Under the pieces are notes generated by a model. The model was given only the letters and a program-made list of their open reading frames with translations. It was not told where the DNA came from and searched no databases. Shown piece by piece: positions 1 to 64,000 of a stretch of 64,000 bases of DNA. This DNA comes from Bacteroidia bacterium (GTDB lineage: Bacteria > Bacteroidota > Bacteroidia > Flavobacteriales > Flavobacteriaceae): contig JAUIBP010000010.1 in assembly GCA_030427735.1 (NCBI GenBank), positions 62,001 to 126,000 on the forward strand. The letters are read 5' to 3'. The position numbers and the translations under genes were made by a program. Each line of letters begins with the position of its first letter. Positions within the stretch are counted from its first letter, which is position 1.

Positions 1-48
1 TTCCATCTCGTAAGCAATAGGCTGCTTTATTTGCTCTACTATTTTCAA
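1..48 (-). CDS. Polyprenyl synthetase, N-terminal tip (partial at window edge)
   Basis: Only 16 codons lie inside the window. The minus-strand frame opens after a TAA and reads LKIVEQIKQPIAYEME, which resembles from memory the start of flavobacterial trans-polyprenyl diphosphate synthases (isoprenoid chain elongation for quinones). No ATG precedes it; the likely start is TTG at 46-48. Polyprenyl synthetase genes often neighbour rlmN in Flavobacteria, which fits this position. The gene is divergent from the secreted protein at 243. The identification rests on a short stretch and is tentative. Confidence 0.4.
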   Translation of the reverse strand, partial: MKIVEQIKQPIAYEME

Positions 49-214
49 AAAAGAATCTTAGGGATTAATTAGCTATACAAACCTAATAAAAAAGTAAGTG
101 AAATACTATTTTAAATTTTTGAAAACCGAGTAGCTGTAGTTGTATCAACAACAGTTGTTATCAACTCTTCAGGAATTATACAACAATTGGTTATGATAAA
201 CATCTGTTACCACT

Positions 215-222
215 TATATTTG
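215..222 (+). promoter_or_regulatory. Candidate Bacteroidetes -7 element (TATATTTG)
   Basis: TATATTTG matches the Bacteroidetes sigma-A -7 consensus TAnnTTTG exactly and lies 20 nt before the ATG at 243. The -33 match is weak: a TTG occurs, but about 25 nt upstream. The remaining non-coding part of 49-242 is AT-rich. It holds an imperfect palindrome around 138-166 (AGTTG and CAACT arms around AACAACAGTTGTT) whose role I cannot assign. Confidence 0.45.
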
Positions 223-242
223 CCGAAATTAAATAGAGAATT

Positions 243-1076
243 ATGAGAAATTTTACATTTTTATTCATTTTCGCCTGTTCGTTTTTGCAGGCGCAAAGTG
301 TGATTTTTGAGGAAGATTTTGAATCGACCACGTCGTATTCACCTCCTGTTGGCTGGCAAAAAATCGATTTAAACAACGACAACACCTCTTGGTTTGTTTT
401 AACAGAGAACTATTTTTCTCCAGCCATGACACATTTAAACGGAAGATATGAAACTTCATTTTCTTGGGCAGCAAATACTGGTGGTATTACTCCAGATAAT
501 CTTTTAGTTACTTCTAAAATTACAATCCCTGAAAACGCTAAGGATGTAACTTTAAATTTTAATGCAGGAACAGGTTATGACTCTGCTAGAGTTAAAGAGC
601 ATTATGCCGTATACGCTTCAACTTCAAGCGATGCAGAATCTATTATTGCTACAACACCTATTCTTGAGGAGACATTACAAGTTATGGGTAACCATGCACG
701 TTCTGTAGACCTTTCGGATTATGCAGGTAAAGACATTTATGTTGCATTTAGACATTACAATTGTAACGATCAATGGATTTTAGCTATAGACGACATTGTT
801 GTGCAATCATCGAACGCCTTATCTGTACAAGACGTAAACCTTGAAAACATTACACACTATTACGATATAACTTCTGAAAGCTTAGTTTTAGCTTCTACAG
901 AAGTGTCGTTTTCATCGGTAAGCATTTTTAATATTCTAGGGCAGGAAGTGTTACAGACGCAACTTTCTAAAAGTGAAGAACACATTCGTTTAAATACGCT
1001 AAACAAAGGTGTTTATTTAGCAAAAATAATGACTACTAGCGGACAAACAAAAACTATTAAGTTCGTAAAACATTAA
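243..1076 (+). CDS. Secreted choice-of-anchor-J type protein with T9SS sorting tail
   Basis: A 277-residue protein with an N-terminal signal peptide (about residues 1-18, ending near QAQS). The body (about 20-190) has the jelly-roll pattern of cleaved-adhesin/choice-of-anchor J domains: FEEDFES near the start, then PDNLLVTSKI, and the closing W-I-L-A-I-DDI-V. The last 80 or so residues form a type A Por-secretion tail (SVSIFNILGQEV, LNTLNKGVYLAKI, KTIKFVKH). It is therefore expected to cross the inner membrane by Sec and the outer membrane by the type IX system, then be anchored or released at the surface. Binding partner and function are unknown. It stands alone between a polyprenyl synthetase start and rlmN, and is followed by a repeat element, so it may have been inserted into an older gene cluster. 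Confidence 0.85.
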   Translation: MRNFTFLFIFACSFLQAQSVIFEEDFESTTSYSPPVGWQKIDLNNDNTSWFVLTENYFSPAMTHLNGRYETSFSWAANTGGITPDNLLVTSKITIPENAKDVTLNFNAGTGYDSARVKEHYAVYASTSSDAESIIATTPILEETLQVMGNHARSVDLSDYAGKDIYVAFRHYNCNDQWILAIDDIVVQSSNALSVQDVNLENITHYYDITSESLVLASTEVSFSSVSIFNILGQEVLQTQLSKSEEHIRLNTLNKGVYLAKIMTTSGQTKTIKFVKH

Positions 1077-1100
1077 TTAGGTAGACCTTTACCAAACAAA

Positions 1101-1258
1101 GAAGGCTGTTTAAAAAAGTTGATTTTTTTCGTCAATCTGAATTTATTTAACTTCGTTGAATCTTCGATTTCAGATTCTCATAATTATTGAATTTCAATAT
1201 GATGAGATTCTGTGTCAAGCACAGAATGACGCCCTTTTTAACTTTTTAAACAGCCTTC
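1101..1258. repeat. Intergenic repeat-like element with 19-20 bp inverted ends
   Basis: GAAGGCTGTTTAAAAAAGTT at 1101-1120 is mirrored by AACTTTTTAAACAGCCTTC at 1240-1258, with a one-base length difference in the A/T run. Inside are further imperfect mirror pairs (CGTCAATCTGA near 1130 against CAGAATGACG near 1222) and a short palindrome around TGTGTCAAGCACA. The element sits between the convergent ends of the secreted-protein gene and rlmN, so the arms may also act as a two-way terminator. I recall similar CAGAATGACG-type sequences as dispersed repeats in flavobacterial genomes. No target-site duplication is visible at the ends. Confidence 0.6.
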
Positions 1259-1262
1259 TTTT

Positions 1263-2303
1263 TTAACTCTTATTAGCCAACTGCCCGCAAGCCGCATCAA
1301 TATCTTTACCTCGCGATCGGCGTATAGTAACAGTTATATTATTAGCTTCCAAAACCTTGACATACATATCGATTGCCTCGGAATTGGCTTGTTGAAATTC
1401 TCCATCGTCTATCGGATTATATTCGATAAGATTAACTTTACTAGGAGCAAATTTACAGAACTGCACTAAAGCATCAACGTCTTTTCGCTTATCGTTTATG
1501 CCTTTCCAAACCACATACTCGTAGGTAATCCTACTTTTCGTTTTACTGTACCAATATTCTAAAGCACTTCGCAAATCGGCTAACGGAAATGTAGCATTAA
1601 ACGGCATGATGGACGTTCTAACCTCATCGATTGCCGAATGCAACGAAACGGCGAGTTTAAACTTTACTTCATCATCGGCCATCTTCCGAATCATTTTTGG
1701 CACCCCGGAAGTTGAAACCGTAATACGTCTGGGAGACATTCCCAAACCTTCATCATCGGTAATTTTATCGATAGCTTTAAGTACATTATTATAATTCATA
1801 AGTGGTTCGCCCATGCCCATAAATACAATATTACTTAGCGGACGGTCGTGATATAATCTACTTTCGTTATCGATAGCAACTACCTGATCGTAAATCTCGT
1901 CTGGATTTAAATTTCGCATGCGCTTTAATCGTGCTGTAGCACAAAAACGACAATCTAAACTACAGCCTACTTGGCTAGATACACAAGCGGTTGTTCTGGA
2001 TTTTGTTGGAATTAAAACCGACTCCACTACCAAACCGTCATGCAATTGCACAGCGTTTTTTACCGTACCATCGCTACTGCGCTGCATGGTATCGACTTTT
2101 ATATGATTAATGACAAAATGATTTTCTAACATTTCGCGTGTTGCCTTAGAGACATTCGTCATATCTTCAAAACTGTGCGCACCTTTTCCCCATAACCATT
2201 CGTACACCTGATTACCGCGAAATGCCTTATCGCCTTGAGCCACGAAAAACTCACGAAGTTGCTCTTTGGTTAATGCCCGAATATCCTTTTTCTTATCTGC
2301 CAT
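1263..2303 (-). CDS. rlmN: 23S rRNA (adenine2503-C2)-methyltransferase / tRNA m2A37 methyltransferase
   Basis: Radical-SAM methylase of 346 residues, the usual family length. It methylates C2 of A2503 in 23S rRNA and A37 of some tRNAs. The sequence shows the CxxxCxxC iron-sulfur ligands at C114, C118 and C121 (GCSLDCRFC), with C107 seven residues upstream and C339 near the C-terminus. These match in spacing the two catalytic cysteines of the E. coli enzyme (C118 and C355). The ATG at 2301-2303 follows a perfect TACTTTTG box so closely that the transcript may be nearly leaderless. It lies downstream of queA, separated from it by a terminator. Confidence 0.97.
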   Translation of the reverse strand: MADKKKDIRALTKEQLREFFVAQGDKAFRGNQVYEWLWGKGAHSFEDMTNVSKATREMLENHFVINHIKVDTMQRSSDGTVKNAVQLHDGLVVESVLIPTKSRTTACVSSQVGCSLDCRFCATARLKRMRNLNPDEIYDQVVAIDNESRLYHDRPLSNIVFMGMGEPLMNYNNVLKAIDKITDDEGLGMSPRRITVSTSGVPKMIRKMADDEVKFKLAVSLHSAIDEVRTSIMPFNATFPLADLRSALEYWYSKTKSRITYEYVVWKGINDKRKDVDALVQFCKFAPSKVNLIEYNPIDDGEFQQANSEAIDMYVKVLEANNITVTIRRSRGKDIDAACGQLANKS

Positions 2304-2310
2304 AACACTG

Positions 2311-2318
2311 CAAAAGTA
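2311..2318 (-). promoter_or_regulatory. Candidate -7 promoter element of rlmN
   Basis: Minus strand reads TACTTTTG, a perfect TAnnTTTG box, ending 7 nt before the rlmN ATG. No good TTG is seen at the -33 position. If it is used, the mRNA would start at or within a few bases of the start codon. Confidence 0.4.
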
Positions 2319-2374
2319 ATGAAATTGAATTTAGGTTTGTGTTTATTATATAACCTTAAACCTATTAGAAATTA

Positions 2375-2403
2375 TAAAAAAAGCCTTGACTTAACAAGGC
2401 TTT
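2375..2403 (-). terminator. Rho-independent terminator after queA
   Basis: AAAGCCTTG (2380-2388) pairs with CAAGGCTTT (2395-2403) around a 6-nt loop. On the minus strand the stem is followed by a run of T (2375-2380). It lies 24 nt after the queA stop codon, so it ends the queA transcript and separates it from rlmN. Confidence 0.85.
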
Positions 2404-2426
2404 GAAATATTTTAAACGCTAGAAGA

Positions 2427-3476
2427 TTAAAGAATTAACATCGCGTCTCCGTAGCTATAAAACTTGTAATTTTCTTTAACAGCTTCTTCGTAAGCACGCT
2501 TAATAAAATCGTGACCTGCAAAGGCTGAAACCATCATTAATAAAGTCGATTTTGGAGTATGGAAATTAGTAATCATACAGTTTGCAATACTAAAGTCGTA
2601 AGGCGGGAAAATAAATTTATTGGTCCAGCCATTAAACTCGTTTAAAGTACCTTGAGACGATACCGAACTTTCAATTGCACGCATACACGTAGTACCAACT
2701 GCACATACACGACGCTTATTTTTAATTCCGGTATTAATAGTATTTACTGCTTTTTCGTCTATAATTACCTCTTCGCTATCCATTTTATGCTTAGAAAGGT
2801 CTTCAACCTCAACTGGGTTAAAGGTTCCTAAGCCCACGTGAAGCGTTACATCTGCAAAATTGATTCCTTTAATTTCCAAACGCTTTAATAAGTGCTTAGA
2901 AAAGTGTAACCCCGCAGTTGGAGCAGCAACAGCACCTTCGTTCTTCGCAAAAATGGTTTGGTAACGCTCTTCGTCTTCTGGCTCTACAGCTCTTTTAATG
3001 TATTTAGGAAGCGGTGTTTCGCCTAATATCTTTAATTTATTTCTGAATTCCTTATAAGAACCATCGTATAAGAAACGTAAGGTACGCCCTCTGGAAGTTG
3101 TGTTATCTATAACTTCGGCTACCAAGGTATCGTCGTCTCCAAAATACAATTTGTTTCCAATTCTTATTTTACGAGCAGGATCTACCAAAACATCCCAAAG
3201 ACGTTGTTCTTCGTTTAATTCTCGTAATAAAAACACTTCAATACGTGCCCCTGTTTTTTCTTTATTACCAAATAAACGTGCTGGGAACACTTTGGTATTA
3301 TTAAGAATCATGACATCGTCTTCGTTAAAATAGTCGATAAGGTCTTTAAACTGTTTGTGTTCTATAGTTTGATTTTTTCTATCTAAAACCATTAAACGCG
3401 CCTCATCTCTGTTTTCTGACGGGTATTCTGCCAATAATTCTTCAGGTAGTTTAAAATTAAAGTGTGATAATTTCAT
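2427..3476 (-). CDS. queA: S-adenosylmethionine:tRNA ribosyltransferase-isomerase
   Basis: A 349-residue QueA. It transfers the ribosyl part of SAM to 7-aminomethyl-7-deazaguanine in tRNA, forming epoxyqueuosine. Characteristic blocks are visible: the N-terminal [19 protein letters not shown], the metal- and substrate-facing [23 protein letters not shown], and the C-terminal [19 protein letters not shown]. Length and ends agree with the family. It has its own candidate promoter upstream and a hairpin terminator downstream, so it looks like a single-gene unit. Confidence 0.97.
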
Positions 3477-3541
3477 GTTATGATATTTTAATTTTTAAAA
3501 TATTGCACGTTAAAACAAGCAATATATTTTTAAGCAAGGTG

Positions 3542-3573
3542 CAAATATACAACCTCGCAATAGCGGTTGTCAA
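3542..3573 (-). promoter_or_regulatory. Candidate promoter of queA (TTG-N21-TATATTTG)
   Basis: The minus strand has TTG (3571-3573), 21 nt, then TATATTTG (3542-3549), a good fit to the Bacteroidetes promoter. The predicted 5' leader is about 60 nt and contains a weak hairpin (TATTGC at 3501-3506 with GCAATA at 3519-3524). I see no convincing preQ1 riboswitch there. Confidence 0.5.
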
Positions 3574-3623
3574 GTAAATGAATGATTATTATTAAATTAA
3601 TTTAGAAATTCTACTTTTAATTT

Positions 3624-4859
3624 TTAATACGATTCCATTTCAAAACCTATTTTTTCGAGATCGTTCCAAAACTCAGGATACGATTTAGACACGACTTCGG
3701 CATCATTAACATACATTGGCACACGCAAGGCTAAAGGTGCAAAAGCCATTGCCATGCGGTGGTCGTTATAAGTATCTATGGCAATATTTTCAAAAATATC
3801 TGTAGCAGGTTCTAATCGTAATGTTTTATCGGTAACATGTACTTTACCTCCTAACTTTTCTATTTCGGTTTTAAGCGCCTCTAAACGATCGGTTTCCTTA
3901 ATTTTTAAGGTATGTAAACCCGATAAGTTGCAGGCAATTTTTAAACCAAAACAAGTTACGGCAATAGTTTGTGCAATATCTGGTGCATTAACCAAATCTA
4001 AAGTGATATTAGTCTCTTTAGAAATTTCTTTCACTTTTTTTAGTGTAATGGCATTATTGCTAAAGGTTGTTTCTACTCCAAAAGCCTTATAAATTTCTGC
4101 TAAAACAGAATCGCCTTGCAACGAATTTGCCTTATATGCCGATAAAGTGATAGATGTACCAACCGCACTTAAAGCCACAATACTAAAGTAATACGACGCC
4201 GACGACCAATCGCTTTCTACAGTTAAGGCATTCGCCAAAACGGATGTGGTTTTAGGCGATATGGTTATGGTTTGCCCTTCAAAATGAGCATCTATTCCTA
4301 ACTGGTGTAATAAATTGAGTGTCATTTTAATATACGGAACCGAAGTAATTTCGCCTACCAAAGTCAATTTTAAACCATTTTTTAAGGTAGAACCTATTAA
4401 CATTAAAGCCGAAATGTACTGACTACTAACATTGGCTTGAAGACTAACAGCCGACTCGGTAATGGCTTTCCCCGAAATTTTTATTGGTGGGTAACCTTCA
4501 TTCTCCACGTAAGTTATTTCTGCCCCTAAACTACGCAAGGCATCTACTAGAATTTTTATAGGACGCTCTTTCATACGTTTTGAACCGGTTAGTGTTACCG
4601 ATTTACCTGACTTACTAGAAAAATAAGCCGTTAAAAAACGCATGGTTGTGCCAGCATGATGGATATCTACAAGCGCTTCCTCCGATTTTAAGGCCTGTTG
4701 CATTACCTGAGTGTCATCTGAATTTGAAAGATTCTCCAAAGTAATTTCTGGAAATAAAGCCTGTAAAATTAATAATCTATTCGATTCACTTTTAGAGCCT
4801 GTTATGGTTATTTGTAGCGGCTGTGGTAAAACTTTAGAGTGTTTTAAACTGATGTTCAT
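3624..4859 (-). CDS. aroA: 3-phosphoshikimate 1-carboxyvinyltransferase (EPSP synthase)
   Basis: A 411-residue EPSP synthase, slightly shorter than the E. coli type, joining shikimate-3-phosphate with phosphoenolpyruvate in the chorismate pathway. Visible motifs: GSKSESNRLLI near residue 22 (phosphate-binding Lys and Ser), HAGTTMRFL (the family usually has NAGTAMR), LKIKETDRLEALKTEI with the active-site region E and DR, and YNDHRMAMAFA near the C-terminus. The stop codon of the MazG-like gene lies 6 nt upstream of the start, so the two are co-transcribed. It is not part of the aromatic operon at 11.4-15.4 kb. Confidence 0.95.
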   Translation of the reverse strand: MNISLKHSKVLPQPLQITITGSKSESNRLLILQALFPEITLENLSNSDDTQVMQQALKSEEALVDIHHAGTTMRFLTAYFSSKSGKSVTLTGSKRMKERPIKILVDALRSLGAEITYVENEGYPPIKISGKAITESAVSLQANVSSQYISALMLIGSTLKNGLKLTLVGEITSVPYIKMTLNLLHQLGIDAHFEGQTITISPKTTSVLANALTVESDWSSASYYFSIVALSAVGTSITLSAYKANSLQGDSVLAEIYKAFGVETTFSNNAITLKKVKEISKETNITLDLVNAPDIAQTIAVTCFGLKIACNLSGLHTLKIKETDRLEALKTEIEKLGGKVHVTDKTLRLEPATDIFENIAIDTYNDHRMAMAFAPLALRVPMYVNDAEVVSKSYPEFWNDLEKIGFEMESY

Positions 4860-4865
4860 GCTAGA

Positions 4866-5192
4866 TTATTTTAATTTTTCGTTATTATGATGCCTGTCGT
4901 GATCGCGCTTGGTTTTCTTATCCATTTTCTTATCGAAAGCGTCTTGTAGGTTAATTCCTGTTTGATTAGCCAAACACAATACCACAAATACAACATCGGC
5001 TAATTCTTCGCCTAAATCTTTGTTTTTATCGCTTTCTTTTTCACTTTGTTCGCCATAACGTCTTGCAATTATGCGGGCTACTTCGCCGACTTCTTCTGTA
5101 AGTTGAGCCATATTGGTAAGCTCGTTAAAATAGCGTACACCGTGTTCTTTAATCCAAGTATCTACGGCTAGTTGAGCAGCTTCAAGTTTCAT
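4866..5192 (-). CDS. MazG-like nucleotide pyrophosphohydrolase
   Basis: About 108 residues, all-alpha NTP pyrophosphatase family. The catalytic pattern is present: EEVGE and, about 25 residues later, EELADVVF, the ExxE/ExxD metal-binding helices of MazG-type enzymes. It probably hydrolyses non-canonical or oxidised (d)NTPs. I chose the ATG at 5192 (MKLEAAQLAV) over an in-frame ATG 9 codons upstream, because the protein then matches the usual flavobacterial start. The C-terminus is basic (KTKRDHDRHHNN). It is transcribed with aroA. Confidence 0.85.
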   Translation of the reverse strand: MKLEAAQLAVDTWIKEHGVRYFNELTNMAQLTEEVGEVARIIARRYGEQSEKESDKNKDLGEELADVVFVVLCLANQTGINLQDAFDKKMDKKTKRDHDRHHNNEKLK

Positions 5193-5316
5193 TTGTAATT
5201 GTATTAAAAAAAGCGCCAAACTCTTATAGCTTTTAAAGCGTGAAGACTTGACGACTTGTTTACTTTAGTATGTAAAATTACTATTTTATTTATAGCTAAC
5301 CTTTAAAAAAACCGAC

Positions 5317-6567
5317 TTATTCTGTTCCTGCCAAGCCATCTTTAACCAAGATTAACTTTTCGGTTTCTTTGTTAACCATCATTCCCACAAAATCCTTAAA
5401 CTGCTTATAATCGTTGGCTAAGACAAAAGTGTTATTTATATCGAAATTGACTTTTAAAACTACACGACTACCATCTTGTACAGCCATATAAGTAAATTCG
5501 GCTTCTTCTCCATTAAATTTCACTTTAGAACTTTCTGGTAAGGCCTCGACTTTATAGCCTTCGGGTAAAATTAAAGAAATATTATAGCTATAATTGCTTG
5601 GGTACGTAAACTCCAGTGGGTAAACACGCTCTTCTTCTTTAAATTCATTTTCGGCAGATGCAAAAAACAACATTGGAGAGATGTATATTTTTTCGCCAAT
5701 AATTTCGCCTGCGTTTTGTAATTTAAAACTATAAGAATATTGAAGACTTGGTGCGCTTAAAATATCTTCGTTTTTAACCTTATAATTTTCGATTTCTATT
5801 TCGCCTTTTCCTTCTTCTAAATCCTGCAAACGTTCGTCGGTACCCATAGCACTATATTCTGTTCTGAAACGCATTGCTGAAGTGTTTTTTAATTGCGCCC
5901 GCACTCGACCTTCGGCACTAAAATCGTCATTAAATTTTACTTGAAGGGCATAACTTTCCTCTACGCCTAAAGGATGCATTAAATCTATCCAAGCAGAGCT
6001 ACCATGCTCTCTTACAATGCGACCTTGCCAATTAATGGCGCGTTTAGGCAAAATATTAGGCATGGCATAACGATCGGTAGCATCTAATAACACCAATTGG
6101 TTAGGCAACTCTACTGCTGCTATTACATAATTAAACCCGTTACGTGTAGGAAATAAAGGAATTCCATGACTTTTAGTACTAATTAGTACCGGATTGGCAT
6201 TTAAGCCTGCGTAACGCAGCATGGCTGTTAACATTAAATTGATATCGCCTACATTCCCAGAGCCTTCTTTATACGCTTTACGCACTCCCTTTTCTGCATA
6301 ATCGCCATAGTAATCGTTCCAAGCCACTTTCGATTTTACAAAATCGTAAATAAGCGCTATACGTTTTGTTTTATCTGGTGTATTGGCAATTAATGCATTG
6401 ATATCGTTTTCAAAATACCCTGTTTTAGATAATTGTCCGCCAAAACTTTCATGATCGTAAATGGTTTTTGTAACACTTTCCCAATCGGTTGAGTAATTCT
6501 TAATTTGGTTGTCAGGGCCTTTATACATGGCATACTCCCAATTAATTACACAGCGGTAAACATCCAT
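5317..6567 (-). CDS. DUF3857/transglutaminase-like protein, C-terminal part (frameshifted gene)
   Basis: C-terminal 416 or more residues of a gene whose N-terminal part is at 6707-7357. The frame is open upstream of this ATG to about 6774 and encodes sensible sequence (FSSSKWDFSETVYEADLENI), so the ATG at 6567 is only the first available Met, not the original start. The transglutaminase-like core (about VKSKVAWNDYYGDYAEKGVRKAY, GNVGDINLMLTAMLRYAGL) has NVGD where a catalytic Cys is usual, which suggests a non-catalytic domain. The paralogue immediately upstream keeps GDCKGLSNY. Function is unknown; family members are exported proteins of Bacteroidetes. Confidence 0.7.
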   Translation of the reverse strand: MDVYRCVINWEYAMYKGPDNQIKNYSTDWESVTKTIYDHESFGGQLSKTGYFENDINALIANTPDKTKRIALIYDFVKSKVAWNDYYGDYAEKGVRKAYKEGSGNVGDINLMLTAMLRYAGLNANPVLISTKSHGIPLFPTRNGFNYVIAAVELPNQLVLLDATDRYAMPNILPKRAINWQGRIVREHGSSAWIDLMHPLGVEESYALQVKFNDDFSAEGRVRAQLKNTSAMRFRTEYSAMGTDERLQDLEEGKGEIEIENYKVKNEDILSAPSLQYSYSFKLQNAGEIIGEKIYISPMLFFASAENEFKEEERVYPLEFTYPSNYSYNISLILPEGYKVEALPESSKVKFNGEEAEFTYMAVQDGSRVVLKVNFDINNTFVLANDYKQFKDFVGMMVNKETEKLILVKDGLAGTE

Positions 6568-6703
6568 ATTATCTATAAATGGCTCTTGTTTTAAAGCAGG
6601 AATATTCTCTAAATCTGCTTCGTAAACAGTTTCTGAAAAATCCCATTTCGAGGAACTAAAACTCGTGCTAGTATTTGTGTAATTATCAGTAGTATTTTGT
6701 CGA

Positions 6704-6724
6704 TATTTACTCGATAAGTTCGGT
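6704..6724 (-). other. Frameshift site joining the two halves of a DUF3857 gene
   Basis: On the minus strand the upstream frame reads ...NRTELIE and then TAA (6707-6709). The +1 frame reads NLSSKYRQNTTDNY and runs on into the downstream ORF. The combined span 5317-7357 is 2041 nt, which leaves a remainder of 1 on division by 3, so removing one base restores a 679-codon gene, similar to the 636-residue paralogue. Either a real one-base change or a base-call error explains this. Confidence 0.8.
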
Positions 6725-7357
6725 ACGATTGGCTCTGCTTTGCTTGATTTCTGGATTATATCTCGATTTAGGATTTACATATCGGTTAAAGTGAAAATAT
6801 TCTGGAATACGCACCGAAAGATCCAGCTTTTTTACAGGAATATCGTATTGTAAAACAACATCGTCTATTGAAATATATGGTGATTGTTTTCGGTATTGAA
6901 ATTCAACTACACAACCATCTGTAATGTTAGGCATGGTAAATTTTACTTGGTTCCAATATTTATTTGTGCGCTCTTTAAACACACTATTTTTATCTAACTT
7001 ATCTTTTTCCACTTCACCATCTTTCAAGTAATAGGTGTAACCTTTTAAGTTATTCAATTCTTCGCCTTCTGTGTTTCCTGTATCGTAAAACGCAACACTT
7101 TCTGTGGCCCAATCTACACCCTCCTTATCATAAATTTTTATACGTTTTTGCACTTCTGTAACCACGACAAAACCTCTACCTGGTATAAATTGAAAAAATA
7201 CATTTTCGCTAGCATATAAAATGGTGGCGTGCGCTTCAGGATCTGAAGGATTTGTAGTTTCTTGAAGTTCTGCTTCAGAAACTTTTCCAAATTTATAGTC
7301 TTGCGCATAAATAGTGCTGGCAATTAAAAAAATAAGTAGGTTAGTGAGTTTAATCAT
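6707..7357 (-). CDS. DUF3857 domain protein, N-terminal part (frameshifted gene)
   Basis: A 216-residue fragment with a signal peptide (residues 1-18, ending IYAQ) and the first part of a DUF3857 domain (EVQKRIKIYDKEGVDWAT, GYTYYLKDGEVEKDKL, FTMPNITDGCVVEFQYR). It ends prematurely at the frameshift near 6707. The start ATG overlaps the stop of the upstream paralogue as ATGA (7354-7357), which implies translational coupling. Product and role are unknown; such tandem pairs look like a duplicated exported protein. Confidence 0.7.
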   Translation of the reverse strand: MIKLTNLLIFLIASTIYAQDYKFGKVSEAELQETTNPSDPEAHATILYASENVFFQFIPGRGFVVVTEVQKRIKIYDKEGVDWATESVAFYDTGNTEGEELNNLKGYTYYLKDGEVEKDKLDKNSVFKERTNKYWNQVKFTMPNITDGCVVEFQYRKQSPYISIDDVVLQYDIPVKKLDLSVRIPEYFHFNRYVNPKSRYNPEIKQSRANRTELIE

Positions 7358-9264
7358 TGATTTTGAGATTTAATTAATAGTACATTTTTAGCATTATCGT
7401 ATTTAGAAACAGCAACCCAAAAGTCTCTGTAGGCCTTATAATCTTCTTTGGGGTACAGACCTTTTTTAACAAACAGCTTGCGTTTGTAAACTAGATTTCC
7501 GTTTTCTAAATGATCTATTCTGGCAGAATACGTTCCAAACTTAGTCTCTAAAGTTACTGGCTGCTGTAGGGCTTCTACCTCTAAATTATCGTCTAGCTGA
7601 AACTCGTATTGGTCTTCATCTAAAAAACCACGATCTATTTTTAAAGGTCTAGTTCGCGAAGTATAACGTGGTGGGATATACGTTATTTTATTAAAAATAT
7701 TGGGAACAAATAGTAAGCGATTGCCCGTTTTAGACGCATATGATGTTGCCGAAACAGTAACTTGTTCTGTAAATTCTACTAAATCTTTATTATTGGTATA
7801 CTCAAAACGCTCAACTGTCAGCTCGTTTACATTATCCCACATGTTTTTATATCTCAATTTCTGATCTTTTTCGAGCTCTTCTTCTATACCTTTTGTGCCT
7901 CGATATTGCGTGCCATAAGATTTTATATTTACAGTAGCATTAAAGCTACCTGCTGCCTTTAACTGTATATTAGCCGAAGTTTTTAGTAAGTTTTGAGCCG
8001 CTTCGTAAGTTGTGGTATGTACAATTTTACCGCCTTCTGGGGTTATAATTAAGGCATCTCTATCGTCTGTGAAATTACCAATATACCCGAATGGGTTTTT
8101 CTGGCTCGTGCATTCTAACCATATATAGTCATCTCCATTAGGAATAGTCAATACCGCGTGATTACCTTCGGTAGAAGAAAATGTTTTATCGAAATTTCTA
8201 ATATCTCTGTCACCATAAATAACCGCATAATATGATGGCACTCCAACAACATCCAATAACGCTTTGGTGTAGTTAGATAAGCCCTTGCAATCGCCATAAC
8301 TTAAACGATCTACTTCTGATGCTTGCATGGGTTTCCATCCTCCAATTCCAATTTGTACACTTACATATCTGGTTTTTTCTTGAAGATAATTATAAACAAT
8401 TTTCGCCTTTTCGATATTTGTAGTTGCGTTGGCTGTTAATGCTTTTATTTCGTTTTTCACACTCTCTGGAAGTTCTCTGGTGTTTACCAAAAGGCTTTCA
8501 TGCATCCACTTACCAAAATCGGTCCAACTGGTATTAACTCCTTTTACCCCTTTCATATCAAAAGTTTGCAAAGCCGCTTTTACATAAGGAGCATAACTAA
8601 AAAACTCGGGGCTATAAGCTTCGGGTTTAATAGCCGTTAAGTTTTCTGCTACATAATGGAATTCGCCCTTCTTAGTAATATTATAATCTTCTAAATGCGA
8701 CTCTTTAAGCGATAACGGAATATTGGTGTCGTTTATAATTTGGTACGACGATGATAGCACACTTGTGTAATGCCCTTCTAAAGGAGACCAACGCGGAATA
8801 AAAGCCGTCATTTTATGCTCGACTTCCGAAACAAACTCTATGGTATATGGATATTTTGCCGAGGCATAATCTAAGTATTTAATTCTATCATCATTATAAA
8901 TTGAAATACCGTCTGCTCGTGCCACATCCTTAAAGTCTTTCTCTTTATAACGTTTTATTTTTTCGCCCAACGCGTTATATACAGTAGCTTCTAATACTTT
9001 TATTTTTGTAGTGCCATCGTACGACTCGTAAGTATATCCTTTATAATCGCCCGACTCGTTAAATATGGTTACGGTCCGATGCGTTTTTACAAGCATCCTG
9101 TTATAATCTAGAATATGAATTTGGACATCGTTATTCTTGACCAAAGCATTAGAATCTTGCTTTAAAATAGCGGTTGTAATCGTTGAAGCACTTAAATCTG
9201 TTTGGGCAAAAACAGATGTAGGAAGGCATAGCAAGGCCAAGCCTATAAAAATAGTTTTAAACAT
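7354..9264 (-). CDS. Exported DUF3857 and transglutaminase-like domain protein
   Basis: A 636-residue protein with a signal peptide (about 1-20, ending VFAQ). An N-terminal DUF3857 beta-rich domain (about 40-200) is followed by a transglutaminase-like core (about 280-390). That core has SYGDCKGLSNYTKALLDVVG with the candidate catalytic Cys, GNHAVLTI with the His, and WLECT in the region where the Asp usually falls. The C-terminal third is beta-rich. The enzymatic activity of this family has not been shown as far as I know; it may act on periplasmic or cell-surface peptides. It is followed by a coupled paralogue that has lost the Cys and is frameshifted. Confidence 0.85.
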   Translation of the reverse strand: MFKTIFIGLALLCLPTSVFAQTDLSASTITTAILKQDSNALVKNNDVQIHILDYNRMLVKTHRTVTIFNESGDYKGYTYESYDGTTKIKVLEATVYNALGEKIKRYKEKDFKDVARADGISIYNDDRIKYLDYASAKYPYTIEFVSEVEHKMTAFIPRWSPLEGHYTSVLSSSYQIINDTNIPLSLKESHLEDYNITKKGEFHYVAENLTAIKPEAYSPEFFSYAPYVKAALQTFDMKGVKGVNTSWTDFGKWMHESLLVNTRELPESVKNEIKALTANATTNIEKAKIVYNYLQEKTRYVSVQIGIGGWKPMQASEVDRLSYGDCKGLSNYTKALLDVVGVPSYYAVIYGDRDIRNFDKTFSSTEGNHAVLTIPNGDDYIWLECTSQKNPFGYIGNFTDDRDALIITPEGGKIVHTTTYEAAQNLLKTSANIQLKAAGSFNATVNIKSYGTQYRGTKGIEEELEKDQKLRYKNMWDNVNELTVERFEYTNNKDLVEFTEQVTVSATSYASKTGNRLLFVPNIFNKITYIPPRYTSRTRPLKIDRGFLDEDQYEFQLDDNLEVEALQQPVTLETKFGTYSARIDHLENGNLVYKRKLFVKKGLYPKEDYKAYRDFWVAVSKYDNAKNVLLIKSQNQ

Positions 9265-9284
9265 AATTAGGTTAAGTTAGCGCC

Positions 9285-9315
9285 TAAAACTATGTTAATT
9301 TATGTTAAAAACAAA
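9285..9315 (-). promoter_or_regulatory. Candidate promoter of the DUF3857 pair (TTTG-N19-TAGTTTTA)
   Basis: The minus strand has TTTG (9312-9315), 19 nt, then TAGTTTTA (9285-9292), one mismatch from TAnnTTTG at the ideal spacing. It lies 20 nt upstream of the ATG at 9264, suggesting the pair starts its own transcript rather than continuing from dtd. Confidence 0.4.
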
Positions 9316-9327
9316 TAAAAAAAGTAA

Positions 9328-9780
9328 TTATTCCTTGTTTTTGGTATCAATGATTATGGTTACAGGACCGTCGTTTAACAAGTCTACTTTCATATCGGCA
9401 CCGAACTCTCCGGTTTCCACGGGCTTATTTAAATGCGTTTGCAACTGATTTACAAAACTTTGATACAACGGTACTGCCACATCGGGTTTTGCTGCTTTAA
9501 TATAACTTGGCCTGTTTCCTTTTTTGGTAGCAGCATGTAATGTAAACTGACTTACAACTAGGGCTTCACCATCAATATCTACAAGCGAATTATTCATAAC
9601 CCCTTCGTTATCGTTAAAAATACGCAAGTTTGCTATTTTATTGGACAGCCATTTCAGGTCTTCCTGTGAATCATCGTTTACGACACCCAATAAGATTAAA
9701 AGGCCCGATTGAATTTGAGCCACTTTTTGTTCGTTTATGGTTACACTAGCCTGCGTTACACGTTGAATTACAGCTTTCAT
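9328..9780 (-). CDS. dtd: D-aminoacyl-tRNA deacylase
   Basis: A 150-residue DTD-type enzyme, full family length. It removes D-amino acids (and glycine from tRNA-Ala) from mischarged tRNA. The two signature motifs are present: SQFTL (VVSQFTLHAATKKGNRPS, about residues 78-94) and the cross-subunit GPVT near the C-terminus (NDGPVTIIIDT). The start codon shares one base with the stop codon of rsgA (9780), so the two are translated from one message. Confidence 0.97.
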   Translation of the reverse strand: MKAVIQRVTQASVTINEQKVAQIQSGLLILLGVVNDDSQEDLKWLSNKIANLRIFNDNEGVMNNSLVDIDGEALVVSQFTLHAATKKGNRPSYIKAAKPDVAVPLYQSFVNQLQTHLNKPVETGEFGADMKVDLLNDGPVTIIIDTKNKE

Positions 9781-10742
9781 TAAAATTCTCCTTTTTCTTT
9801 ATCCCAATTATCGGTACGGTAATTTTCGTCTTCGCCTTCAATAATTTGCAAATAACTTCTGTATCGCGAAAAAGCGATCTCATCACGATCTAGAGCTTCT
9901 TTCACGGCACATTTAGGTTCTTCTATATGTAAACAGTTATTAAATTTACAATCTTGTTTTAAAGCAAAAAATTCTGGAAAATAATCGCCAACTTCCTCTT
10001 TTTCCATATCAACAACTCCAAAACCTTTTATACCAGGCGTATCTATAATCTGGGCTCCGAAATCTAAATCGAACATCTCTGCAAAGGTTGTCGTGTGCTG
10101 CCCTTGCATGTGCTGAACCGAAATAGCTTTAGTTTTTAAGTCTAAAGATGGCTCTATGGCATTTACCAATGTAGATTTACCCACACCAGAATGCCCTGCA
10201 AACATGCTAACCTTTCCGGCCATTAATGCTTTTACTTTGTCTACATTTTTACCTGTTTCGGCAGAAATACCAATACACTCATACCCTATTTTTCGATACA
10301 CCGCCGCAAGATACTTTACCTCCAGAATTGTATCGTCATCGTAAGCATCAATCTTATTAAATAACAAAATGGTTTTTACCGAATAAGCTTCGGCTGTCAC
10401 CAAAAACCGATCTATAAAACTGGTTAATGTGGGCGGATTATTTATGGTAATTAACAAAAATACTTGATCGACATTCGCAGCAATAACGTGAGTTTGCTTA
10501 GAGAGGTTTACAGATTTTCTAACAATATAATTTTTGCGGTCGTGAATGTGATGAATAACCCCTGTGGTAACATTATTTGAGGTTTCCAACTCGAAATCTA
10601 CTATATCGCCTACAGCAATTGGGTTTGTACTTTTAATACCTTTAATTCTAAACTTCCCTTTTATTCGGCAGTCGTAAATAGCACCTAATTGCGTTTTTAC
10701 GGTGTACCAGCTTCCTGTAGATTTATATACTGTTCCTGTCAT
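9780..10742 (-). CDS. rsgA: Ribosome small-subunit-dependent GTPase A
   Basis: A 320-residue circularly permuted GTPase that helps 30S subunit maturation. An N-terminal OB-fold (about 1-80) precedes the GTPase domain with G4 NKID first, then G1 GHSGVGKST (about 181-190) and G3 DTPGIKGFG (about 233-241). The C-terminal zinc knuckle is CKFNNCLHIEEPKC (about 264-279). All nucleotide-binding residues appear intact. It is first in a two-gene unit with dtd and divergent from the small secreted-protein gene. Confidence 0.97.
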   Translation of the reverse strand: MTGTVYKSTGSWYTVKTQLGAIYDCRIKGKFRIKGIKSTNPIAVGDIVDFELETSNNVTTGVIHHIHDRKNYIVRKSVNLSKQTHVIAANVDQVFLLITINNPPTLTSFIDRFLVTAEAYSVKTILLFNKIDAYDDDTILEVKYLAAVYRKIGYECIGISAETGKNVDKVKALMAGKVSMFAGHSGVGKSTLVNAIEPSLDLKTKAISVQHMQGQHTTTFAEMFDLDFGAQIIDTPGIKGFGVVDMEKEEVGDYFPEFFALKQDCKFNNCLHIEEPKCAVKEALDRDEIAFSRYRSYLQIIEGEDENYRTDNWDKEKGEF

Positions 10743-10829
10743 TCAAAATTTTTAAATCCGAAGTACAAAGAAACGACTTTTCAAATTAACTATTTATGTA
10801 TATTAGATTTAATAATTAAACCTGTTTTT

Positions 10830-11279
10830 ATGAAAACCCTGCTAACAACCTTAACTTTAAGTCTTTTTACTTGTACTATGCTGGCTCAAGTAGAATACAA
10901 AATAATAACGTCTATCGAATCTATTGTTCCTAATGGATTAGGCCGATCGCGTTTAATATCATCGCAAGAAAATAGAAACTACAAAGATTTTACAACCGAA
11001 CAAACCGAAGACGATAATTCTAGAAACAAATCCGACAGAAGTGAATTACGCGTTAAAGATTTTGAAGAAACCAAACTACTAAACTTCTACAATATAGGCG
11101 GCATACGTTTTCAAAACATAGCGGCCAACGATGTTTTAGTTAGCTCTAAAATTAACAGCATGACGGCAGAAGGTTGGGAACTTGCCTTTGTTACCAGCGC
11201 TGTTGAAAGCGACTCCGGAACAGAAGATGGCCAAGGCATTTTTATTACAAGATACATTTTTAAACGCGCCACTCCTTAA
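10830..11279 (+). CDS. Small secreted protein of unknown function
   Basis: About 149 residues with a signal peptide (MKTLLTTLTLSLF... ending MLAQ). The ATG at 10830 is preferred because it begins the signal peptide; an in-frame ATG further upstream would run back through the promoter and into rsgA. The mature part starts with VEYKIITSIESIVPNGLGRSRLI and ends with GWELAFVTSAVESDSG and a GIFITRYIFKR strand. I recall this as a conserved flavobacterial family without a known role. The GWELA block resembles small DUF4177-like domains. It converges on the aromatic operon and shares its terminator. Confidence 0.8.
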   Translation: MKTLLTTLTLSLFTCTMLAQVEYKIITSIESIVPNGLGRSRLISSQENRNYKDFTTEQTEDDNSRNKSDRSELRVKDFEETKLLNFYNIGGIRFQNIAANDVLVSSKINSMTAEGWELAFVTSAVESDSGTEDGQGIFITRYIFKRATP

Positions 11280-11300
11280 ACTAAAGCAATACAAATAATA

Positions 11301-11361
11301 ACAAAAGCCTGACTAAAAAGTAGTCTTATACGAATATAAAACACTTTAGTCAGGCTTTTGT
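11301..11361. terminator. Bidirectional terminator between convergent genes
   Basis: ACAAAAGCCTGACTAAA (11301-11317) is perfectly complementary to TTTAGTCAGGCTTTTGT (11345-11361), a 17-bp stem with A/T-rich ends around a 27-nt loop. It serves the secreted-protein gene from the left and the aromatic operon from the right. Confidence 0.85.
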
Positions 11362-11381
11362 AACTTTAAAATCAACTAAAA

Positions 11382-12464
11382 TTATCCTTTAATAATTTTT
11401 TCTTGATGGTTTATAGATTCTTGATGGATGGCTTTAAACATCTTTAAAACAAACTCTTCGCTTAAGCCATGAGCTTCGCCTTCTAAAACCATTTTTCCTA
11501 AAATTTCGTTCCAGCGTTTACTCTGTAACACTTGTACGTTTTTTTGTTTTTTAAGTTCCCCAATACCATCTGCAGCTTTCATACGCTTACCTAACAACTC
11601 GATAATTTGGTTATCTACCACATCTATTTGCGCTCTTAAAAACTCTAACGATTTATTGTATTCTTCTTCAGAGTGGGTTTCTTTTCTAATTTTAAGATCT
11701 TTCATAATTTGCACAAGACTATCTGGTGTTACTTGTTGTGCAGCATCGCTCCAAGCATTTTCAGGGTCGAAATGCGTTTCAATCATCAATCCATCAAAAT
11801 TTAAATCTAAGGCCATTTGCGATACATCAAAAATCATATCACGTTTTCCCGTAATGTGCGACGGGTCGTTAATTAATGGAATATCTGGAAATTTATTTTG
11901 GAATTCGATAGCCAACTGCCACTCTGGATTGTTGCGGTACTTTGTTTTCTCGTAAGTCGAGAATCCACGATGAATGGCTCCTATATTTTTAACACCTGCA
12001 CTGTAAATACGCTCTATACCACCTAACCATAGGGCTAAATCTGGATTTACTGGGTTTTTAATTAATACAGGCTTATCTGTTCCTTCTAATGCATCGGCGA
12101 TTTCTTGCATAATAAAAGGACTTACAGTAGATCGTGCACCAATCCACAACATATCTATATCGTGCTCTAAAGCCAATTTTACATGAGTTGCGTTGGCTAC
12201 TTCTGTACACACTTTCATTCCTGTTTCGGCTTTCACTTTCTGCAACCATTTTAATCCTAAAGCACCAACACCTTCAAACATTCCTGGTCGTGTTCTTGGT
12301 TTCCAGATACCAGCTCTAAAATAACTTACATCGGTATCTTTTAACTGATGTGCAATTTTTAATACTTGCTCTTCGGTCTCTGCGCTACAAGGCCCTGCAA
12401 TTACCAAAGGGTGGTCTAATTGCAAATTGTCTAGCCAAGTTCTCATCTCTTTCGTGTTTTCCAT
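11382..12464 (-). CDS. Bifunctional DAHP synthase / chorismate mutase
   Basis: A 360-residue fusion. The N-terminal ~260 residues are a type I-beta DAHP synthase (3-deoxy-7-phosphoheptulonate synthase): VIAGPCSAETEEQ, FRAGIWKPRTRPGMFEG, IGARSTVSPF, the KNP motif (PVLIKNPVNPD) and NDPSHITGKRD. The C-terminal ~90 residues are an AroQ chorismate mutase helix bundle (LRAQIDVVDNQIIELLGKRM, IGELKKQKNVQVLQ). It thus joins the entry step of the shikimate pathway to the prephenate branch. It is the last gene of the pheA-aminotransferase-tyrA unit, 11 nt after tyrA. Confidence 0.95.
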   Translation of the reverse strand: MENTKEMRTWLDNLQLDHPLVIAGPCSAETEEQVLKIAHQLKDTDVSYFRAGIWKPRTRPGMFEGVGALGLKWLQKVKAETGMKVCTEVANATHVKLALEHDIDMLWIGARSTVSPFIMQEIADALEGTDKPVLIKNPVNPDLALWLGGIERIYSAGVKNIGAIHRGFSTYEKTKYRNNPEWQLAIEFQNKFPDIPLINDPSHITGKRDMIFDVSQMALDLNFDGLMIETHFDPENAWSDAAQQVTPDSLVQIMKDLKIRKETHSEEEYNKSLEFLRAQIDVVDNQIIELLGKRMKAADGIGELKKQKNVQVLQSKRWNEILGKMVLEGEAHGLSEEFVLKMFKAIHQESINHQEKIIKG

Positions 12465-12475
12465 AATGTTACTGT

Positions 12476-13327
12476 TTAAGCAATTCCTTTTAAAATATCT
12501 TTTATGCGATTTGTATTTTTCATCTCATCAAAAATAGCTTCAAAGTCATCTGATTCTAATAAATTTTTAAATTGATTAAGGTTGTTAATATATTCATTTA
12601 ATGTCTCTACAACATTGGTTTTATTTTGTTTAAAAATAGGGGTCCACATTTCTGGCGAACTTTTTGCCAAGCGCACTGTTGATGCAAATCCACTACCTGC
12701 CATATCAAAAATATCACGCTCGTTACGTTCTTTTTCGATTACGGTTTTCCCCAACATAAACGAACTGATATGCGACAAATGCGACACATACGCAATGTGT
12801 TTATCGTGCGACTCCGGATTCATATATCGAATGCGCATGCCTAAATCTGAAAACAGACTTAATGCGCGCTCCTGAAGCTTAAATGCCGTTTTTTCTACAT
12901 CGCAAATAATATTTGTTTTCTGTTTAAACAAGTCGTTAATGGCAGCTTGCGGACCAGAAAACTCGGTTCCTGCAATAGGATGAGCCGCCAAATAATTTCT
13001 CCGATTGGGATGATGTTCAACAGCCTTACAAATATCTTGTTTGGTAGAACCTACATCTATTACCAACGTGTCGTCTGCTATAAGATCTAATATTTCTGGA
13101 AGCAACTTCACTGAAGCATCTACAGGAATTGAAAGAATAACAACATCGGCATCGGCTACGACTGCTAGGTCACCTGTTTCATCAATCAAACCAGAATTTA
13201 ACGCGGCAGTTATATGCGCTTCATTAGCATCTACTCCTATAATTTTAATCTCTGGACGTAGTTTTTTCAGGTCTTTAACCATACTCCCACCTATTAAACC
13301 AATGCCAATAACTACTACATTTTTCAT
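12476..13327 (-). CDS. tyrA: Prephenate dehydrogenase
   Basis: A 283-residue NAD(P)-dependent enzyme oxidising prephenate to 4-hydroxyphenylpyruvate for tyrosine. It has the Rossmann start VVIGIGLIGGSMVKDL (GxGxxGGS), the switch DVGSTKQDI, and the active-site block AAHPIAGTEFSGP, followed by an all-helical dimerisation domain. It has no ACT or mutase domain of its own; the mutase is on the next gene. It starts 6 nt after the aminotransferase stop. Confidence 0.95.
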   Translation of the reverse strand: MKNVVVIGIGLIGGSMVKDLKKLRPEIKIIGVDANEAHITAALNSGLIDETGDLAVVADADVVILSIPVDASVKLLPEILDLIADDTLVIDVGSTKQDICKAVEHHPNRRNYLAAHPIAGTEFSGPQAAINDLFKQKTNIICDVEKTAFKLQERALSLFSDLGMRIRYMNPESHDKHIAYVSHLSHISSFMLGKTVIEKERNERDIFDMAGSGFASTVRLAKSSPEMWTPIFKQNKTNVVETLNEYINNLNQFKNLLESDDFEAIFDEMKNTNRIKDILKGIA

Positions 13328-13333
13328 AGATTT

Positions 13334-14491
13334 TTATTTTGCATTAAATGTAATACGTTTTATAGCCTCTTCTAGATTTTGTTCGGAAGCACAAAGCGAA
13401 AACCGAATGTATCCAGCACCTTGGCTCCCAAAAATTATCCCTGGCGTAATAAAAATGGAATTATTATATAAAATCTCGTCTATAAATGTTTCGGCATTAA
13501 CGCCTTCTGGCAATTTAGACCACACAAATAAACCTGATGCATTTTTATCGTAAGTACATCCTAGGGCATCGGCCAATTCCCAAACCAGTTCACGACGTTT
13601 TTGGTACACATTATTTAGGCTAGTAAACCACATTTTTGTACTTTTTAAAGCTTCAACAGCCCCCATTTGAATGCCATAAAACATACCGGAATCCATATTG
13701 CTTTTCACCTTTAAAATCGCATTTATATGCTTGGCGCTTCCTAAAACCATACCTACACGCCAACCCGCCATATTAAAGGTTTTACTTAGCGAATTTAGTT
13801 CTACACAAACCTCTTTTGCGCCGGTAACACTTAAAATACTTTGCGGATGCTCGTTTAAAACAAAACTATAAGGGTTGTCGTTTACAACTAAAATATTATT
13901 ACGTTTTGCGAAAGCCACTAAATCTTCATACAGTTTTTTTGAAGCATTTGCTCCGGTTGGCATGTGCGGATAATTTACCCACATTAGTTTCACTTTACTT
14001 AAATCGGTTTGCTGTAAGGCTTCTAAATCTGGCAACCAAGCATTATTTTCATCTAGATTATAAGTTACAGCCTTAGCTTCAACCAATTTGGTTACCGATG
14101 CATAGGTTGGATATCCTGGATTAGGAATCAACACCTCGTCTCCCGGATTTAGAAACGCCATAGAAATATGTAAAATACCTTCTTTACTCCCCATTAAAGG
14201 CAGTATTTCGGATGCCGGATCTGCATCCACACCAAACTGCGATTTATAAAAACCAGCCATGGCTTCGCGCAATTCTGGCAAACCTTGATAACTCTGATAC
14301 TGATGCGCTGTAGGGTTTAAAAAACTATTGGTTATTGCATCGACCACACGTTGTGGTGGCTGCAAATCTGGGCTACCTATTCCTAAATTTATAATAGGTT
14401 TCCCGCTTGCTTTTAAAGCATTTACTTCTCTTAACTTTTTAGAAAAGTAGTATTCTTCTACAGTTTGTAACCGGTTTGCTACAGTTATCAT
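13334..14491 (-). CDS. PLP-dependent class I/II aminotransferase (aromatic operon)
   Basis: A 385-residue fold-type I aminotransferase. Visible: the N-terminal NLGIGSPDLQPP, the YPHMPTGA and NDNPYSFVL blocks contacting PLP, and SLSKTFNMAGWRVG with the Schiff-base Lys. Its place between pheA and tyrA suggests it transaminates phenylpyruvate or hydroxyphenylpyruvate (or prephenate) to finish Phe and Tyr, though aspartate or LL-diaminopimelate type activity cannot be excluded from sequence alone. Its ATG overlaps the pheA stop by 4 nt. Confidence 0.9.
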   Translation of the reverse strand: MITVANRLQTVEEYYFSKKLREVNALKASGKPIINLGIGSPDLQPPQRVVDAITNSFLNPTAHQYQSYQGLPELREAMAGFYKSQFGVDADPASEILPLMGSKEGILHISMAFLNPGDEVLIPNPGYPTYASVTKLVEAKAVTYNLDENNAWLPDLEALQQTDLSKVKLMWVNYPHMPTGANASKKLYEDLVAFAKRNNILVVNDNPYSFVLNEHPQSILSVTGAKEVCVELNSLSKTFNMAGWRVGMVLGSAKHINAILKVKSNMDSGMFYGIQMGAVEALKSTKMWFTSLNNVYQKRRELVWELADALGCTYDKNASGLFVWSKLPEGVNAETFIDEILYNNSIFITPGIIFGSQGAGYIRFSLCASEQNLEEAIKRITFNAK

Positions 14492-15315
14492 AATTTTGCG
14501 TTTTTATATTCGCCCAAAACTTTAAATTCTTGTGCCATTATTTTTAAAATAGACTTTGCTTTTTCAAAATTTTTATATTTCAAAAAGGTTACATCTACAA
14601 AAAAGGCGTATTTCCAAGGTGTTTCGATTTTGGGTAACGACTGTATTTTTGTTAAACTCATTCTGCAATCGCTCAATACATTTAAAACACTGGCCAGACT
14701 ACCACGTTTATGTTCTAACTCAAAACGCAACGACGCTTTGTTAATTTCACTTTCGTCTAATACCGAGTTTTGAGTTTTTACTATTACAAATCGTGTTTCG
14801 TTTTCTTTAATAGTTTGTATGCCTTCTGCTAAAATTTCCAAATTAAAAATGTCGGCAGCTGTTTTACTTGCAATTGCGGCTATTCCTTTTAAATTGTTTT
14901 TGTTAATACGCTCTGCAGTTTCGGCAGTATCTTTATCTTCAATAAGTTTTATAGTTGGATATTTTTTTAAAAACTCTTTACACTGTAATAAAGCCATTGG
15001 GTGTGAGTGCACCTCGGTAATATCTGCTATAGTTTGTCCTGGCAAAGCCATTAAATTATGTTGAATATCTAGATAATGCTCACCTATTATATGCAGGTTA
15101 TTTTTATCTATCAAAGCATAATTAGGAATAATAGAGCCTGCAATAGAATTCTCGATGGCCATGATAGCCACGTCGCTCTGCCCTGTTATTAGATGATCTA
15201 CCAACTTGTCGAACGACAAACATTCGTCTATCTCTACGTGCTCATCAAAATAATGTTTGGCAACAATATGATGAAACGAACCTTTAACGCCCTGAATGGA
15301 AACTCTTTTAATCAT
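14488..15315 (-). CDS. pheA: Prephenate dehydratase with ACT domain
   Basis: A 275-residue monofunctional P-protein converting prephenate to phenylpyruvate. The catalytic domain (about 1-180) has IQGVKGSFHH, ENSIAGSI and, near its end, ENETRFVIV with the Thr-Arg-Phe motif. A C-terminal ACT domain (about 195-275; LEHKRGSLASVLNVLSD) has the LP-ESRP-like region as SLPKIETPWKYAFFVD, so it is probably allosterically inhibited by Phe. I chose the ATG at 15315 (MIKRVSIQG) over one nine codons upstream that would lie in the terminator hairpin. First structural gene of the aromatic operon, behind a leader attenuator. Confidence 0.95.
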   Translation of the reverse strand: MIKRVSIQGVKGSFHHIVAKHYFDEHVEIDECLSFDKLVDHLITGQSDVAIMAIENSIAGSIIPNYALIDKNNLHIIGEHYLDIQHNLMALPGQTIADITEVHSHPMALLQCKEFLKKYPTIKLIEDKDTAETAERINKNNLKGIAAIASKTAADIFNLEILAEGIQTIKENETRFVIVKTQNSVLDESEINKASLRFELEHKRGSLASVLNVLSDCRMSLTKIQSLPKIETPWKYAFFVDVTFLKYKNFEKAKSILKIMAQEFKVLGEYKNAKL

Positions 15316-15321
15316 ATAAAC

Positions 15322-15350
15322 AAAAAAAGTCCCGATTTTCATCGAGACTT
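15322..15350 (-). terminator. Attenuator terminator immediately upstream of pheA
   Basis: On the minus strand AAGTCTCGAT and ATCGGGACTT form a 10-bp stem with one G-U pair and a GAAA tetraloop (plus-strand arms 15341-15350 and 15327-15336), followed by TTTTTTT (15322-15328). It lies only a few bases before the pheA ATG, so as an unregulated terminator it would block the operon. Its upstream arm can instead pair with CGAGAC at 15387-15392 just after the leader-peptide stop, giving an antiterminator. Confidence 0.85.
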
Positions 15351-15397
15351 CATATTAAAATTTATGTTATAAATTACACATATAAGGTCTCGCTCTT

Positions 15398-15451
15398 TTA
15401 GCTAAAAAAGAAATAAAACCAGTTAAAATATGTGAAATTTGTGTTTTGCAT
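15398..15451 (-). CDS. Phe/Tyr-rich leader peptide of the aromatic operon
   Basis: Minus-strand mini-ORF MQNTNFTYFNWFYFFFS (17 codons and stop): six Phe, two Tyr and one Trp, ending with three Phe codons in a row shortly before the stop. An in-frame ATG three codons earlier (15458-15460) is an alternative start. The stop (15398-15400) lies 5 nt before the antiterminator arm at 15384-15393. A ribosome that completes the peptide would cover that arm and allow the terminator to form. One stalled on scarce Phe-tRNA would leave it free. This is classic attenuation logic; no direct evidence beyond sequence. Confidence 0.8.
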   Translation of the reverse strand: MQNTNFTYFNWFYFFFS

Positions 15452-15470
15452 ATCTTGCATTTTGTTGGCA

Positions 15471-15501
15471 TAAAAGTAATTAATAATTTCACATTTCAAA
15501 A
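15471..15501 (-). promoter_or_regulatory. Candidate promoter of the aromatic operon
   Basis: Minus strand TTTTG (15497-15501), 18 nt, TACTTTTA (15471-15478), one mismatch to TAnnTTTG. The predicted transcript start, about 15465, lies a few bases upstream of the leader-peptide start codons, as expected for an attenuator leader. Confidence 0.5.
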
Positions 15502-15580
15502 TGAATATTTTATTTTTTTTCAAACTTTCATAAAGTTTTAAAGATTTTAACGTATTTAAGCTTTTCAATTGGATATTGTT

Positions 15581-15588
15581 TATTTTTG
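15581..15588 (+). promoter_or_regulatory. Candidate -7 promoter element of gldA (TATTTTTG)
   Basis: Perfect TAnnTTTG match 16 nt before the gldA ATG. The -33 region has no clear TTG. It shares the intergenic space with the divergent aromatic-operon promoter about 80 nt away. Confidence 0.4.
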
Positions 15589-15604
15589 ACCAAATTTTTT
15601 TAAA

Positions 15605-16501
15605 ATGTCTATAAAGGTAGAATCGCTAACCAAAACTTATGGTTCTCAACACGCGTTACAACACGTTTCTTTCTCAATAGGAAAGCCTGAAATCGTTGGT
15701 TTTTTAGGGCCTAACGGCGCTGGAAAATCGACTATGATGAAGATCTTAACCACGTATTTAAGTGCAACAAACGGCCATGCCGAAGTTAATGGATACGATG
15801 TTAATACCAACAAACAGCAGGTCCAAAAAAGTGTTGGTTATTTACCTGAACATAACCCGCTGTATTTAGACATGTTTGTAAAAGAATATTTAGCTTTTAA
15901 CGCCAATATTTACAAAGTAAGCAAGTCTCGCATTCAAGAGGTTATAGACTTAACAGGATTAAGTCCCGAAGCCCATAAAAAAATTGGTCAGTTATCTAAA
16001 GGGTATCGCCAACGTGTTGGTTTGGCCAATGCACTACTTCACGATCCAGATGTTTTAATTTTAGATGAACCAACAACAGGTTTAGACCCTAATCAATTAG
16101 TTTCTATTAGAGAACTGATTAAAACCATAGGCAAAACCAAAACCGTGTTTTTATCTACACACATCATGCAAGAGGTCGAAGCGATGTGCGATCGTGTTAT
16201 TATAATAAATAAAGGTGAAATTGTTACCGACAAAAAACTAAAAGACTTACACGAAGGTAAAGACCAGATTGTAGTTGTTGAATTTGATTATAGGGTTGAA
16301 GATGCTTTTCTTTTACGCTTACCACATGTTAAGTCGGTTAAAAACACTTACGATTTTGTTTACGAAATCACTTTTAATACCGAAAAAGACATGCGACCAG
16401 CTGTTTTTGATTTCGCTCACGACAACGCCTTAAAAATTCTACAACTCAATCAAAAAAATGAAAGTTTAGAAGAATTGTTTAGAAATTTAACACAAGACTA
16501 A
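15605..16501 (+). CDS. gldA: Gliding-motility-associated ABC transporter ATPase
   Basis: A 298-residue ABC ATPase, matching in length and sequence style GldA of the flavobacterial GldA-GldF-GldG transporter needed for or linked to gliding. Walker A is GPNGAGKST (about residues 36-44), the signature is LSKGYRQRVGLA, Walker B is DVLILDEPTTGLDP, and the H-loop is FLSTHIM. After about residue 210 a short C-terminal region typical of GldA/CcmA-type ATPases follows. gldF and gldG are not adjacent. Its stop overlaps the convergent DUF2807 gene by 4 nt. Confidence 0.88.
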   Translation: MSIKVESLTKTYGSQHALQHVSFSIGKPEIVGFLGPNGAGKSTMMKILTTYLSATNGHAEVNGYDVNTNKQQVQKSVGYLPEHNPLYLDMFVKEYLAFNANIYKVSKSRIQEVIDLTGLSPEAHKKIGQLSKGYRQRVGLANALLHDPDVLILDEPTTGLDPNQLVSIRELIKTIGKTKTVFLSTHIMQEVEAMCDRVIIINKGEIVTDKKLKDLHEGKDQIVVVEFDYRVEDAFLLRLPHVKSVKNTYDFVYEITFNTEKDMRPAVFDFAHDNALKILQLNQKNESLEELFRNLTQD

Positions 16502-17250
16502 TTTATAAAAATTAGCTCTCCTTTATAAAGCGCTTTCAGGTTAACCGTTTCTGGTCTATTTACAGACAACACATTACCTGTGCCTAATATTTCGCCGGTT
16601 AGCGACAGTAATGGATTTACAATCATATCGTTTGTACCTCTATGGTAAATATCAATATGCTGGGCATGTAATTGCTCGCCTTCAAATCTACCTGCACCGG
16701 CATAAAATCCGATATTTAAATTTTGGACAACACCCGACAAATAGAATACTGCAATATTATTAGACACAATTTGTAAATCGGTTACCGATACATTAAGTCG
16801 AAAATCACCTACATTAAAACTCTCATCAGCATTGAAATCTTCCGAAATCAAAATTAACTTCCCTAGCCTTAAAGTCCCCTCCGAAACCACGTCGAACTGC
16901 GACGAATGTCTAATCTGATAAATGTTTGGAGTTGTAACTATTATTTTAGTAGGCTTGTAATCGCGCACCAAATTACAAATATTATTATCGGTTAAAACCA
17001 GTTCTCCGTTCTCAACATTAACCGAAACGTCATTCATTAAATTCTCCCCTGCCTCAACAACCACCGAAACTATGCTATCTTGTTTTATGGTAAGTTGAAT
17101 GTTTTGATTTACCAGAATTTTATCAAAAGTCTTTTCTACAGTTATCGTTTTAGACAATGTTTTTCCCGCTGTCTGAAAACAATCGTTCGCATCCTCGCTA
17201 TTACAAGCAAAAGCAACACAAATAAGGCATAGTAATAAGATCTTTTTCAT
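16498..17250 (-). CDS. DUF2807 (head-GIN) lipoprotein
   Basis: A 250-residue putative lipoprotein: an N-terminal signal of about 15 residues with lipobox VAFAC and a mature Cys followed by NSEDAND. The rest is repetitive beta strand (FDKILVNQNIQLTIKQD, NVENGELVLTDNN, KIIVTTPNIYQIRHSS), the single-stranded beta-helix pattern of DUF2807 domains found in Bacteroidetes surface proteins. Role unknown. It is convergent with gldA, the last four bases being shared. The 130 bp upstream (17251-17380) show no clear promoter or terminator. Confidence 0.85.
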   Translation of the reverse strand: MKKILLLCLICVAFACNSEDANDCFQTAGKTLSKTITVEKTFDKILVNQNIQLTIKQDSIVSVVVEAGENLMNDVSVNVENGELVLTDNNICNLVRDYKPTKIIVTTPNIYQIRHSSQFDVVSEGTLRLGKLILISEDFNADESFNVGDFRLNVSVTDLQIVSNNIAVFYLSGVVQNLNIGFYAGAGRFEGEQLHAQHIDIYHRGTNDMIVNPLLSLTGEILGTGNVLSVNRPETVNLKALYKGELIFIN

Positions 17251-17380
17251 TCTTTTAATCTTTAGTTGATCTGAAATAGTATCAATATCAAACGAATTTC
17301 AGAAACAATTTTCTTTGCATACAAGGCATTTTTTCGACTAAAAAACAATTCGTGTATTCGTGGCAAGCTTACCATTTATT

Positions 17381-18472
17381 TTATATACGTATTCCCACTC
17401 CAAACTCTACACACTCTGCTTTCGCGCCATGCGACTTTAAAGTTATGGCTCCAAACCATTTCTCGCCAAAATAGCGTTTAAGACCGATTCGTAAATAGGT
17501 ACGTCCTTCAAAATCGAACGGATAATATACGTAATACCCAAACTGAGTTTCTACAGACATTTTATTAATAAACAATTCGTGGCCAGCAAAAAGACCTACG
17601 CGCTTATAATCGGTGTCGGGATCAACCCTTTCTTCAGGAAATGCCACAGCTTTAAAAGCAATTAATTCCTTTAAAAAATTCGAAAAAAAGATATCCGTTC
17701 CAAATTGCACAGCACTTTTTCTAGACAAGCGTTTATCGGCATAAGCAGAAACTACATAAAACGGAAATTGCCCCATTCCAATAAGATCGCTTTCGTTTAA
17801 ACCACTTCTAAACGCAAAATTAAACTTTATGGGTTCTGTTACTTTTTCTTGGTCTTTATAAATATACTCGGGATCGGCTTCATCTAAATTATAAGTTAGT
17901 CCCACGTTTAGCAACAACGAGTTAATGCTCGCATTCGGCGCCTTAACATTGGCATTGGAATAATGAATAACCGAAGCTCCTGCCTGCAACCCGAATCTAC
18001 CAAAAATACGCTCTCGCTTATAGTTCAACATAAAATAAGTGCTACTAAGCAAGGTCGTTCCAAAGGCAGTGTTTTTGTAATTTGTATACTTATCGTAAGG
18101 ATTTGTATTGTAAGCCAGCCCCTGCCCTACGCGAAATAATAAACGTCGCTTAAAAAAGTAAAAATTGTAATGGGCATACAGCGCAAAGTTATTCCCTAAG
18201 GTTTCATTTTTTAAATCTTGATAAGAGAATGAAACCCCATAATCGGGGTAATTATACCCTTGTTGCCAATCTTGCTCCCCAAACGTTTTCTTGTTCCAAC
18301 CAATAATAACACCTTCTGGATGGCCCTGAATTAAATGCAGAATATTTTTGTTATGAAGCGCAATATTTCCTCCAAAATAATTAACATCGAAAAAGGAAGC
18401 ACTTGTATTTTCTTGAGACCTTAAAACCGAACTTAAGGCAATACAAAATAGAAGAATAAATTTTTGCTTCAT
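17381..18472 (-). CDS. PagL-like lipid A deacylase / acyloxyacyl hydrolase family protein
   Basis: A 363-residue protein with a signal peptide (about 1-19) and many amphipathic strands, consistent with an outer-membrane beta barrel. The block SVIHYSNANVKAPNASIN carries H-x-S-N, as in the His-Ser catalytic pair of PagL (lipid A 3-O-deacylase), and the C-terminus VEFGVGIRI resembles an outer-membrane insertion end. It may trim acyl chains from lipid A; the longer length than classic PagL is usual for the Bacteroidetes members. Its start codon is inside a 14-bp hairpin (18461-18494). Confidence 0.75.
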   Translation of the reverse strand: MKQKFILLFCIALSSVLRSQENTSASFFDVNYFGGNIALHNKNILHLIQGHPEGVIIGWNKKTFGEQDWQQGYNYPDYGVSFSYQDLKNETLGNNFALYAHYNFYFFKRRLLFRVGQGLAYNTNPYDKYTNYKNTAFGTTLLSSTYFMLNYKRERIFGRFGLQAGASVIHYSNANVKAPNASINSLLLNVGLTYNLDEADPEYIYKDQEKVTEPIKFNFAFRSGLNESDLIGMGQFPFYVVSAYADKRLSRKSAVQFGTDIFFSNFLKELIAFKAVAFPEERVDPDTDYKRVGLFAGHELFINKMSVETQFGYYVYYPFDFEGRTYLRIGLKRYFGEKWFGAITLKSHGAKAECVEFGVGIRI

Positions 18473-18494
18473 AAACCAATTTATGAAGCAAAAA
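18461..18494 (-). promoter_or_regulatory. 14-bp hairpin enclosing a start codon
   Basis: TTTTTGCTTCATAA (18461-18474) and TTATGAAGCAAAAA (18481-18494) are perfectly complementary around a 6-nt loop. The ATG (18470-18472) of the PagL-like gene lies inside the stem, and the hairpin begins 12 nt after the metF stop. It could be a metF terminator with a short U tract, or a structure that blocks translation initiation. Confidence 0.65.
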
Positions 18495-18505
18495 TAAGAG
18501 AATTA

Positions 18506-19462
18506 TTAGAATAGCGCCGATGCTATGGCTTTAATATTGTCGCTTTTTCCCATAGAATAATAATGTAAAAACGGCACACCTGCATCTCGCAATTCCTTAG
18601 ACTGCTGAATAGCAAACTCTATGCCTACTTGCCTTACCGATTTACTATCTTTACACCCCTCTACAGCATCAATTAAATCTTCTGGTAAATCAATTTTAAA
18701 AACCTGAGGTAAAATCTGTAAATGACGTTTAACAGCTATGGGTTTAATACCTGGAATTATTGGCACTGTAATTCCAATAGCTCTGGCCTTTTCTACAAAA
18801 TCGAAATATTTTTGATTATCGAAAAACATCTGCGTCACTACATAATCGGCACCCGCATCCACCTTAGCTTTTAAGCGTTTTAAATCCGTATTTAAGGAAG
18901 GGGCTTCCATGTGCTTTTCTGGGTAACCCGCAACACCCACACAAAAATCGTAATTGTGCTCTACCTGAATATCGTCGTGCAAATATTTACCGTTGTTTAA
19001 ATTCGAAATTTGTTCTACTAGTTCGCTAGCATACTTGTTACCGCCTTCGGTTGGTGTAAAATACGGCTCGTCTTTTCTAGCATCGCCGCGTAAGGCAACC
19101 ACATTATCAATGCCTAAATAATGACAATCGACTAACACGTATTCGGTTTCTTCTTTAGTAAAACCACCACATAATAAATGCGGAATCGCATCTACTTTGT
19201 ACTTATGCATAATAGAGGCACAAATGCCTACAGTACCAGGTCGCATACGTGTAATTCGCTTATCCAGAAGGCCATTACCTTTATCGACATACACGTACTC
19301 TTCTCTAGAGGTGGTGACATCTATAAACGGTGGATTAAACTCCATTAACGGATCGATATTATTATACAAATCCTGAATATTTTTCCCCTTCTGCGGCGGA
19401 ATTACCTCAAACGAAAACATTGTTTTTCCGTTTGCATTTTTTATATGGTCTGTTACTTTCAT
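18506..19462 (-). CDS. metF: 5,10-methylenetetrahydrofolate reductase
   Basis: A 318-residue FAD-dependent TIM barrel producing 5-methyl-THF, the methyl donor for MetH. Typical MetF features: FSFEVIPPQKG near residue 17 with the catalytic Glu, DVTTSREE, VVALRGD, and DYVVTQMFFDN. Length is slightly above the E. coli enzyme. It is downstream of the split metH and the small ORF, on the same strand under the SAM-I riboswitch at 23.9-24.0 kb, although a 265-bp gap (19463-19727) with a repeat separates them. Confidence 0.95.
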   Translation of the reverse strand: MKVTDHIKNANGKTMFSFEVIPPQKGKNIQDLYNNIDPLMEFNPPFIDVTTSREEYVYVDKGNGLLDKRITRMRPGTVGICASIMHKYKVDAIPHLLCGGFTKEETEYVLVDCHYLGIDNVVALRGDARKDEPYFTPTEGGNKYASELVEQISNLNNGKYLHDDIQVEHNYDFCVGVAGYPEKHMEAPSLNTDLKRLKAKVDAGADYVVTQMFFDNQKYFDFVEKARAIGITVPIIPGIKPIAVKRHLQILPQVFKIDLPEDLIDAVEGCKDSKSVRQVGIEFAIQQSKELRDAGVPFLHYYSMGKSDNIKAIASALF

Positions 19463-19655
19463 TAGTTCTGTAATGGTATGTTACAAGAAATAAGCCGCCA
19501 TTAAAGCAGATGCTGCTAGCATAAAAAGCTGTAAAAAAAATTTAATTTCTGTACTTAATCGTTTCATTTTACTTTTTATGCAAACTTCTTATTTCTTTAA
19601 AATTTTATTATTAGAGGAATTAAAACAAATTGTTAATTTTTCCTTCTATTATTTT

Positions 19656-19734
19656 GGCGTTACCCAAGGGTCGCGCTTTCTGTTATATCTTTTTTTCGTG
19701 CCTCAAAAAAGGATGCCACGGCAATCGCTAACGC
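19656..19734. repeat. Intergenic palindromic repeat (GCGTTA ... TAACGC)
   Basis: Begins GGCGTTACCCAAGGGTCGCGC and ends CAATCGCTAACGC, with mirror pieces inside (TATCTTTTTT near 19685 against AAAAAAGGAT near 19705). It is less AT-rich than its surroundings. I recall GGCGTTACCCAAGGGTCG-type sequences as frequent dispersed repeats in flavobacterial genomes. Its right end supplies the stop codon (TAG, 19728-19730) of the small ORF. Nothing else is seen in 19463-19655. Confidence 0.6.
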
Positions 19735-19970
19735 AAGTTTACAAGCAAACTCTTCACGTAGTCGTAATTCTGCTCGTATTCCCAGTATATCCACCTTCCA
19801 TCTAAATAATCGGTTAAAATATACGTTTCGCTAAGCGATTTTATTCGGGATAGTGCAATCACTTTTTCCGAAAAACCTGCTACTTCTACAGATTCCAAAA
19901 CCTCTTTATTTTCAGAATCGTATCCATGCGAAATAACATGGCTACCAAGATTTAATGTTATAAAACTCAT
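19728..19970 (-). CDS. Conserved small protein of unknown function in the metH-metF unit
   Basis: An 80-residue protein without signal peptide or membrane segment. Pattern: a beta-rich start (FITLNLGSHVISHGYD), an acidic middle (ESVEVAGFSEKVIALSRIKSLSETYILTDY) and an aromatic C-terminal block (GRWIYWEYEQNYDYVKSLL). The start is 2 nt after the metH stop, so it is co-translated with metH. The last six or so codons and the stop fall in the intergenic repeat, so the native C-terminus may have been replaced. I do not recognise a function. Confidence 0.6.
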   Translation of the reverse strand: MSFITLNLGSHVISHGYDSENKEVLESVEVAGFSEKVIALSRIKSLSETYILTDYLDGRWIYWEYEQNYDYVKSLLVNLR

Positions 19971-19972
19971 AT

Positions 19973-22672
19973 TTAATCTGCGATATTAGGATGTAGCCAC
20001 TTTAAAGCCTTGGCTTTATCGATGCCTTTTCTGTTAGCGTAATCTGTTACTTGGTCGTCGGTGATTTTTCCTAAACCAAAATATTTCGATTCTGGATTTC
20101 CAAAATAATACCCCGAAACCGCAGCTGCTGGCCACATGGCTAAACTTTCGGTAAGCTTTACACCTATTATTTTTTCGACATCTAAAAGCTCCCATATCGT
20201 TTCTTTTTCAAGATGATCTGGACACGCTGGATAACCTGGCGCCGGACGAATCCCTTTGTAACTTTCCTTAATTAAATCGTCGTTAGTTAAATCTTCGTTT
20301 GCTGCGTAGCCCCAATGTTTGGTTCGTACTTGCTTATGTAAATACTCAGCAAAGGCTTCGGCAAATCGGTCGGCTATGGCCTGCGCCATAATACCATTAT
20401 AATCGTCGCCTTTGGCACGATAACTATCGGCCAATTCCTGAGCGCCGAAAATCCCAACGCAAAACGCCCCGATATAATCGGTTTTACCGCTGTCCACTGG
20501 TGCAATAAAATCGGCCAACGCATGATTCGGAACACCTTCGCGCTTACTTAACTGCTGACGTAAGGTTCTAAATACCGCTACTTCTTTTCCTTTCTTCTTC
20601 ACCGAAATATCGTCGTCGTTAATCGTGTTGGCTTCAAACAATCCAAAAACAGCTTTCGGCTTCAACAGCTGTTTGGCGATAATTTCTTCAATCATCTCCT
20701 GCGCTTCCTTATACATAATAGATGCCTGCTCGCCAACAACTTCATCGGTTAAAATATCCGGAAATTTCCCGTGTAAATCCCAGCTTCTAAAAAACGGACT
20801 CCAATCGATATAAGGCACCAATTCTTTTAAACTTAATTGCTTTAACATCTGAACACCTAATTCTTTAGGCTTTACAATGTCTGCTGTTTCCCAATCGATT
20901 TTATATTTACGTTTACGTGCTTCATCAATCGAAATATACGATTTTTGCTTGCCGCGTTTTAAAAACTTCTCACGAAATTCGTCGTAATCTTTTTTAAGTT
21001 TAGCTACGTATGCGTTCGATGTTTTCTTATTCAACAAATCGCCCACAACAGTCACCGCACGCGAAGCATCGTTAACATGTACCACAGCATTTTTATACTG
21101 CGGATCGATTTTCACAGCCGTATGCGCTTTCGATGTGGTCGCGCCACCAATCAATAAGGGCACATTAAAATTTTCGCGCTGCATTTCCTTAGCCAAATAC
21201 ACCATTTCGTCAAGCGATGGCGTAATCAATCCGGAAAGTCCAATTGCATCCACACGCTCTTTTATGGCGGTTTCTATAATTTTTTCTGGCGGCACCATCA
21301 CGCCCAAATCGACGATTTCGTAGTTGTTACAAGCCAGTACCACACTTACAATATTTTTACCAATATCGTGAACATCACCCTTTACGGTTGCCATTAACAC
21401 CTTACCAACAGGCTCTGATTCATCTGATTTTTCAGCTTCGATAAACGGATTTAAATAGGCCACGGCTTTCTTCATCACACGCGCCGATTTCACCACCTGA
21501 GGCAAGAACATTTTTCCAGCACCGAATAAATCTCCAACCACATTCATACCAATCATTAAATGCCCCTCAATCACATCAATTGGCTTTTCAGATTCTAATC
21601 TGGCAGCTTCAACATCTTCAATAATAAAAGCATCAATGCCTTTTACCAAAGCATGGGTAATACGATCTTGCACCGGGTTTTCACGCCACGATAAATCGAC
21701 TGTTTTTTCGGCTTTTGTGCCTTTTACAGTTTCGGCAAAATCGAGTAAGCGTTCGGTAGCATCATCCCGACGGTCTAAAATAACGTCTTCAACATGTTCT
21801 AATAAATCCTTTGGAATATCGTCGTAAACCTCCAACATGGTCGGGTTTACGATGCCCATATTCATTCCCGCCTGAATGGCATGATATAAAAATACCGAGT
21901 GCATGGCTTCGCGAACGGTATCGTTTCCTCTAAATGAGAACGATACGTTACTCACACCACCACTCACACTTACATTCTCCAGGTTTTCACGTACCCAACG
22001 TGTGGCTTCAATAAAATCGATAGCGTTTTTACGGTGTTCGTCCATTCCGGTTGCTACCGGAAAGATGTTTAAATCGAAAATAATATCTTCGGACGGAAAA
22101 CCTACTTTATCAACCAAAACGCGATACGAACGTTCTGCAATTTCAATTCTCCGTTCATAATTATCGGCCTGACCAACCTCATCGAACGCCATTACGATAA
22201 CTGCTGCGCCGTAGCGTTTAATTTGTTTGGCTTCCCAAATGAATTTTTCTTCACCTTCTTTTAAAGAAATAGAGTTCACCACACATTTTCCTTGCACCAC
22301 CTGTAAACCAGCTTCGATAATTTCCCACTTGGAACTATCGATCATCATCGGCACACGCGAAATATCGGGCTCGGCAGCGATTAAATTCAGAAAACGCACC
22401 ATCGATTCTTTGCCATCAATCAATCCGTCGTCCATATTAATGTCTACAATCTGTGCACCACCATCTACTTGATGACGGGCAATATCGAGCGCTTCATCAA
22501 ATTTTTCTTCTTTAATTAATCGAAGAAATTTTCGTGAACCCGCTACGTTTGTGCGCTCACCAACGTTTATAAAGTTACTGTTCTCGTTTAAAACCAATGG
22601 CTCTAAACCAGACAGTTTCATGTATCTAGTTTGGTTGATAGTTGCTCGTTGTTTGTTGTTTGTCTCACTCAT
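19973..22672 (-). CDS. metH: Methionine synthase, folate/cobalamin/activation part (split MetH)
   Basis: An 899-residue C-terminal portion of B12-dependent methionine synthase; the homocysteine domain is a separate gene upstream (22848-23846). Order: pterin-binding domain (about 20-330; [14 protein letters not shown]), cap, cobalamin domain with the lower ligand motif [10 protein letters not shown] (about 430-440), then the SAM-dependent reactivation domain with [12 protein letters not shown] near residue 840. Together the two proteins match the full four-module enzyme. Splitting after the homocysteine domain is common in Bacteroidetes. Confidence 0.95.
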
Positions 22673-22674
22673 AA

Positions 22675-22818
22675 CTAATGTTTCTTGTAATAGTTAATAA
22701 ATCCGTTGAGTAACTTTTTACAAGTTTCTATTTGAGATAATATCGTATTTAATTTTTCTTTCTCTATAAAATTCAGATCATTGATTGTATTCTTACGTCT
22801 TCTCAGACCCTTCAGGTT
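22675..22818 (-). pseudogene. Remnant of a four-helix-bundle (23S rRNA IVS-type) protein gene
   Basis: Between the two metH halves the minus strand holds an open frame without a start, about 47 codons, reading TINDLNFIEKEKLNTILSQI followed by [17 protein letters not shown] and TAG. This resembles the C-terminal helix pair of the small four-helix-bundle proteins common in Bacteroidetes. The 5' part is cut off by the palindrome at 22805-22837. Its stop is 2 nt before the downstream metH start. It was found by reading the gap directly and is from pattern memory, so moderately sure. Confidence 0.5.
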
Positions 22819-22837
22819 TTAAAAACCTAAAGGGTCT
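22805..22837. repeat. Palindromic repeat AGACCCTT...AAGGGTCT
   Basis: AGACCCTT-C-AGGTTTT mirrors AAAACCT-A-AAGGGTCT with a one-base loop and one mismatch. Sequences of this kind (GACC...GGTTTT/AAAACC...GGTC) are, as I recall, frequent small palindromes in Bacteroidetes. It truncates the four-helix-bundle fragment and sits just after the stop of the upstream metH half. On the minus strand no strong U tract follows. Confidence 0.6.
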
Positions 22838-22847
22838 TTACCTACGA

Positions 22848-23846
22848 CTAACAACTAACTGCTCGCCTTGGCTCGTACTTCGCTGCTATATCCGCAATCA
22901 CTTTAATATGCTCTGGTGTGGTTCCGCAGCAGCCTCCAATGATATTGATTAAATTTTTCTTGAGATATTCCTCAATTTGCTCACCCATTTCCTCTGGAGT
23001 TTCATCGTATTCTCCAAAAGCATTTGGCAATCCAGCATTAGGATGTGCCGAAATAGCGAAATCTGTTTTATTGGCAATTGCTTCTAAATGAGGCTGCAAT
23101 AAATTTGCCCCTAAAGCACAGTTAAAGCCAATCGACAATAACGGAATATGCGATACCGAAATTAAAAAAGCTTCGGCTGTTTGCCCTGAAAGTGTTCTAC
23201 CTGAAGCGTCGGTAATCGTACCGCTTAACATGATTGGCACATCAATATTCCGTTCATCCTTTACTTCTTCGATCGCAAATAAAGCCGCTTTGGCATTTAA
23301 AGTATCGAATACCGTTTCTACCAACAATAAATCGGCACCACCATCTAATAAGGCTTCTACTTGTTGTTTGTATGCGATACGTAATTCATCAAACGTTACG
23401 GCTCGATACCCCGGATCGTTTACATCGGGAGACATGCTTGCCGTACGGTTTGTTGGTCCTATAGACCCTGCAACAAAACGCGGTTTGTGTGGTTCCTTTG
23501 CTGTGAATTCGTCGGCAACTTCCTTGGCTATTTTAGCCGATTCGTAATTCAGTTCATACACCAAATCTTCCATTTGGTAATCGGCCATAGCAATGGTTGT
23601 TCCCGAAAAGGTATTGGTTTCCACGATATCGGCACCAGCTTCAAAATATTTGGCGTGCACCTCTTTTATAGCTTGGGGCTGGGTTATGGACAATAAGTCG
23701 TTATTGCCTTGTAATGGGATTGGAAAATCTTTAAATCGTTCACCTCGAAAATCTGCTTCGGTGAATTTATAACGCTGCAACATGGTACCCATAGCACCAT
23801 CGAGTACTAAAATGCGTTCCTGCAAAGCTTGTTGTATGTTAGACAT
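22848..23846 (-). CDS. metH: Homocysteine S-methyltransferase domain protein (N-terminal half of MetH)
   Basis: A 332-residue zinc-dependent homocysteine-binding TIM barrel: [13 protein letters not shown] at the start, [10 protein letters not shown], the first zinc Cys in GFNCALGA and the pair in [11 protein letters not shown] near the C-terminus. It corresponds to module 1 of MetH and should act with the folate/cobalamin protein encoded downstream, activating homocysteine as thiolate. First gene after a SAM-I riboswitch. Confidence 0.93.
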
Positions 23847-23900
23847 GTTTGATGTTTATTATCAATATGTCATCAGGAAAGAAAGGAAATATTTCTTGGG

Positions 23901-24013
23901 TTATCTGCCCCTTTGAATATGGTTTTCATAGAGTAGAATGTAGCACCTTCTTTAAATGTGGTAAAGGGTTGCTAAGGCTTCACCGGGTCTATTCCCTCTG
24001 CCTTTCGTGATAA
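23901..24013 (-). promoter_or_regulatory. SAM-I (S-box) riboswitch upstream of metH
   Basis: The minus strand carries the S-box core: TTATC opening P1 (24009-24013), GGCAGAGGGAA with GACCCGGTGAAGCCTTAGCAACC, then GAAGGTGCTACATTC, and AGATAA (23901-23906) closing P1. These match the conserved GAGGGA, TGAA, GCAAC and GGTGC elements of SAM-I. It lies about 55 nt upstream of the homocysteine methyltransferase start. High SAM should shut off the metH-metF unit. No strong terminator follows, so control may be at translation; the mechanism is inference. Confidence 0.93.
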
Positions 24014-24018
24014 CGAAA

Positions 24019-24046
24019 TCAATATGATTATGAACTAAGATGCAAA
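24019..24046 (-). promoter_or_regulatory. Candidate promoter for the metH riboswitch transcript
   Basis: Minus strand TTTGCAT (TTTG at 24043-24046), about 18 nt, then TATTGAT (TA at 24023-24024), only 6-10 nt before the riboswitch P1. The metY riboswitch has the same TTTGCAT/ATATTGA arrangement at a similar distance, which strengthens both. The -7 box deviates from TAnnTTTG. Confidence 0.4.
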
Positions 24047-24094
24047 TTAAAGTAATAATTTTATAATTACCTCATTTTACCATCAATTATTATT

Positions 24095-24985
24095 TTACTC
24101 GAACAAAGTAGATGACAAATACCTATCGCCACGATCGCAAATTATTGCAACAACAACACCTTCTTCTAAAGTTTCTATAATTTTTAAGGCACTCGCTACG
24201 GCACCGCCACTACTCATTCCGCCAAAAACACCTTCTTGTTTTGCTAAACGTTGAGTAGTAAGTTTGGCATCGACTTCACTGACCTCGACAACTTGATCGA
24301 CTTTCGATTTATCGAAAATCTCTGGTAAATAAGCTTCGGGCCATTTACGAATTCCTGGAATTTTGGCGTCGTCTGTTGGTTGTGCACCAACAATAGTGAT
24401 ATTTTTATTTTTTTCTTTTAAAAAGGTAGATACCCCCATAATGGTTCCTGTAGTCCCCATAGCCGATACAAAATGCGTGATTTCGCCATTGGTCGCCTCC
24501 CAAATTTCGGGCCCTGTGGTTTTATAATGGGCTTTCCAATTGTCTGGATTGGAAAACTGATTGAGAATGAAATACCCTTTTTCCTCATGAAGTTTTATTG
24601 CCAAATCGCGAGCACCTTCTATACCTACTTCTGCTGGCGTTAAAATAAGTTCGGCACCAAAAGCCCGCATGGTTTTTATACGCTCTTCGGTTGAATTCTC
24701 TGGCATAATGAGTACCATTTTCAGCTCTAATAATTGTGCTATAAGCGCCAAAGCAATTCCTGTATTACCGCTAGTTGCTTCAACTAAAGTGTCTCCTTTT
24801 TTAATATCGCCACGTTTAAGCGCTTCATTAATCATATTAAAAGCCGGGCGATCTTTTACACTTCCTCCAGGATTGTTACCTTCTAATTTTAAGAACAATC
24901 GCACCTTCGGATTGTTGTGCAAATGCTTAACCTCTACTAAGGGCGTGTTGCCTATTTGATCTAAAATTGATTGGGATTTAATCAT
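24095..24985 (-). CDS. cysM: Cysteine synthase B (O-acetylserine sulfhydrylase)
   Basis: A 296-residue fold-type II PLP enzyme forming cysteine from O-acetylserine and sulfide (or thiosulfate). PLP Lys is in GGSVKDRPAFNMI, the substrate loop TSGNTGIA follows, and the phosphate-binding GTTGTIMG is present. The length and the RPA context after the Lys fit CysM rather than CysK. Start and upstream epsC stop overlap by 8 nt, giving an acetyltransferase-sulfhydrylase pair. Confidence 0.93.
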   Translation of the reverse strand: MIKSQSILDQIGNTPLVEVKHLHNNPKVRLFLKLEGNNPGGSVKDRPAFNMINEALKRGDIKKGDTLVEATSGNTGIALALIAQLLELKMVLIMPENSTEERIKTMRAFGAELILTPAEVGIEGARDLAIKLHEEKGYFILNQFSNPDNWKAHYKTTGPEIWEATNGEITHFVSAMGTTGTIMGVSTFLKEKNKNITIVGAQPTDDAKIPGIRKWPEAYLPEIFDKSKVDQVVEVSEVDAKLTTQRLAKQEGVFGGMSSGGAVASALKIIETLEEGVVVAIICDRGDRYLSSTLFE

Positions 24986-25742
24986 TACGAGATCTAATTT
25001 TAAATTCCTTTTGATATGTTAAAATAGAATTTTCAGGAACAGATATAGTTACACAAACATTGGCTCCAATAATAGAATTGGCACCAATTACCACATCGCC
25101 TCCTAAAATAGTGGCATTCGCATAGATAATAACATTATTTTCGATTGTTGGATGCCGTTTAGTAAAAGACAAACTTTTTTTCACCTGTACCCCACCAAGC
25201 GTTACTCCTTGATAAATTTTCACATTGTTTTTAATCACCGATGTTTCGCCAATTACAATACCAGTAGCATGATCTATAAAAAAGGAATCTCCTATTTCTG
25301 CACCTGGATGGATGTCGGTTCCTGTAATACCGTGCGCATATTCGCTCATCATACGTGGGATAATTGGAACGTTTAACTGAAATAACTCATGACTTAAACG
25401 GTAAATGGCAATGGCGTAAAATCCAGGATAAGCCAAGTACACTTCTTCTAAACTTTTGGCCGCAGGATCATGTTGCTCTATAGCTATTGCATCCAAATCT
25501 AATCGACGTCTGATACTTGGTAATTGAAATTTAAATGTTTCCCAGATTTGAAACGCATTTGCAATTTCTAATTTGGTAGCCATATCTAAAAATAAGGTTT
25601 CTAAATGTTGTAATTCGGAGGCTGGCTCGTCATCAAACAACACGTAATACAAATTTTTAGTAAATCGCTCTATGGTATCCTTTATACGAACATTGTATAT
25701 TTTTGAAACTAACTTATCTTGTAGTTTTGAATTTTCGGCCAT
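24978..25742 (-). CDS. epsC: Serine O-acetyltransferase (EpsC type)
   Basis: A 254-residue serine acetyltransferase making O-acetylserine for cysteine. The N-terminal ~120 residues are helical; the rest is a left-handed beta helix of hexapeptide repeats (GTDIHPGAEIGDSFFIDHATGIVIGETSVI, VTLGGVQV, NNVIIYANATILGG). The catalytic region DIHPGAEIG and IDHATGIVIGE is intact. Coupled to cysM by overlap. In the 86 bp upstream only a weak promoter-like TAAATTCG is seen. Confidence 0.92.
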   Translation of the reverse strand: MAENSKLQDKLVSKIYNVRIKDTIERFTKNLYYVLFDDEPASELQHLETLFLDMATKLEIANAFQIWETFKFQLPSIRRRLDLDAIAIEQHDPAAKSLEEVYLAYPGFYAIAIYRLSHELFQLNVPIIPRMMSEYAHGITGTDIHPGAEIGDSFFIDHATGIVIGETSVIKNNVKIYQGVTLGGVQVKKSLSFTKRHPTIENNVIIYANATILGGDVVIGANSIIGANVCVTISVPENSILTYQKEFKIRSRND

Positions 25743-25828
25743 AATTTCAACTTTTGGTTTTATAACAGTCGCATTAACCTCTACGAATTTACACAGTATT
25801 TAACTAACAATGTAATAAAAAACCAAAT

Positions 25829-26878
25829 TTATACAATAGCCTGCACAACCGCTTTTGGCGCTTCTTTACGCGAACCATCAAAACCATCGATACCACTTAC
25901 CGTAGTATACTTAAGCACGTATTTTTTACCCGGATTGATAATTTTATAAGCTGACTGACACATTAAAGTTGCTTCGTGGAATCCACAAAGTATCAGTTTT
26001 AATTTCCCCTCGTAGGTATTTACATCTCCGATGGCGAATATTCCTGGAATGTTGGTTTGATAATCTACAGTGTCTACTTTTATTGCATTTTTTTCGATTT
26101 CCAATCCCCAGTTTCCAATAGGCCCCAATTTAGGCGACAGCCCAAATAACGGAATAAAATGATCGGTTTCAATTTGAGTATCTTCACCATCTTTGGTAAC
26201 TGTTATGGCCTCGATTTTACCGTTACCGTGTACAGCCGTAACCTCTGCTGGCGTAATTAAATTGATTTTACCTAATAATTTTAATTCTTGAACTTTTTCA
26301 ACAGAATCTAAAGCACCACGGAATTCATTTCGTCTGTGAATTAAGGTTACTTCTGAAGCAACATCGGCCAAGAAAATACTCCAATCTAAAGCAGAATCAC
26401 CACCTCCAGAAATCACTACGCGCTTCCCTCTGTATTTTTCTGGATCTTTCACAAAATAGTCTACACCGTGATCTTCGTAATTTTCAATGCCGTCAATTAA
26501 TGGTTTTCTAGGCTCGAAAGATCCTAAACCACCTGCAATAGCCACTACTGGCGCTTGGTGCTTCGTCCCTTTATTGGTCGTTACTATAAACGAACCATCT
26601 TCTTGCTTATCGATAGTTTCTGCACGTTCGCCTAAAGTAAAACCAGGTTCGAATTGCTTACCTTGTTCCAACAAATTCTTGGTTAAATCGCCAGCCAACA
26701 CTTCTGGAAATCCTGGAATATCGTAAATTGGTTTTTTAGGATACAATTCTGAACATTGTCCTCCAGGTTGTGGTAAAGCATCAATTAAATGACATTTTAG
26801 TTTTAATAATCCTGCTTCAAAAACGGTGAATAATCCTGTTGGTCCTGCTCCAATTATTAGTATATCTGTCTTTATCAT
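25829..26878 (-). CDS. Ferredoxin/thioredoxin reductase-like NAD(P)H flavoprotein
   Basis: A 349-residue two-dinucleotide-binding flavoprotein of the YumC-type ferredoxin-NADP reductase/thioredoxin reductase fold. FAD site IIGAGPTGLFTVFEAG, the GGQCSELYP loop, NADPH site VISGGGDSALDWS, and C-terminal GIFAIGDVNTYEGKLKLILCGFHEATLM. No redox-active CxxC is seen where thioredoxin reductases have one, so ferredoxin reduction is more likely. Its place beside the siroheme sulfite reductase suggests it supplies reduced ferredoxin to that enzyme (inference). Confidence 0.88.
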   Translation of the reverse strand: MIKTDILIIGAGPTGLFTVFEAGLLKLKCHLIDALPQPGGQCSELYPKKPIYDIPGFPEVLAGDLTKNLLEQGKQFEPGFTLGERAETIDKQEDGSFIVTTNKGTKHQAPVVAIAGGLGSFEPRKPLIDGIENYEDHGVDYFVKDPEKYRGKRVVISGGGDSALDWSIFLADVASEVTLIHRRNEFRGALDSVEKVQELKLLGKINLITPAEVTAVHGNGKIEAITVTKDGEDTQIETDHFIPLFGLSPKLGPIGNWGLEIEKNAIKVDTVDYQTNIPGIFAIGDVNTYEGKLKLILCGFHEATLMCQSAYKIINPGKKYVLKYTTVSGIDGFDGSRKEAPKAVVQAIV

Positions 26879-26948
26879 TTTTAATTCGATTTTGCTATAA
26901 AAGCGGCATTAATAGTTTATTTTTTGTTGGGTTACTACCCTGTTTTGC

Positions 26949-27182
26949 TTACTTGCGTTTAAAAACCAACCACAAGACCAAAGCCTTTGCACGAGCTACC
27001 ATAAACTTGGTTAATTGTTTAGGCATTATTGCCGTGCTATCCCCATTGCGTTTCCTAACAAAAATCGTTTCTGAAGAAGGTGAAACGTATAAATGTAAGT
27101 CAACATTAATAAGTGATCTTTTTTCCCCTAATAATCTGTCACTTATTACCGAAAAGTCCGGTATGTTGTTAGTTGTTTGCAT
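26949..27182 (-). CDS. Possible small protein, unknown (overlaps sulfite reductase end)
   Basis: A 77-codon ORF starting 14 nt inside the 3' end of the sulfite reductase gene. N-terminal half is polar (NNIPDFSVISDRLLGEKRS), then a mixed strand-like part (DLHLYVSPSSETIFVRK), and a basic C-terminus (ARAKALVLWLVFKRK). No family is recognised. The same-strand position and tight coupling favour a real gene, but composition is not strongly coding, so it may be spurious. Siroheme synthesis genes are often found at this spot in related clusters and are absent here. Confidence 0.35.
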   Translation of the reverse strand: MQTTNNIPDFSVISDRLLGEKRSLINVDLHLYVSPSSETIFVRKRNGDSTAIMPKQLTKFMVARAKALVLWLVFKRK

Positions 27183-29274
27183 AGACTAATTCGCGTGATC
27201 TAAAAACTTCAATGGTATTGAAAAAAGCTTTGGTTTGACTAATATATGTGGTTGCAAATTCTTGATTTGGTTCGTTTTTATTGATTTCGTAAATGAAGTC
27301 TGAAAAACGAACGTTAGTTGGTAATTCTATTTTATTGGTTTCTATAAAAGTTTCATCAAACAAATTGATAATATTTGCTTGCGAATTGGTTTTCTTATCT
27401 TCAGAAAGCAGTAAGGCTTTAGCTGCATTTACTTGCCCAGTATAAGCATAGTAAATAGCATCGGCAAAACGACCTGCTTCAAAAGCCTCATCAGCTTTAT
27501 CTACTTTTTCTTTCGCTTCTAAAAGTAACGTCGCTACTAAATCTATAACAACTCCAGCACACTCTCCTACACCTACTTCTTGTTTGTACTCGTCGGTATT
27601 CCCCCAATCTATAAAATCGTTTGGTTGTAAGTTATCGGTATCCGAAAGGCTTACCAAAAAGTTGTAAAAATATTTCTGACCATCTTGGCGATCGTAATAA
27701 TCTAAAAACGATTCGCCTGGATTAGCATTAGCTTCAAAATCGTCTAAAATAAGACGTAAAGCTTGTGGCCCACGTTTAGATGGCAATTTAATAACCTTAT
27801 CGGCAAAACGGCCTTCTCCATTTCCTAAAACACCACCTCCTAACAACACTTGTACGGCTGGCGCAACTAGTTTATCTTTAGTTCTGATAGACATACCTTG
27901 AAAACCAATGTGAGCCATATTGTGTTGCCCACAGGCATTCATACAACCGCTAATTTTGATTGCGATATCCTGATTATTGATGTATTGCGGATATTCTTTG
28001 TACAACACCTCTTCTAGAGCATCGGCCATCCCTGTACTACTTGCAATACCTAAATTACAAGTATCTGTTCCTGGACATGCTGTAATATCTGTTGTAGCAT
28101 TGTAACCAGCATCTACGAAATCTAGAGCTTTTAATTCTTGATAAAAATATGGCAACAAATCTTCTCGTACGTGACGAATTAATATGTTCTGTCTTAGAGA
28201 AAAGCGTAATTCATCGGCTGCATAATCGCGAATTAAGGCGGCTAATTTTCTGGCTTTATCAGTATAAAAATCGCCTAATTTCACTTTTATTCCCACAGCA
28301 TATAAACCGTCTTGCTTTTGCGGAATCACATTTAAAGCTCTCCAGCTTTTGTAAGCATTTTCATCGTCTATAGTTACTTGAGGTACTTCAGCCTGCGACA
28401 CTTTTATGGTTTCCTCCTGAACAGGAATATGATATTCCTGATGCGCCAAAGCTTTTTGTTCGGCTTCTACCAATTCTAAAAACTTATCTAAGCCTTCATC
28501 TTTTATTAAGAACTTCATACGTGCTTTCATACGTCTAGCACGCTCGCCGTGACGATCGAAAATACGCAATACACTTTCTATTAAAGGAATGATTTTATAG
28601 GTTGGCAAAAATTCATAAATAATATCTGCATTTCTTGGTTGCGATCCTAATCCGCCTCCCAACATCACTTTAAAACCACGCTCGCCATCTTTAATTTTTG
28701 GAATGAATCCTAAATCGTGAATGTAACTTAAGGCCGTATCGGCATCTGAAGACGAAAACGACATTTTAAACTTTCGCCCCATTTCTTGACAAATTGGGTT
28801 TCTTAAAAAGAATTCGAAAGCCGCATGTGCATAAGGCGTTACATCAAAAGGTTCGTTAACATCGATTCCCGCTGTTTCGCTTGCAGTAACATTTCTAACA
28901 GTATTACCACAGGCTTCGCGCAAGGTGATATCGTCTTGCTCTAATTTCGCCCATAATTCTGGTGTATCGTCTAAGCTTACATAGTGAATTTGTATGTCTT
29001 GGCGTGTGGTAATGTGCAACCTTCCTGTTGAATACTCGTCTGAAACATCCGATATTCTTAACAGTTGTTTAGAAGTTACTTTTCCGTAAGGTAATTTTAT
29101 ACGAATCATTTGCACACCTTGTTGGCGTTGTCCATAAATTCCGCGCGCTAATCGCAAACTTCTAAATCCCTCATCGGCTATACGCCCTTCTTTAAATAAT
29201 CGAATTTTCTTTTCTAATTCGATTATATCTTTCTCGACAATTGGGTTTTCTATTTCTGTTCTAAAACTTTGCAT
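27169..29274 (-). CDS. Ferredoxin-type sulfite (or nitrite) reductase with C-terminal HEPN-like domain
   Basis: A 701-residue siroheme [4Fe-4S] reductase catalysing six-electron reduction of sulfite to sulfide. Two ferrodoxin-like/siroheme half-domains span about 1-560. The cluster cysteines are in ACPGTDTCNLG (about 398-404) and SGCMNACGQHN (about 440-446). The N-terminal RLARGIYGQRQQGVQMIRIKLPYG block and RPHITTRQDIQ-like RLHITTRQDIQIH are typical. After about 580, a helical extension (LLEAKEKVDKADEAFEAGRFADAIYYAYTG) looks like a HEPN domain, unusual for this enzyme elsewhere but known in Bacteroidetes. Cysteine/methionine gene context favours sulfite over nitrite. It starts 13 nt after cysH. 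Confidence 0.9.
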   Translation of the reverse strand: MQSFRTEIENPIVEKDIIELEKKIRLFKEGRIADEGFRSLRLARGIYGQRQQGVQMIRIKLPYGKVTSKQLLRISDVSDEYSTGRLHITTRQDIQIHYVSLDDTPELWAKLEQDDITLREACGNTVRNVTASETAGIDVNEPFDVTPYAHAAFEFFLRNPICQEMGRKFKMSFSSSDADTALSYIHDLGFIPKIKDGERGFKVMLGGGLGSQPRNADIIYEFLPTYKIIPLIESVLRIFDRHGERARRMKARMKFLIKDEGLDKFLELVEAEQKALAHQEYHIPVQEETIKVSQAEVPQVTIDDENAYKSWRALNVIPQKQDGLYAVGIKVKLGDFYTDKARKLAALIRDYAADELRFSLRQNILIRHVREDLLPYFYQELKALDFVDAGYNATTDITACPGTDTCNLGIASSTGMADALEEVLYKEYPQYINNQDIAIKISGCMNACGQHNMAHIGFQGMSIRTKDKLVAPAVQVLLGGGVLGNGEGRFADKVIKLPSKRGPQALRLILDDFEANANPGESFLDYYDRQDGQKYFYNFLVSLSDTDNLQPNDFIDWGNTDEYKQEVGVGECAGVVIDLVATLLLEAKEKVDKADEAFEAGRFADAIYYAYTGQVNAAKALLLSEDKKTNSQANIINLFDETFIETNKIELPTNVRFSDFIYEINKNEPNQEFATTYISQTKAFFNTIEVFRSRELVYANN

Positions 29275-29287
29275 GATGCTTCTTCAT

Positions 29288-29914
29288 TTATTGAAAGTGT
29301 ATACCACACTCTCTGTTTTGTAACGCTTTTGTAGGATCGAAATAAAATTGATTTTTAGGAAGTTTGTGCTCTAACACATAAGCATCTAAATCTTCGTCTG
29401 ACCAATAATAAAACGGACTTACTTTTAAAATTCCCTCTTTACTTAAGCTTAAAATATCTTTAGACTTTCGGTACTCGGTTTGTCTTACTCTTATATTTGT
29501 AAACCAAAGTTCTGGTTGCTCTTCTGCCAAAGCTCTCCTAAAAGGCTCTAACTTTACCACTTCTGTAAACGCTTCGTGTTTAGGTGAATTCACCTCTGGA
29601 ATACCCAAAGTGGCATCTATTTCAGCTTTACTTTTAAGTGGTTCGTATTTTTTTATATTTAATTGATACTCTTCTATTAAACGACTAGCGTGCTGATACG
29701 TTTCTGGTGTATTAAACAACGTATCGCACCATACCACATATATATCTTTATCTTTTCTTGCAAAAGTGCTTAAAAGCACTGCGCTATACACACCAAAACT
29801 TGTGGTAACAATTCTCTTATCTGTTAACGTCAAGGCCCAGTCTATAATTTCGTCTGGGGTTTTATCTCGCAATTGCTCATTCCAATAAGAGATGTCTATC
29901 GTTTTACCTAACAT
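29288..29914 (-). CDS. cysH: Phosphoadenylyl/adenylyl-sulfate reductase
   Basis: About 208 residues, PP-loop family, reducing (P)APS to sulfite. Visible: TTSFGVYSAVLLSTF (PP-loop SGG-like region in modified form), WCDTLFNTPETYQHA, the R-x-x-Q-T-x-x-R segment (NIRVRQTEYRKSKD), and the C-terminal RECGIHFQ with the catalytic Cys. The paired CC...CxxC of the iron-sulfur APS type is absent, pointing to the PAPS-like class. The ATG at 29914 (MLGKTIDISYW) is preferred; a longer reading would run through the promoter. cysD/cysN for sulfate activation are not in the window. Confidence 0.85.
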   Translation of the reverse strand: MLGKTIDISYWNEQLRDKTPDEIIDWALTLTDKRIVTTSFGVYSAVLLSTFARKDKDIYVVWCDTLFNTPETYQHASRLIEEYQLNIKKYEPLKSKAEIDATLGIPEVNSPKHEAFTEVVKLEPFRRALAEEQPELWFTNIRVRQTEYRKSKDILSLSKEGILKVSPFYYWSDEDLDAYVLEHKLPKNQFYFDPTKALQNRECGIHFQ

Positions 29915-29973
29915 AAGCTGTTTGTTTTTTAATACTACATCCGTTATTCCTATCGGATTAGTAGATTTTAATA

Positions 29974-30005
29974 CAAATGTATAAGATGCATATGATATAC
30001 GCAAA
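29974..30005 (-). promoter_or_regulatory. cysH promoter with embedded dyad, candidate Rrf2 operator
   Basis: Minus strand TTTG (30002-30005), 20 nt, TACATTTG (29974-29981): a perfect Bacteroidetes promoter. Its spacer and -7 start are covered by a 22-bp imperfect dyad, 29979-30000, with GTATA and TATAC ends and AT pairs inside. A repressor bound there would block RNA polymerase. An Rrf2-family gene ends 21 nt further upstream, which makes its product the obvious candidate (inference). Confidence 0.6.
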
Positions 30006-30025
30006 TTAAAACTGCAAAAAAATGA

Positions 30026-30433
30026 TTAAATTAAATCGGCTAACGATTTGTTATTGAATATATTTAAGGTATTATCCCTAACTTCTATCATTAATTTATG
30101 CACGCCGCACAAGGTTTCGTCTGGGCAATCGTCGCATTTTTCGTAAAAGTTTAAACTCACACAAGGCACCATAGCAATAGGACCTTCTAAGGTGCGCATT
30201 ACTAAAGACATTTTAATATCTTCGGGGGATTTTAATAAATAATACCCCCCGTTTTTTCCTTTTTTAGATCCTAAAACACCAATTTTACGGAGTGTTAACA
30301 GAATACTTTCTAAAAATTTCTGAGATATATTTTCACTTTTAGAAATGGCACTTATTTGCACGGGGGCATTAGATTCCTGTCGTGCCAAAAAAATGAGTGC
30401 CTTTAGGCCGTATTTTGTTTTCTTTGAAAGCAT
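30026..30433 (-). CDS. Rrf2-family transcriptional regulator
   Basis: About 135 residues. N-terminal winged helix-turn-helix: MLSKKTKYGLKALIFLA, ISAISKSENISQKFLESILLTLRKIGVLGSKKGKNGGYYL. The C-terminal part has a Cys cluster (VPCVSLNFYEKCDDCPDETLCGV), with four cysteines that could bind an iron-sulfur cluster as in IscR/NsrR, or respond to thiols. ATG at 30433 chosen over an upstream TTG. Its neighbours are cysH/sulfite reductase and metZ, so it probably senses cysteine or sulfur status, like CymR. It follows metZ by 25 nt. Confidence 0.93.
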   Translation of the reverse strand: MLSKKTKYGLKALIFLARQESNAPVQISAISKSENISQKFLESILLTLRKIGVLGSKKGKNGGYYLLKSPEDIKMSLVMRTLEGPIAMVPCVSLNFYEKCDDCPDETLCGVHKLMIEVRDNTLNIFNNKSLADLI

Positions 30434-30458
30434 AAACAAATATACTTTTTTTTCGGAA

Positions 30459-31625
30459 TTAGTTTAAGGCCTGGTTTAAATCGTTTATAATATCGTCTGG
30501 GTGTTCTAAACCTATCGATATTCTTACCAAACCATCGGTAATTCCTGTTTCCATACGGTCTTCTGTACTCAATTTACTATGCGTTGTAGATGCCGGATGC
30601 GTTACGATAGTTCTAGAATCGCCTAAATTAGCAGACAAAGACAGTGTTTGTATTCTGTTTAAAAACTCACGCCCAGCTTCTACTCCTCCTTTTACTTCAA
30701 ACGCGATAATATTACCACCTTGTTTCATTTGCTGTTTAGCGATATGATATTGTGGATGCGATTTTAAAAACGGATACTTTACTAAAGCTACACGATCATG
30801 CCCTTCTAAAAACTCGGCAACCTTAACAGCATTTTCGCAATGTCTATCTACACGAACAGCTAAAGTTTCTAAACTTTTAGACAATACCCAAGCATTAAAT
30901 GGCGATAAAGCAGGCCCTGTATTTCTAGAGAATAAATAAATTTCCCGAATTAAATCGGCTCGACCAACAGCAACACCACCTAAAACACGGCCTTGACCAT
31001 CTATTAATTTTGTTGCTGAATGGATAACAATATCAGCTCCAAATTGAATTGGATTTTGTAAATAAGGCGTCGCAAAGCAATTATCGATGACCAATAACAG
31101 ATTATGTTTTTTAGCAATCTCACCCAACACTTCCAAATCTAAAATATCGACTGCCGGGTTGGTAGGGCTTTCAGCATATAGAATTTTAGTGTTTGGTGTT
31201 ATCAGTGCTTCAATGGCATCTACCTCATTAACATTAAAATATGATGTTGTGATATTCCATTTAGGCAAATATTTGGTGAATAATGTATGCGTAGAACCAA
31301 ATACCGAACTACACGACACTACATGATCGCCACTATTTAAAAGCGCTGCAAAGGTTGAAAACACTGCCGACATTCCTGTAGCAAAAGCATAGCCGCTTTC
31401 TGCCCCTTCCAGTTTGCACATTTTATCTACAAACTCGGAAGTATTTGGGTTAGTAAACCTGCTATAAATATTACGTATTTTCTCTTCGGTAAACGACGCT
31501 CGCATATCTTCGGCGTCTTCAAAAACAAAACTAGAACTTAAATATAGAGGACTAGAATGTTCTAAAAACTGAGAACGTTCTAATTGTGTGCGTATCGCTT
31601 CGGTTTCAAAATGATTCTCTTTCAT
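30459..31625 (-). CDS. metZ: O-succinylhomoserine sulfhydrylase / trans-sulfuration PLP enzyme
   Basis: A 388-residue Cys/Met-metabolism PLP enzyme. Schiff-base Lys in HSATKLIDGQGRVLGG, the YSRFTNPNT tyrosine loop, GYAFATGMSA, DNCFATPYLQNP, and the C-terminal HPASTTHSKLS. Closest by pattern to O-succinylhomoserine sulfhydrylase, which makes homocysteine directly from sulfide; cystathionine gamma-synthase is the alternative. It follows the MetX-ThrA fusion by 6 nt. With metY in the same unit, the cluster has two related enzymes, probably with different acyl-homoserine or sulfur preference. Confidence 0.88.
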   Translation of the reverse strand: MKENHFETEAIRTQLERSQFLEHSSPLYLSSSFVFEDAEDMRASFTEEKIRNIYSRFTNPNTSEFVDKMCKLEGAESGYAFATGMSAVFSTFAALLNSGDHVVSCSSVFGSTHTLFTKYLPKWNITTSYFNVNEVDAIEALITPNTKILYAESPTNPAVDILDLEVLGEIAKKHNLLLVIDNCFATPYLQNPIQFGADIVIHSATKLIDGQGRVLGGVAVGRADLIREIYLFSRNTGPALSPFNAWVLSKSLETLAVRVDRHCENAVKVAEFLEGHDRVALVKYPFLKSHPQYHIAKQQMKQGGNIIAFEVKGGVEAGREFLNRIQTLSLSANLGDSRTIVTHPASTTHSKLSTEDRMETGITDGLVRISIGLEHPDDIINDLNQALN

Positions 31626-31631
31626 TTTATA

Positions 31632-34600
31632 TTAAATATTTTTTTCTGTTAATCTTAAAATGTCTCCAAACACACCACGAGCGGTAACCGCTGCACCAGC
31701 TCCAGCACCTTGAATAACTACTGGTTGATCGCCATAAGATTCGGTATAAATCTCGAAAATAGAATCCGATCCTTTTAAAGCACCTAAAGGCGAGCTTTCT
31801 GGAACAGATACCAATTTCACTTCTAATTTAGCACCTTTCTCATCGGCTAAATTCCCATGCAAATCACCTATATATCTTAAAACATGCCCTAGTTTTTGAT
31901 CTGCTTTTATTGTCTGATATAAATCATCCATATCGGCAAACGACTGTAAAAACGTTTCGGCGTCTATGCTACGTAAATGTTCTGGAATTAAATTCTGAAT
32001 ATCTACATCGGCTATCTCGTTATGTAAATCGAGCTCTCTTGCCAAAATTAACAATTTTCTCGCAACATCGTTACCACATAAATCTTCTCGCGGATCTGGC
32101 TCGGTGAATCCTTTATCTACAGCTTCTTGTAAAATTTTAGAAAACGGCTCGTTTTTCACCGAATAATTATTGAATAAATAACTTAAAGATCCCGAAAACA
32201 CACCTCGGATTTTGGTAATATTTTCGCCAGACAAATGCAATAATTTAATAGTATCTATTAACGGTAATCCTGCGCCAACATTGGTTTCGTACAAATAACG
32301 CTTTTGATTTTTTGCCAGTACTTCGCGCAATTCGCTGTAAAAATTAAAATCGATAGTATTCGCTATTTTATTAGACGACACCAAATCAAAACCTTGTTCC
32401 ACTAGCGGGATGTAATTTTCTACAAATTTGGCACTTGCTGTATTATCTATAGCTATTAAATTTTCTAAATGATGTTTTTTTGCATAAGTCACCAAACTCT
32501 CTAAAGTATACGCCTTTCCCTTCTCTTGCAGGGTTTCTCTCCAATCGCCATCTATTCCATTTTTATTCAGTAAGGCTTTTCTAGAATTGGCTATGGCAAA
32601 AATATTCAACTTAATGCCTTTGCGTTTTTCGATATCGTGTGCTGAAGCAATAATCTGATCGATTAACGTACCACCAACCAAACCATGACCAAAAACAGCT
32701 AGATTTATCTTTTTGGAAATCCCAAAAATCTCGCCATGAATTACATTAAGCGCTTTATGTAGTTCCGATTTTCTAACCACCAAACTCACGTTCTCACCAG
32801 TTATCGTGTTGTTAAACAACAAGGGTACAATCTGGTTTTTTATTAGGGCATTAAACGGCTTATGGAACGTACTTAAATCCTGCCCCACAATAGAAATTAC
32901 CGCAACATCGTCTATAATACCTATTTTATTAACATCCTGAACATAAAAATCGGTTTCAAACTCACGCTCTAATGCAATAGCTGCCAGCGAGGCCTTATTA
33001 GCATCGACAACAAGACCAAGACCACGTTCGGACGAGCCTTGAGAAATGATACTCACACTAATATCGTTAGCACTTAAAGTTTTAAACACACGCGCATCGA
33101 CACCTACTTTACCCAGCAATCCGCGACCTTCTAAATTAATTAAAGCTACATTATCTAAAACCGATAGCGATTTTATGCCCTTCGTATTGGTTTTTGCAGT
33201 AATTAAAGTCCCTTGATCTTCGCTGTTAAAAGTGTTTAAAATGCGTAAGGCAATATTTTTTTCCAACAACGGAATAATGGTTTTGGCATGTAATACCGTG
33301 GTTCCGAAATTTGCTAATTCGTTAGCCTCTGCAAAAGTAAGCTGCTCTATTTTCTTGGCATCTGGAACTAAATCTGGATTGGCCGTATAAATTCCGTTTA
33401 CATGTGTATAGTTTTGAAGCTCCTCGGCATCTAAAAAATTAGCCAATAACGATGCGGTGTAATTGCTTCCGTTTCTACCTAAAGTTGTAGTATCGTTATC
33501 TTGATTTGAGGCTATAAAACCAGTAACCACATTAACAGTATTGGCATTATTTTTTTTATAATGATTGACCACCAATTCTTTAGAAACCTTAGTATTAGGC
33601 TGGGCATTACCAAAAGTATTATCGGTTTTTATAAGTTGTCTGGCGTCTGTTGCAAAAGCCTTAACACCGCGTTGTTTTAAGAGCTCCGACACTAATTTCA
33701 CCGACATCAATTCGCCTTGTGCCAACACCTCATCTTTTATTTTTTCGCTATAATCTCCCAACAGTTTTACACCATTAAAAACTTTGTCTAAAACCGAAAA
33801 TTCTTCGGTAAAATCTATGGTCTCTAACGGTGTGGTCTGATAGGTTTTTAAGGCTTCTAAATCTTTTTTGTAAGACGCGCCAGATTTTGCCAAATCTAAA
33901 ATAGATTCTAAAACATCGGTAGTGTTGCCTCTGGCCGAGAGTACAACTGTTATCTTTTCTTCGTTCTTAACTTTATTTTCAATAATATCAAGTACGGTAT
34001 CCAAACCTTCTCCATTAGCTAAAGATTTCCCTCCAAACTTTAATACTTTCATACGTTTATGTTTTAATTCGGGCTTAAAAATCCCTTCTACTATATGCTC
34101 CAATTGTTCGAATTCTATTAAAAAAGCATCGTGACCGTGGTCTGAATGAATTTCGTTATAAGTAACATTTGGATGTGTGAGTGCCAATTGTTTTTGGGTT
34201 TCCCGATTTTCTTCGGCAGTAAAAAACAAATCGGAATCGACACCTATTATGGTAATGTTCGACGTTATAATATCTAATACGTTTACATCTTCTGCTCTAT
34301 CTTTAGTAACATCGATTGTTTTTAACAACTGATTCATCAATTTATAGGCTGAAAGCTGAAACCGTTCTTGCAGCTTATTACCATGATGCAACAACCAGCT
34401 CTCGACATTAAAAATCTCTAAATCTTCATTTTTACTTCTATGAAAGCGTTCCTTAAACGATTTTGGTGTACGGTAACATAGCATGGCATGCATACGTGCA
34501 TCGTGTACAGGGTTGTTAGAATTGGTTAAAAACTGCTCTTGAATCTGGCAATTTGCTATTAACCAATCGGTAGACTTCCAATCGGTGGCAACAACAATTA

Positions 34601-35030
34601 AATGTTCTGCTAAGGTAGGATTTAACACGGCCATTTCCCAAGCAATACCTCCACCTAAAGATCCGCCTATTAAAGCAAAAACCTCTTTAACATTTAAAAC
34701 CTGAAGGCCGTTTAAAAAAATATTGGCAATGTCTCTTGCCACAAAATCCTTATAGTTTTCTATTATAAACCCATCGTAACCATTACCAGGTATGTTAAAA
34801 GCCAGAACGGTATATTTTAGGGTGTCTATTATTTTGTTATCGCCAATAAGGTCTTTCCACCAACCACTTTGCCCAGCAACATCGCTATTTCCTGTTAATG
34901 CGTGATTAACGAGTACAATAGGTGCTTCGTGCAATGGCCTACCAAATACCTGATAAGATAATTGAATAGGTAATGTTGCACCGCTTAAGGTTGTATAGGA
35001 TTCAATTTGTATGAATTGTAAATTGTTCAT
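31632..35030 (-). CDS. thrA: Trifunctional fusion: MetX-like homoserine acyltransferase - aspartokinase - homoserine dehydrogenase
   Basis: An 1132-residue polypeptide. Residues 1-320: alpha/beta hydrolase like MetX, with NHALTGNSD, nucleophile Ser124 in GGSLGGG, Asp267 in VDSDLFF and His298/300 in HSDHGHDAF. From Met327: aspartokinase (VLKFGGKSL; VNGIYTANPDLVPDA) with ACT repeats (about 640-770). From about 775: homoserine dehydrogenase with NAD(P) site FGHGLVGG, GVFSGSLSYLFN and GFTEPDPREDL. One protein thus phosphorylates aspartate, reduces the semialdehyde to homoserine and activates it for methionine. ATG codons at 34050-34052 could permit separate ThrA translation. Lies between metY and metZ, under the SAM riboswitch upstream of metY. 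Confidence 0.93.
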   Translation of the reverse strand: MNNLQFIQIESYTTLSGATLPIQLSYQVFGRPLHEAPIVLVNHALTGNSDVAGQSGWWKDLIGDNKIIDTLKYTVLAFNIPGNGYDGFIIENYKDFVARDIANIFLNGLQVLNVKEVFALIGGSLGGGIAWEMAVLNPTLAEHLIVVATDWKSTDWLIANCQIQEQFLTNSNNPVHDARMHAMLCYRTPKSFKERFHRSKNEDLEIFNVESWLLHHGNKLQERFQLSAYKLMNQLLKTIDVTKDRAEDVNVLDIITSNITIIGVDSDLFFTAEENRETQKQLALTHPNVTYNEIHSDHGHDAFLIEFEQLEHIVEGIFKPELKHKRMKVLKFGGKSLANGEGLDTVLDIIENKVKNEEKITVVLSARGNTTDVLESILDLAKSGASYKKDLEALKTYQTTPLETIDFTEEFSVLDKVFNGVKLLGDYSEKIKDEVLAQGELMSVKLVSELLKQRGVKAFATDARQLIKTDNTFGNAQPNTKVSKELVVNHYKKNNANTVNVVTGFIASNQDNDTTTLGRNGSNYTASLLANFLDAEELQNYTHVNGIYTANPDLVPDAKKIEQLTFAEANELANFGTTVLHAKTIIPLLEKNIALRILNTFNSEDQGTLITAKTNTKGIKSLSVLDNVALINLEGRGLLGKVGVDARVFKTLSANDISVSIISQGSSERGLGLVVDANKASLAAIALEREFETDFYVQDVNKIGIIDDVAVISIVGQDLSTFHKPFNALIKNQIVPLLFNNTITGENVSLVVRKSELHKALNVIHGEIFGISKKINLAVFGHGLVGGTLIDQIIASAHDIEKRKGIKLNIFAIANSRKALLNKNGIDGDWRETLQEKGKAYTLESLVTYAKKHHLENLIAIDNTASAKFVENYIPLVEQGFDLVSSNKIANTIDFNFYSELREVLAKNQKRYLYETNVGAGLPLIDTIKLLHLSGENITKIRGVFSGSLSYLFNNYSVKNEPFSKILQEAVDKGFTEPDPREDLCGNDVARKLLILARELDLHNEIADVDIQNLIPEHLRSIDAETFLQSFADMDDLYQTIKADQKLGHVLRYIGDLHGNLADEKGAKLEVKLVSVPESSPLGALKGSDSIFEIYTESYGDQPVVIQGAGAGAAVTARGVFGDILRLTEKNI

Positions 35031-35076
35031 GAAGTAATATTATAAAACTATCGTTTTAAAACTGTAAACTTAAAAA

Positions 35077-36363
35077 TTATAATGCGTTTTCTACTGCTTT
35101 AAACGCGTGTTGTAAATCTAATTTTAAATCTTCTAGATCTTCTATGCCAACAGACAACCGAATTAAATCTTGAGTAACTCCTGTTAATGCCTGAGCAGCC
35201 TCGTCTAATTGTTGGTGCGTGGTACTAGCCGGATGAATAATTAAAGATTTAGTATCGCCTATATTGGCTAAGAGCGAGAATAATTTGGTGTTATTGGCAA
35301 TAATCTTAGCAGCTTCAAAACCGCCTTTATGTCCAAAAGTTACCAAACCACTTTGTCCCTTTGGTAAATATGTATCGGCTAAAGTTTTGTACTTACTGCT
35401 TTCTAATCCTGGATAATTTACCCAAGCAACGGCTTCTTGTGCTTCTAACCATTGCGCTAATGCTAAAGCATTTTCGCTGTGTTTTTTAATTCGGATTTCT
35501 AAAGTTTCTAAACCTTGAATGATTTGAAACGCATTAAACGGACTCAAAGCGCTACCATAATCGCGCAAGCCTTCAATCCTTACTTTCGCAATAAAAGCCG
35601 CTTCTTTCAACACCTCGCTATACACTAAGCCATGATATCCCGCCGAAGGCTCTGTAAATTCCGGAAACTTACCATTAGCCCAATCAAACGTTCCGGCATC
35701 TATAATGGCGCCACCTAAACTGGTGCCATTACCGTTTATATATTTTGTTAAGGAATGAATAACGATATTTGCACCGTGCTTAATCGGGTTTAGTAAAGCT
35801 GGAGATGCCACTGTATTATCTACAATAAAAGGTAACTGATTTGCTTTTGAAACAGCTGAAATTGCTTCCAAATCCAACACATCCAACTTCGGATTCCCTA
35901 ACGACTCTACAAATATTACTCGGGTATTAGCCTGAATAGCCGATTGAAAATTATTCGCCTCGGACGGATCTACAAAAGTGGTTGTTATGCCATGTCTTGG
36001 CAAAGTAACCGATAACAAATTAAATGTACCACCATACAAACTATTAGAAGCTACAATATGATCGCCGGCTTTTAATAAAGTTAATAGCGTAGTTGTTATG
36101 GCTGCCGTACCAGAAGCCGTAACAACTGCCGCAATACCACCTTCTATTGCCGCTAAACGCTGCTCTAAAATATCGTTTGTAGGGTTGTTTAATCGGGTAT
36201 AAATAAAACCAGGTTCTGCCAACGAAAACAAATTTGCTGCGTGATTAGAATCGTTAAACACATACGATGATGTTTGATAAATAGGCACGGCGCGTGTGCC
36301 TGCGTTTTGTTTTACATCGTGCCCTGCGTGCAACGCCTGGGTTGCGAATTTTTGTGTACTCAT
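35077..36363 (-). CDS. metY: O-acetylhomoserine sulfhydrylase (aminocarboxypropyltransferase)
   Basis: A 428-residue PLP enzyme condensing O-acetylhomoserine with sulfide (or methanethiol) to homocysteine (or methionine). N-terminal FATQALHAGHD, YTRLNNPTNDILEQR, GTAAITTTLLTLLKAGDH, Schiff-base Lys in HSLTKYINGNGTSLGG, and HPASTTHQQL. The longer size and insertion around 220-270 (FTEPSAGYHGLVYSEV) distinguish MetY from MetB/MetZ. First gene after a SAM-I riboswitch; the MetX-ThrA fusion starts 46 nt downstream. Confidence 0.95.
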   Translation of the reverse strand: MSTQKFATQALHAGHDVKQNAGTRAVPIYQTSSYVFNDSNHAANLFSLAEPGFIYTRLNNPTNDILEQRLAAIEGGIAAVVTASGTAAITTTLLTLLKAGDHIVASNSLYGGTFNLLSVTLPRHGITTTFVDPSEANNFQSAIQANTRVIFVESLGNPKLDVLDLEAISAVSKANQLPFIVDNTVASPALLNPIKHGANIVIHSLTKYINGNGTSLGGAIIDAGTFDWANGKFPEFTEPSAGYHGLVYSEVLKEAAFIAKVRIEGLRDYGSALSPFNAFQIIQGLETLEIRIKKHSENALALAQWLEAQEAVAWVNYPGLESSKYKTLADTYLPKGQSGLVTFGHKGGFEAAKIIANNTKLFSLLANIGDTKSLIIHPASTTHQQLDEAAQALTGVTQDLIRLSVGIEDLEDLKLDLQHAFKAVENAL

Positions 36364-36455
36364 TTTTCTTTCTTTTTGAGTTAATTAAATTAAAACTAAA
36401 AGCCAAATACGTCTGTTTAGGACGAACTGATAGAAAAATGTTAAAAAGAAAATTT

Positions 36456-36475
36456 AAAACTACTGCAGTAATTTT
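36456..36475 (-). promoter_or_regulatory. Palindrome after the metY riboswitch (possible expression platform)
   Basis: Minus strand AAAATTACTGCAGTAGTTTT, 20 nt, nearly self-complementary (8-bp arms around TGCA with a G-U pair), followed by A/U-rich AAATTTTC. It begins 6 nt after the P1 closing strand of the SAM-I aptamer. It could be a weak terminator stem; I cannot see a clear mutually exclusive antiterminator. Confidence 0.35.
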
Positions 36476-36481
36476 GTTTAG

Positions 36482-36599
36482 TTATCTATCTAAATCCCCG
36501 ATAAATGAATCGGTTTTTAAGTAGAATGTAGCACCTTCTTTATAAGTTAAAGGGTTGCTAAGGCTTCAGCGGGTCTATTCCCTCCACCTTTCTTGATAA
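36482..36599 (-). promoter_or_regulatory. SAM-I (S-box) riboswitch upstream of metY
   Basis: Minus strand: TTATCAAGAAAGGTGGAGGG opening, GACCCGCTGAAGCCTTAGCAACC, then AAGAAGGTGCTACATTC and the closing AGATAAC (36481-36487). The core is nearly identical to the copy before metH (both share AGCCTTAGCAACCCTTTA and GAAGGTGCTACATTCTAC) but the P4 arm differs. The aptamer is 118 nt upstream of the metY ATG. It should repress metY and, by read-through, the MetX-ThrA fusion and metZ when SAM is high. The stretch 36364-36481 holds the leader, and 36635-36696 shows nothing else. Confidence 0.93.
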
Positions 36600-36603
36600 C
36601 ATT

Positions 36604-36634
36604 TCAATATAGCATTGAACTTTGTGAATGCAAA
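36604..36634 (-). promoter_or_regulatory. Candidate promoter for the metY riboswitch transcript
   Basis: Minus strand TTTG (36631-36634), 19 nt, TATATTGA (36604-36611), just before the riboswitch. It shares TTTGCAT and ATATTGA with the metH promoter but has two mismatches in the -7 box. Confidence 0.4.
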
Positions 36635-36696
36635 TATTCAATTAGAAAAGTTGATTTTCCAAATTATTTAAGTCTTTTTTCAGAAAAAAATAAATC

Positions 36697-38244
36697 TCAC
36701 CCTTGTGCGGCTAAATATTTATCTCTTATAATTTGTCCCACTGGTTTATTTTCAATTTTGCTTTCAAGCCAAGAAATAATATCTAAATATAAAAAGGCAC
36801 GACGCTCGTACGGGTGGTCTTCAAAAGTTTTTAGAGTGTCTCGCAAGGCTTCGAAAGCTTTTTTAATATCCTGCGGATAAATATCTTGTAAGCCCTTTAT
36901 AAATTTTATCATTTCCTTTTGCACTTCGTGTAAATCGTTCATTTTTATTAAAAACTTATATGTACTACGCAAAAGGCTTTCTATGTGGTAATCGAGTCCT
37001 GCCTCGTAATGCGCTACTAAATTTAGCACTCTAGAAAAGCACAATAAATCTTCACGCATAGACAAGCTTTTGTTAGATATAATTTTATCGAGATACGCTA
37101 TACACTCTTTATTATTACCAACACCAAAATGCAAACTAGCAAACTTGTAGTAAAACGTCATGGTATGGTGTTCGTCTATTCGGTTACTGTATTGCTTTAA
37201 TTGGGTTTCAATTTCAGGAACAATTAGCAATCCTTCATTAAACGAACCGTCTATAAAATGTAAATTAATTCTGTTTAAATTGATGTACAAAAACGCCAGC
37301 GCTTCAACATTTTCGTCTTTATAAAAAGTTTTACTGTTTACCATATCTATCATTCTATGCAGCGCTTTTTCGAACTTATCGCGACGTCTAACATAAAACA
37401 AAGCCTCTAGCAAATAATTACTTCCTTTTAAAAAAAATACTGGATGTAGATTAATCATGCTAGGATTATCGTAAAATAAATTCACCCATTTGGTTGCATA
37501 TTTATAGCAGTTCTTAAAGTCTTGCATTAAAAAACTATACCATAAATAGGCTTTATAAAGCCACAATTTTTCTCTGAAACTTAATTTCTGAATGTCGTAT
37601 TTAGGAAGTCTTTTATAAAAATAGGTTGAAATTTCTTCGGCCTCTACCCTGTTTCTTGCATATCCCGTTTTTAAAAACAACCCATACAATTGAAGCGATA
37701 AATTAGATAGTTTACTAGCAATAACATTTAAGTAGCTTAACTCTTTAGCCTGAATGGTAAGCTCGTCTGCACGGCCACTAATACTACGCGTAATGTATTG
37801 CGATTCGATTAACTTTTCGAACTCTACAATTTCGTAAGCTAAATTCTTTTCTTCATTGTGTATGGCTAATTCTTTAGATTTATCTAAAATCTTTAAGCTT
37901 TGCTTATACAACCCTTTATGATATAAAATAGAAGCAAAATCTAACTGCTCTCTAATTTGCGATCGAATGTTTTGATGCGAGGGGTTAAGTTTTAAACTTA
38001 TTAAAATTTGTTTATATAAATGAGCCTTAACATTGGCGAGTTGTTGCTTTTTAACATCGCCGTGTTTTAAAATAAAATCTTCGTCGTAAGTTTGAAGTTT
38101 ATCCAGAATATTAAAAAGGTTTAAAAATTTAGAATCGGCATTTACCCCTAAACGCCCGACATAAAGTTTAAACTGTCGTTTTTCCGACTTGGTTAACGAC
38201 TTTACAAGTAAAAACAAATTATCTTTTTGATCTTTTATCATCAA
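36697..38244 (-). CDS. Conserved Bacteroidetes protein of unknown function, helical-repeat type
   Basis: A 515-residue protein with no signal peptide or membrane segment. Almost wholly alpha-helical with TPR-like helix pairs (ILYHKGLYKQSLKILDKSKELA near residue 105; KLWLYKAYLWYSFLMQDFKNCYKYATKW). Starts MMIKDQKDNLFLLVKSLTKSEKRQFKLYVG, a block I recall in many uncharacterised Bacteroidetes proteins. Likely cytosolic and scaffold-like; no catalytic motif is seen. It is alone: divergent from leuA and separated from the metY unit by its riboswitch and promoter. Confidence 0.8.
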   Translation of the reverse strand: MMIKDQKDNLFLLVKSLTKSEKRQFKLYVGRLGVNADSKFLNLFNILDKLQTYDEDFILKHGDVKKQQLANVKAHLYKQILISLKLNPSHQNIRSQIREQLDFASILYHKGLYKQSLKILDKSKELAIHNEEKNLAYEIVEFEKLIESQYITRSISGRADELTIQAKELSYLNVIASKLSNLSLQLYGLFLKTGYARNRVEAEEISTYFYKRLPKYDIQKLSFREKLWLYKAYLWYSFLMQDFKNCYKYATKWVNLFYDNPSMINLHPVFFLKGSNYLLEALFYVRRRDKFEKALHRMIDMVNSKTFYKDENVEALAFLYINLNRINLHFIDGSFNEGLLIVPEIETQLKQYSNRIDEHHTMTFYYKFASLHFGVGNNKECIAYLDKIISNKSLSMREDLLCFSRVLNLVAHYEAGLDYHIESLLRSTYKFLIKMNDLHEVQKEMIKFIKGLQDIYPQDIKKAFEALRDTLKTFEDHPYERRAFLYLDIISWLESKIENKPVGQIIRDKYLAAQG

Positions 38245-38389
38245 ATAATATACATTATAAATAATTGATTATTAAGTATTTACAATATTACAAGCCCTTT
38301 TAAACATCGTAAAACTTCAATTATAAGGTTCCTCTTAAACAAAACCAAAGTATAAATTCGTAAGACAATACGAAAATATATTTAAATAA

Positions 38390-39565
38390 ATGTCGCACAC
38401 AAACATTCAAATATTTGACACAACGCTTCGCGATGGCGAGCAGGTCCCAGGTTGCAAATTAAATAAAGAGCAAAAGTTAATTATTGCAGAGCAGCTGGAT
38501 TTCCTGGGAGTTGACGTTATTGAAGCTGGGTTTCCAGTGTCAAGTCCGGGAGATTTTGCTTCGGTAGAAGCCATTTCAAAAATCGTAAAGAATGCTACCG
38601 TTTGTGGTCTGTCTAGATCTGTAGAAAACGATATTAAAGTTGCGGGAGAAGCGTTGCGTTATGCCAAAAAATCTAGAATCCATACAGGTATTGGCACATC
38701 CGATTCTCACATTAAATTTAAATTCAATTCTAATCGCGACGCTATTATTGAACGCGCCGTTAGAGCAGTTCGTTATGCAAAAACATTTACCGAAGACGTT
38801 GAGTTTTATGCCGAAGATGCTGGTCGTACAGACAACGCCTATTTAGCACGTGTTTGCGAAGAAGTCATTAAAGCAGGTGCAACTGTTTTAAACATTCCAG
38901 ATACTACTGGCTACTGCTTACCAAGCGAATATGGTGCTAAAATTAAATACTTAAAAGAAAACGTAAAAGGTATAGACAAAGCCATTTTATCTTGCCATTG
39001 CCACAACGATTTAGGTTTAGCTACAGCGAATTCTATAGAGGGCGTTATAAACGGAGCCAGACAAATAGAATGTACTATTAATGGTATTGGAGAACGCGCT
39101 GGAAATACTGCCCTAGAAGAAGTGGTAATGATTTTAAAGCAGCATCCAGATTTAAAGCTAGACACTAACATTAATACGTCTTTACTATATGGCATGAGCC
39201 AATTGGTTATAGAACACATGGGTATTTACACCCAACCTAACAAAGCTATTGTAGGTGCCAATGCTTTTGCACACAGCTCGGGAATACATCAGGATGGCGT
39301 TATAAAAAACAGAGAAACCTACGAAATTATAGATCCTAAAGATGTAGGTGTTACAGAGTCTGCTATAGTATTAACAGCCAGAAGCGGTAGAGCCGCATTA
39401 GCTTACAGAGCAAAAAACGTAGGTTACGAATTAACAAAACTTCAATTAGACGAAGTGTATGCTAATTTCCTTGAATTTGCAGACAAAAAGAAAGAAATAA
39501 ACGATGCCGATATTCATCAAATTATTGAAACCAGCAGCGTTTACAATCAAATTATTTCAGCTTAA
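38390..39565 (+). CDS. leuA: 2-isopropylmalate synthase (short form)
   Basis: A 391-residue HMG-CoA-lyase-like TIM barrel condensing acetyl-CoA with 2-oxoisovalerate. Visible: [13 protein letters not shown] at residues 9-21, [16 protein letters not shown] with the metal His pair, and [13 protein letters not shown]. The C-terminal ~120-residue LeuA regulatory domain of classical enzymes (about 510 residues) is missing, so leucine feedback may be absent or different. Homocitrate or citramalate synthase activity is possible in principle, but the leuCDB genes directly downstream support LeuA. Upstream 38245-38389 contains TAAATTCG (38353-38360) as a weak -7 box and no Leu-rich leader peptide. Confidence 0.93.
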
Positions 39566-39610
39566 AAAAGCTTAAAGCCTGTATAAACTATACAGCGTAA
39601 TTGAATTGAA

Positions 39611-40993
39611 ATGAAAAAAACATTATTCGATAAAGTTTGGGATGCACATGTGGTCGATGCTATAGAAAACGGTCCACAAATATTGTACATAGACAAACAT
39701 TTAATACACGAAGTTACCAGTCCGCAAGCCTTTAACGAGCTTGAAGACAGAAACATTCCTATTTTTAGGCCAGATCAAATTGTGGCCACAGCAGACCACA
39801 ATACACCAACATTAAATCAACATTTACCAATACAAGACACACTTTCTAGACATCAGCTTGAGCAGCTATCAAAAAACTGTACCAAAAACGGAATCACACT
39901 ATTTGAATTAGGTCACAAATACAATGGGATAGTGCACGTTATGGCACCCGAATTAGGTATCACACAACCTGGAATGACCATCGTTTGTGGAGACAGTCAT
40001 ACCTCTACACATGGTGCATTTGGAACCATTGCTTTTGGAATCGGTACCAGTCAGGTTGCTCAAGTTTTTGCTAGTCAGTGCTTACTGTTAACCAAACCCA
40101 AAAGTTTACGCGTTACAGTAAATGGCAAATTAAAGCCTGGCGTGCTTCCTAAAGATGTTATTTTATACATTATTTCTAAAATAGGTACCAATGCTGGTAC
40201 AGGATATTTTTGTGAATATGCCGGCGATGTTTTCGAAAACATGAGCATGGAAGGTCGCATGACAGTGTGTAATATGAGTATAGAAATGGGCGCCCGTGGC
40301 GGTATGATTGCTCCAGACCAAACCACATTCGACTATGTAAAAGAACGTGAGTTTGCCCCTAAAGGTGACGATTTCGATAAAAAAGTAGCCTATTGGAAAA
40401 CACTGCCTACAGACGACGGTGCGGTTTTCGATAAAGAATATAATTTTGATGCTGCCGACATAGAGCCTATGGTTACTTACGGTACAAATCCGGGTATGGG
40501 CATTAAAATTTCCGAAAACATTCCAGCTTTAGACGATGCTTCATTCGAGAAGTCGTTAAAATATATGGATTTCAAAAAAGGGGAATCCTTAATTAACAAA
40601 CCTATAAACTATGTTTTTATAGGCAGTTGTACCAACTCTAGAATTGAAGATTTCAGAATTGCAGCACAATACATAAAAGGTAAGCATAAAGCGCCAAACG
40701 TTACGGCTTGGTTGGTACCTGGCAGTAAATTAGTAGAATCTCAGATTATAGAAGAAGGTTTAAAAGACATTTTTTTAGAAGCTGGTTTTGAATTACGCCA
40801 ACCTGGATGTTCTGCGTGTTTAGCCATGAACGACGATAAAATTCCTCAAAACGAATATTGCGTTTCTACCTCTAACCGAAATTTTGAAGGCCGACAAGGT
40901 CAAGGAGCTAGAACCATTTTAGCAAGCCCATTAGTGGCAGCTGCAACCGCCGTAGAAGGAAAAATTATAGACATTACAAAACAATTAAACTAA
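39611..40993 (+). CDS. leuC: 3-isopropylmalate dehydratase large subunit
   Basis: A 460-residue aconitase-family large subunit, isomerising 2- to 3-isopropylmalate together with LeuD. The [4Fe-4S] Cys ligands are in [11 protein letters not shown] and [32 protein letters not shown] is typical. The stop codon abuts the leuD start, the two subunits being produced together. Begins 45 nt after leuA. Confidence 0.97.
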
Positions 40994-41599
40994 ATGGAAA
41001 AGTTTACAACCTTTCAGTCTAGAGCCATTCCATTAGACATAGAAAATATAGATACAGACCAGATTATTCCAGCGCGTTTTTTAAAAGCCACGGACAAGCA
41101 AGGTTTTGGCGATAATGTGTTTAGAGACTGGAGATATTCTAAAAACGGTGATTTAAACGAAGATTTCGTACTAAACGATACCACCTACATTGGCAGCATT
41201 TTAGTTGCTGGCGATAATTTTGGTTGTGGTTCCAGCCGTGAGCATGCCGCTTGGGCACTTGCTGGCTATGGGTTTAGAGTAATTGTTTCGAGTTTTTTTG
41301 CAGATATTTTTAAAGGGAATGCTTTAAACAATGGGCTGTTACCCATACAGGTATCGCCTGCGTTTTTAAAAGCACTCTTTACACAACTAAAAGCCAACCC
41401 AGAAACGATAATAAGCGTAGATTTAGAGGCACAAACCATTGCTATAAAAGACTCTAACCTTATAGAATCTTTCGATATCGATCCTTATAAAAAAACTTGC
41501 TTATTAAATGGTTACGACGACATTGATTACCTTTTAAGTAAAAAAGACGAAATTTTAGCTTTTGAAGCCAAATCGCAACACATTGCTATAGAGCATTAA
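40994..41599 (+). CDS. leuD: 3-isopropylmalate dehydratase small subunit
   Basis: A 201-residue swivel-domain partner of Leu[14 protein letters not shown] near residue 20 and [17 protein letters not shown] (about 73-89) are the signature loops. ATG follows the leuC stop without a gap. The C-terminal extension ([19 protein letters not shown]) is ordinary. Confidence 0.97.
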
Positions 41600-41635
41600 C
41601 AGCATAGCATATTAAGCACATAAAAACACATTCTT

Positions 41636-42754
41636 ATGAAACTAGATATAGCAGTATTAGCAGGAGATGGTATAGGACCGGAAGTCACTGCTCAAGCCAT
41701 AAAAGTTCTTAAAGCTGTTGCTTTAGAATTCGACCACACTTTTAATTTTAAATATGCTCCTGTTGGTGCAGTAGCTATAGACGAAACTGGCGATCCGTTA
41801 CCAGAAGCTACTTTAGAGCTTTGTAAAAACACCGATGCGTTGCTGTTTGGTGCTATAGGAGACCCAAAGTACGATAACGACCCTTCGGCTAAAGTACGCC
41901 CGGAGCAAGGTTTATTAAAGCTTAGAAAATCGCTTGGACTATTTGCTAACATTCGTCCTGTAAAAGCTTACGATACCCTTTTAGATAAATCACCTTTAAA
42001 AAAGGAGATTATTAAAGGAACAGATATTAGCATCTATCGCGAGTTAACAGGTGGTATTTATTTTGGTAAAAAAGAAACCAGCGAAGACGGAAACTCGGCA
42101 TCAGATTTATGCGAATATTCAAGAGAAGAAATAGAACGTATTGCGCATTTAGCCTTTAAAAACGCACAATCCAGACGTAAAAAGTTAACGTTAGTAGATA
42201 AAGCTAATGTTTTAGAAACTTCGCGTTTATGGCGTAAAATAGTAAAAGACGTTGCCAAAGACTACAAAGATGTAGAACTGGATTTTCTGTTTGTAGACAA
42301 CGCAGCCATGCAAATGATATTAAACCCAAAACAATTTGATGTTATTTTAACCGAAAATATGTTTGGAGACATTATTAGCGACGAAGCTAGTGTAATTGGT
42401 GGTTCTATTGGTTTATTAGCATCGGCATCTGTAGGCGAAAAACATGCCATGTTCGAACCTATACATGGGTCTTTCCCGCAAGCTACAAACAAAGGTATTG
42501 CAAATCCTATTGCTTCCATCTTATCGGCAGCCTTGCTGTTAGATCATTTCGATTTACATGAAGAAGCAGACCTTATTAGAACCGCTGTAGATAAATCGTT
42601 AGCGTTACATATTACTACACCCGATTTAAATAGTAAATACGACAATATTACCACCTCTAAAGTTGGTGATTTTATAGAAGATTTTATTAGTAATCCTAAA
42701 GATTCTAATCATAACTTTTCGAATATCCATTTAGGACAATCTACTATTATTTAA
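41636..42754 (+). CDS. leuB: 3-isopropylmalate dehydrogenase
   Basis: A 372-residue NAD-dependent decarboxylating dehydrogenase giving 2-oxoisocaproate. GDGIGPEVTAQA at the start, substrate-binding REQ-like ...FANIRPVKAY and YRELTGGIYFGK, the metal-binding DNAAMQMI and NMFGDIISDEASVIGGS, and the NAD block EPIHGSFPQATNKGIANP. Last gene of leuACDB, followed by a strong terminator. Confidence 0.97.
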   Translation: MKLDIAVLAGDGIGPEVTAQAIKVLKAVALEFDHTFNFKYAPVGAVAIDETGDPLPEATLELCKNTDALLFGAIGDPKYDNDPSAKVRPEQGLLKLRKSLGLFANIRPVKAYDTLLDKSPLKKEIIKGTDISIYRELTGGIYFGKKETSEDGNSASDLCEYSREEIERIAHLAFKNAQSRRKKLTLVDKANVLETSRLWRKIVKDVAKDYKDVELDFLFVDNAAMQMILNPKQFDVILTENMFGDIISDEASVIGGSIGLLASASVGEKHAMFEPIHGSFPQATNKGIANPIASILSAALLLDHFDLHEEADLIRTAVDKSLALHITTPDLNSKYDNITTSKVGDFIEDFISNPKDSNHNFSNIHLGQSTII

Positions 42755-42792
42755 CTTTCTTAAGTTTATAATATATTTTTAATTGTATTCAA

Positions 42793-42825
42793 AAAAAGCG
42801 TCTCTTAGTTCAAGAGACGCTTTTT
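42793..42825. terminator. Bidirectional terminator between leuB and the azurin gene
   Basis: AAAAAGCGTCTCTT (42793-42806) pairs with AAGAGACGCTTTTT (42812-42825), 14 bp with a 5-nt loop, A run on one side and T run on the other. It can end leuACDB on the plus strand and the arginine/azurin transcript on the minus strand. Confidence 0.92.
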
Positions 42826-42850
42826 ATATTTAAAAAGATTTACGTATGAA

Positions 42851-43456
42851 TTATTCTACAATAAACTTTCCTTTCATTAAAGCATAATGCCCAGGAAAAC
42901 TACACAAAAAGTCGTAAGTACCTGGCGCTGGAGCAGGAAATTCTATAACAGTTGTTTCTCCACCACCAATTAGTTTGGTATGAGCGATAACATCTTCGCT
43001 ACCTTCTGGAACATAATCGTGGTCTGCTGCCGCTGCAGCCAATCCTGCAAATTTCGCCATATCTACACCTTGTTTAAGTAGCACAAAATTATGCCCCATA
43101 ACATTCTTTGCCATCTTACCCGTATGCATTAAAGTTAACTTTACATTTTGACCTTGTTTAACTTTAATTTCTTTTAAATCGAAACTCATTTTATCATCGC
43201 CATGCAACATGATATCTGCAACGGTTTCTACTGTACTGCTGGCTGCTTCAGAAGTATCAGATTCAGATTCGGTAGCCGCTTCAGTTGAAGTTTCCATCTC
43301 AGACGCTGGAGCGGCTGGTGTATTTGTAGTTGTTGAACTTTCTGTTGTTGCTTCAGGAGTTGTTTCGTACGAAAATGATTTTTTTTCTTCTTTACCTCCA
43401 CAATTAAGTAACAATACAGAAGACAATAAGAGTAGACTTGATTTTACAACTTTCAT
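42851..43456 (-). CDS. Azurin-like cupredoxin lipoprotein
   Basis: A 201-residue lipoprotein: signal about 1-18, lipobox LLNC with Cys19, then a Thr/Ser/Glu/Ala-rich flexible linker to about residue 78, and a cupredoxin domain (79-201). Type-1 copper ligands are visible: His122 (GHNFVL), Cys185 and His190 (FLCSFPGH), and Met194 (YALMKG), as in azurin. It probably shuttles electrons at the membrane surface, for example toward a cytochrome c peroxidase or nitrite/oxygen reductase. Located 18 nt after argH on the same strand, probably by chance read-through rather than function. Confidence 0.9.
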   Translation of the reverse strand: MKVVKSSLLLLSSVLLLNCGGKEEKKSFSYETTPEATTESSTTTNTPAAPASEMETSTEAATESESDTSEAASSTVETVADIMLHGDDKMSFDLKEIKVKQGQNVKLTLMHTGKMAKNVMGHNFVLLKQGVDMAKFAGLAAAAADHDYVPEGSEDVIAHTKLIGGGETTVIEFPAPAPGTYDFLCSFPGHYALMKGKFIVE

Positions 43457-43474
43457 AATGACTATATTTAAGAT

Positions 43475-44752
43475 TTATTGTTTAGGAAATTTACGACTAA
43501 TTTCAGTTAATCCCAAATTATGAATGCTTCCTAAATGTGTGTGCTTTTTAGATGTATCGGGCGTATAGGTTCCGGCTTCTACCTCGCCCCCTATCTTTTT
43601 GTAAGCCTCTCTAAAAGGCATTCCGTTTACCACTAAGGTATTAATATTATCTACCGTAAACAGAAACTTATATTTATCGTCTTCCAAATTGATATCGTTT
43701 GCCTGCATTTGCGCTATCGAGAAATTGAAAATATCTAACACCGCTTTTAAATCTTCGAAAGCCTGGATAACATTTTCCTTTAACAATTGGTAATCGCGAT
43801 GATAACCGCTTGGCAAATTATTGGTAATTAAAACCATTTCTGACTGTAATGCTTGAATTTTATTACACTTACCACGAATTAGCTCGAAAACATCTGGATT
43901 CTTTTTATGCGGCATAATACTGCTACCTGTAGTTAACTCGTCTGGAAAAGAAATAAACCCAAAATTCTGACTCATATACAAGCAAATATCCATTGCAAAA
44001 CGCGCTAAAGTATTGCTTATGCTTCCTAAGGCCGCAGCAATGGTTCTTTCACTTTTTCCGCGACTCATTTGGGCCGCAACCACATTGTATTTTAGTGTTG
44101 AAAAATTCATTTCGGCAGTTGTAAACTCGCGATCTATAGGAAACGAACTGCCATAACCAGCAGCCGAACCTAAGGGATTTTGATCAACTACTTTTAACGC
44201 TGCATTTAGCAAGTATACATCATCTATCAACAATTCGGCATAAGCTGACAACCACAAACCGAAAGACGACGGCATGGCCACCTGTAAATGCGTGTAGCCT
44301 GGCAACAGTTTATCTTTAAAGGTCTCTGCCAGTTCTAATAAGGTATCGAAAAAAGATTTTGTTTTCTTTTGAATGCTTTTTAATTCTTCTTTATAATACA
44401 AATGCAAAGCCACTAAAACCTGATCGTTTCTGGAGCGCGCCGTATGTATTTTCTTTCCAACATCGCCAAGCGTTTTGGTTAATTCGAATTCTATTTTAGA
44501 ATGCACGTCTTCAAACGTTTCTTCGATTACAAAAGTACCTTCTTCTATTTGCTGTTCTAAAACCGCTAAACCGCCTAACAACTGCTCTAATTCTTCGTCC
44601 GAAATAATTGCTATTTCTTTAAGCATTTTAGCATGCGCTTTTGAAGCAATTACATCGTACTTGGCAATATAAATATCTATCTCCCTGTCGTTACCAACAG
44701 TAAATTGCTCTATTTTTTTATCTATCGAAAGCCCTTTATCCCAAAGTTTCAT
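43475..44752 (-). CDS. argH: Argininosuccinate lyase
   Basis: A 425-residue fumarase/aspartase-superfamily enzyme cleaving argininosuccinate to arginine and fumarate. HTARSRNDQV near residue 100, TRLQ-like YTHLQVAMPSSFG, and the signature GSSIMPHKKNPDVFELIRG with the catalytic Ser loop. Slightly shorter than E. coli ArgH (457). Last arginine gene of the minus-strand cluster; 62 nt after argE. Confidence 0.96.
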   Translation of the reverse strand: MKLWDKGLSIDKKIEQFTVGNDREIDIYIAKYDVIASKAHAKMLKEIAIISDEELEQLLGGLAVLEQQIEEGTFVIEETFEDVHSKIEFELTKTLGDVGKKIHTARSRNDQVLVALHLYYKEELKSIQKKTKSFFDTLLELAETFKDKLLPGYTHLQVAMPSSFGLWLSAYAELLIDDVYLLNAALKVVDQNPLGSAAGYGSSFPIDREFTTAEMNFSTLKYNVVAAQMSRGKSERTIAAALGSISNTLARFAMDICLYMSQNFGFISFPDELTTGSSIMPHKKNPDVFELIRGKCNKIQALQSEMVLITNNLPSGYHRDYQLLKENVIQAFEDLKAVLDIFNFSIAQMQANDINLEDDKYKFLFTVDNINTLVVNGMPFREAYKKIGGEVEAGTYTPDTSKKHTHLGSIHNLGLTEISRKFPKQ

Positions 44753-44814
44753 GGTAATATGGTTTTAATAATGATTTAAACTACCGATTAAGCCGTGTTG
44801 TTAATCGGTAAAAA

Positions 44815-45879
44815 TTATAATATTTTTTCTAATAACTGCACGTAAATAGCTACACCTTCTTCTATTTCGTTTACATAAATAAATTCGTCTGCCGAATGCG
44901 ATCTGGTGCTGTCGCCTGGCCCTAATTTTAATGAAGAACAGGACAATACAGATTGATCGGATAGTGTTGGCGAACCATAAGTTGTTCGCCCTATAGCAAT
45001 ACCTGCTTTTACCAATTCGTGATCTTTTGGTATAGACGATGAATTTAAACGTAAACTTCTAGGCACAATCTCGCTGCAAGGCGCCTCTTTTTGTAGAATT
45101 TCGGCAATTTCGGCATTGGTATATTTATCGTTCACACGAACATCTATTACCAATTCTACTTCGGCAGGAATGGCGTTGTGCTGTTTACCACCTTTTATTT
45201 GAGACACTGTCATTTTAACGTCGCCTAAGGCTTCAGAAGGTCTATCAAAAGTATAATCTTTAAACCATTTTAAAACGTCTATTGTGTTATAAATGGCGTT
45301 ATCGTTATTAGGGTGTGCCGCATGGCTAGGGGTTCCTTTTACTTTAGCATCAAAAACCACCAAGCCCTTTTCGGCGATTGCCAAATTCATTAAAGTCGGC
45401 TCGCCCACTATTGCAACATCTATTGGTGGTATTACCGACAACATACTATTTAAGCCATCTGGACCACTGCTTTCTTCTTCAGCCGACGCTACAATTACCA
45501 AATTGTATTTTAAATCTTTTTTCTTATAAAAATAAGTAAATGTAGCTAATAACGATACCAAGCAACCGCCAGCATCGTTACTGCCCAACCCATATAATTT
45601 TCCGTCTTCTACTATAGCTTTAAACGGATCTTTGGTATAGCCATTGTTAGGCTTTACTGTGTCGTGATGCGAATTTAATAGTAACGTTGGTTTTCCTTCT
45701 GTAAAATCTTCATTCACTGCCCAAACATTATTTTTGGTGCGTTTAAACGGAATTTGATGCGAAGTGAACCACGCTTCGATTAGTAAAGCCGTTTGATCTT
45801 CTTCCGATGAAAATGATGGTGTTTCAATTAATTTTTTAAGTAATAAAATGGCCTCTTCGGTTAGTTTTGTCGTCGTCAT
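44815..45879 (-). CDS. argE: N-acyl-ornithine/citrulline deacylase (ArgE-like, M20 family)
   Basis: A 354-residue M20 metallopeptidase: zinc ligands in LLNSHHDTVKP (His, Asp), the bridging Asp in GSNDAGGC, and EEESSGPDGL with the catalytic Glu pair. In this operon it removes the acyl group from N-acetyl- or N-succinyl-citrulline (or ornithine). Because the pathway uses an acyl-ornithine carbamoyltransferase, the physiological substrate is more likely the acyl-citrulline (family knowledge). Overlaps argB by one base. Confidence 0.9.
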   Translation of the reverse strand: MTTTKLTEEAILLLKKLIETPSFSSEEDQTALLIEAWFTSHQIPFKRTKNNVWAVNEDFTEGKPTLLLNSHHDTVKPNNGYTKDPFKAIVEDGKLYGLGSNDAGGCLVSLLATFTYFYKKKDLKYNLVIVASAEEESSGPDGLNSMLSVIPPIDVAIVGEPTLMNLAIAEKGLVVFDAKVKGTPSHAAHPNNDNAIYNTIDVLKWFKDYTFDRPSEALGDVKMTVSQIKGGKQHNAIPAEVELVIDVRVNDKYTNAEIAEILQKEAPCSEIVPRSLRLNSSSIPKDHELVKAGIAIGRTTYGSPTLSDQSVLSCSSLKLGPGDSTRSHSADEFIYVNEIEEGVAIYVQLLEKIL

Positions 45880-46655
45880 TAGGCTTGAATTGTTGTGTAT
45901 TTTGAATCTTGATTAAATAGCATTTTAGGTTTGCCTAAGCATACTTTATGAACTTGGTTAGAAATGGCATGAAAACAATTATCCAGTTTTGGCAACATAC
46001 CATCTGTAATAACACCATCGGCTTTAAGACTAGCAAACGAACTGGTATTGATGTGTTCTATTACCGAATTAGGATTTTCTACATCTAATAAAACGCCATC
46101 TTTTTCGAAACAATAGTACAATGCAACCTCGTAACTTTTGGCTAGCGCAATGGCTAATTCCGAAGCTACAGTATCGGCATTCGTATTAAATAATTGTCCG
46201 TTGTTATTATGAGTAATGGCACAGCACACAGGCGTAATGTCGTTTTTTAACAACACTTCCAAAACAGCTGTGTTAACTTGTTTAATATCGCCTACAAATC
46301 CATAATCGATGGTTTTTACAGGACGCTTTTCCGACACAATAATATTACCATCGGCTCCTGTAAAGCCAATACTGTTACAGGAATTCGCTTGCAGCTGTGC
46401 AACTATATTTTTATTGATTTTACCGGCATACACCATGGTAATTATATCTAAAGTTTCAGCATCTGTAATACGGCGTCCGTCAATCATTTTCACCTCAACC
46501 TGCATAGAGTTTGCCATTTTTGTAGCCAATTTACCGCCACCATGTATTAACACCTTTGGTCCTTTTAACTTCGCGAAATCCGTTAAAAATTGAGCTAGAG
46601 CGGCTTCATCGTCAATAATATTACCACCTATTTTTACTACTTTTAGTATTTCCAT
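45879..46655 (-). CDS. argB: N-acetylglutamate (or N-succinylglutamate) kinase
   Basis: A 258-residue amino-acid-kinase-fold enzyme phosphorylating acylglutamate. KIGGNIIDDE near residue 7, LIHGGGKLATKMAN for substrate binding, and TDGMLPKLDNC. Shorter than the 290-300-residue arginine-inhibited forms and lacks their N-terminal helix, so feedback by arginine is less likely (inference). One base before argF' and overlapping argE by one base: a tightly coupled operon. Confidence 0.93.
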   Translation of the reverse strand: MEILKVVKIGGNIIDDEAALAQFLTDFAKLKGPKVLIHGGGKLATKMANSMQVEVKMIDGRRITDAETLDIITMVYAGKINKNIVAQLQANSCNSIGFTGADGNIIVSEKRPVKTIDYGFVGDIKQVNTAVLEVLLKNDITPVCCAITHNNNGQLFNTNADTVASELAIALAKSYEVALYYCFEKDGVLLDVENPNSVIEHINTSSFASLKADGVITDGMLPKLDNCFHAISNQVHKVCLGKPKMLFNQDSKYTTIQA

Positions 46656-46656
46656 A

Positions 46657-47592
46657 TTATAACGATTCTAATATTTCTTTTAACACAATTTGCGCAGCAT
46701 AAGTACGGTTGTTAGCTTCGTGCATTACAACAGATTGCTCGCTATCTAACACAGCGTCTTCTACCACTACGTTTCGTCTAACCGGTAAGCAGTGCATAAA
46801 TTTGGCATGGCCTAATTTTTCTTTGGTCATCATCCAGTTGCGATCTTTATTTAAAACTTGACCGTAATCGTTATAACTACTCCAATTCTTTACATACACA
46901 AAATCGGCGTCTTTTAAAGCCTCCTCTTGATTGTAATTAATAGGCGTATTTTTGGTAATCTCAGGATTCAATTCGTAGCCTTCGGGATGCGTTATGGTTA
47001 AATCCATATCCAATTCCTGCATCATCTCTACAAACGAATTCGCCACGGCCTGGGGTAAAGCTTTAGGGTGTGGTGCCCAAGACAAGACTACTTTTGGCTT
47101 CGGTTTTTCGGCTAATTCGGAAATGGTAATGGCATCGGCTAAAGCCTGTAGCGGATGCGCCGTGGCACTTTCCATATTTACTACAGGCACCGTCGCATAT
47201 TTTTCGAAGCTTTTCAAGATATACTCCGAAGCATCTTTTTCTTTATCCACCAAACCTGGAAAGGCTCTAACGGCAATAATATCGGCATACTGCGAAATAA
47301 CTTTCGCGGCTTCTTTTACGTGCTCCGACGTATTTGCGTTCATGATGGTACCATCTTCGAACTCTAAATTCCACGCATCATTGACATTCAGACTCATTAC
47401 TTCCATCCCCAAATTTTTCGCGGCTTTTTCTGTACTAAGCCGAGTACGTAAACTCGAATTAAAAAACAACATAACTAAAGTTTTGCGTTTTCCTAAATTC
47501 TCGTACTCAAAAGGATTCATTTTTAAAAGAATCGCTTCTTTAATGGTTTCTGAAAGGTTTGAAATATCTTGTATTTGCGTGTATTTTTTCAT
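46657..47592 (-). CDS. argF': N-succinyl/N-acetyl-ornithine carbamoyltransferase
   Basis: A 311-residue transcarbamylase of the acyl-ornithine type rather than ordinary ornithine OTC: FFNSSLRTRLSTEKAA (carbamoyl-phosphate loop; OTC has STRT), WAPHPKALPQAVANSF, and MHCLPVRRNVVV. It forms acyl-citrulline. In studied enzymes the residue after the 80s loop fixes the acyl group (Pro in Bacteroides succinyl-ornithine enzyme, Glu in Xanthomonas acetyl-ornithine enzyme). By my alignment from memory the position falls in NANTSEH and is Ser89, so it is not the acetyl-type Glu. Assignment as succinyl form is likely but unproven. Confidence 0.9.
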   Translation of the reverse strand: MKKYTQIQDISNLSETIKEAILLKMNPFEYENLGKRKTLVMLFFNSSLRTRLSTEKAAKNLGMEVMSLNVNDAWNLEFEDGTIMNANTSEHVKEAAKVISQYADIIAVRAFPGLVDKEKDASEYILKSFEKYATVPVVNMESATAHPLQALADAITISELAEKPKPKVVLSWAPHPKALPQAVANSFVEMMQELDMDLTITHPEGYELNPEITKNTPINYNQEEALKDADFVYVKNWSSYNDYGQVLNKDRNWMMTKEKLGHAKFMHCLPVRRNVVVEDAVLDSEQSVVMHEANNRTYAAQIVLKEILESL

Positions 47593-47593
47593 G

Positions 47594-48721
47594 TTAATTT
47601 AACTCTTTTTTTAATGCTTCAAAGAACATATATAGGTGCTCTTTTTGAATCGTTAACGGCGGAAGTATTCTTAATAAATTAGGATTTTTAGCACTTCCTG
47701 TAAATATGTGGTGCTCGAATATTAAATTCTTACGAAGTTCTGCTATCGGGAAATCAAATTCCAATCCCAGCATTAAACCACGCCCTTTAATGGTTTTTAA
47801 ACGCGGTAACTCTTCTGTTTTCTTTATAAAATATTCCGAAATCTCTTTAGTATGATTTAATAAGTCTTGCGCTTTCATGACTTCTAAAACTGCTAAAGAA
47901 GCGGCACAAGCCAAGTGGTTTCCTCCAAAAGTAGTTCCTAATAAACCATGGGTTCCTTTAATACTCGGGTGGATTAAAATACCACCAATAGGAAAACCAT
48001 TCCCCATACCTTTAGCCATAGAAATAATATCTGGCGTTATATTGTGTTTCTGAAATGCAAAAAAATCGCCCGTTCTACCAAAACCAGATTGTACCTCGTC
48101 TGCAATTAAGCAGGTATTATATTGTTTACATAAACGCTCTAAACCTTGATAAAACTCGGTAGTGCTTTCATCTAAACCGCCAACACCTTGAATGCACTCT
48201 ATAATTACGGCACAAACATCTTCCTTTTTTAAAGCGTTTTCAACACCTTCTAAATCACCTAATTCAAAAAAATCGACTGCTTGTTGTGCATTTAAAGGCG
48301 CTACTATTTTAGCATTGTCGGTAGCTGCTACCGCAGCCGATGTACGCCCATGAAATCCGTTTTTAAAAGCTACTATTTTTGATTTCCCGTTATGGAAAGA
48401 CGCCAATTTTAAAGCGTTTTCGTTAGCTTCAGCACCCGAATTACACAAAAACAACTGATAATCGTTACACCCCGAAAACGTTGTTAATTCTTCGGCCAAC
48501 TGTTCTTGTAACGGATTTTGAATGGCATTACTGTAAAAAGCAATCTGTTTTAATTGATTAGAGATACGCTCGACATAAGTTGTGTTTGTATGCCCAATAG
48601 AAATAACGGCATGACCGCCATATAGATCTAAATATTTTACATTCTTATTGTCGTAAACAAAAACGTCTTTCGCCCTAACTGGCGTGATATCGTAAAGCGG
48701 ATACACAGGAAATAAACTCAT
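47594..48721 (-). CDS. argD: Acyl-ornithine aminotransferase
   Basis: A 375-residue class III aminotransferase converting acyl-glutamate semialdehyde to acyl-ornithine. YLDLYGGHAVISIGHTN at the start, FLCNSGAEANENALKLA, IADEVQSGFGRTG with the PLP Asp, and SMAKGMGNGFPIGG with the Schiff-base Lys. Stop lies 1 nt before argF'; the start overlaps the proC stop by 4 nt. Confidence 0.93.
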   Translation of the reverse strand: MSLFPVYPLYDITPVRAKDVFVYDNKNVKYLDLYGGHAVISIGHTNTTYVERISNQLKQIAFYSNAIQNPLQEQLAEELTTFSGCNDYQLFLCNSGAEANENALKLASFHNGKSKIVAFKNGFHGRTSAAVAATDNAKIVAPLNAQQAVDFFELGDLEGVENALKKEDVCAVIIECIQGVGGLDESTTEFYQGLERLCKQYNTCLIADEVQSGFGRTGDFFAFQKHNITPDIISMAKGMGNGFPIGGILIHPSIKGTHGLLGTTFGGNHLACAASLAVLEVMKAQDLLNHTKEISEYFIKKTEELPRLKTIKGRGLMLGLEFDFPIAELRKNLIFEHHIFTGSAKNPNLLRILPPLTIQKEHLYMFFEALKKELN

Positions 48722-49518
48722 ATCTGATCCTTTTTAATATTAGTAATTTTATTATACGACGCGACCATACCTTGAATTAAAGACGAACTTAGCCCCTTGT
48801 GCTCCATTTCGTTTAAGCCTTCAATAGTACAACCTTTAGGCGTTGTTACCTTATCTATTTCTTCTTCTGGATGACTGCCACTGTGTATTAATAAATTGGC
48901 AGCACCTTCGCAAGTATGCATAGATAATTCTTGAGCAACTTCGGCATCGAAGCCTAATTGAATAGCGGCTTGAGTAGTCGCTCTTATTAAACGCATCCAA
49001 AAAGCAATACCGCTGGCACAAACTACTGTTGCGGCTTGCATTTGATTTTCTGGAATACATAACGAATGTCCTAAACGATTAAAAATAGCTTCTGCAATTT
49101 TAATTCGTTTTTGTCCTGCTTCGTTACTACATAAGCAGGTCATAGATTTCCCTACAGCAATAGCGGTATTAGGCATGGCTCTAATAATAAACTGGTTTTC
49201 GCCTACAATACTTTCTATCTTAGGAATTAAAAATCCTGTAATTGTAGAAATAAGCACATGCTTTTCGGTTAAATAAGGTGCAATTTGCTCTAACACCTTT
49301 TCGAAATGAGCCGGTTGTACTGCAAAAATTAAAATATCTGACTGTTGCACAGCTAGCACATTATCGCTTGTAATGGTCACATTAGGATAACCCTGAAATT
49401 CTTCTAAAGCCTGTACATTTCTTTTTGTTAAATACAGTGTTGTAATGGCGTTGTTGGTTATTAAACCTTTCGCAATAGAATATCCTAAATTTCCTGTTCC
49501 TATAATAGCAATTTTCAT
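48718..49518 (-). CDS. proC: Pyrroline-5-carboxylate reductase
   Basis: A 266-residue NAD(P)H reductase making proline from pyrroline-5-carboxylate. Rossmann start IIGTGNLGYSIAKGL, VQPAHFEKVLEQI, RAMPNTAIAVGKSMTCL, and the C-terminal TTPKGCTIEGLNEMEH. Its presence inside the arginine cluster, tightly overlapping argD, links glutamate-derived proline and arginine synthesis. This neighbour pair is seen in Bacteroidetes. Confidence 0.94.
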   Translation of the reverse strand: MKIAIIGTGNLGYSIAKGLITNNAITTLYLTKRNVQALEEFQGYPNVTITSDNVLAVQQSDILIFAVQPAHFEKVLEQIAPYLTEKHVLISTITGFLIPKIESIVGENQFIIRAMPNTAIAVGKSMTCLCSNEAGQKRIKIAEAIFNRLGHSLCIPENQMQAATVVCASGIAFWMRLIRATTQAAIQLGFDAEVAQELSMHTCEGAANLLIHSGSHPEEEIDKVTTPKGCTIEGLNEMEHKGLSSSLIQGMVASYNKITNIKKDQI

Positions 49519-49530
49519 ATGGTTATGGTT

Positions 49531-50508
49531 TTAAAAATAGCTTGCTTTTAATTGTAATCCTTCGCCTTCGTTAAAACCAAACATTAAATTCATATTCTGA
49601 ACAGCTTGACCAGAAGCACCTTTAAGCAAGTTATCGATAACACTTGTTATCAACAATTTATTATTATGTTTATGCAAATGCAGGATACATTTATTGGTAT
49701 TTACCACCTGCTTTAAATGAATATTATCGTCTGAAACCACAGTAAATTCTGCATCCTTATAAAAGTCTTTATACAAGGCTTGGGCTTCCTCTAAAGTGCC
49801 ATCAAAGTTTGTATATGCGGTAGCGAAAATTCCTCTTGAAAAATCGCCGCGATTTGGCATAAAAATAATTTCGGAATCAAAATCTCCCTGTAATTGCTTT
49901 ACCGACTGATTAATCTCTCCCAAATGCTGATGCGTAAAAGGTTTGTAATACGAAAAATTATTGTCGCGCCAAGTAAAATGTGTTGTTGCCGACAACGACG
50001 TTCCTGCTCCGGTAGCTCCGGTAACAGCATTAATATGAATGTCGTTTTTAAACTTTTTATTGGCCGCTAAAGGCAACAAGGCCAACTGAATGGCAGTTGC
50101 AAAACAGCCAGGATTAGCTAGGTAATTGGCTTGTTTAATCGCATCTTTATTCAGCTCTGGAAGACCATACACAAATTGTTTTCCTAAAAAATTCGCATCG
50201 GCTTCCAATCTAAAATCGTTACTTAAATCGATGATTTTAGTTGAATCAGAAAAACTATTATTCTCTAAAAACGCCGTAGAATTGCCATGTCCTAAACATA
50301 AAAACAAGACATCTACCTCGGCATTAATGGTATTGGTAAATTGTAAATTGGTACTACCAATTAAATCTTGATGCACTTTAGACACAGGATTTCCTGCATT
50401 AGAGGTACTATAAATAAAATTAATATTTACTTGTGGATGGTACATGAGTATTCTTATTAATTCTCCTGCTGTATACCCTGCCCCTCCAACAATGCCTGCT
50501 TGTATCAT
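49531..50508 (-). CDS. argC: N-acyl-gamma-glutamyl-phosphate reductase
   Basis: A 325-residue NADPH-dependent semialdehyde dehydrogenase. GIVGGAGYTAGELIRIL for the dinucleotide, LSNDFRLE, and the catalytic Cys in LANPGCFATAIQLALLPL, with His later in HLGEINQSVKQL. Overlaps argG by 4 nt and precedes proC by 12 nt. Confidence 0.95.
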   Translation of the reverse strand: MIQAGIVGGAGYTAGELIRILMYHPQVNINFIYSTSNAGNPVSKVHQDLIGSTNLQFTNTINAEVDVLFLCLGHGNSTAFLENNSFSDSTKIIDLSNDFRLEADANFLGKQFVYGLPELNKDAIKQANYLANPGCFATAIQLALLPLAANKKFKNDIHINAVTGATGAGTSLSATTHFTWRDNNFSYYKPFTHQHLGEINQSVKQLQGDFDSEIIFMPNRGDFSRGIFATAYTNFDGTLEEAQALYKDFYKDAEFTVVSDDNIHLKQVVNTNKCILHLHKHNNKLLITSVIDNLLKGASGQAVQNMNLMFGFNEGEGLQLKASYF

Positions 50509-51692
50509 GATTTATTGTTTACTTGATGATAAATTTTATTTTGATTTCCTATAATCTTTATAAATCCTTTAGCTTCATCGGCCGTCCAACCTTTGTTCTC
50601 TTCGCCATAACTTGCAAAGTTTGATTTCATTAAATCGTGATTAGACGAGATGCCATCTAAAGAAAAATGATATGGTTTTAAGGTTACCACGACATCGCCA
50701 CTAACATGTTCTTGGCTGCTTTCTAAAAACGCCTCCATGTTACGCATTACAGGATCTAAAAATTGTCCCTCGTGTAAATGCATCCCATAAAAACTAGATA
50801 AATAATCTTTATGCTGCATTTGCCATTTGGTAAGGGTATGCTTTTCTAATAAATGATGCGCTTTTACTGTAATTAATGCAGCTGCAGCTTCAAAACCAAC
50901 ACGACCTTTAATCCCCACTATGGTATCTCCTACATGAATATCTCTGCCTATAGCAAATTTAGACGCCAGAGTATTTAAAGCTTCAATGTTTTTTTCGGGA
51001 GCATTTTGCTCGCCGTTTAAAGCTACAAATTCGCCTTTATTAAAAGTTAAAGTTACTTTTTCTGAATCTGTTTTTTCTAATTGCGATGGATAAGCATGTT
51101 CTGGTAATGGCTTTTCGGATGTTAAGGTTTCTTCACCCCCAACGCTTGTGCCCCAAAGTCCTTTATTTACCGAATATTTGGCTTTTTCCCAAGACATGTC
51201 TACACCATTAGCCACCAAATAATCTATTTCTGTTTGTCGTGCTAATTTTTGATCTCTAATAGGTGTAATGATTTCTATCTCTGGAGCGAGCGTTTGAAAA
51301 ATCATATCGAAACGCACTTGATCGTTTCCTGCACCAGTACTTCCGTGTGCTATATATTTAGCCCCTATACTTTTGGCGTACTCTATAATTTCGATAGCTT
51401 GAATGATACGTTCTGCACTTACAGATAATGGATAAGTGTTATTTTTTAATACGTTACCAAAAATTAAATATTTAACTACTTTATTATAAAATGTAGCTAC
51501 GGCATCTATATTTACGTAAGTAGACACCCCCATTTTATATGCATTACTCTCTATTTTTGCAATTTCTTCAGAAGTAAAACCTCCTGTATTTACACTTACC
51601 GCATGGACATCAAACCCTTTATCTTTTGTTAAGTGTACTGCACAATACGATGTATCTAAACCGCCACTATAGGCTAAAACTAATTTTTTCAT
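50505..51692 (-). CDS. argG: Argininosuccinate synthase
   Basis: A 395-residue ATP-dependent ligase joining citrulline and aspartate. PP-loop AYSGGLDTSYCAVHL at residues 7-21, HGSTGAGNDQVRFD, and SVNKGLWGTSVGGEET. First of the core enzymes after the GNAT gene, which ends 2 nt upstream. Confidence 0.96.
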   Translation of the reverse strand: MKKLVLAYSGGLDTSYCAVHLTKDKGFDVHAVSVNTGGFTSEEIAKIESNAYKMGVSTYVNIDAVATFYNKVVKYLIFGNVLKNNTYPLSVSAERIIQAIEIIEYAKSIGAKYIAHGSTGAGNDQVRFDMIFQTLAPEIEIITPIRDQKLARQTEIDYLVANGVDMSWEKAKYSVNKGLWGTSVGGEETLTSEKPLPEHAYPSQLEKTDSEKVTLTFNKGEFVALNGEQNAPEKNIEALNTLASKFAIGRDIHVGDTIVGIKGRVGFEAAAALITVKAHHLLEKHTLTKWQMQHKDYLSSFYGMHLHEGQFLDPVMRNMEAFLESSQEHVSGDVVVTLKPYHFSLDGISSNHDLMKSNFASYGEENKGWTADEAKGFIKIIGNQNKIYHQVNNKS

Positions 51693-51694
51693 TT

Positions 51695-52312
51695 TTACTT
51701 ATTTTCTTTTTTTAAAAACAAATGTTCCTTAATGCTTTTTAAACGCCTAAACACCTTAGACTTAATTGGTTTATGATCTTTAGGAGGTTGCTTATCTGGA
51801 TCGTAAAGCATGCCGGTACACAAACACATTTTTTGTTCGGTACGCTGTAAAACATCGTAATTTTTACAAGTTTGGCAGCCTTTCCAGAAGGTCTGATCGT
51901 CTGTTAATTCTGAAAACGTTACAGGTTTATAGCCCAAGTCGCTATTCATTTTCATAACCGCTAATCCTGTTGTAATACTAAAGATTTTAGCATTAGGGAA
52001 TTTGGTTCTAGAATGGTTAAAAATTTTATGTTTGATTTCTTTTGCTAACCCTCTGTTTCTAAAATCAGGATGTACTATTAGCCCCGAGTTGGCAACAAAT
52101 TTACCATGGCCCCAGGCTTCTATATAACAAAATCCAGCAAACTTACCGTCTTCTATAGCGATTACGGCATTTCCATTCTCCATTTTTGTCATAATATATT
52201 CGGGAGAACGTTTCGCAATTCCTGTCCCTCTTACACGAGCAGATTCTGCAATCGTTTCACAAATAATATCTGCATAAATACTATGCGTTTTGTCAGCAAT
52301 AACAATTTCCAT
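51695..52312 (-). CDS. GNAT acyltransferase heading the arginine cluster (candidate acylglutamate synthase)
   Basis: A 205-residue GNAT fold protein: acyl-CoA loop in VHPDFRNRGLAKEIKHKIF, strand GKFAGFCYIEAWGHGKFV before it. Unlike classical ArgA there is no amino-acid-kinase domain. After the GNAT core is a Cys-rich motif (CQTCKN...MCLC) that may bind zinc, and a basic tail. Being the first gene of the operon, 2 nt from argG, it is a good candidate for the step that acylates glutamate with acetyl- or succinyl-CoA. Substrate unproven. Confidence 0.75.
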   Translation of the reverse strand: MEIVIADKTHSIYADIICETIAESARVRGTGIAKRSPEYIMTKMENGNAVIAIEDGKFAGFCYIEAWGHGKFVANSGLIVHPDFRNRGLAKEIKHKIFNHSRTKFPNAKIFSITTGLAVMKMNSDLGYKPVTFSELTDDQTFWKGCQTCKNYDVLQRTEQKMCLCTGMLYDPDKQPPKDHKPIKSKVFRRLKSIKEHLFLKKENK

Positions 52313-52510
52313 TGTTTTGATTTTAAATTAAAAAAGTTAAAAAAGATTGTACTGAAAGTAGAACTGGACACACCTAAAGTTCCTAAATTAAAACTCACCC
52401 TTACGGGCGGCGAAATAAAATAGGGCGTAACGAAAAACTGTTACTATTTAAAATAACTAAATTTTGTGTGTAAAATGTAAATTGTGATGTAATCAAAGTA
52501 AAAAAAATAG

Positions 52511-52598
52511 AAATACGTATTCAGGCGAACAACTCTTGTAGATTAGTGTGCACTGCGGCGTCGGCGCAATGCAATTGCGGGACTTGATGGACGTATTT
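52511..52598. repeat. GC-richer element bounded by AAATACGT / ACGTATTT
   Basis: A 72-nt GC-richer stretch (with GCGGCGTCGGCGCAATGCAATTGCGG) stands out in AT-rich DNA and is framed by an exact 8-bp inverted repeat, 52511-52518 and 52591-52598. A short frame on the minus strand reads KYVHQVPQLHCADAAVHTN then LQELFA and stop, without a start, so it may be a gene remnant, a dispersed repeat or a small RNA. The rest of 52313-52668 holds no gene, no firm promoter for the arginine operon and no strong terminator for the aldehyde dehydrogenase. Confidence 0.4.
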
Positions 52599-52668
52599 TA
52601 TTTTTTATTAGAATCATATATCAAATGTACAATTTTATTCAATAAATCAATTAACTTTTTAATTTTTT

Positions 52669-54261
52669 TTATAATATATAATCGGTGCTAATAAAGTTTG
52701 AAGCTTTCGTATCTAGCAACTCCTTTAATATCGCATTATTATAGGCATTATCTTTAGAAGCCACAAAGGTTCTAATAGAAAACGATCGCAAGGCATCGTG
52801 TACACTTAGAGTCCCAACGGCAGAGTCTTTTCTGCCGGTAAACGGATACACATCTGGACCTCGTTGACAAGAACTATTTAAATTAACACGACAAACTAAA
52901 TTTACCAAAGTATCTATTAATGGCGCTAAAGCCTGCGTATTTTGCCCAAATACACTCACCTGCTGCCCATAATTAGAATCGGCTATATCGCTTAACGGCT
53001 CTTCTATATCTTTAAAAGAAAGTACCGGAACTACAGGACCAAACTGCTCTTCCTGAAAAACTTTCATGTTTTTATTTACGGGATACAGCACAGCTGGAAA
53101 AATATAATTCTCTACCGTTTTACCGCCTTTTTTATTTAAAACCGAAGCCCCGTGATTTAATGCATCGTCTATTAATTCTTGAATATAAGCTGGTTTATCG
53201 GGTTCTGGCAATGGCGTTAATTTAGCGCCTTTATCCCAAGGGTTACCAAATTGCAACGCATCAACACGTTCGGCAAATCGTTTATTAAACGCTTCCCTAA
53301 TATTTTCGTGTACATACAATACTTTTAATGCTGTACAACGTTGCCCATTAAACGATAAGGTTCCGGCGATACACTCATCTATTGTTAAATCTAAATCGGC
53401 GTCTGGTAAAATTATGGCTGGATTTTTAGCTTCTAACCCTAATACTAAACGCAATCTGTTTTGTCTAGGATGACTATCTTGTAGTGCATTTGCCGATTTA
53501 CTATTTCCTATTAAGGCCAAAACATCTACGCGACCTGCTTCCATAATAGGGGTAGCAACTACACGACCACGACCATAAATAATATTAACCACGCCTGGCG
53601 GAAAACTATTTTTAAAAGCTTCCAATAACGGTGTCATTAACAACACGCCATGTTTAGCTGGTTTAAAAATAACTGTATTCCCCATAATTATGGCCGGGAT
53701 TAACAAAGCAAACGTTTCGTTTAACGGATAGTTGTACGGCCCCAAACACAAAACAATACCCAAAGGGCCTCGTCGTATATGCGCATAAACGCCATCTTGC
53801 TTTTCGAACTTAGCATTATCGCGGTCTAACTGTTTATATTCTTCAATGGTATCGTAAATATAGTCTACCGTTCTGTCGAATTCTTTTTCAGAATCGGGTA
53901 AATTTTTCCCAATTTCCCACATCAACAATTTCACGATCTCTTCGCGCTTGGTTTTCATTTGCGAAACAAACTTTTGCATACAGGCAATACGATCTATCAC
54001 TTTCATGGTTGGCCATTCGCCTTGCCCTTTTCCGTACGCCTCTCCAGCAGCCTCTAATGCCTCCAAGGCTTCTTTTTTTCCTAACTGAGGAATTTGCCCC
54101 AATAGTGTGGGAGCATATTGTTTTGTAGATGAAATAGAAGAATAAACATTGGCCATTTCTCCAGACCATGTTTTTAACTCACCACCTACCAAATAGGTGT
54201 TTTGTTGTATGGTTGTTGTAATTTGATACTGTTCTGGAATTTCTAGAAACGATGTATTCAT
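52669..54261 (-). CDS. gapN: NADP-dependent glyceraldehyde-3-phosphate dehydrogenase type (GapN-like aldehyde dehydrogenase)
   Basis: A 530-residue aldehyde dehydrogenase. Catalytic Cys in [10 protein letters not shown] (about residue 300), Glu in [10 protein letters not shown] (about 265), Asn in [13 protein letters not shown], and the nucleotide-binding [17 protein letters not shown] in place of ELGGKN is seen in GapN-like Bacteroidetes enzymes. It would oxidise glyceraldehyde-3-phosphate to 3-phosphoglycerate making NADPH without ATP. Substrate is inferred from family resemblance. Longer than Streptococcus GapN (about 475) by an N-terminal extension. It lies 91 nt after ilvA and is probably separate from it. 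Confidence 0.82.
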
Positions 54262-54352
54262 ATTTGGTGGTTAATTAATGCTTAGTAGCATTAAAATTAC
54301 ATGTATAAAGTTAACATGCAATTATAATTTATTGATTAAGAAATAGTTAAAA

Positions 54353-55618
54353 TCACACTAAAAACTGAAATAAATCTGGCTTGTCGTTTATATAATCACC
54401 ATAAAAGTTTTTCAGTTTCATTTTGGTCATTAACGGCTCTAAATCGGCAGCCGATTTTAATTCGATACCAACTACAGCAGATCCGTTTTCTCGGTTTGTT
54501 TTTTTGGTGTATTGAAAATATGTAATATCGTCGTTCGGCCCTAAAATTTCGGCTACAAACTCTTTTAAAGCTCCTGCGCGTTGCGGGAATTTTACTATAA
54601 AATAATGCTTTAGATTAGAGTACAATAAGGCGCGTTCTTTAATTTCCGCAGTTCTTGTAATGTCGTTATTACTCCCACTTACTACACACACTACATTTTT
54701 ACCTTTAATCTCGTCGGCATAAAAATCTAATGCAGCAATACTCAAGGCACCTGCTGGTTCTACAACAATGGCATCCTTATTATACAATTCCAATATGGTT
54801 TCGCAAATTTTGCCTTCGGGAACCGTAATCATATCGTGCAAAGTAGACTGACAAATAGAAAAAGTTCTATCGCCAACTTTTTTAACGGCAGCTCCGTCAA
54901 CAAAATTTTCTATCGTTTTTAATTCGGTATTATGTCCGTTTTTAATAGAAGTAGACATCGATGGGGCACCTAAAGGCTCTACCCCTATAATCTTGGTGTT
55001 TGGAGACAATTGTTTAAAGACAGTAGACAGCCCTGAAGCTAATCCGCCACCGCCTACAGGAACAAAAACATAATCCAAAGGACAATCGGTCTGACTTAAA
55101 ATTTCGAGACCAATAGTAGCTTGCCCCTCTATAACTTCTTTATCGTTAAACGGATGAATAAACGTTTTATTTAAACGCTCGCACTCCAACATGGCCGCAT
55201 GATAAGCATCGTCGTAAGTATCGCCTACCAAAACAATATTTGTATACTCTTCTCCAAACATTTTTACCTGTTCAATTTTCTGATTAGGCGTTGGAGACGG
55301 CATAAAAATAGTGCCTTTAATTTTTAATAATTTACAAGACAAGGCCACACCTTGCGCATGATTGCCTGCGCTAGCACATACAATTCCGTTTTCCATTTGG
55401 TTGGCACTTAAAGAAGATATTCTATTATAAGCACCACGAATTTTGTACGATCTTACCAACTGCAAATCTTCACGCTTTAGCAAAACGTTCGCTTGAAATC
55501 GTTTTGAATATTGTAAGTTTTGCACCAAAGGTGTTAAAACAGCAACCGATTTTAAACGTTCGGCTGCTGCTTGTACTGCTTTTAAACTCGGATAATATGT
55601 TGTACTATCTGTTTGCAT
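54353..55618 (-). CDS. ilvA: Threonine dehydratase (biosynthetic)
   Basis: A 421-residue PLP enzyme deaminating threonine to 2-oxobutyrate, the first isoleucine step. Lys in RSYKIRGAYN, CASAGNHAQGVA, and the glycine loop VPVGGGGLASGL. A single ACT-like regulatory domain (about 335-421; KHYFIVKFPQRAGALKEFV) indicates allosteric control by isoleucine. Shorter than the two-ACT E. coli form (514). Last gene of ilvDBNCA. Confidence 0.95.
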   Translation of the reverse strand: MQTDSTTYYPSLKAVQAAAERLKSVAVLTPLVQNLQYSKRFQANVLLKREDLQLVRSYKIRGAYNRISSLSANQMENGIVCASAGNHAQGVALSCKLLKIKGTIFMPSPTPNQKIEQVKMFGEEYTNIVLVGDTYDDAYHAAMLECERLNKTFIHPFNDKEVIEGQATIGLEILSQTDCPLDYVFVPVGGGGLASGLSTVFKQLSPNTKIIGVEPLGAPSMSTSIKNGHNTELKTIENFVDGAAVKKVGDRTFSICQSTLHDMITVPEGKICETILELYNKDAIVVEPAGALSIAALDFYADEIKGKNVVCVVSGSNNDITRTAEIKERALLYSNLKHYFIVKFPQRAGALKEFVAEILGPNDDITYFQYTKKTNRENGSAVVGIELKSAADLEPLMTKMKLKNFYGDYINDKPDLFQFLV

Positions 55619-55627
55619 CTATTACAA

Positions 55628-57130
55628 TTAAGCTAATACAGAAGCTTCTTCTTCTACTTCTGTCTTTATTGTTTTCATTGCTGTCATGGCTGTTCTTAGG
55701 GTTTTCCCTACTGCTTCGATTGGGTGATTTCTAATCGCATCGTTAACCGCAATTAATTCAATATTATCTACCGCATTAGAAGTTGCAAAAGGCTTTCCTA
55801 TAACATCGGTTTTAATGCCTTTCATAAAATCTTTCAATAAAGGCTTCGCTGCATGATCGAATAAATAACAACCATATTCTGCTGTATCAGAAATTACGCG
55901 GTTCATTTCGTATAATTTCTTTCTTGCAATTGTATTTGCAATTAACGGCAATTCGTGTAATGATTCGTAATAAGCAGACTCTTCAATAATTCCAGCGCTT
56001 ACCATAGTCTCGAAAGCTAATTCCACACCAGATTTAACAAAAGCAATCATTAATACTCCATTATCGAAATACTCCTGTTCTGAGATTTTTTCTGAAGTCA
56101 ACTTCGTTTTTTCGAAAGCTGTTTCGCCTGTAGCCGCTCTCCAAGTTAATAGGTTAACATCGTCGTTAGCCCAGTCTTCCATCATGGTTTTAGAAAAATG
56201 TCCAGAGATAATATCATCCATGTGCTTTTCGAATAACGGACGCATAATGTCTTTCAATTCTTCAGACAATTTATACGCTTTTATTTTAGCAGGATTAGAC
56301 AATCTGTCCATCATAGTTGTAATACCACCATGTTTTAAAGCTTCGGTAACAGTTTCCCAACCATACTGAATTAATTTTGCAGCATAACCAGGCTCTACAC
56401 CTTCTTCAACCATTTTATCGAAACATAAAATAGATCCGGTTTGTAACACCCCACATAATATGGTTTGTTCTCCCATTAAATCACTTTTTACCTCAGCAAC
56501 GAAAGACGATTCCAAAACTCCAGCTCTATCACCTCCAGTAGCCACAGCATAAGCTTTTGCTTGTGCTAAACCTTTACCTTCTGGATCGTTTTCTGGATGC
56601 ACCGCTATTAATGTTGGCACTCCAAACCCACGCTTATACTCTTCGCGCACTTCTGTTCCAGGACATTTTGGCGCTACCATTATAACCGTTAAATCTTCAC
56701 GTACTTGTGTACCTTCTTCTACAATATTAAATCCGTGAGAATACGATAATGTTGCTCCTTTCTTCATTAAAGGCATTACTGTATTTACTACATTAGTATG
56801 TTGTTTATCTGGAGTTAAATTTAACACCACATCGGCAGTTGGAATTAAATCTTCGTAGGTTCCTACGTTAAAATTATTCTCGGTCGCGTTTACATAAGAT
56901 GCTCTTTTTTCTTCAATTGCAGCTGCGCGTAAAGCATAAGATATGTCTAAACCAGAATCTCTCATATTAAGACCTTGGTTTAACCCTTGTGCCCCACATC
57001 CTACAATAACGATTTTCTTTCCTTTTAACGCATTTACTCCATCTTCAAATTCTGAAGATGCCATAAAACGACATTTCGATAATTGCTCTAATTGTTTTCT
57101 TAATGATAAGGTGTTAAAATAATTTGCCAT
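55628..57130 (-). CDS. ilvC: Ketol-acid reductoisomerase (class II, long form)
   Basis: A 500-residue class II KARI with duplicated C-terminal knotted domain, as in E. coli (491). NADPH site [20 protein letters not shown] near residue 40, followed by [19 protein letters not shown]; Mg ligand region [10 protein letters not shown]. It converts acetolactate and acetohydroxybutyrate to the dihydroxy acids used by IlvD. 9 nt upstream of ilvA. Confidence 0.96.
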
Positions 57131-57140
57131 TTTTTTAAAA

Positions 57141-57668
57141 TTAATTAAATGCTGCTAACATTTGTGATATTTTCATTTCTTCTTTAGTTACTGCTATGCG
57201 TCCAGAACGTACAAATTGCATGATGCCATAAGCACTAAAATCGTGGTATAATTGATCGATTTCATGTCTACGTCCCGACTTTTCTAACACAAAAAATTCT
57301 TTATTAACGGTTACAATTCTTGTGTTACTATCTTTTATTATATTTTGTATTTCGCGTTCTTCGAACAATAAATCCGATCGTAATTTAAACATACATGATT
57401 CCTGATAAATGGTCTCATCATCGGTATGATAATAGGCCTTGATCACTTCGACTTGTTTTTCGATTTGGCCTACTATTTTTTTGATACGCGCTTCAGTTAA
57501 ATTTACAACAATGGTAAATCTAGAAACGCCTTCAATCTCCGAGATAGAGGTGTTTAAACTTTCTACATTAATATGTCTACGCTGAAAAATTGCTGAAATT
57601 CTATTTAAAAGTCCGATATTATTTTCGGTATAAATAGATATGGTGAATGTCTGTACTGTCTCTTCCAT
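57141..57668 (-). CDS. ilvN: Acetolactate synthase small (regulatory) subunit
   Basis: A 175-residue subunit with an N-terminal ACT domain (about 8-80; [31 protein letters not shown]) and a C-terminal ALS_ss_C domain. It confers valine or related feedback inhibition on IlvB. Start is 2 nt after ilvB, giving equal expression of the subunits. Confidence 0.95.
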
Positions 57669-57670
57669 AA

Positions 57671-59404
57671 TTAACTTAATCTAACATCTGAAACTGAAGC
57701 TCCTGTTGGTATCATAGGGAAAACATTATCTTCCTTCTCTACGCAAACCTCTAAAAAATAAGCGCCTTTGCAAGCCATCATTTCTGCTACAGCATCGGCC
57801 AATTCTTCGCGCTTGCTCACGCGTTTAGCTTCTATATGATATCCTTTAGCGATGGTAACAAAATCTGGATTTGTCATTTCGGTTGAAGCGTAACGCTTAT
57901 CGAAAAACAACTGCTGCCATTGGCGCACCATTCCTAAAAATTCGTTGTTTAAAACCACGATTTTAACAGGAACCTGTTGTTGGAATATAGTACCTAACTC
58001 TTGAATATTCATTTGAAAGCCACCATCGCCAATAATAGCAACTACATCGCGTTCAGGCGCAGCCATTTTAGCCCCGATTGCCGCAGGAAGTGCAAAGCCC
58101 ATAGTCCCTAAACCTCCAGAAGTGATATTACTTTTTGTAATATTAAACTGGGCATAACGACAGGCTATCATTTGGTGCTGCCCCACATCTGAAACAATTG
58201 CTGCATCGCCGCCAGATTGTACGTTTATTTGATTCAAAACTTCCCCCATAGTAAGGCCTTCCTTTTCTGGGTGTAAATCTTTTTTAATTACTTTTTCGAA
58301 CTCAACGGCATGTAAGTCTTTAAATTCTTGATGCCATTTGTCGTGATTACGATCTTCCAACAAAGGCAATAATGCTGTTAAACTCGATTTCGCATTGCCT
58401 AAAACAGCGATGTCGGTTTTTACATTTTTATCGATTTCTGCTGGATCTATTTCAAAATGAACAACTTTAGCCTGCTTGGCATAGGTTGCTAAATTCCCCG
58501 TAACACGATCGTCGAATCGCATACCAATGGCTATTAACACATCGCATTCGTTGGTTAAAATATTAGGCGCATAATTACCGTGCATTCCCACCATACCCAC
58601 ATTTAACGGATGTGATGTTGGCACCGCCGATGCTCCTAAAATTGTCCACGCCGAAGGAATCCCTGCTTTTTCAATCACCGCTTTTAGCTCAGCTTCGGCT
58701 TTACCTAAAATAACGCCTTGCCCCCAAACTATCATTGGTTTTTTAGCGGCATTAATAAGTTGTGCTGCTTCGGCTACAGCCTTTAAATCTGTTTCCGGAA
58801 CAGGTTTATAACTGCGAACCGACTGGCATTTTTCGTATTTAAAATCGAATTCTTCAAACTGTGCATCTTTTGTAACATCTATAAGCACAGGGCCTGGACG
58901 ACCACTCTTGGCAATATAAAAGGCTTTTGCTATGGTTGCAGGAATATCGGCTGCTTTTGTAATTTGCACATTCCATTTTGTTACTGGCGTAGAAATACCA
59001 ACGATGTCTGTTTCCTGAAATGCATCGCTGCCTAACAAATGCGATGCTACTTGCCCCGTAATACAAACTACTGGCGTAGAGTCTATTTGCGCATCGGCAA
59101 TTCCTGTAATTAAATTCGTTGCTCCTGGTCCAGATGTTGCCATAGCCACACCTACTTTTCCAGAAATACGCGCATAGCCTTGCGCCGCATGTGCCGCACC
59201 TTGCTCATGTCTGGTTAACACATGATGAATTTGATCTTGATATTTAAAAAGTTCGTCGTAAACTGGCATAATAGCACCTCCTGGATACCCGTAAAGCACC
59301 TCCACCCCTTCTGCCAACAAACATTTTATTATGGCTTCGCTACCCGAAATACGCACGGTTTCGGCTGTAGCTTTTTTATTTGATTTTATTGTTTCTGTAT
59401 TCAT
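57671..59404 (-). CDS. ilvB: Acetolactate synthase large (catalytic) subunit
   Basis: A 577-residue thiamine-diphosphate enzyme, with Glu in TRHEQGAAHAAQGYAR, ATSGPGATNLITGI, and the ThDP motif GDGGFQMNIQELGTIFQQ ending VVLNN. FAD-binding middle domain intact by length. Makes acetolactate (Val/Leu) and acetohydroxybutyrate (Ile). 43 nt downstream of ilvD. Confidence 0.96.
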   Translation of the reverse strand: MNTETIKSNKKATAETVRISGSEAIIKCLLAEGVEVLYGYPGGAIMPVYDELFKYQDQIHHVLTRHEQGAAHAAQGYARISGKVGVAMATSGPGATNLITGIADAQIDSTPVVCITGQVASHLLGSDAFQETDIVGISTPVTKWNVQITKAADIPATIAKAFYIAKSGRPGPVLIDVTKDAQFEEFDFKYEKCQSVRSYKPVPETDLKAVAEAAQLINAAKKPMIVWGQGVILGKAEAELKAVIEKAGIPSAWTILGASAVPTSHPLNVGMVGMHGNYAPNILTNECDVLIAIGMRFDDRVTGNLATYAKQAKVVHFEIDPAEIDKNVKTDIAVLGNAKSSLTALLPLLEDRNHDKWHQEFKDLHAVEFEKVIKKDLHPEKEGLTMGEVLNQINVQSGGDAAIVSDVGQHQMIACRYAQFNITKSNITSGGLGTMGFALPAAIGAKMAAPERDVVAIIGDGGFQMNIQELGTIFQQQVPVKIVVLNNEFLGMVRQWQQLFFDKRYASTEMTNPDFVTIAKGYHIEAKRVSKREELADAVAEMMACKGAYFLEVCVEKEDNVFPMIPTGASVSDVRLS

Positions 59405-59447
59405 AAATCTTAACGTCTTTTGATAAGATCCTGCCTACGCAGGAACA

Positions 59448-61133
59448 CTAGAACTCATCGGTCACGCACCCTTTTGATGCAGACGATACGGTTCTCGCAT
59501 ATTTGTAAAGCACTCCTCTCTCGAATTTTAATTTTGGAGCTACCCATTTTGCTCGTCTCTCAGCTAGTTCTTCGTCTGAAATTTCAATATTAATGGTATT
59601 ATTAACGGCATCGATAGCTATGATGTCTCCATTTTCTACCAAGGCAATATTACCACCATCTTGAGCTTCGGGCGCTACATGTCCCACTACGAAACCATGC
59701 GAACCTCCAGAAAAACGGCCATCGGTAATTAAAGCCACATCTTTACCTAATCCTGCTCCCATTATAGACGATGTTGGTTTTAACATTTCCGGCATTCCTG
59801 GACCTCCTTTTGGACCTTCGTAGCGGATGATGACGACATCTCCTTTTTTAACCTTCCCTGTCTTTATGCCTTCGTTCACTGCCGCTTCACCATCAAACAC
59901 ATTGGCAACACCTCTAAACGACAAACCTTCTTTTCCTGTAATTTTTGCCACAGCACCTTCTGTCGCTAAGTTCCCAAATAGAATTCTGATGTGTCCAGAA
60001 TCCTTTACGGGTTTATCTAATGTTTTTATGATATCTTGTCCGTCTAATAAATTAGGGACATCTTTTAAATTTTCGGCTAAAGTTTTTCCTGTTACTGTTA
60101 AACAATCGCCGTGAAGCATATCGTTTTCTAACATATATTTTAAAACTCCTGGAATTCCTCCAACGGCATGCAAATCTTCCATTGCATATTTACCGCTTGG
60201 TTTTAAATCTGCCAATAAAGGTGTAGCATCGCTAATACGTTTAAAATCTTCTAAGGTAAACTCTAATTGAGCCGCTTTAGCAATCGCCAAAAAATGAAGC
60301 ACAGCATTAGTAGATCCTCCTAAAACAGTTACCAGTCTAAAAGCATTTTCCAACGATTTTTTAGTAACAATATCCGACGGTTTAATATCTCTTTCCAACA
60401 ATAAACGTAAAGCCTCTCCTGCTTTTACAGACTCTTCTTCTTTTAAATTCCCGTTACTAATTGCCGGATTTGAAGAGTTAAAAGGCAACGACATCCCTAA
60501 AGCTTCTATTGCCGACGCCATTGTATTTGCAGTGTACATGCCTCCGCAAGCACCCGCACCAGGGCACGCTTTATGTACAACTTCCTTAAACTCTGATTCA
60601 TCTATTGTGCCTGCCACTTTTTGCCCATAAGCTTCAAAAGCAGAAATGATATCTAATTTTTTTCCGTTATGACAACCCGAAGCAATAGTACCTCCATACA
60701 CTAATACCGATGGTCTGTTTAGTCGCAACATCGCCATTAAGGCACCTGGCATATTTTTATCGCAACCTACTACAGTGACCAATCCGTCGTAACTCATGGC
60801 TTCCACTACGGTCTCCATAGAATCTGCAATAATATCGCGAGAAGGCAGAGAAAATCGCATACCTGGTGTACCATTAGAAATACCGTCGCTTACACCTATG
60901 GTATTAAATATAAGACCGACTAAATTTGCATTTTCTGTTCCTTTTTTAACATGCAAAGCCAAGTCGTTTAGGTGCATATTACACGGATTACCTTCGTAAC
61001 CTGTACTCGCAATGCCTATAAAAGGCTTTTTTAAATCTTCGTCTGTTAGCCCTATTGCATGCAACATGGCCTGAGCTGCCGGCAATGTTGCGTCTTGAGT
61101 TACTGTATTACTGTACTTTTTTAAGTTTTTCAT
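59448..61133 (-). CDS. ilvD: Dihydroxy-acid dehydratase
   Basis: A 561-residue iron-sulfur dehydratase. Cluster cysteines in [20 protein letters not shown] and [19 protein letters not shown]-terminal [15 protein letters not shown] and [12 protein letters not shown]. First structural gene of the branched-chain operon. Its 5' leader runs about 260 nt back to an attenuator-like terminator; 61134-61395 in between is AT-rich with no other gene or clear signal. Confidence 0.96.
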
Positions 61134-61395
61134 ATGTTTTTAAACGCTTTTACGCTATATCCTTTCTTTACAAGGGTACTAAATTAATTTTTTATGGTTT
61201 TTTAACAGATTTAATCTCATTCTCACAGACTAAACTCATTTTAAATATTAATGATATAAAATATTGATTTACAGTATTTTAACCCAATTAATATATGATG
61301 TTCAATACCTGATTTTTTTTCACTTTTTTTCCTTCTATTATTTAACTGATTTTTCACTCAGCATAACTATTCACATTCCATTAAAAAACCAGCAA

Positions 61396-61426
61396 TAAAA
61401 AAGCCTTCCCGATAAAAGGAAGGCTT
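61396..61426 (-). terminator. Attenuator terminator in the ilv leader
   Basis: Minus strand AAGCCTTCC (61418-61426) pairs with GGAAGGCTT (61401-61409) across an 8-nt loop and is followed by TTTTTT (about 61397-61402). It comes after an Ile/Val-rich mini-ORF and before ilvD. Its first arm and loop (CTTCCTTT, 61415-61422) can alternatively pair with AAAGGAAG (61453-61460), which overlaps the mini-ORF stop, forming an antiterminator. Confidence 0.85.
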
Positions 61427-61458
61427 CAAAATTTATTATAATAGTAAACACACTTCCT

Positions 61459-61527
61459 TTATCCCAGAGTACGAATCTCCACGACAATAATAGAAATGAT
61501 GTTTACAATTGTTTTTCTCATATACAT
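61459..61527 (-). CDS. Ile/Val-rich leader peptide of the ilv operon
   Basis: Minus-strand ORF of 22 codons: MYM, RKTIVNIISIIVVEI, RTLG, stop. It has six Ile and three Val codons, most of them clustered (NIISIIVV), and one Leu. A second in-frame ATG at 61519-61521 gives 20 codons. The stop codon (61459-61461) overlaps the antiterminator arm 61453-61460, so a ribosome reaching the stop would expose the terminator, while stalling on Ile or Val codons would favour read-through. Confidence 0.8.
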   Translation of the reverse strand: MYMRKTIVNIISIIVVEIRTLG

Positions 61528-61544
61528 GTCAAATATCTTAAATC

Positions 61545-61576
61545 TAAAGGTAACGACCTAAAAAAATAAGCACAAA
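61545..61576 (-). promoter_or_regulatory. Candidate promoter of the ilv operon (TTTG-N20-TACCTTTA)
   Basis: Minus strand TTTG (61573-61576), 20 nt, TACCTTTA (61545-61552), one mismatch to TAnnTTTG. Predicted start of transcription lies about 10-15 nt before the leader-peptide ATG. It lies in the short space after the gltD stop, so ilvDBNCA is independent of the glt genes. Confidence 0.5.
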
Positions 61577-61585
61577 TTAAACTAA

Positions 61586-63052
61586 TTATACTCTAGGCAA
61601 ATCTATTCCCTTTTTAAGTGGCAAATTAGATTCTCCCATAAGGTACTTATCGACATGATGAGCTGCTTGTCTACCTTCTGAGATTGCCCAAACAATTAAA
61701 GATTGACCACGACGCATATCTCCTGCCACAAAAATACCCGGCACATTAGACATGTAATCATTAGTATCGGCCTTAATATTGGTTCTAAAGTCTGTCTCCA
61801 AGCCAAATTGCTCTACCAAGGTAGTTTCTGCCCCTGTAAAACCTAGGGCCAACAAGGCCAATTCGCAATCCCAAGTTTTTTCTGTTCCTGCTAATTCTTT
61901 AAGCTGTGGACGTTCTCCTGGTTTAAAAATCCATTCTACTTCAACGGTTTTTAACCCCTTAAGATTTCCTTCTTTATCCCCTAAAAATTCTTTGGTCGAA
62001 ATACTAAAAAAGCGTTCTACACCTTCTTTATGCGACGAACTTGTTCTTAATCGCATTGGCCAATATGGCCATGGTTGATGCGCTGGACGTCCTTCCGTAG
62101 GTTTATCTAAAATCTCGAAGTTTGTAACCGATTTAGCACCATGTCGATTAGAGGTTCCTATACAATCGGAACCAGTATCTCCACCACCAATTACAATTAC
62201 ATTTTTACCTGTAGCCAAAATCTCTTCACCTAAATCTTTTTGACCGCTTACTCGCTTATTATTTTGCTTCAGAAAATCCATAGCTTGCACTACGCCTTTT
62301 AAATCCGATCCCGGAATTGGCATACCACGTCTTACAGTCGCACCACCACATAACACAACAGCATCAAATTCAGCCTTTAATTTCTCGGCATCAACATTCA
62401 CTCCTACATGTGCATTGGTTTTAAAGGTAACCCCTTCTTCTTTTAAAACTTCGATACGTCTGTCTATAATTTGTTTCTCCAATTTAAAATCTGGAATTCC
62501 GTAACGCAGCAAACCACCAACTTTATCGTCGCGTTCAAAAAGCGTTACTAAATGCCCCGCACGATTTAACTGTTGTGCAGCAGCCAAACCTGAAGGTCCG
62601 CCACCAATAACAGCCACAGTTTTTCCTGTACGCGCTTTTGGTGGGTGAGCTACAATCCAACCTTCTTTAAAAGCTGTTTCTACAATATTTTTCTCGATAT
62701 TTTCTATGGTTACAGGGTCTTCATTTATACCCAACACACACGCCTCTTCGCATGGCGCAGGACATAAACGACCTGTAAACTCTGGAAAGTTATTGGTAGA
62801 ATGTAATATTGCTGCCGCCTCTTTCCATTTACCCTTATAAACTTTATCGTTAAAATCTGGAATTAAATTTCCTAACGGACACCCGCTATGGCAAAACGGA
62901 ATTCCACAATCCATACAACGCGCGCCCTGATTTTTAATTTCAGGTTCAGATAAAGGTATAGTAAATTCTTTATAGTCTTTTATACGTTGCTCTACAGGCT
63001 CGTAAGCCTCTATTTCGCGTTTATATTCTAAAAATCCTGTTGTTTTTCCCAT
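61586..63052 (-). CDS. gltD: Glutamate synthase small subunit
   Basis: A 488-residue NADPH-oxidising flavoprotein that feeds electrons to GltB for making glutamate from glutamine and 2-oxoglutarate. N-terminal iron-sulfur ligands in CMDCGIPFCHSGCPLGN and CPAPCEEACV; FAD site VIGGGPSGLAAAQQL; NADPH site VIGGGDTGSDCIGT; C-terminal GIFVAGDMRRGQSLIVWAI. Stops 5 nt after gltB begins it; typical gltBD order. Confidence 0.96.
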   Translation of the reverse strand: MGKTTGFLEYKREIEAYEPVEQRIKDYKEFTIPLSEPEIKNQGARCMDCGIPFCHSGCPLGNLIPDFNDKVYKGKWKEAAAILHSTNNFPEFTGRLCPAPCEEACVLGINEDPVTIENIEKNIVETAFKEGWIVAHPPKARTGKTVAVIGGGPSGLAAAQQLNRAGHLVTLFERDDKVGGLLRYGIPDFKLEKQIIDRRIEVLKEEGVTFKTNAHVGVNVDAEKLKAEFDAVVLCGGATVRRGMPIPGSDLKGVVQAMDFLKQNNKRVSGQKDLGEEILATGKNVIVIGGGDTGSDCIGTSNRHGAKSVTNFEILDKPTEGRPAHQPWPYWPMRLRTSSSHKEGVERFFSISTKEFLGDKEGNLKGLKTVEVEWIFKPGERPQLKELAGTEKTWDCELALLALGFTGAETTLVEQFGLETDFRTNIKADTNDYMSNVPGIFVAGDMRRGQSLIVWAISEGRQAAHHVDKYLMGESNLPLKKGIDLPRV

Positions 63053-63057
63053 GACAT

Positions 63058-64000
63058 CTATTGCGTTACAAGGTTTTCTTGTTCTAATTTTATTAAAGCT
63101 TGCTTATATTCCTCTGGTAAAACCTTGATAAACTGAGGCAAATATGTTTCCCATTGCTCTAAAATACGTTGTGCTAACGGACTTAAAGTGGCATTGTAAT
63201 GATTCTCGATTAATTGTTTTAACTGAACAACATCTTCTTCTAACACTACAGGATCTAAATTTAAATCCTCTGCATTACAATTCTTTCTAAAAGATTGTTT
63301 CGCATCTAAAACATAAGCGATTCCGCCACTCATTCCAGCTCCAAAGTTACGACCTACATCTCCTAGAATTACAGCAACACCACCGGTCATATATTCACAA
63401 CCGTGATCGCCAATACCTTCTACCACTGCCTTAGCACCTGAGTTTCTTACACAAAAACGCTCACCTGCCTTACCGTTAATATATACTTCACCAGAAGTTG
63501 CTCCGTACAAGGTCACGTTTCCTGTAATTACATTATCTTCAGGAACAATGGTTGCCGTTTCTGGCACTTTAATAACCAATTTCGCACCCGATAATCCTTT
63601 TCCAAGATAATCGTTTGTATTACCATTCACAATCATGGTTAAACCTCGTGTTGCGAATGCACCAAAACTTTGCCCTGCAGATCCAGTGAAATTCAGATTA
63701 AGTGTATTTTCCGGCAATCCTTGAGCACCATAAATTTTTGAAATTTCGTTACTCAAAATAGCACCCACTGCACGATCGATGTTTGTGATTTTAAAATCTA
63801 AATAGGTCTTTTCTTTACGGAATAACGCTGGATGGGCTTTATTAATAATTTCGAAATCTAAATGCGTTTCTAAATTATGATCTTGAGTTTCGGTATTGTA
63901 CAATTTAACATTCTGTCCAACTTCTACTTGATGTAAAATAGGTGTTAAATCGATGCCCGAAGCTTTATAATGCTCTATAGCTTTATTACGATTTAATTTT
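63058..64000 (-). CDS. gltB: Glutamate synthase large subunit, C-terminal part (partial at window edge)
   Basis: The last ~314 codons of gltB. The frame continues open to the window end (ASGIDLTPILHQVEVGQNV upstream of the first Met at about 63903), so the gene extends beyond 64000. Shown here is the GXGXG right-handed beta-helix domain: GAQGLPENTLNLNFTGSAGQSFGAF, GLSGAKLVIKVPE, GATSGEVYINGKAGERFCVRNSGA, GGVAVILGDVGRNFGAGMSGG. This domain is structural, supporting the synthase and amidotransferase parts. The C-terminal tail ends ...LVTQ, 5 nt before gltD. Confidence 0.95.
   Translation of the reverse strand, partial: KLNRNKAIEHYKASGIDLTPILHQVEVGQNVKLYNTETQDHNLETHLDFEIINKAHPALFRKEKTYLDFKITNIDRAVGAILSNEISKIYGAQGLPENTLNLNFTGSAGQSFGAFATRGLTMIVNGNTNDYLGKGLSGAKLVIKVPETATIVPEDNVITGNVTLYGATSGEVYINGKAGERFCVRNSGAKAVVEGIGDHGCEYMTGGVAVILGDVGRNFGAGMSGGIAYVLDAKQSFRKNCNAEDLNLDPVVLEEDVVQLKQLIENHYNATLSPLAQRILEQWETYLPQFIKVLPEEYKQALIKLEQENLVTQ

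Follow-up and report, generated by a model that had tools for sequence, protein, structure and literature searches.

An Ile/Val leader-peptide attenuator and a predicted second promoter module upstream of ilvD in Flavobacteriaceae

How is the synthesis of branched-chain amino acids regulated in Bacteroidota? We found little on this subject in the literature, and the ilv locus of the window, the whole stretch of 64,000 nucleotides analysed here, raises the question in a concrete form: is its ilvDBNCA-type operon governed by an attenuator, as a preliminary description of 61396-61576 had proposed, or by more than that? The order on the minus strand is a gltD-like gene (ending at 61586), a leader ORF, a terminator, 266 nt and ilvD (starting at 61133), and Pfam confirms ilvD together with ilvB, ilvN, ilvC and ilvA-type genes. 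What the preliminary description said about the sequence itself holds throughout on re-reading. The features of the promoter-proximal part, and ilvD, are:

61545-61576, minus strand: promoter of the preliminary description, TTTG (61576-61573)-N20-TACCTTTA (61552-61545); present, not kept in the genus
61530-61537, minus strand: P1 -7-like element GATATTTG, likely promoter driving the leader; unchanged across the six genus genomes
61459-61521, minus strand: leader peptide MRKTIVNIISIIVVEIRTLG, counted from the second ATG of an ORF that opens at 61527; relatives have similar peptides of MKNILVNIISISVVVIRLQG type
61492-61506, minus strand: region 1, within the Ile/Val codons; paired with region 2 (61457-61444) in the MFE fold
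61444-61460, minus strand: region 2, overlapping the stop codon, with the antiterminator 5' arm AAAGGAAG at 61453-61460 (folds, duplexes, swap test)
61415-61427, minus strand: region 3, common to antiterminator and terminator (folds, swap test)
61400-61427, minus strand: intrinsic terminator (regions 3:4), A class with CCTTCC core (terminator scan, folds)
59448-61133, minus strand: ilvD, first gene of the ilvDBNCA-type operon (Pfam)

The ORF at 61459-61527 (minus strand) encodes MYMRKTIVNIISIIVVEIRTLG, and its six Ile and three Val are the nine Ile/Val among 22 codons counted earlier. By itself, a content of nine Ile/Val in 20 codons is only mildly unusual (p about 0.001 to 0.01 at assumed base rates of 14.5 to 20%); it is because of conservation across leaders, set against a simulated control, that we regard the richness as above chance. 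The exact complementarity of AAAGGAAG (61460-61453), which overlaps TAA, to CTTCCTTT (61422-61415) was confirmed as well. The terminator consists of 11 pairs, a 6-nt loop and a T tail, and the scan gave this one in the kilobase scanned, compared to a mean of 0.4 in shuffles. Folding of the whole leader (-40.1 kcal/mol; z -4.5, a value matched by 0 of 200 shuffles) shows the 1:2 pairing together with the 3:4 terminator, with duplex energies of -15.6 kcal/mol for 1:2 and -13.1 kcal/mol for 2:3. When arm 4 is absent, regions 2 and 3 pair via AAAGGAAG:CUUCCUUU at -10.0 kcal/mol, a fold that taken alone is unremarkable against shuffles (z -0.9, equalled in 36 of 200). With arm 4 present, the terminator (-16.5) wins over 2:3, and antitermination must therefore be kinetic. 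The predicted pairings follow the four-region logic of classical attenuation, and the locus combines an ORF rich in end-product codons, a terminator before the first gene and mutually exclusive 2:3 and 3:4 pairings. No Rfam family, T-box and riboswitch families included, reaches its gathering score at the locus; the best sub-threshold match is Phe_leader (28.1 vs. 55 bits).

The promoter of the leader transcript had been placed at TTTG-N20-TACCTTTA. This string is present as written, but it is probably not the promoter: the five congeners have not kept TACCTTTA, whereas GATATTTGA, located immediately ahead of the leader's ATG, shows no difference among the six genus genomes. Among 94 first attenuators, 59 have an A(T/C)2-3G element ending 3-16 nt before the leader ATG, an enrichment that is modest (60 matches in 14 offsets vs. 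114 in 60 others). The P1 -7 element of the window (GATATTTG) departs from TAnnTTTG, the flavobacterial sigma-A -7 consensus given in the accessible text of PMC9723704. According to the same text, the -7 box of F. psychrophilum is located at -12 to -5, so that the leader would start near 61525 and the peptide would begin with the second ATG, about 4 nt in. The leader mRNA is probably nearly leaderless, its predicted ORF lying a few nucleotides from the 5' end.

For comparison, we used the DNA upstream of ilvD from 80 named contigs and further relatives, which gave 210 usable leaders of at least 200 nt, with a few duplicates among them. Of these leaders, 103 contain an Ile/Val-dense ORF with a terminator after it, vs. 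3 of 210 simulated ones; at a stricter density of at least 6, the counts are 95 vs. 0 (of 210 each). The peptide is thus conserved, as the original attenuator proposal demanded. The 106 distinct leader peptides have a median of 20 residues and consist of 28.5% Ile, 14.3% Val and 5.7% Leu. Two core classes can be distinguished: A, with CCTTCC and a region 2 of GGAA type, and B, with CCTGTATCA and a region 2 of TGATACAG type. Comparative folding had been recommended earlier as a check. A leader's own 2:3 duplex beats within-class swaps in class A (61 leaders, equalled in 0 of 5000 permutations) and in class B (34 leaders, equalled in 31 of 5000), relatedness being uncorrected in both, and cross-class 2:3 duplexes are far weaker than within-class ones; RNAalifold on 58 A-class leaders, on the other hand, recovered the terminator but neither 1:2 nor 2:3. 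Attenuators of the same plan, many with other cores, are present in contigs titled Saprospiraceae, Segetibacter, Ignavibacteriae, Elizabethkingia and Flavobacterium. Some degenerate cases visible by eye (L044, L102, L166, L188, and L202) escaped the attenuator finder, and the second hairpins that it reported for L084 and L120 were judged spurious. This comparison leaves the predicted element well supported as a classical leader-peptide attenuator.

The window has a single attenuator, and some relatives have two in series. A second one was detected in 13 leaders (L007, L017, L028, L031, L083, L089, L128, L134, L144, L150, L151, L169, and L182), with its ATG 4-45 nt after the first terminator, and a fourteenth case, L223, was spotted by eye. 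In most of them the gap leaves scant room for an own promoter; L150 and L169 have ATTG there. In 12 of the 14 tandem leaders, the second attenuator has a B-class core and the first an A-class or other core; the exceptions are L017 (A second) and L031 (an Ignavibacteriae contig).

The preliminary description had called the roughly 260-nt leader after the terminator unusually long. The length is correct at 266 nt, but this stretch is not merely leader, since it carries a conserved promoter-like module:

61294-61305, minus strand: Box1 TTGAACATCATA (word counts, alignment)
61255-61283, minus strand: dyad of 29 bp, consensus TTTAAATAACTGATAATCAGTTATTTAAA (dyad score)
61230-61238, minus strand: Box2 TGAGTTTAG (alignment)
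61179-61186, minus strand: P2 -7-like element TAATTTAG, 119 nt after the Box1 start (fixed spacing); expected transcription start near 61174

In 88 post-terminator stretches, two words were overrepresented: ACATCATA, present in 32 leaders vs. 0.4 expected, and TAATTTCG, in 24 vs. 0.6 expected. Alignment on ACATCATA yielded Box1 as TTGAAYATSATA, a dyad centred 36 columns after the Box1 start and Box2 as TGARTTTAR. The 85 distinct Box1 leaders comprise 70 that align without indels and 15 with one inserted base. For the dyad alignment, the inserted-base leaders were excluded beforehand and 53 of 67 references were used (14 were dropped to shorten the list); that the 53-sequence alignment is gap-free is partly due to this selection. 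Its dyad score is 0.58, compared to a maximum of 0.297 in 300 column permutations. A -7-like element lies 117-119 nt after Box1 in 80 of the 85 leaders, and its distance to the ilvD start is variable (21 to 113 nt). At this spacing many relatives have TATCTTTG, TACCTTTG, TATATTTG or TAATTTCG, of which the first three match TAnnTTTG; the P2 -7 element of the window (TAATTTAG) departs from it. The -33 element of Bacteroidota sigma-A promoters is TTG or TTTG, and none was evident by eye at the expected distance from P2 in the window.

We read the post-terminator stretch as a DNA element because RNAalifold gave no pairs, either on all 85 sequences or on the 53, and because a frame stays open through 80 nt in at most 4 of the 53 sequences per frame; RNA-structure and coding readings of the module were rejected on these results. 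A decayed B-class attenuator before Box1 in the window was also considered and discarded, as neither a GATACAG core nor an Ile/Val-rich ATG ORF was seen by eye. A short GTG frame, at about 61321-61286 by eye, overlaps Box1. Two main forms of Box1 occur. The ACATCA form (48 leaders) is accompanied by an A attenuator in 29, AB in 3, B in 1, another core in 2 and none detected in 13, and the ATATGA form (29 leaders) by B in 13, A in 1, AB in 1 and none in 14; the remaining 8 of the 85 leaders have other forms. The two main forms go with attenuator class, which may track two forms of a putative regulator, or just descent.

The module was searched for with a position matrix under leave-one-out scoring, trained on 53 of the leaders that it scored with relatives left in, and was found in 141 of the 210 leaders at a threshold reached by 1 of 420 simulated sequences. 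The -7 element is not part of this matrix, and over the 141 module loci its pattern matched 121 times at offsets 117-119, compared to no more than 4 times at any other offset. A profile run at a far stricter cut-off, set by a control that we distrust for its implausibly high-scoring shuffles, passed 45 of 210 leaders. Within the family we considered 128 leaders (L001 and L082-L212, minus L099 from another family, L100 and L106 as too short and L133 as a duplicate). The module is present in 113 of these, 70 with a detected attenuator and 43 without, the latter being an upper count because the finder missed degenerate attenuators. The rest have the attenuator only (4) or neither element (11); in 8 of these 11 a long open frame runs up to ilvD, which is therefore probably not the first gene there. 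All 81 attenuator hits in module-bearing family leaders are located 5' of the module. Leaders without a detected attenuator include some in which the module comes immediately after an unrelated gene, for instance a tRNA gene with its terminator (tRNA-Phe in L121, tRNA-Met in L205), and a promoter should therefore lie there. The distance from terminator to ATG is 151-347 nt with the module (83 loci); without it the median is 36 nt, but 5 of 20 fall at 207-301 nt. No module was detected in 20 of the 103 attenuator leaders, those titled Flavobacterium among them; the set has 8 Flavobacterium contigs, all without a detected module. In L037, L202, L203, and L229, a leader peptide or terminator beside the module looks by eye to be decaying, which suggests that the predicted attenuator is lost more easily than the module.

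At the level of whole genomes, the genome of the window contains one strong module match (E 1.3e-12; next best 0.009), and a multi-operon regulon was rejected for want of a second strong copy there. The best match reaches E ≤1.6e-6 in 19 of 59 genomes, one in each and all 19 at the ilv operon, in two of them before an ilvE-like aminotransferase gene that precedes ilvD. The other 40 genomes have no match of this strength; weaker best matches are mixed, lying at ilvD in G017, G035, and G007 and away from ilvD in G030 and G037. Two of the eight cases with a long open frame up to ilvD were followed further upstream: in G018, an aminotransferase gene is preceded by two attenuators (by eye) and the module, and in G014 the module is present, with no attenuator seen there. 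The genome of the window also encodes five AsnC_trans_reg proteins (Lrp/AsnC family), none of them linked to the module; their genes are regulator candidates by analogy only.

We consider it likely that the operon has two layers of control, P1 with the attenuator and then a putative second promoter, P2, which has a predicted regulator array and whose transcripts would bypass the attenuator. Peptide, terminator, alternative pairings, module, spacing and the single strong genome copy are features of the sequence and its comparison; ribosome stalling, the tRNA sensed, the activity of P2 and the regulator with its sign are what we infer from them. In the first layer, transcription from P1 would give a nearly leaderless mRNA whose first ORF is the 20-codon Ile/Val-rich peptide. 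If charged Ile-tRNA or Val-tRNA ran short, the ribosome would stall in these codons and cover region 1, allowing 2 to pair with 3 before arm 4 is made, and the polymerase would read on. With plentiful charged tRNAs, the ribosome at the stop codon would sit over region 2 (or 1:2 would form behind it), the 3:4 terminator would form and transcription would end near 61396. In the second layer, P2, between terminator and ilvD with its -7 element at 61179-61186, would be served by the rigid upstream array of Box1, 29-bp dyad and Box2, the expected site of a putative, probably dimeric regulator. Its transcripts would begin near 61174, some 41 nt ahead of ilvD, and skip the attenuator. A second promoter with candidate sites for a dimeric regulator appears to be the simplest reading of the module, and the attenuator reading, sound for the leader, probably does not describe the operon's only control.

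Under the plainest alternative, transcription starts from P1 alone and what follows the terminator is a long passive 5' UTR. The non-consensus -7 element of P2 in the window, the lack of an evident -33 element and the attenuator leaders without a detected module, those titled Flavobacterium among them, all fit such an arrangement, but a rigid 118-nt module is ill-suited to a passive UTR, and 43 of 128 family leaders have it with no attenuator detected, even directly after a tRNA gene and terminator; we regard this alternative as unlikely. Somewhat less probable is that the module carries regulator sites whose role is to repress or roadblock transcription coming from P1, with no initiation there: the dyad does lie inside the transcribed leader, but the -7-like element at fixed spacing would be left unexplained and module-only leaders would have no evident promoter.

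Riboswitches, too, show fixed spacing and conserved blocks, and the module could on these grounds be a structured RNA acting as a second RNA checkpoint. Against this stand the lack of pairs in RNAalifold, a dyad that behaves as a symmetric consensus, the absence of any Rfam family at threshold and the promoter-like element that closes the module, and we hold a structured RNA to be quite improbable. The hairpin, finally, lies 159 nt downstream of the end of the gltD-like gene (61586) and might be its ordinary terminator, with the short ORF there by chance; peptide, terminator and pairing, however, recur over many genera and are rare in simulated leaders, which makes this very improbable indeed.

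The window contains further RNA elements. The parallel drawn earlier with an aromatic leader is real: a Phe/Tyr/Trp-rich leader peptide (...NTNFTYFNWFYFFFS; minus strand, delimited as 15398-15451 or 15398-15460) with a terminator at 15326-15351 precedes a prephenate dehydratase gene. Two SAM riboswitches are present (36479-36602 and 23898-24016, both minus strand), as is a Flavo-1 RNA motif (19665-19739, minus strand), whose function is called unclear in the accessible text of PMC9723704.

Extended to the Flavobacteriaceae, our reading would be that the Ile/Val operon is run from a dedicated, rigid module of about 118 bp (Box1, 29-bp dyad, Box2, -7), present in one strong copy per genome and served by a predicted operon-specific regulator. 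Attenuators with their own promoter, single or serial, would be optional upstream cassettes that were repeatedly lost, giving an amino-acid-sensing path and a bypass path. For this wider proposal we see the chances as evenly balanced. Should P2 prove real, a plain-attenuator reading would mispredict how the locus is regulated, and there would be a family-wide regulator of the operon to identify, its likely binding site already outlined. What attenuation adds could be asked in the natural series of leaders that combine the same module with zero, one or two attenuators.

E. coli ilvIH is transcribed from an Lrp-activated promoter with several spaced regulator sites upstream. The module resembles it in having several spaced candidate regulator sites upstream of a putative ilv promoter, but differs in its rigid spacing and its one strong copy in the own genome. 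The E. coli ilvGMEDA and ilvBN operons have leader-peptide attenuators. Such an attenuator also precedes C. glutamicum ilvBNC, according to the accessible text of PMC11857589, and the likeness to these systems extends to regulatory codons or leader, alternative hairpins and a branched-chain operon. Unlike them, as far as that text describes them, our case has a leader ORF that is probably nearly leaderless and contains few Leu codons; the cores fall into classes A and B, some relatives have tandem copies, and a conserved promoter-like module follows. The accessible text on the tandem attenuators of Salmonella mgtCBR (PMC3641672) likewise describes two short leader ORFs on one transcript, as in our relatives; there the operon is another one, whereas the two peptides of our relatives are both rich in Ile/Val, and the window has a single copy. 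In Bacteroides thetaiotaomicron, long 5' UTRs and short ORFs reminiscent of attenuation leader peptides have been reported, with no ilv in the main text available (PMC7366714). For F. psychrophilum, the accessible text of PMC9723704 gives strong clues for leader-peptide attenuation before amino-acid biosynthesis operons and describes pheA and hisG 5' elements common to this species and other genera; its main text has no word beginning with ilv, and the accessible passages mention neither tandem attenuators nor such a promoter module. We found no ilv attenuator or ilv promoter module described for Bacteroidota, and older comparative papers may cover the attenuator. Attenuation is a known mechanism; the layered arrangement of an attenuator and a promoter-like module, as predicted from sequence comparison, is the new part.
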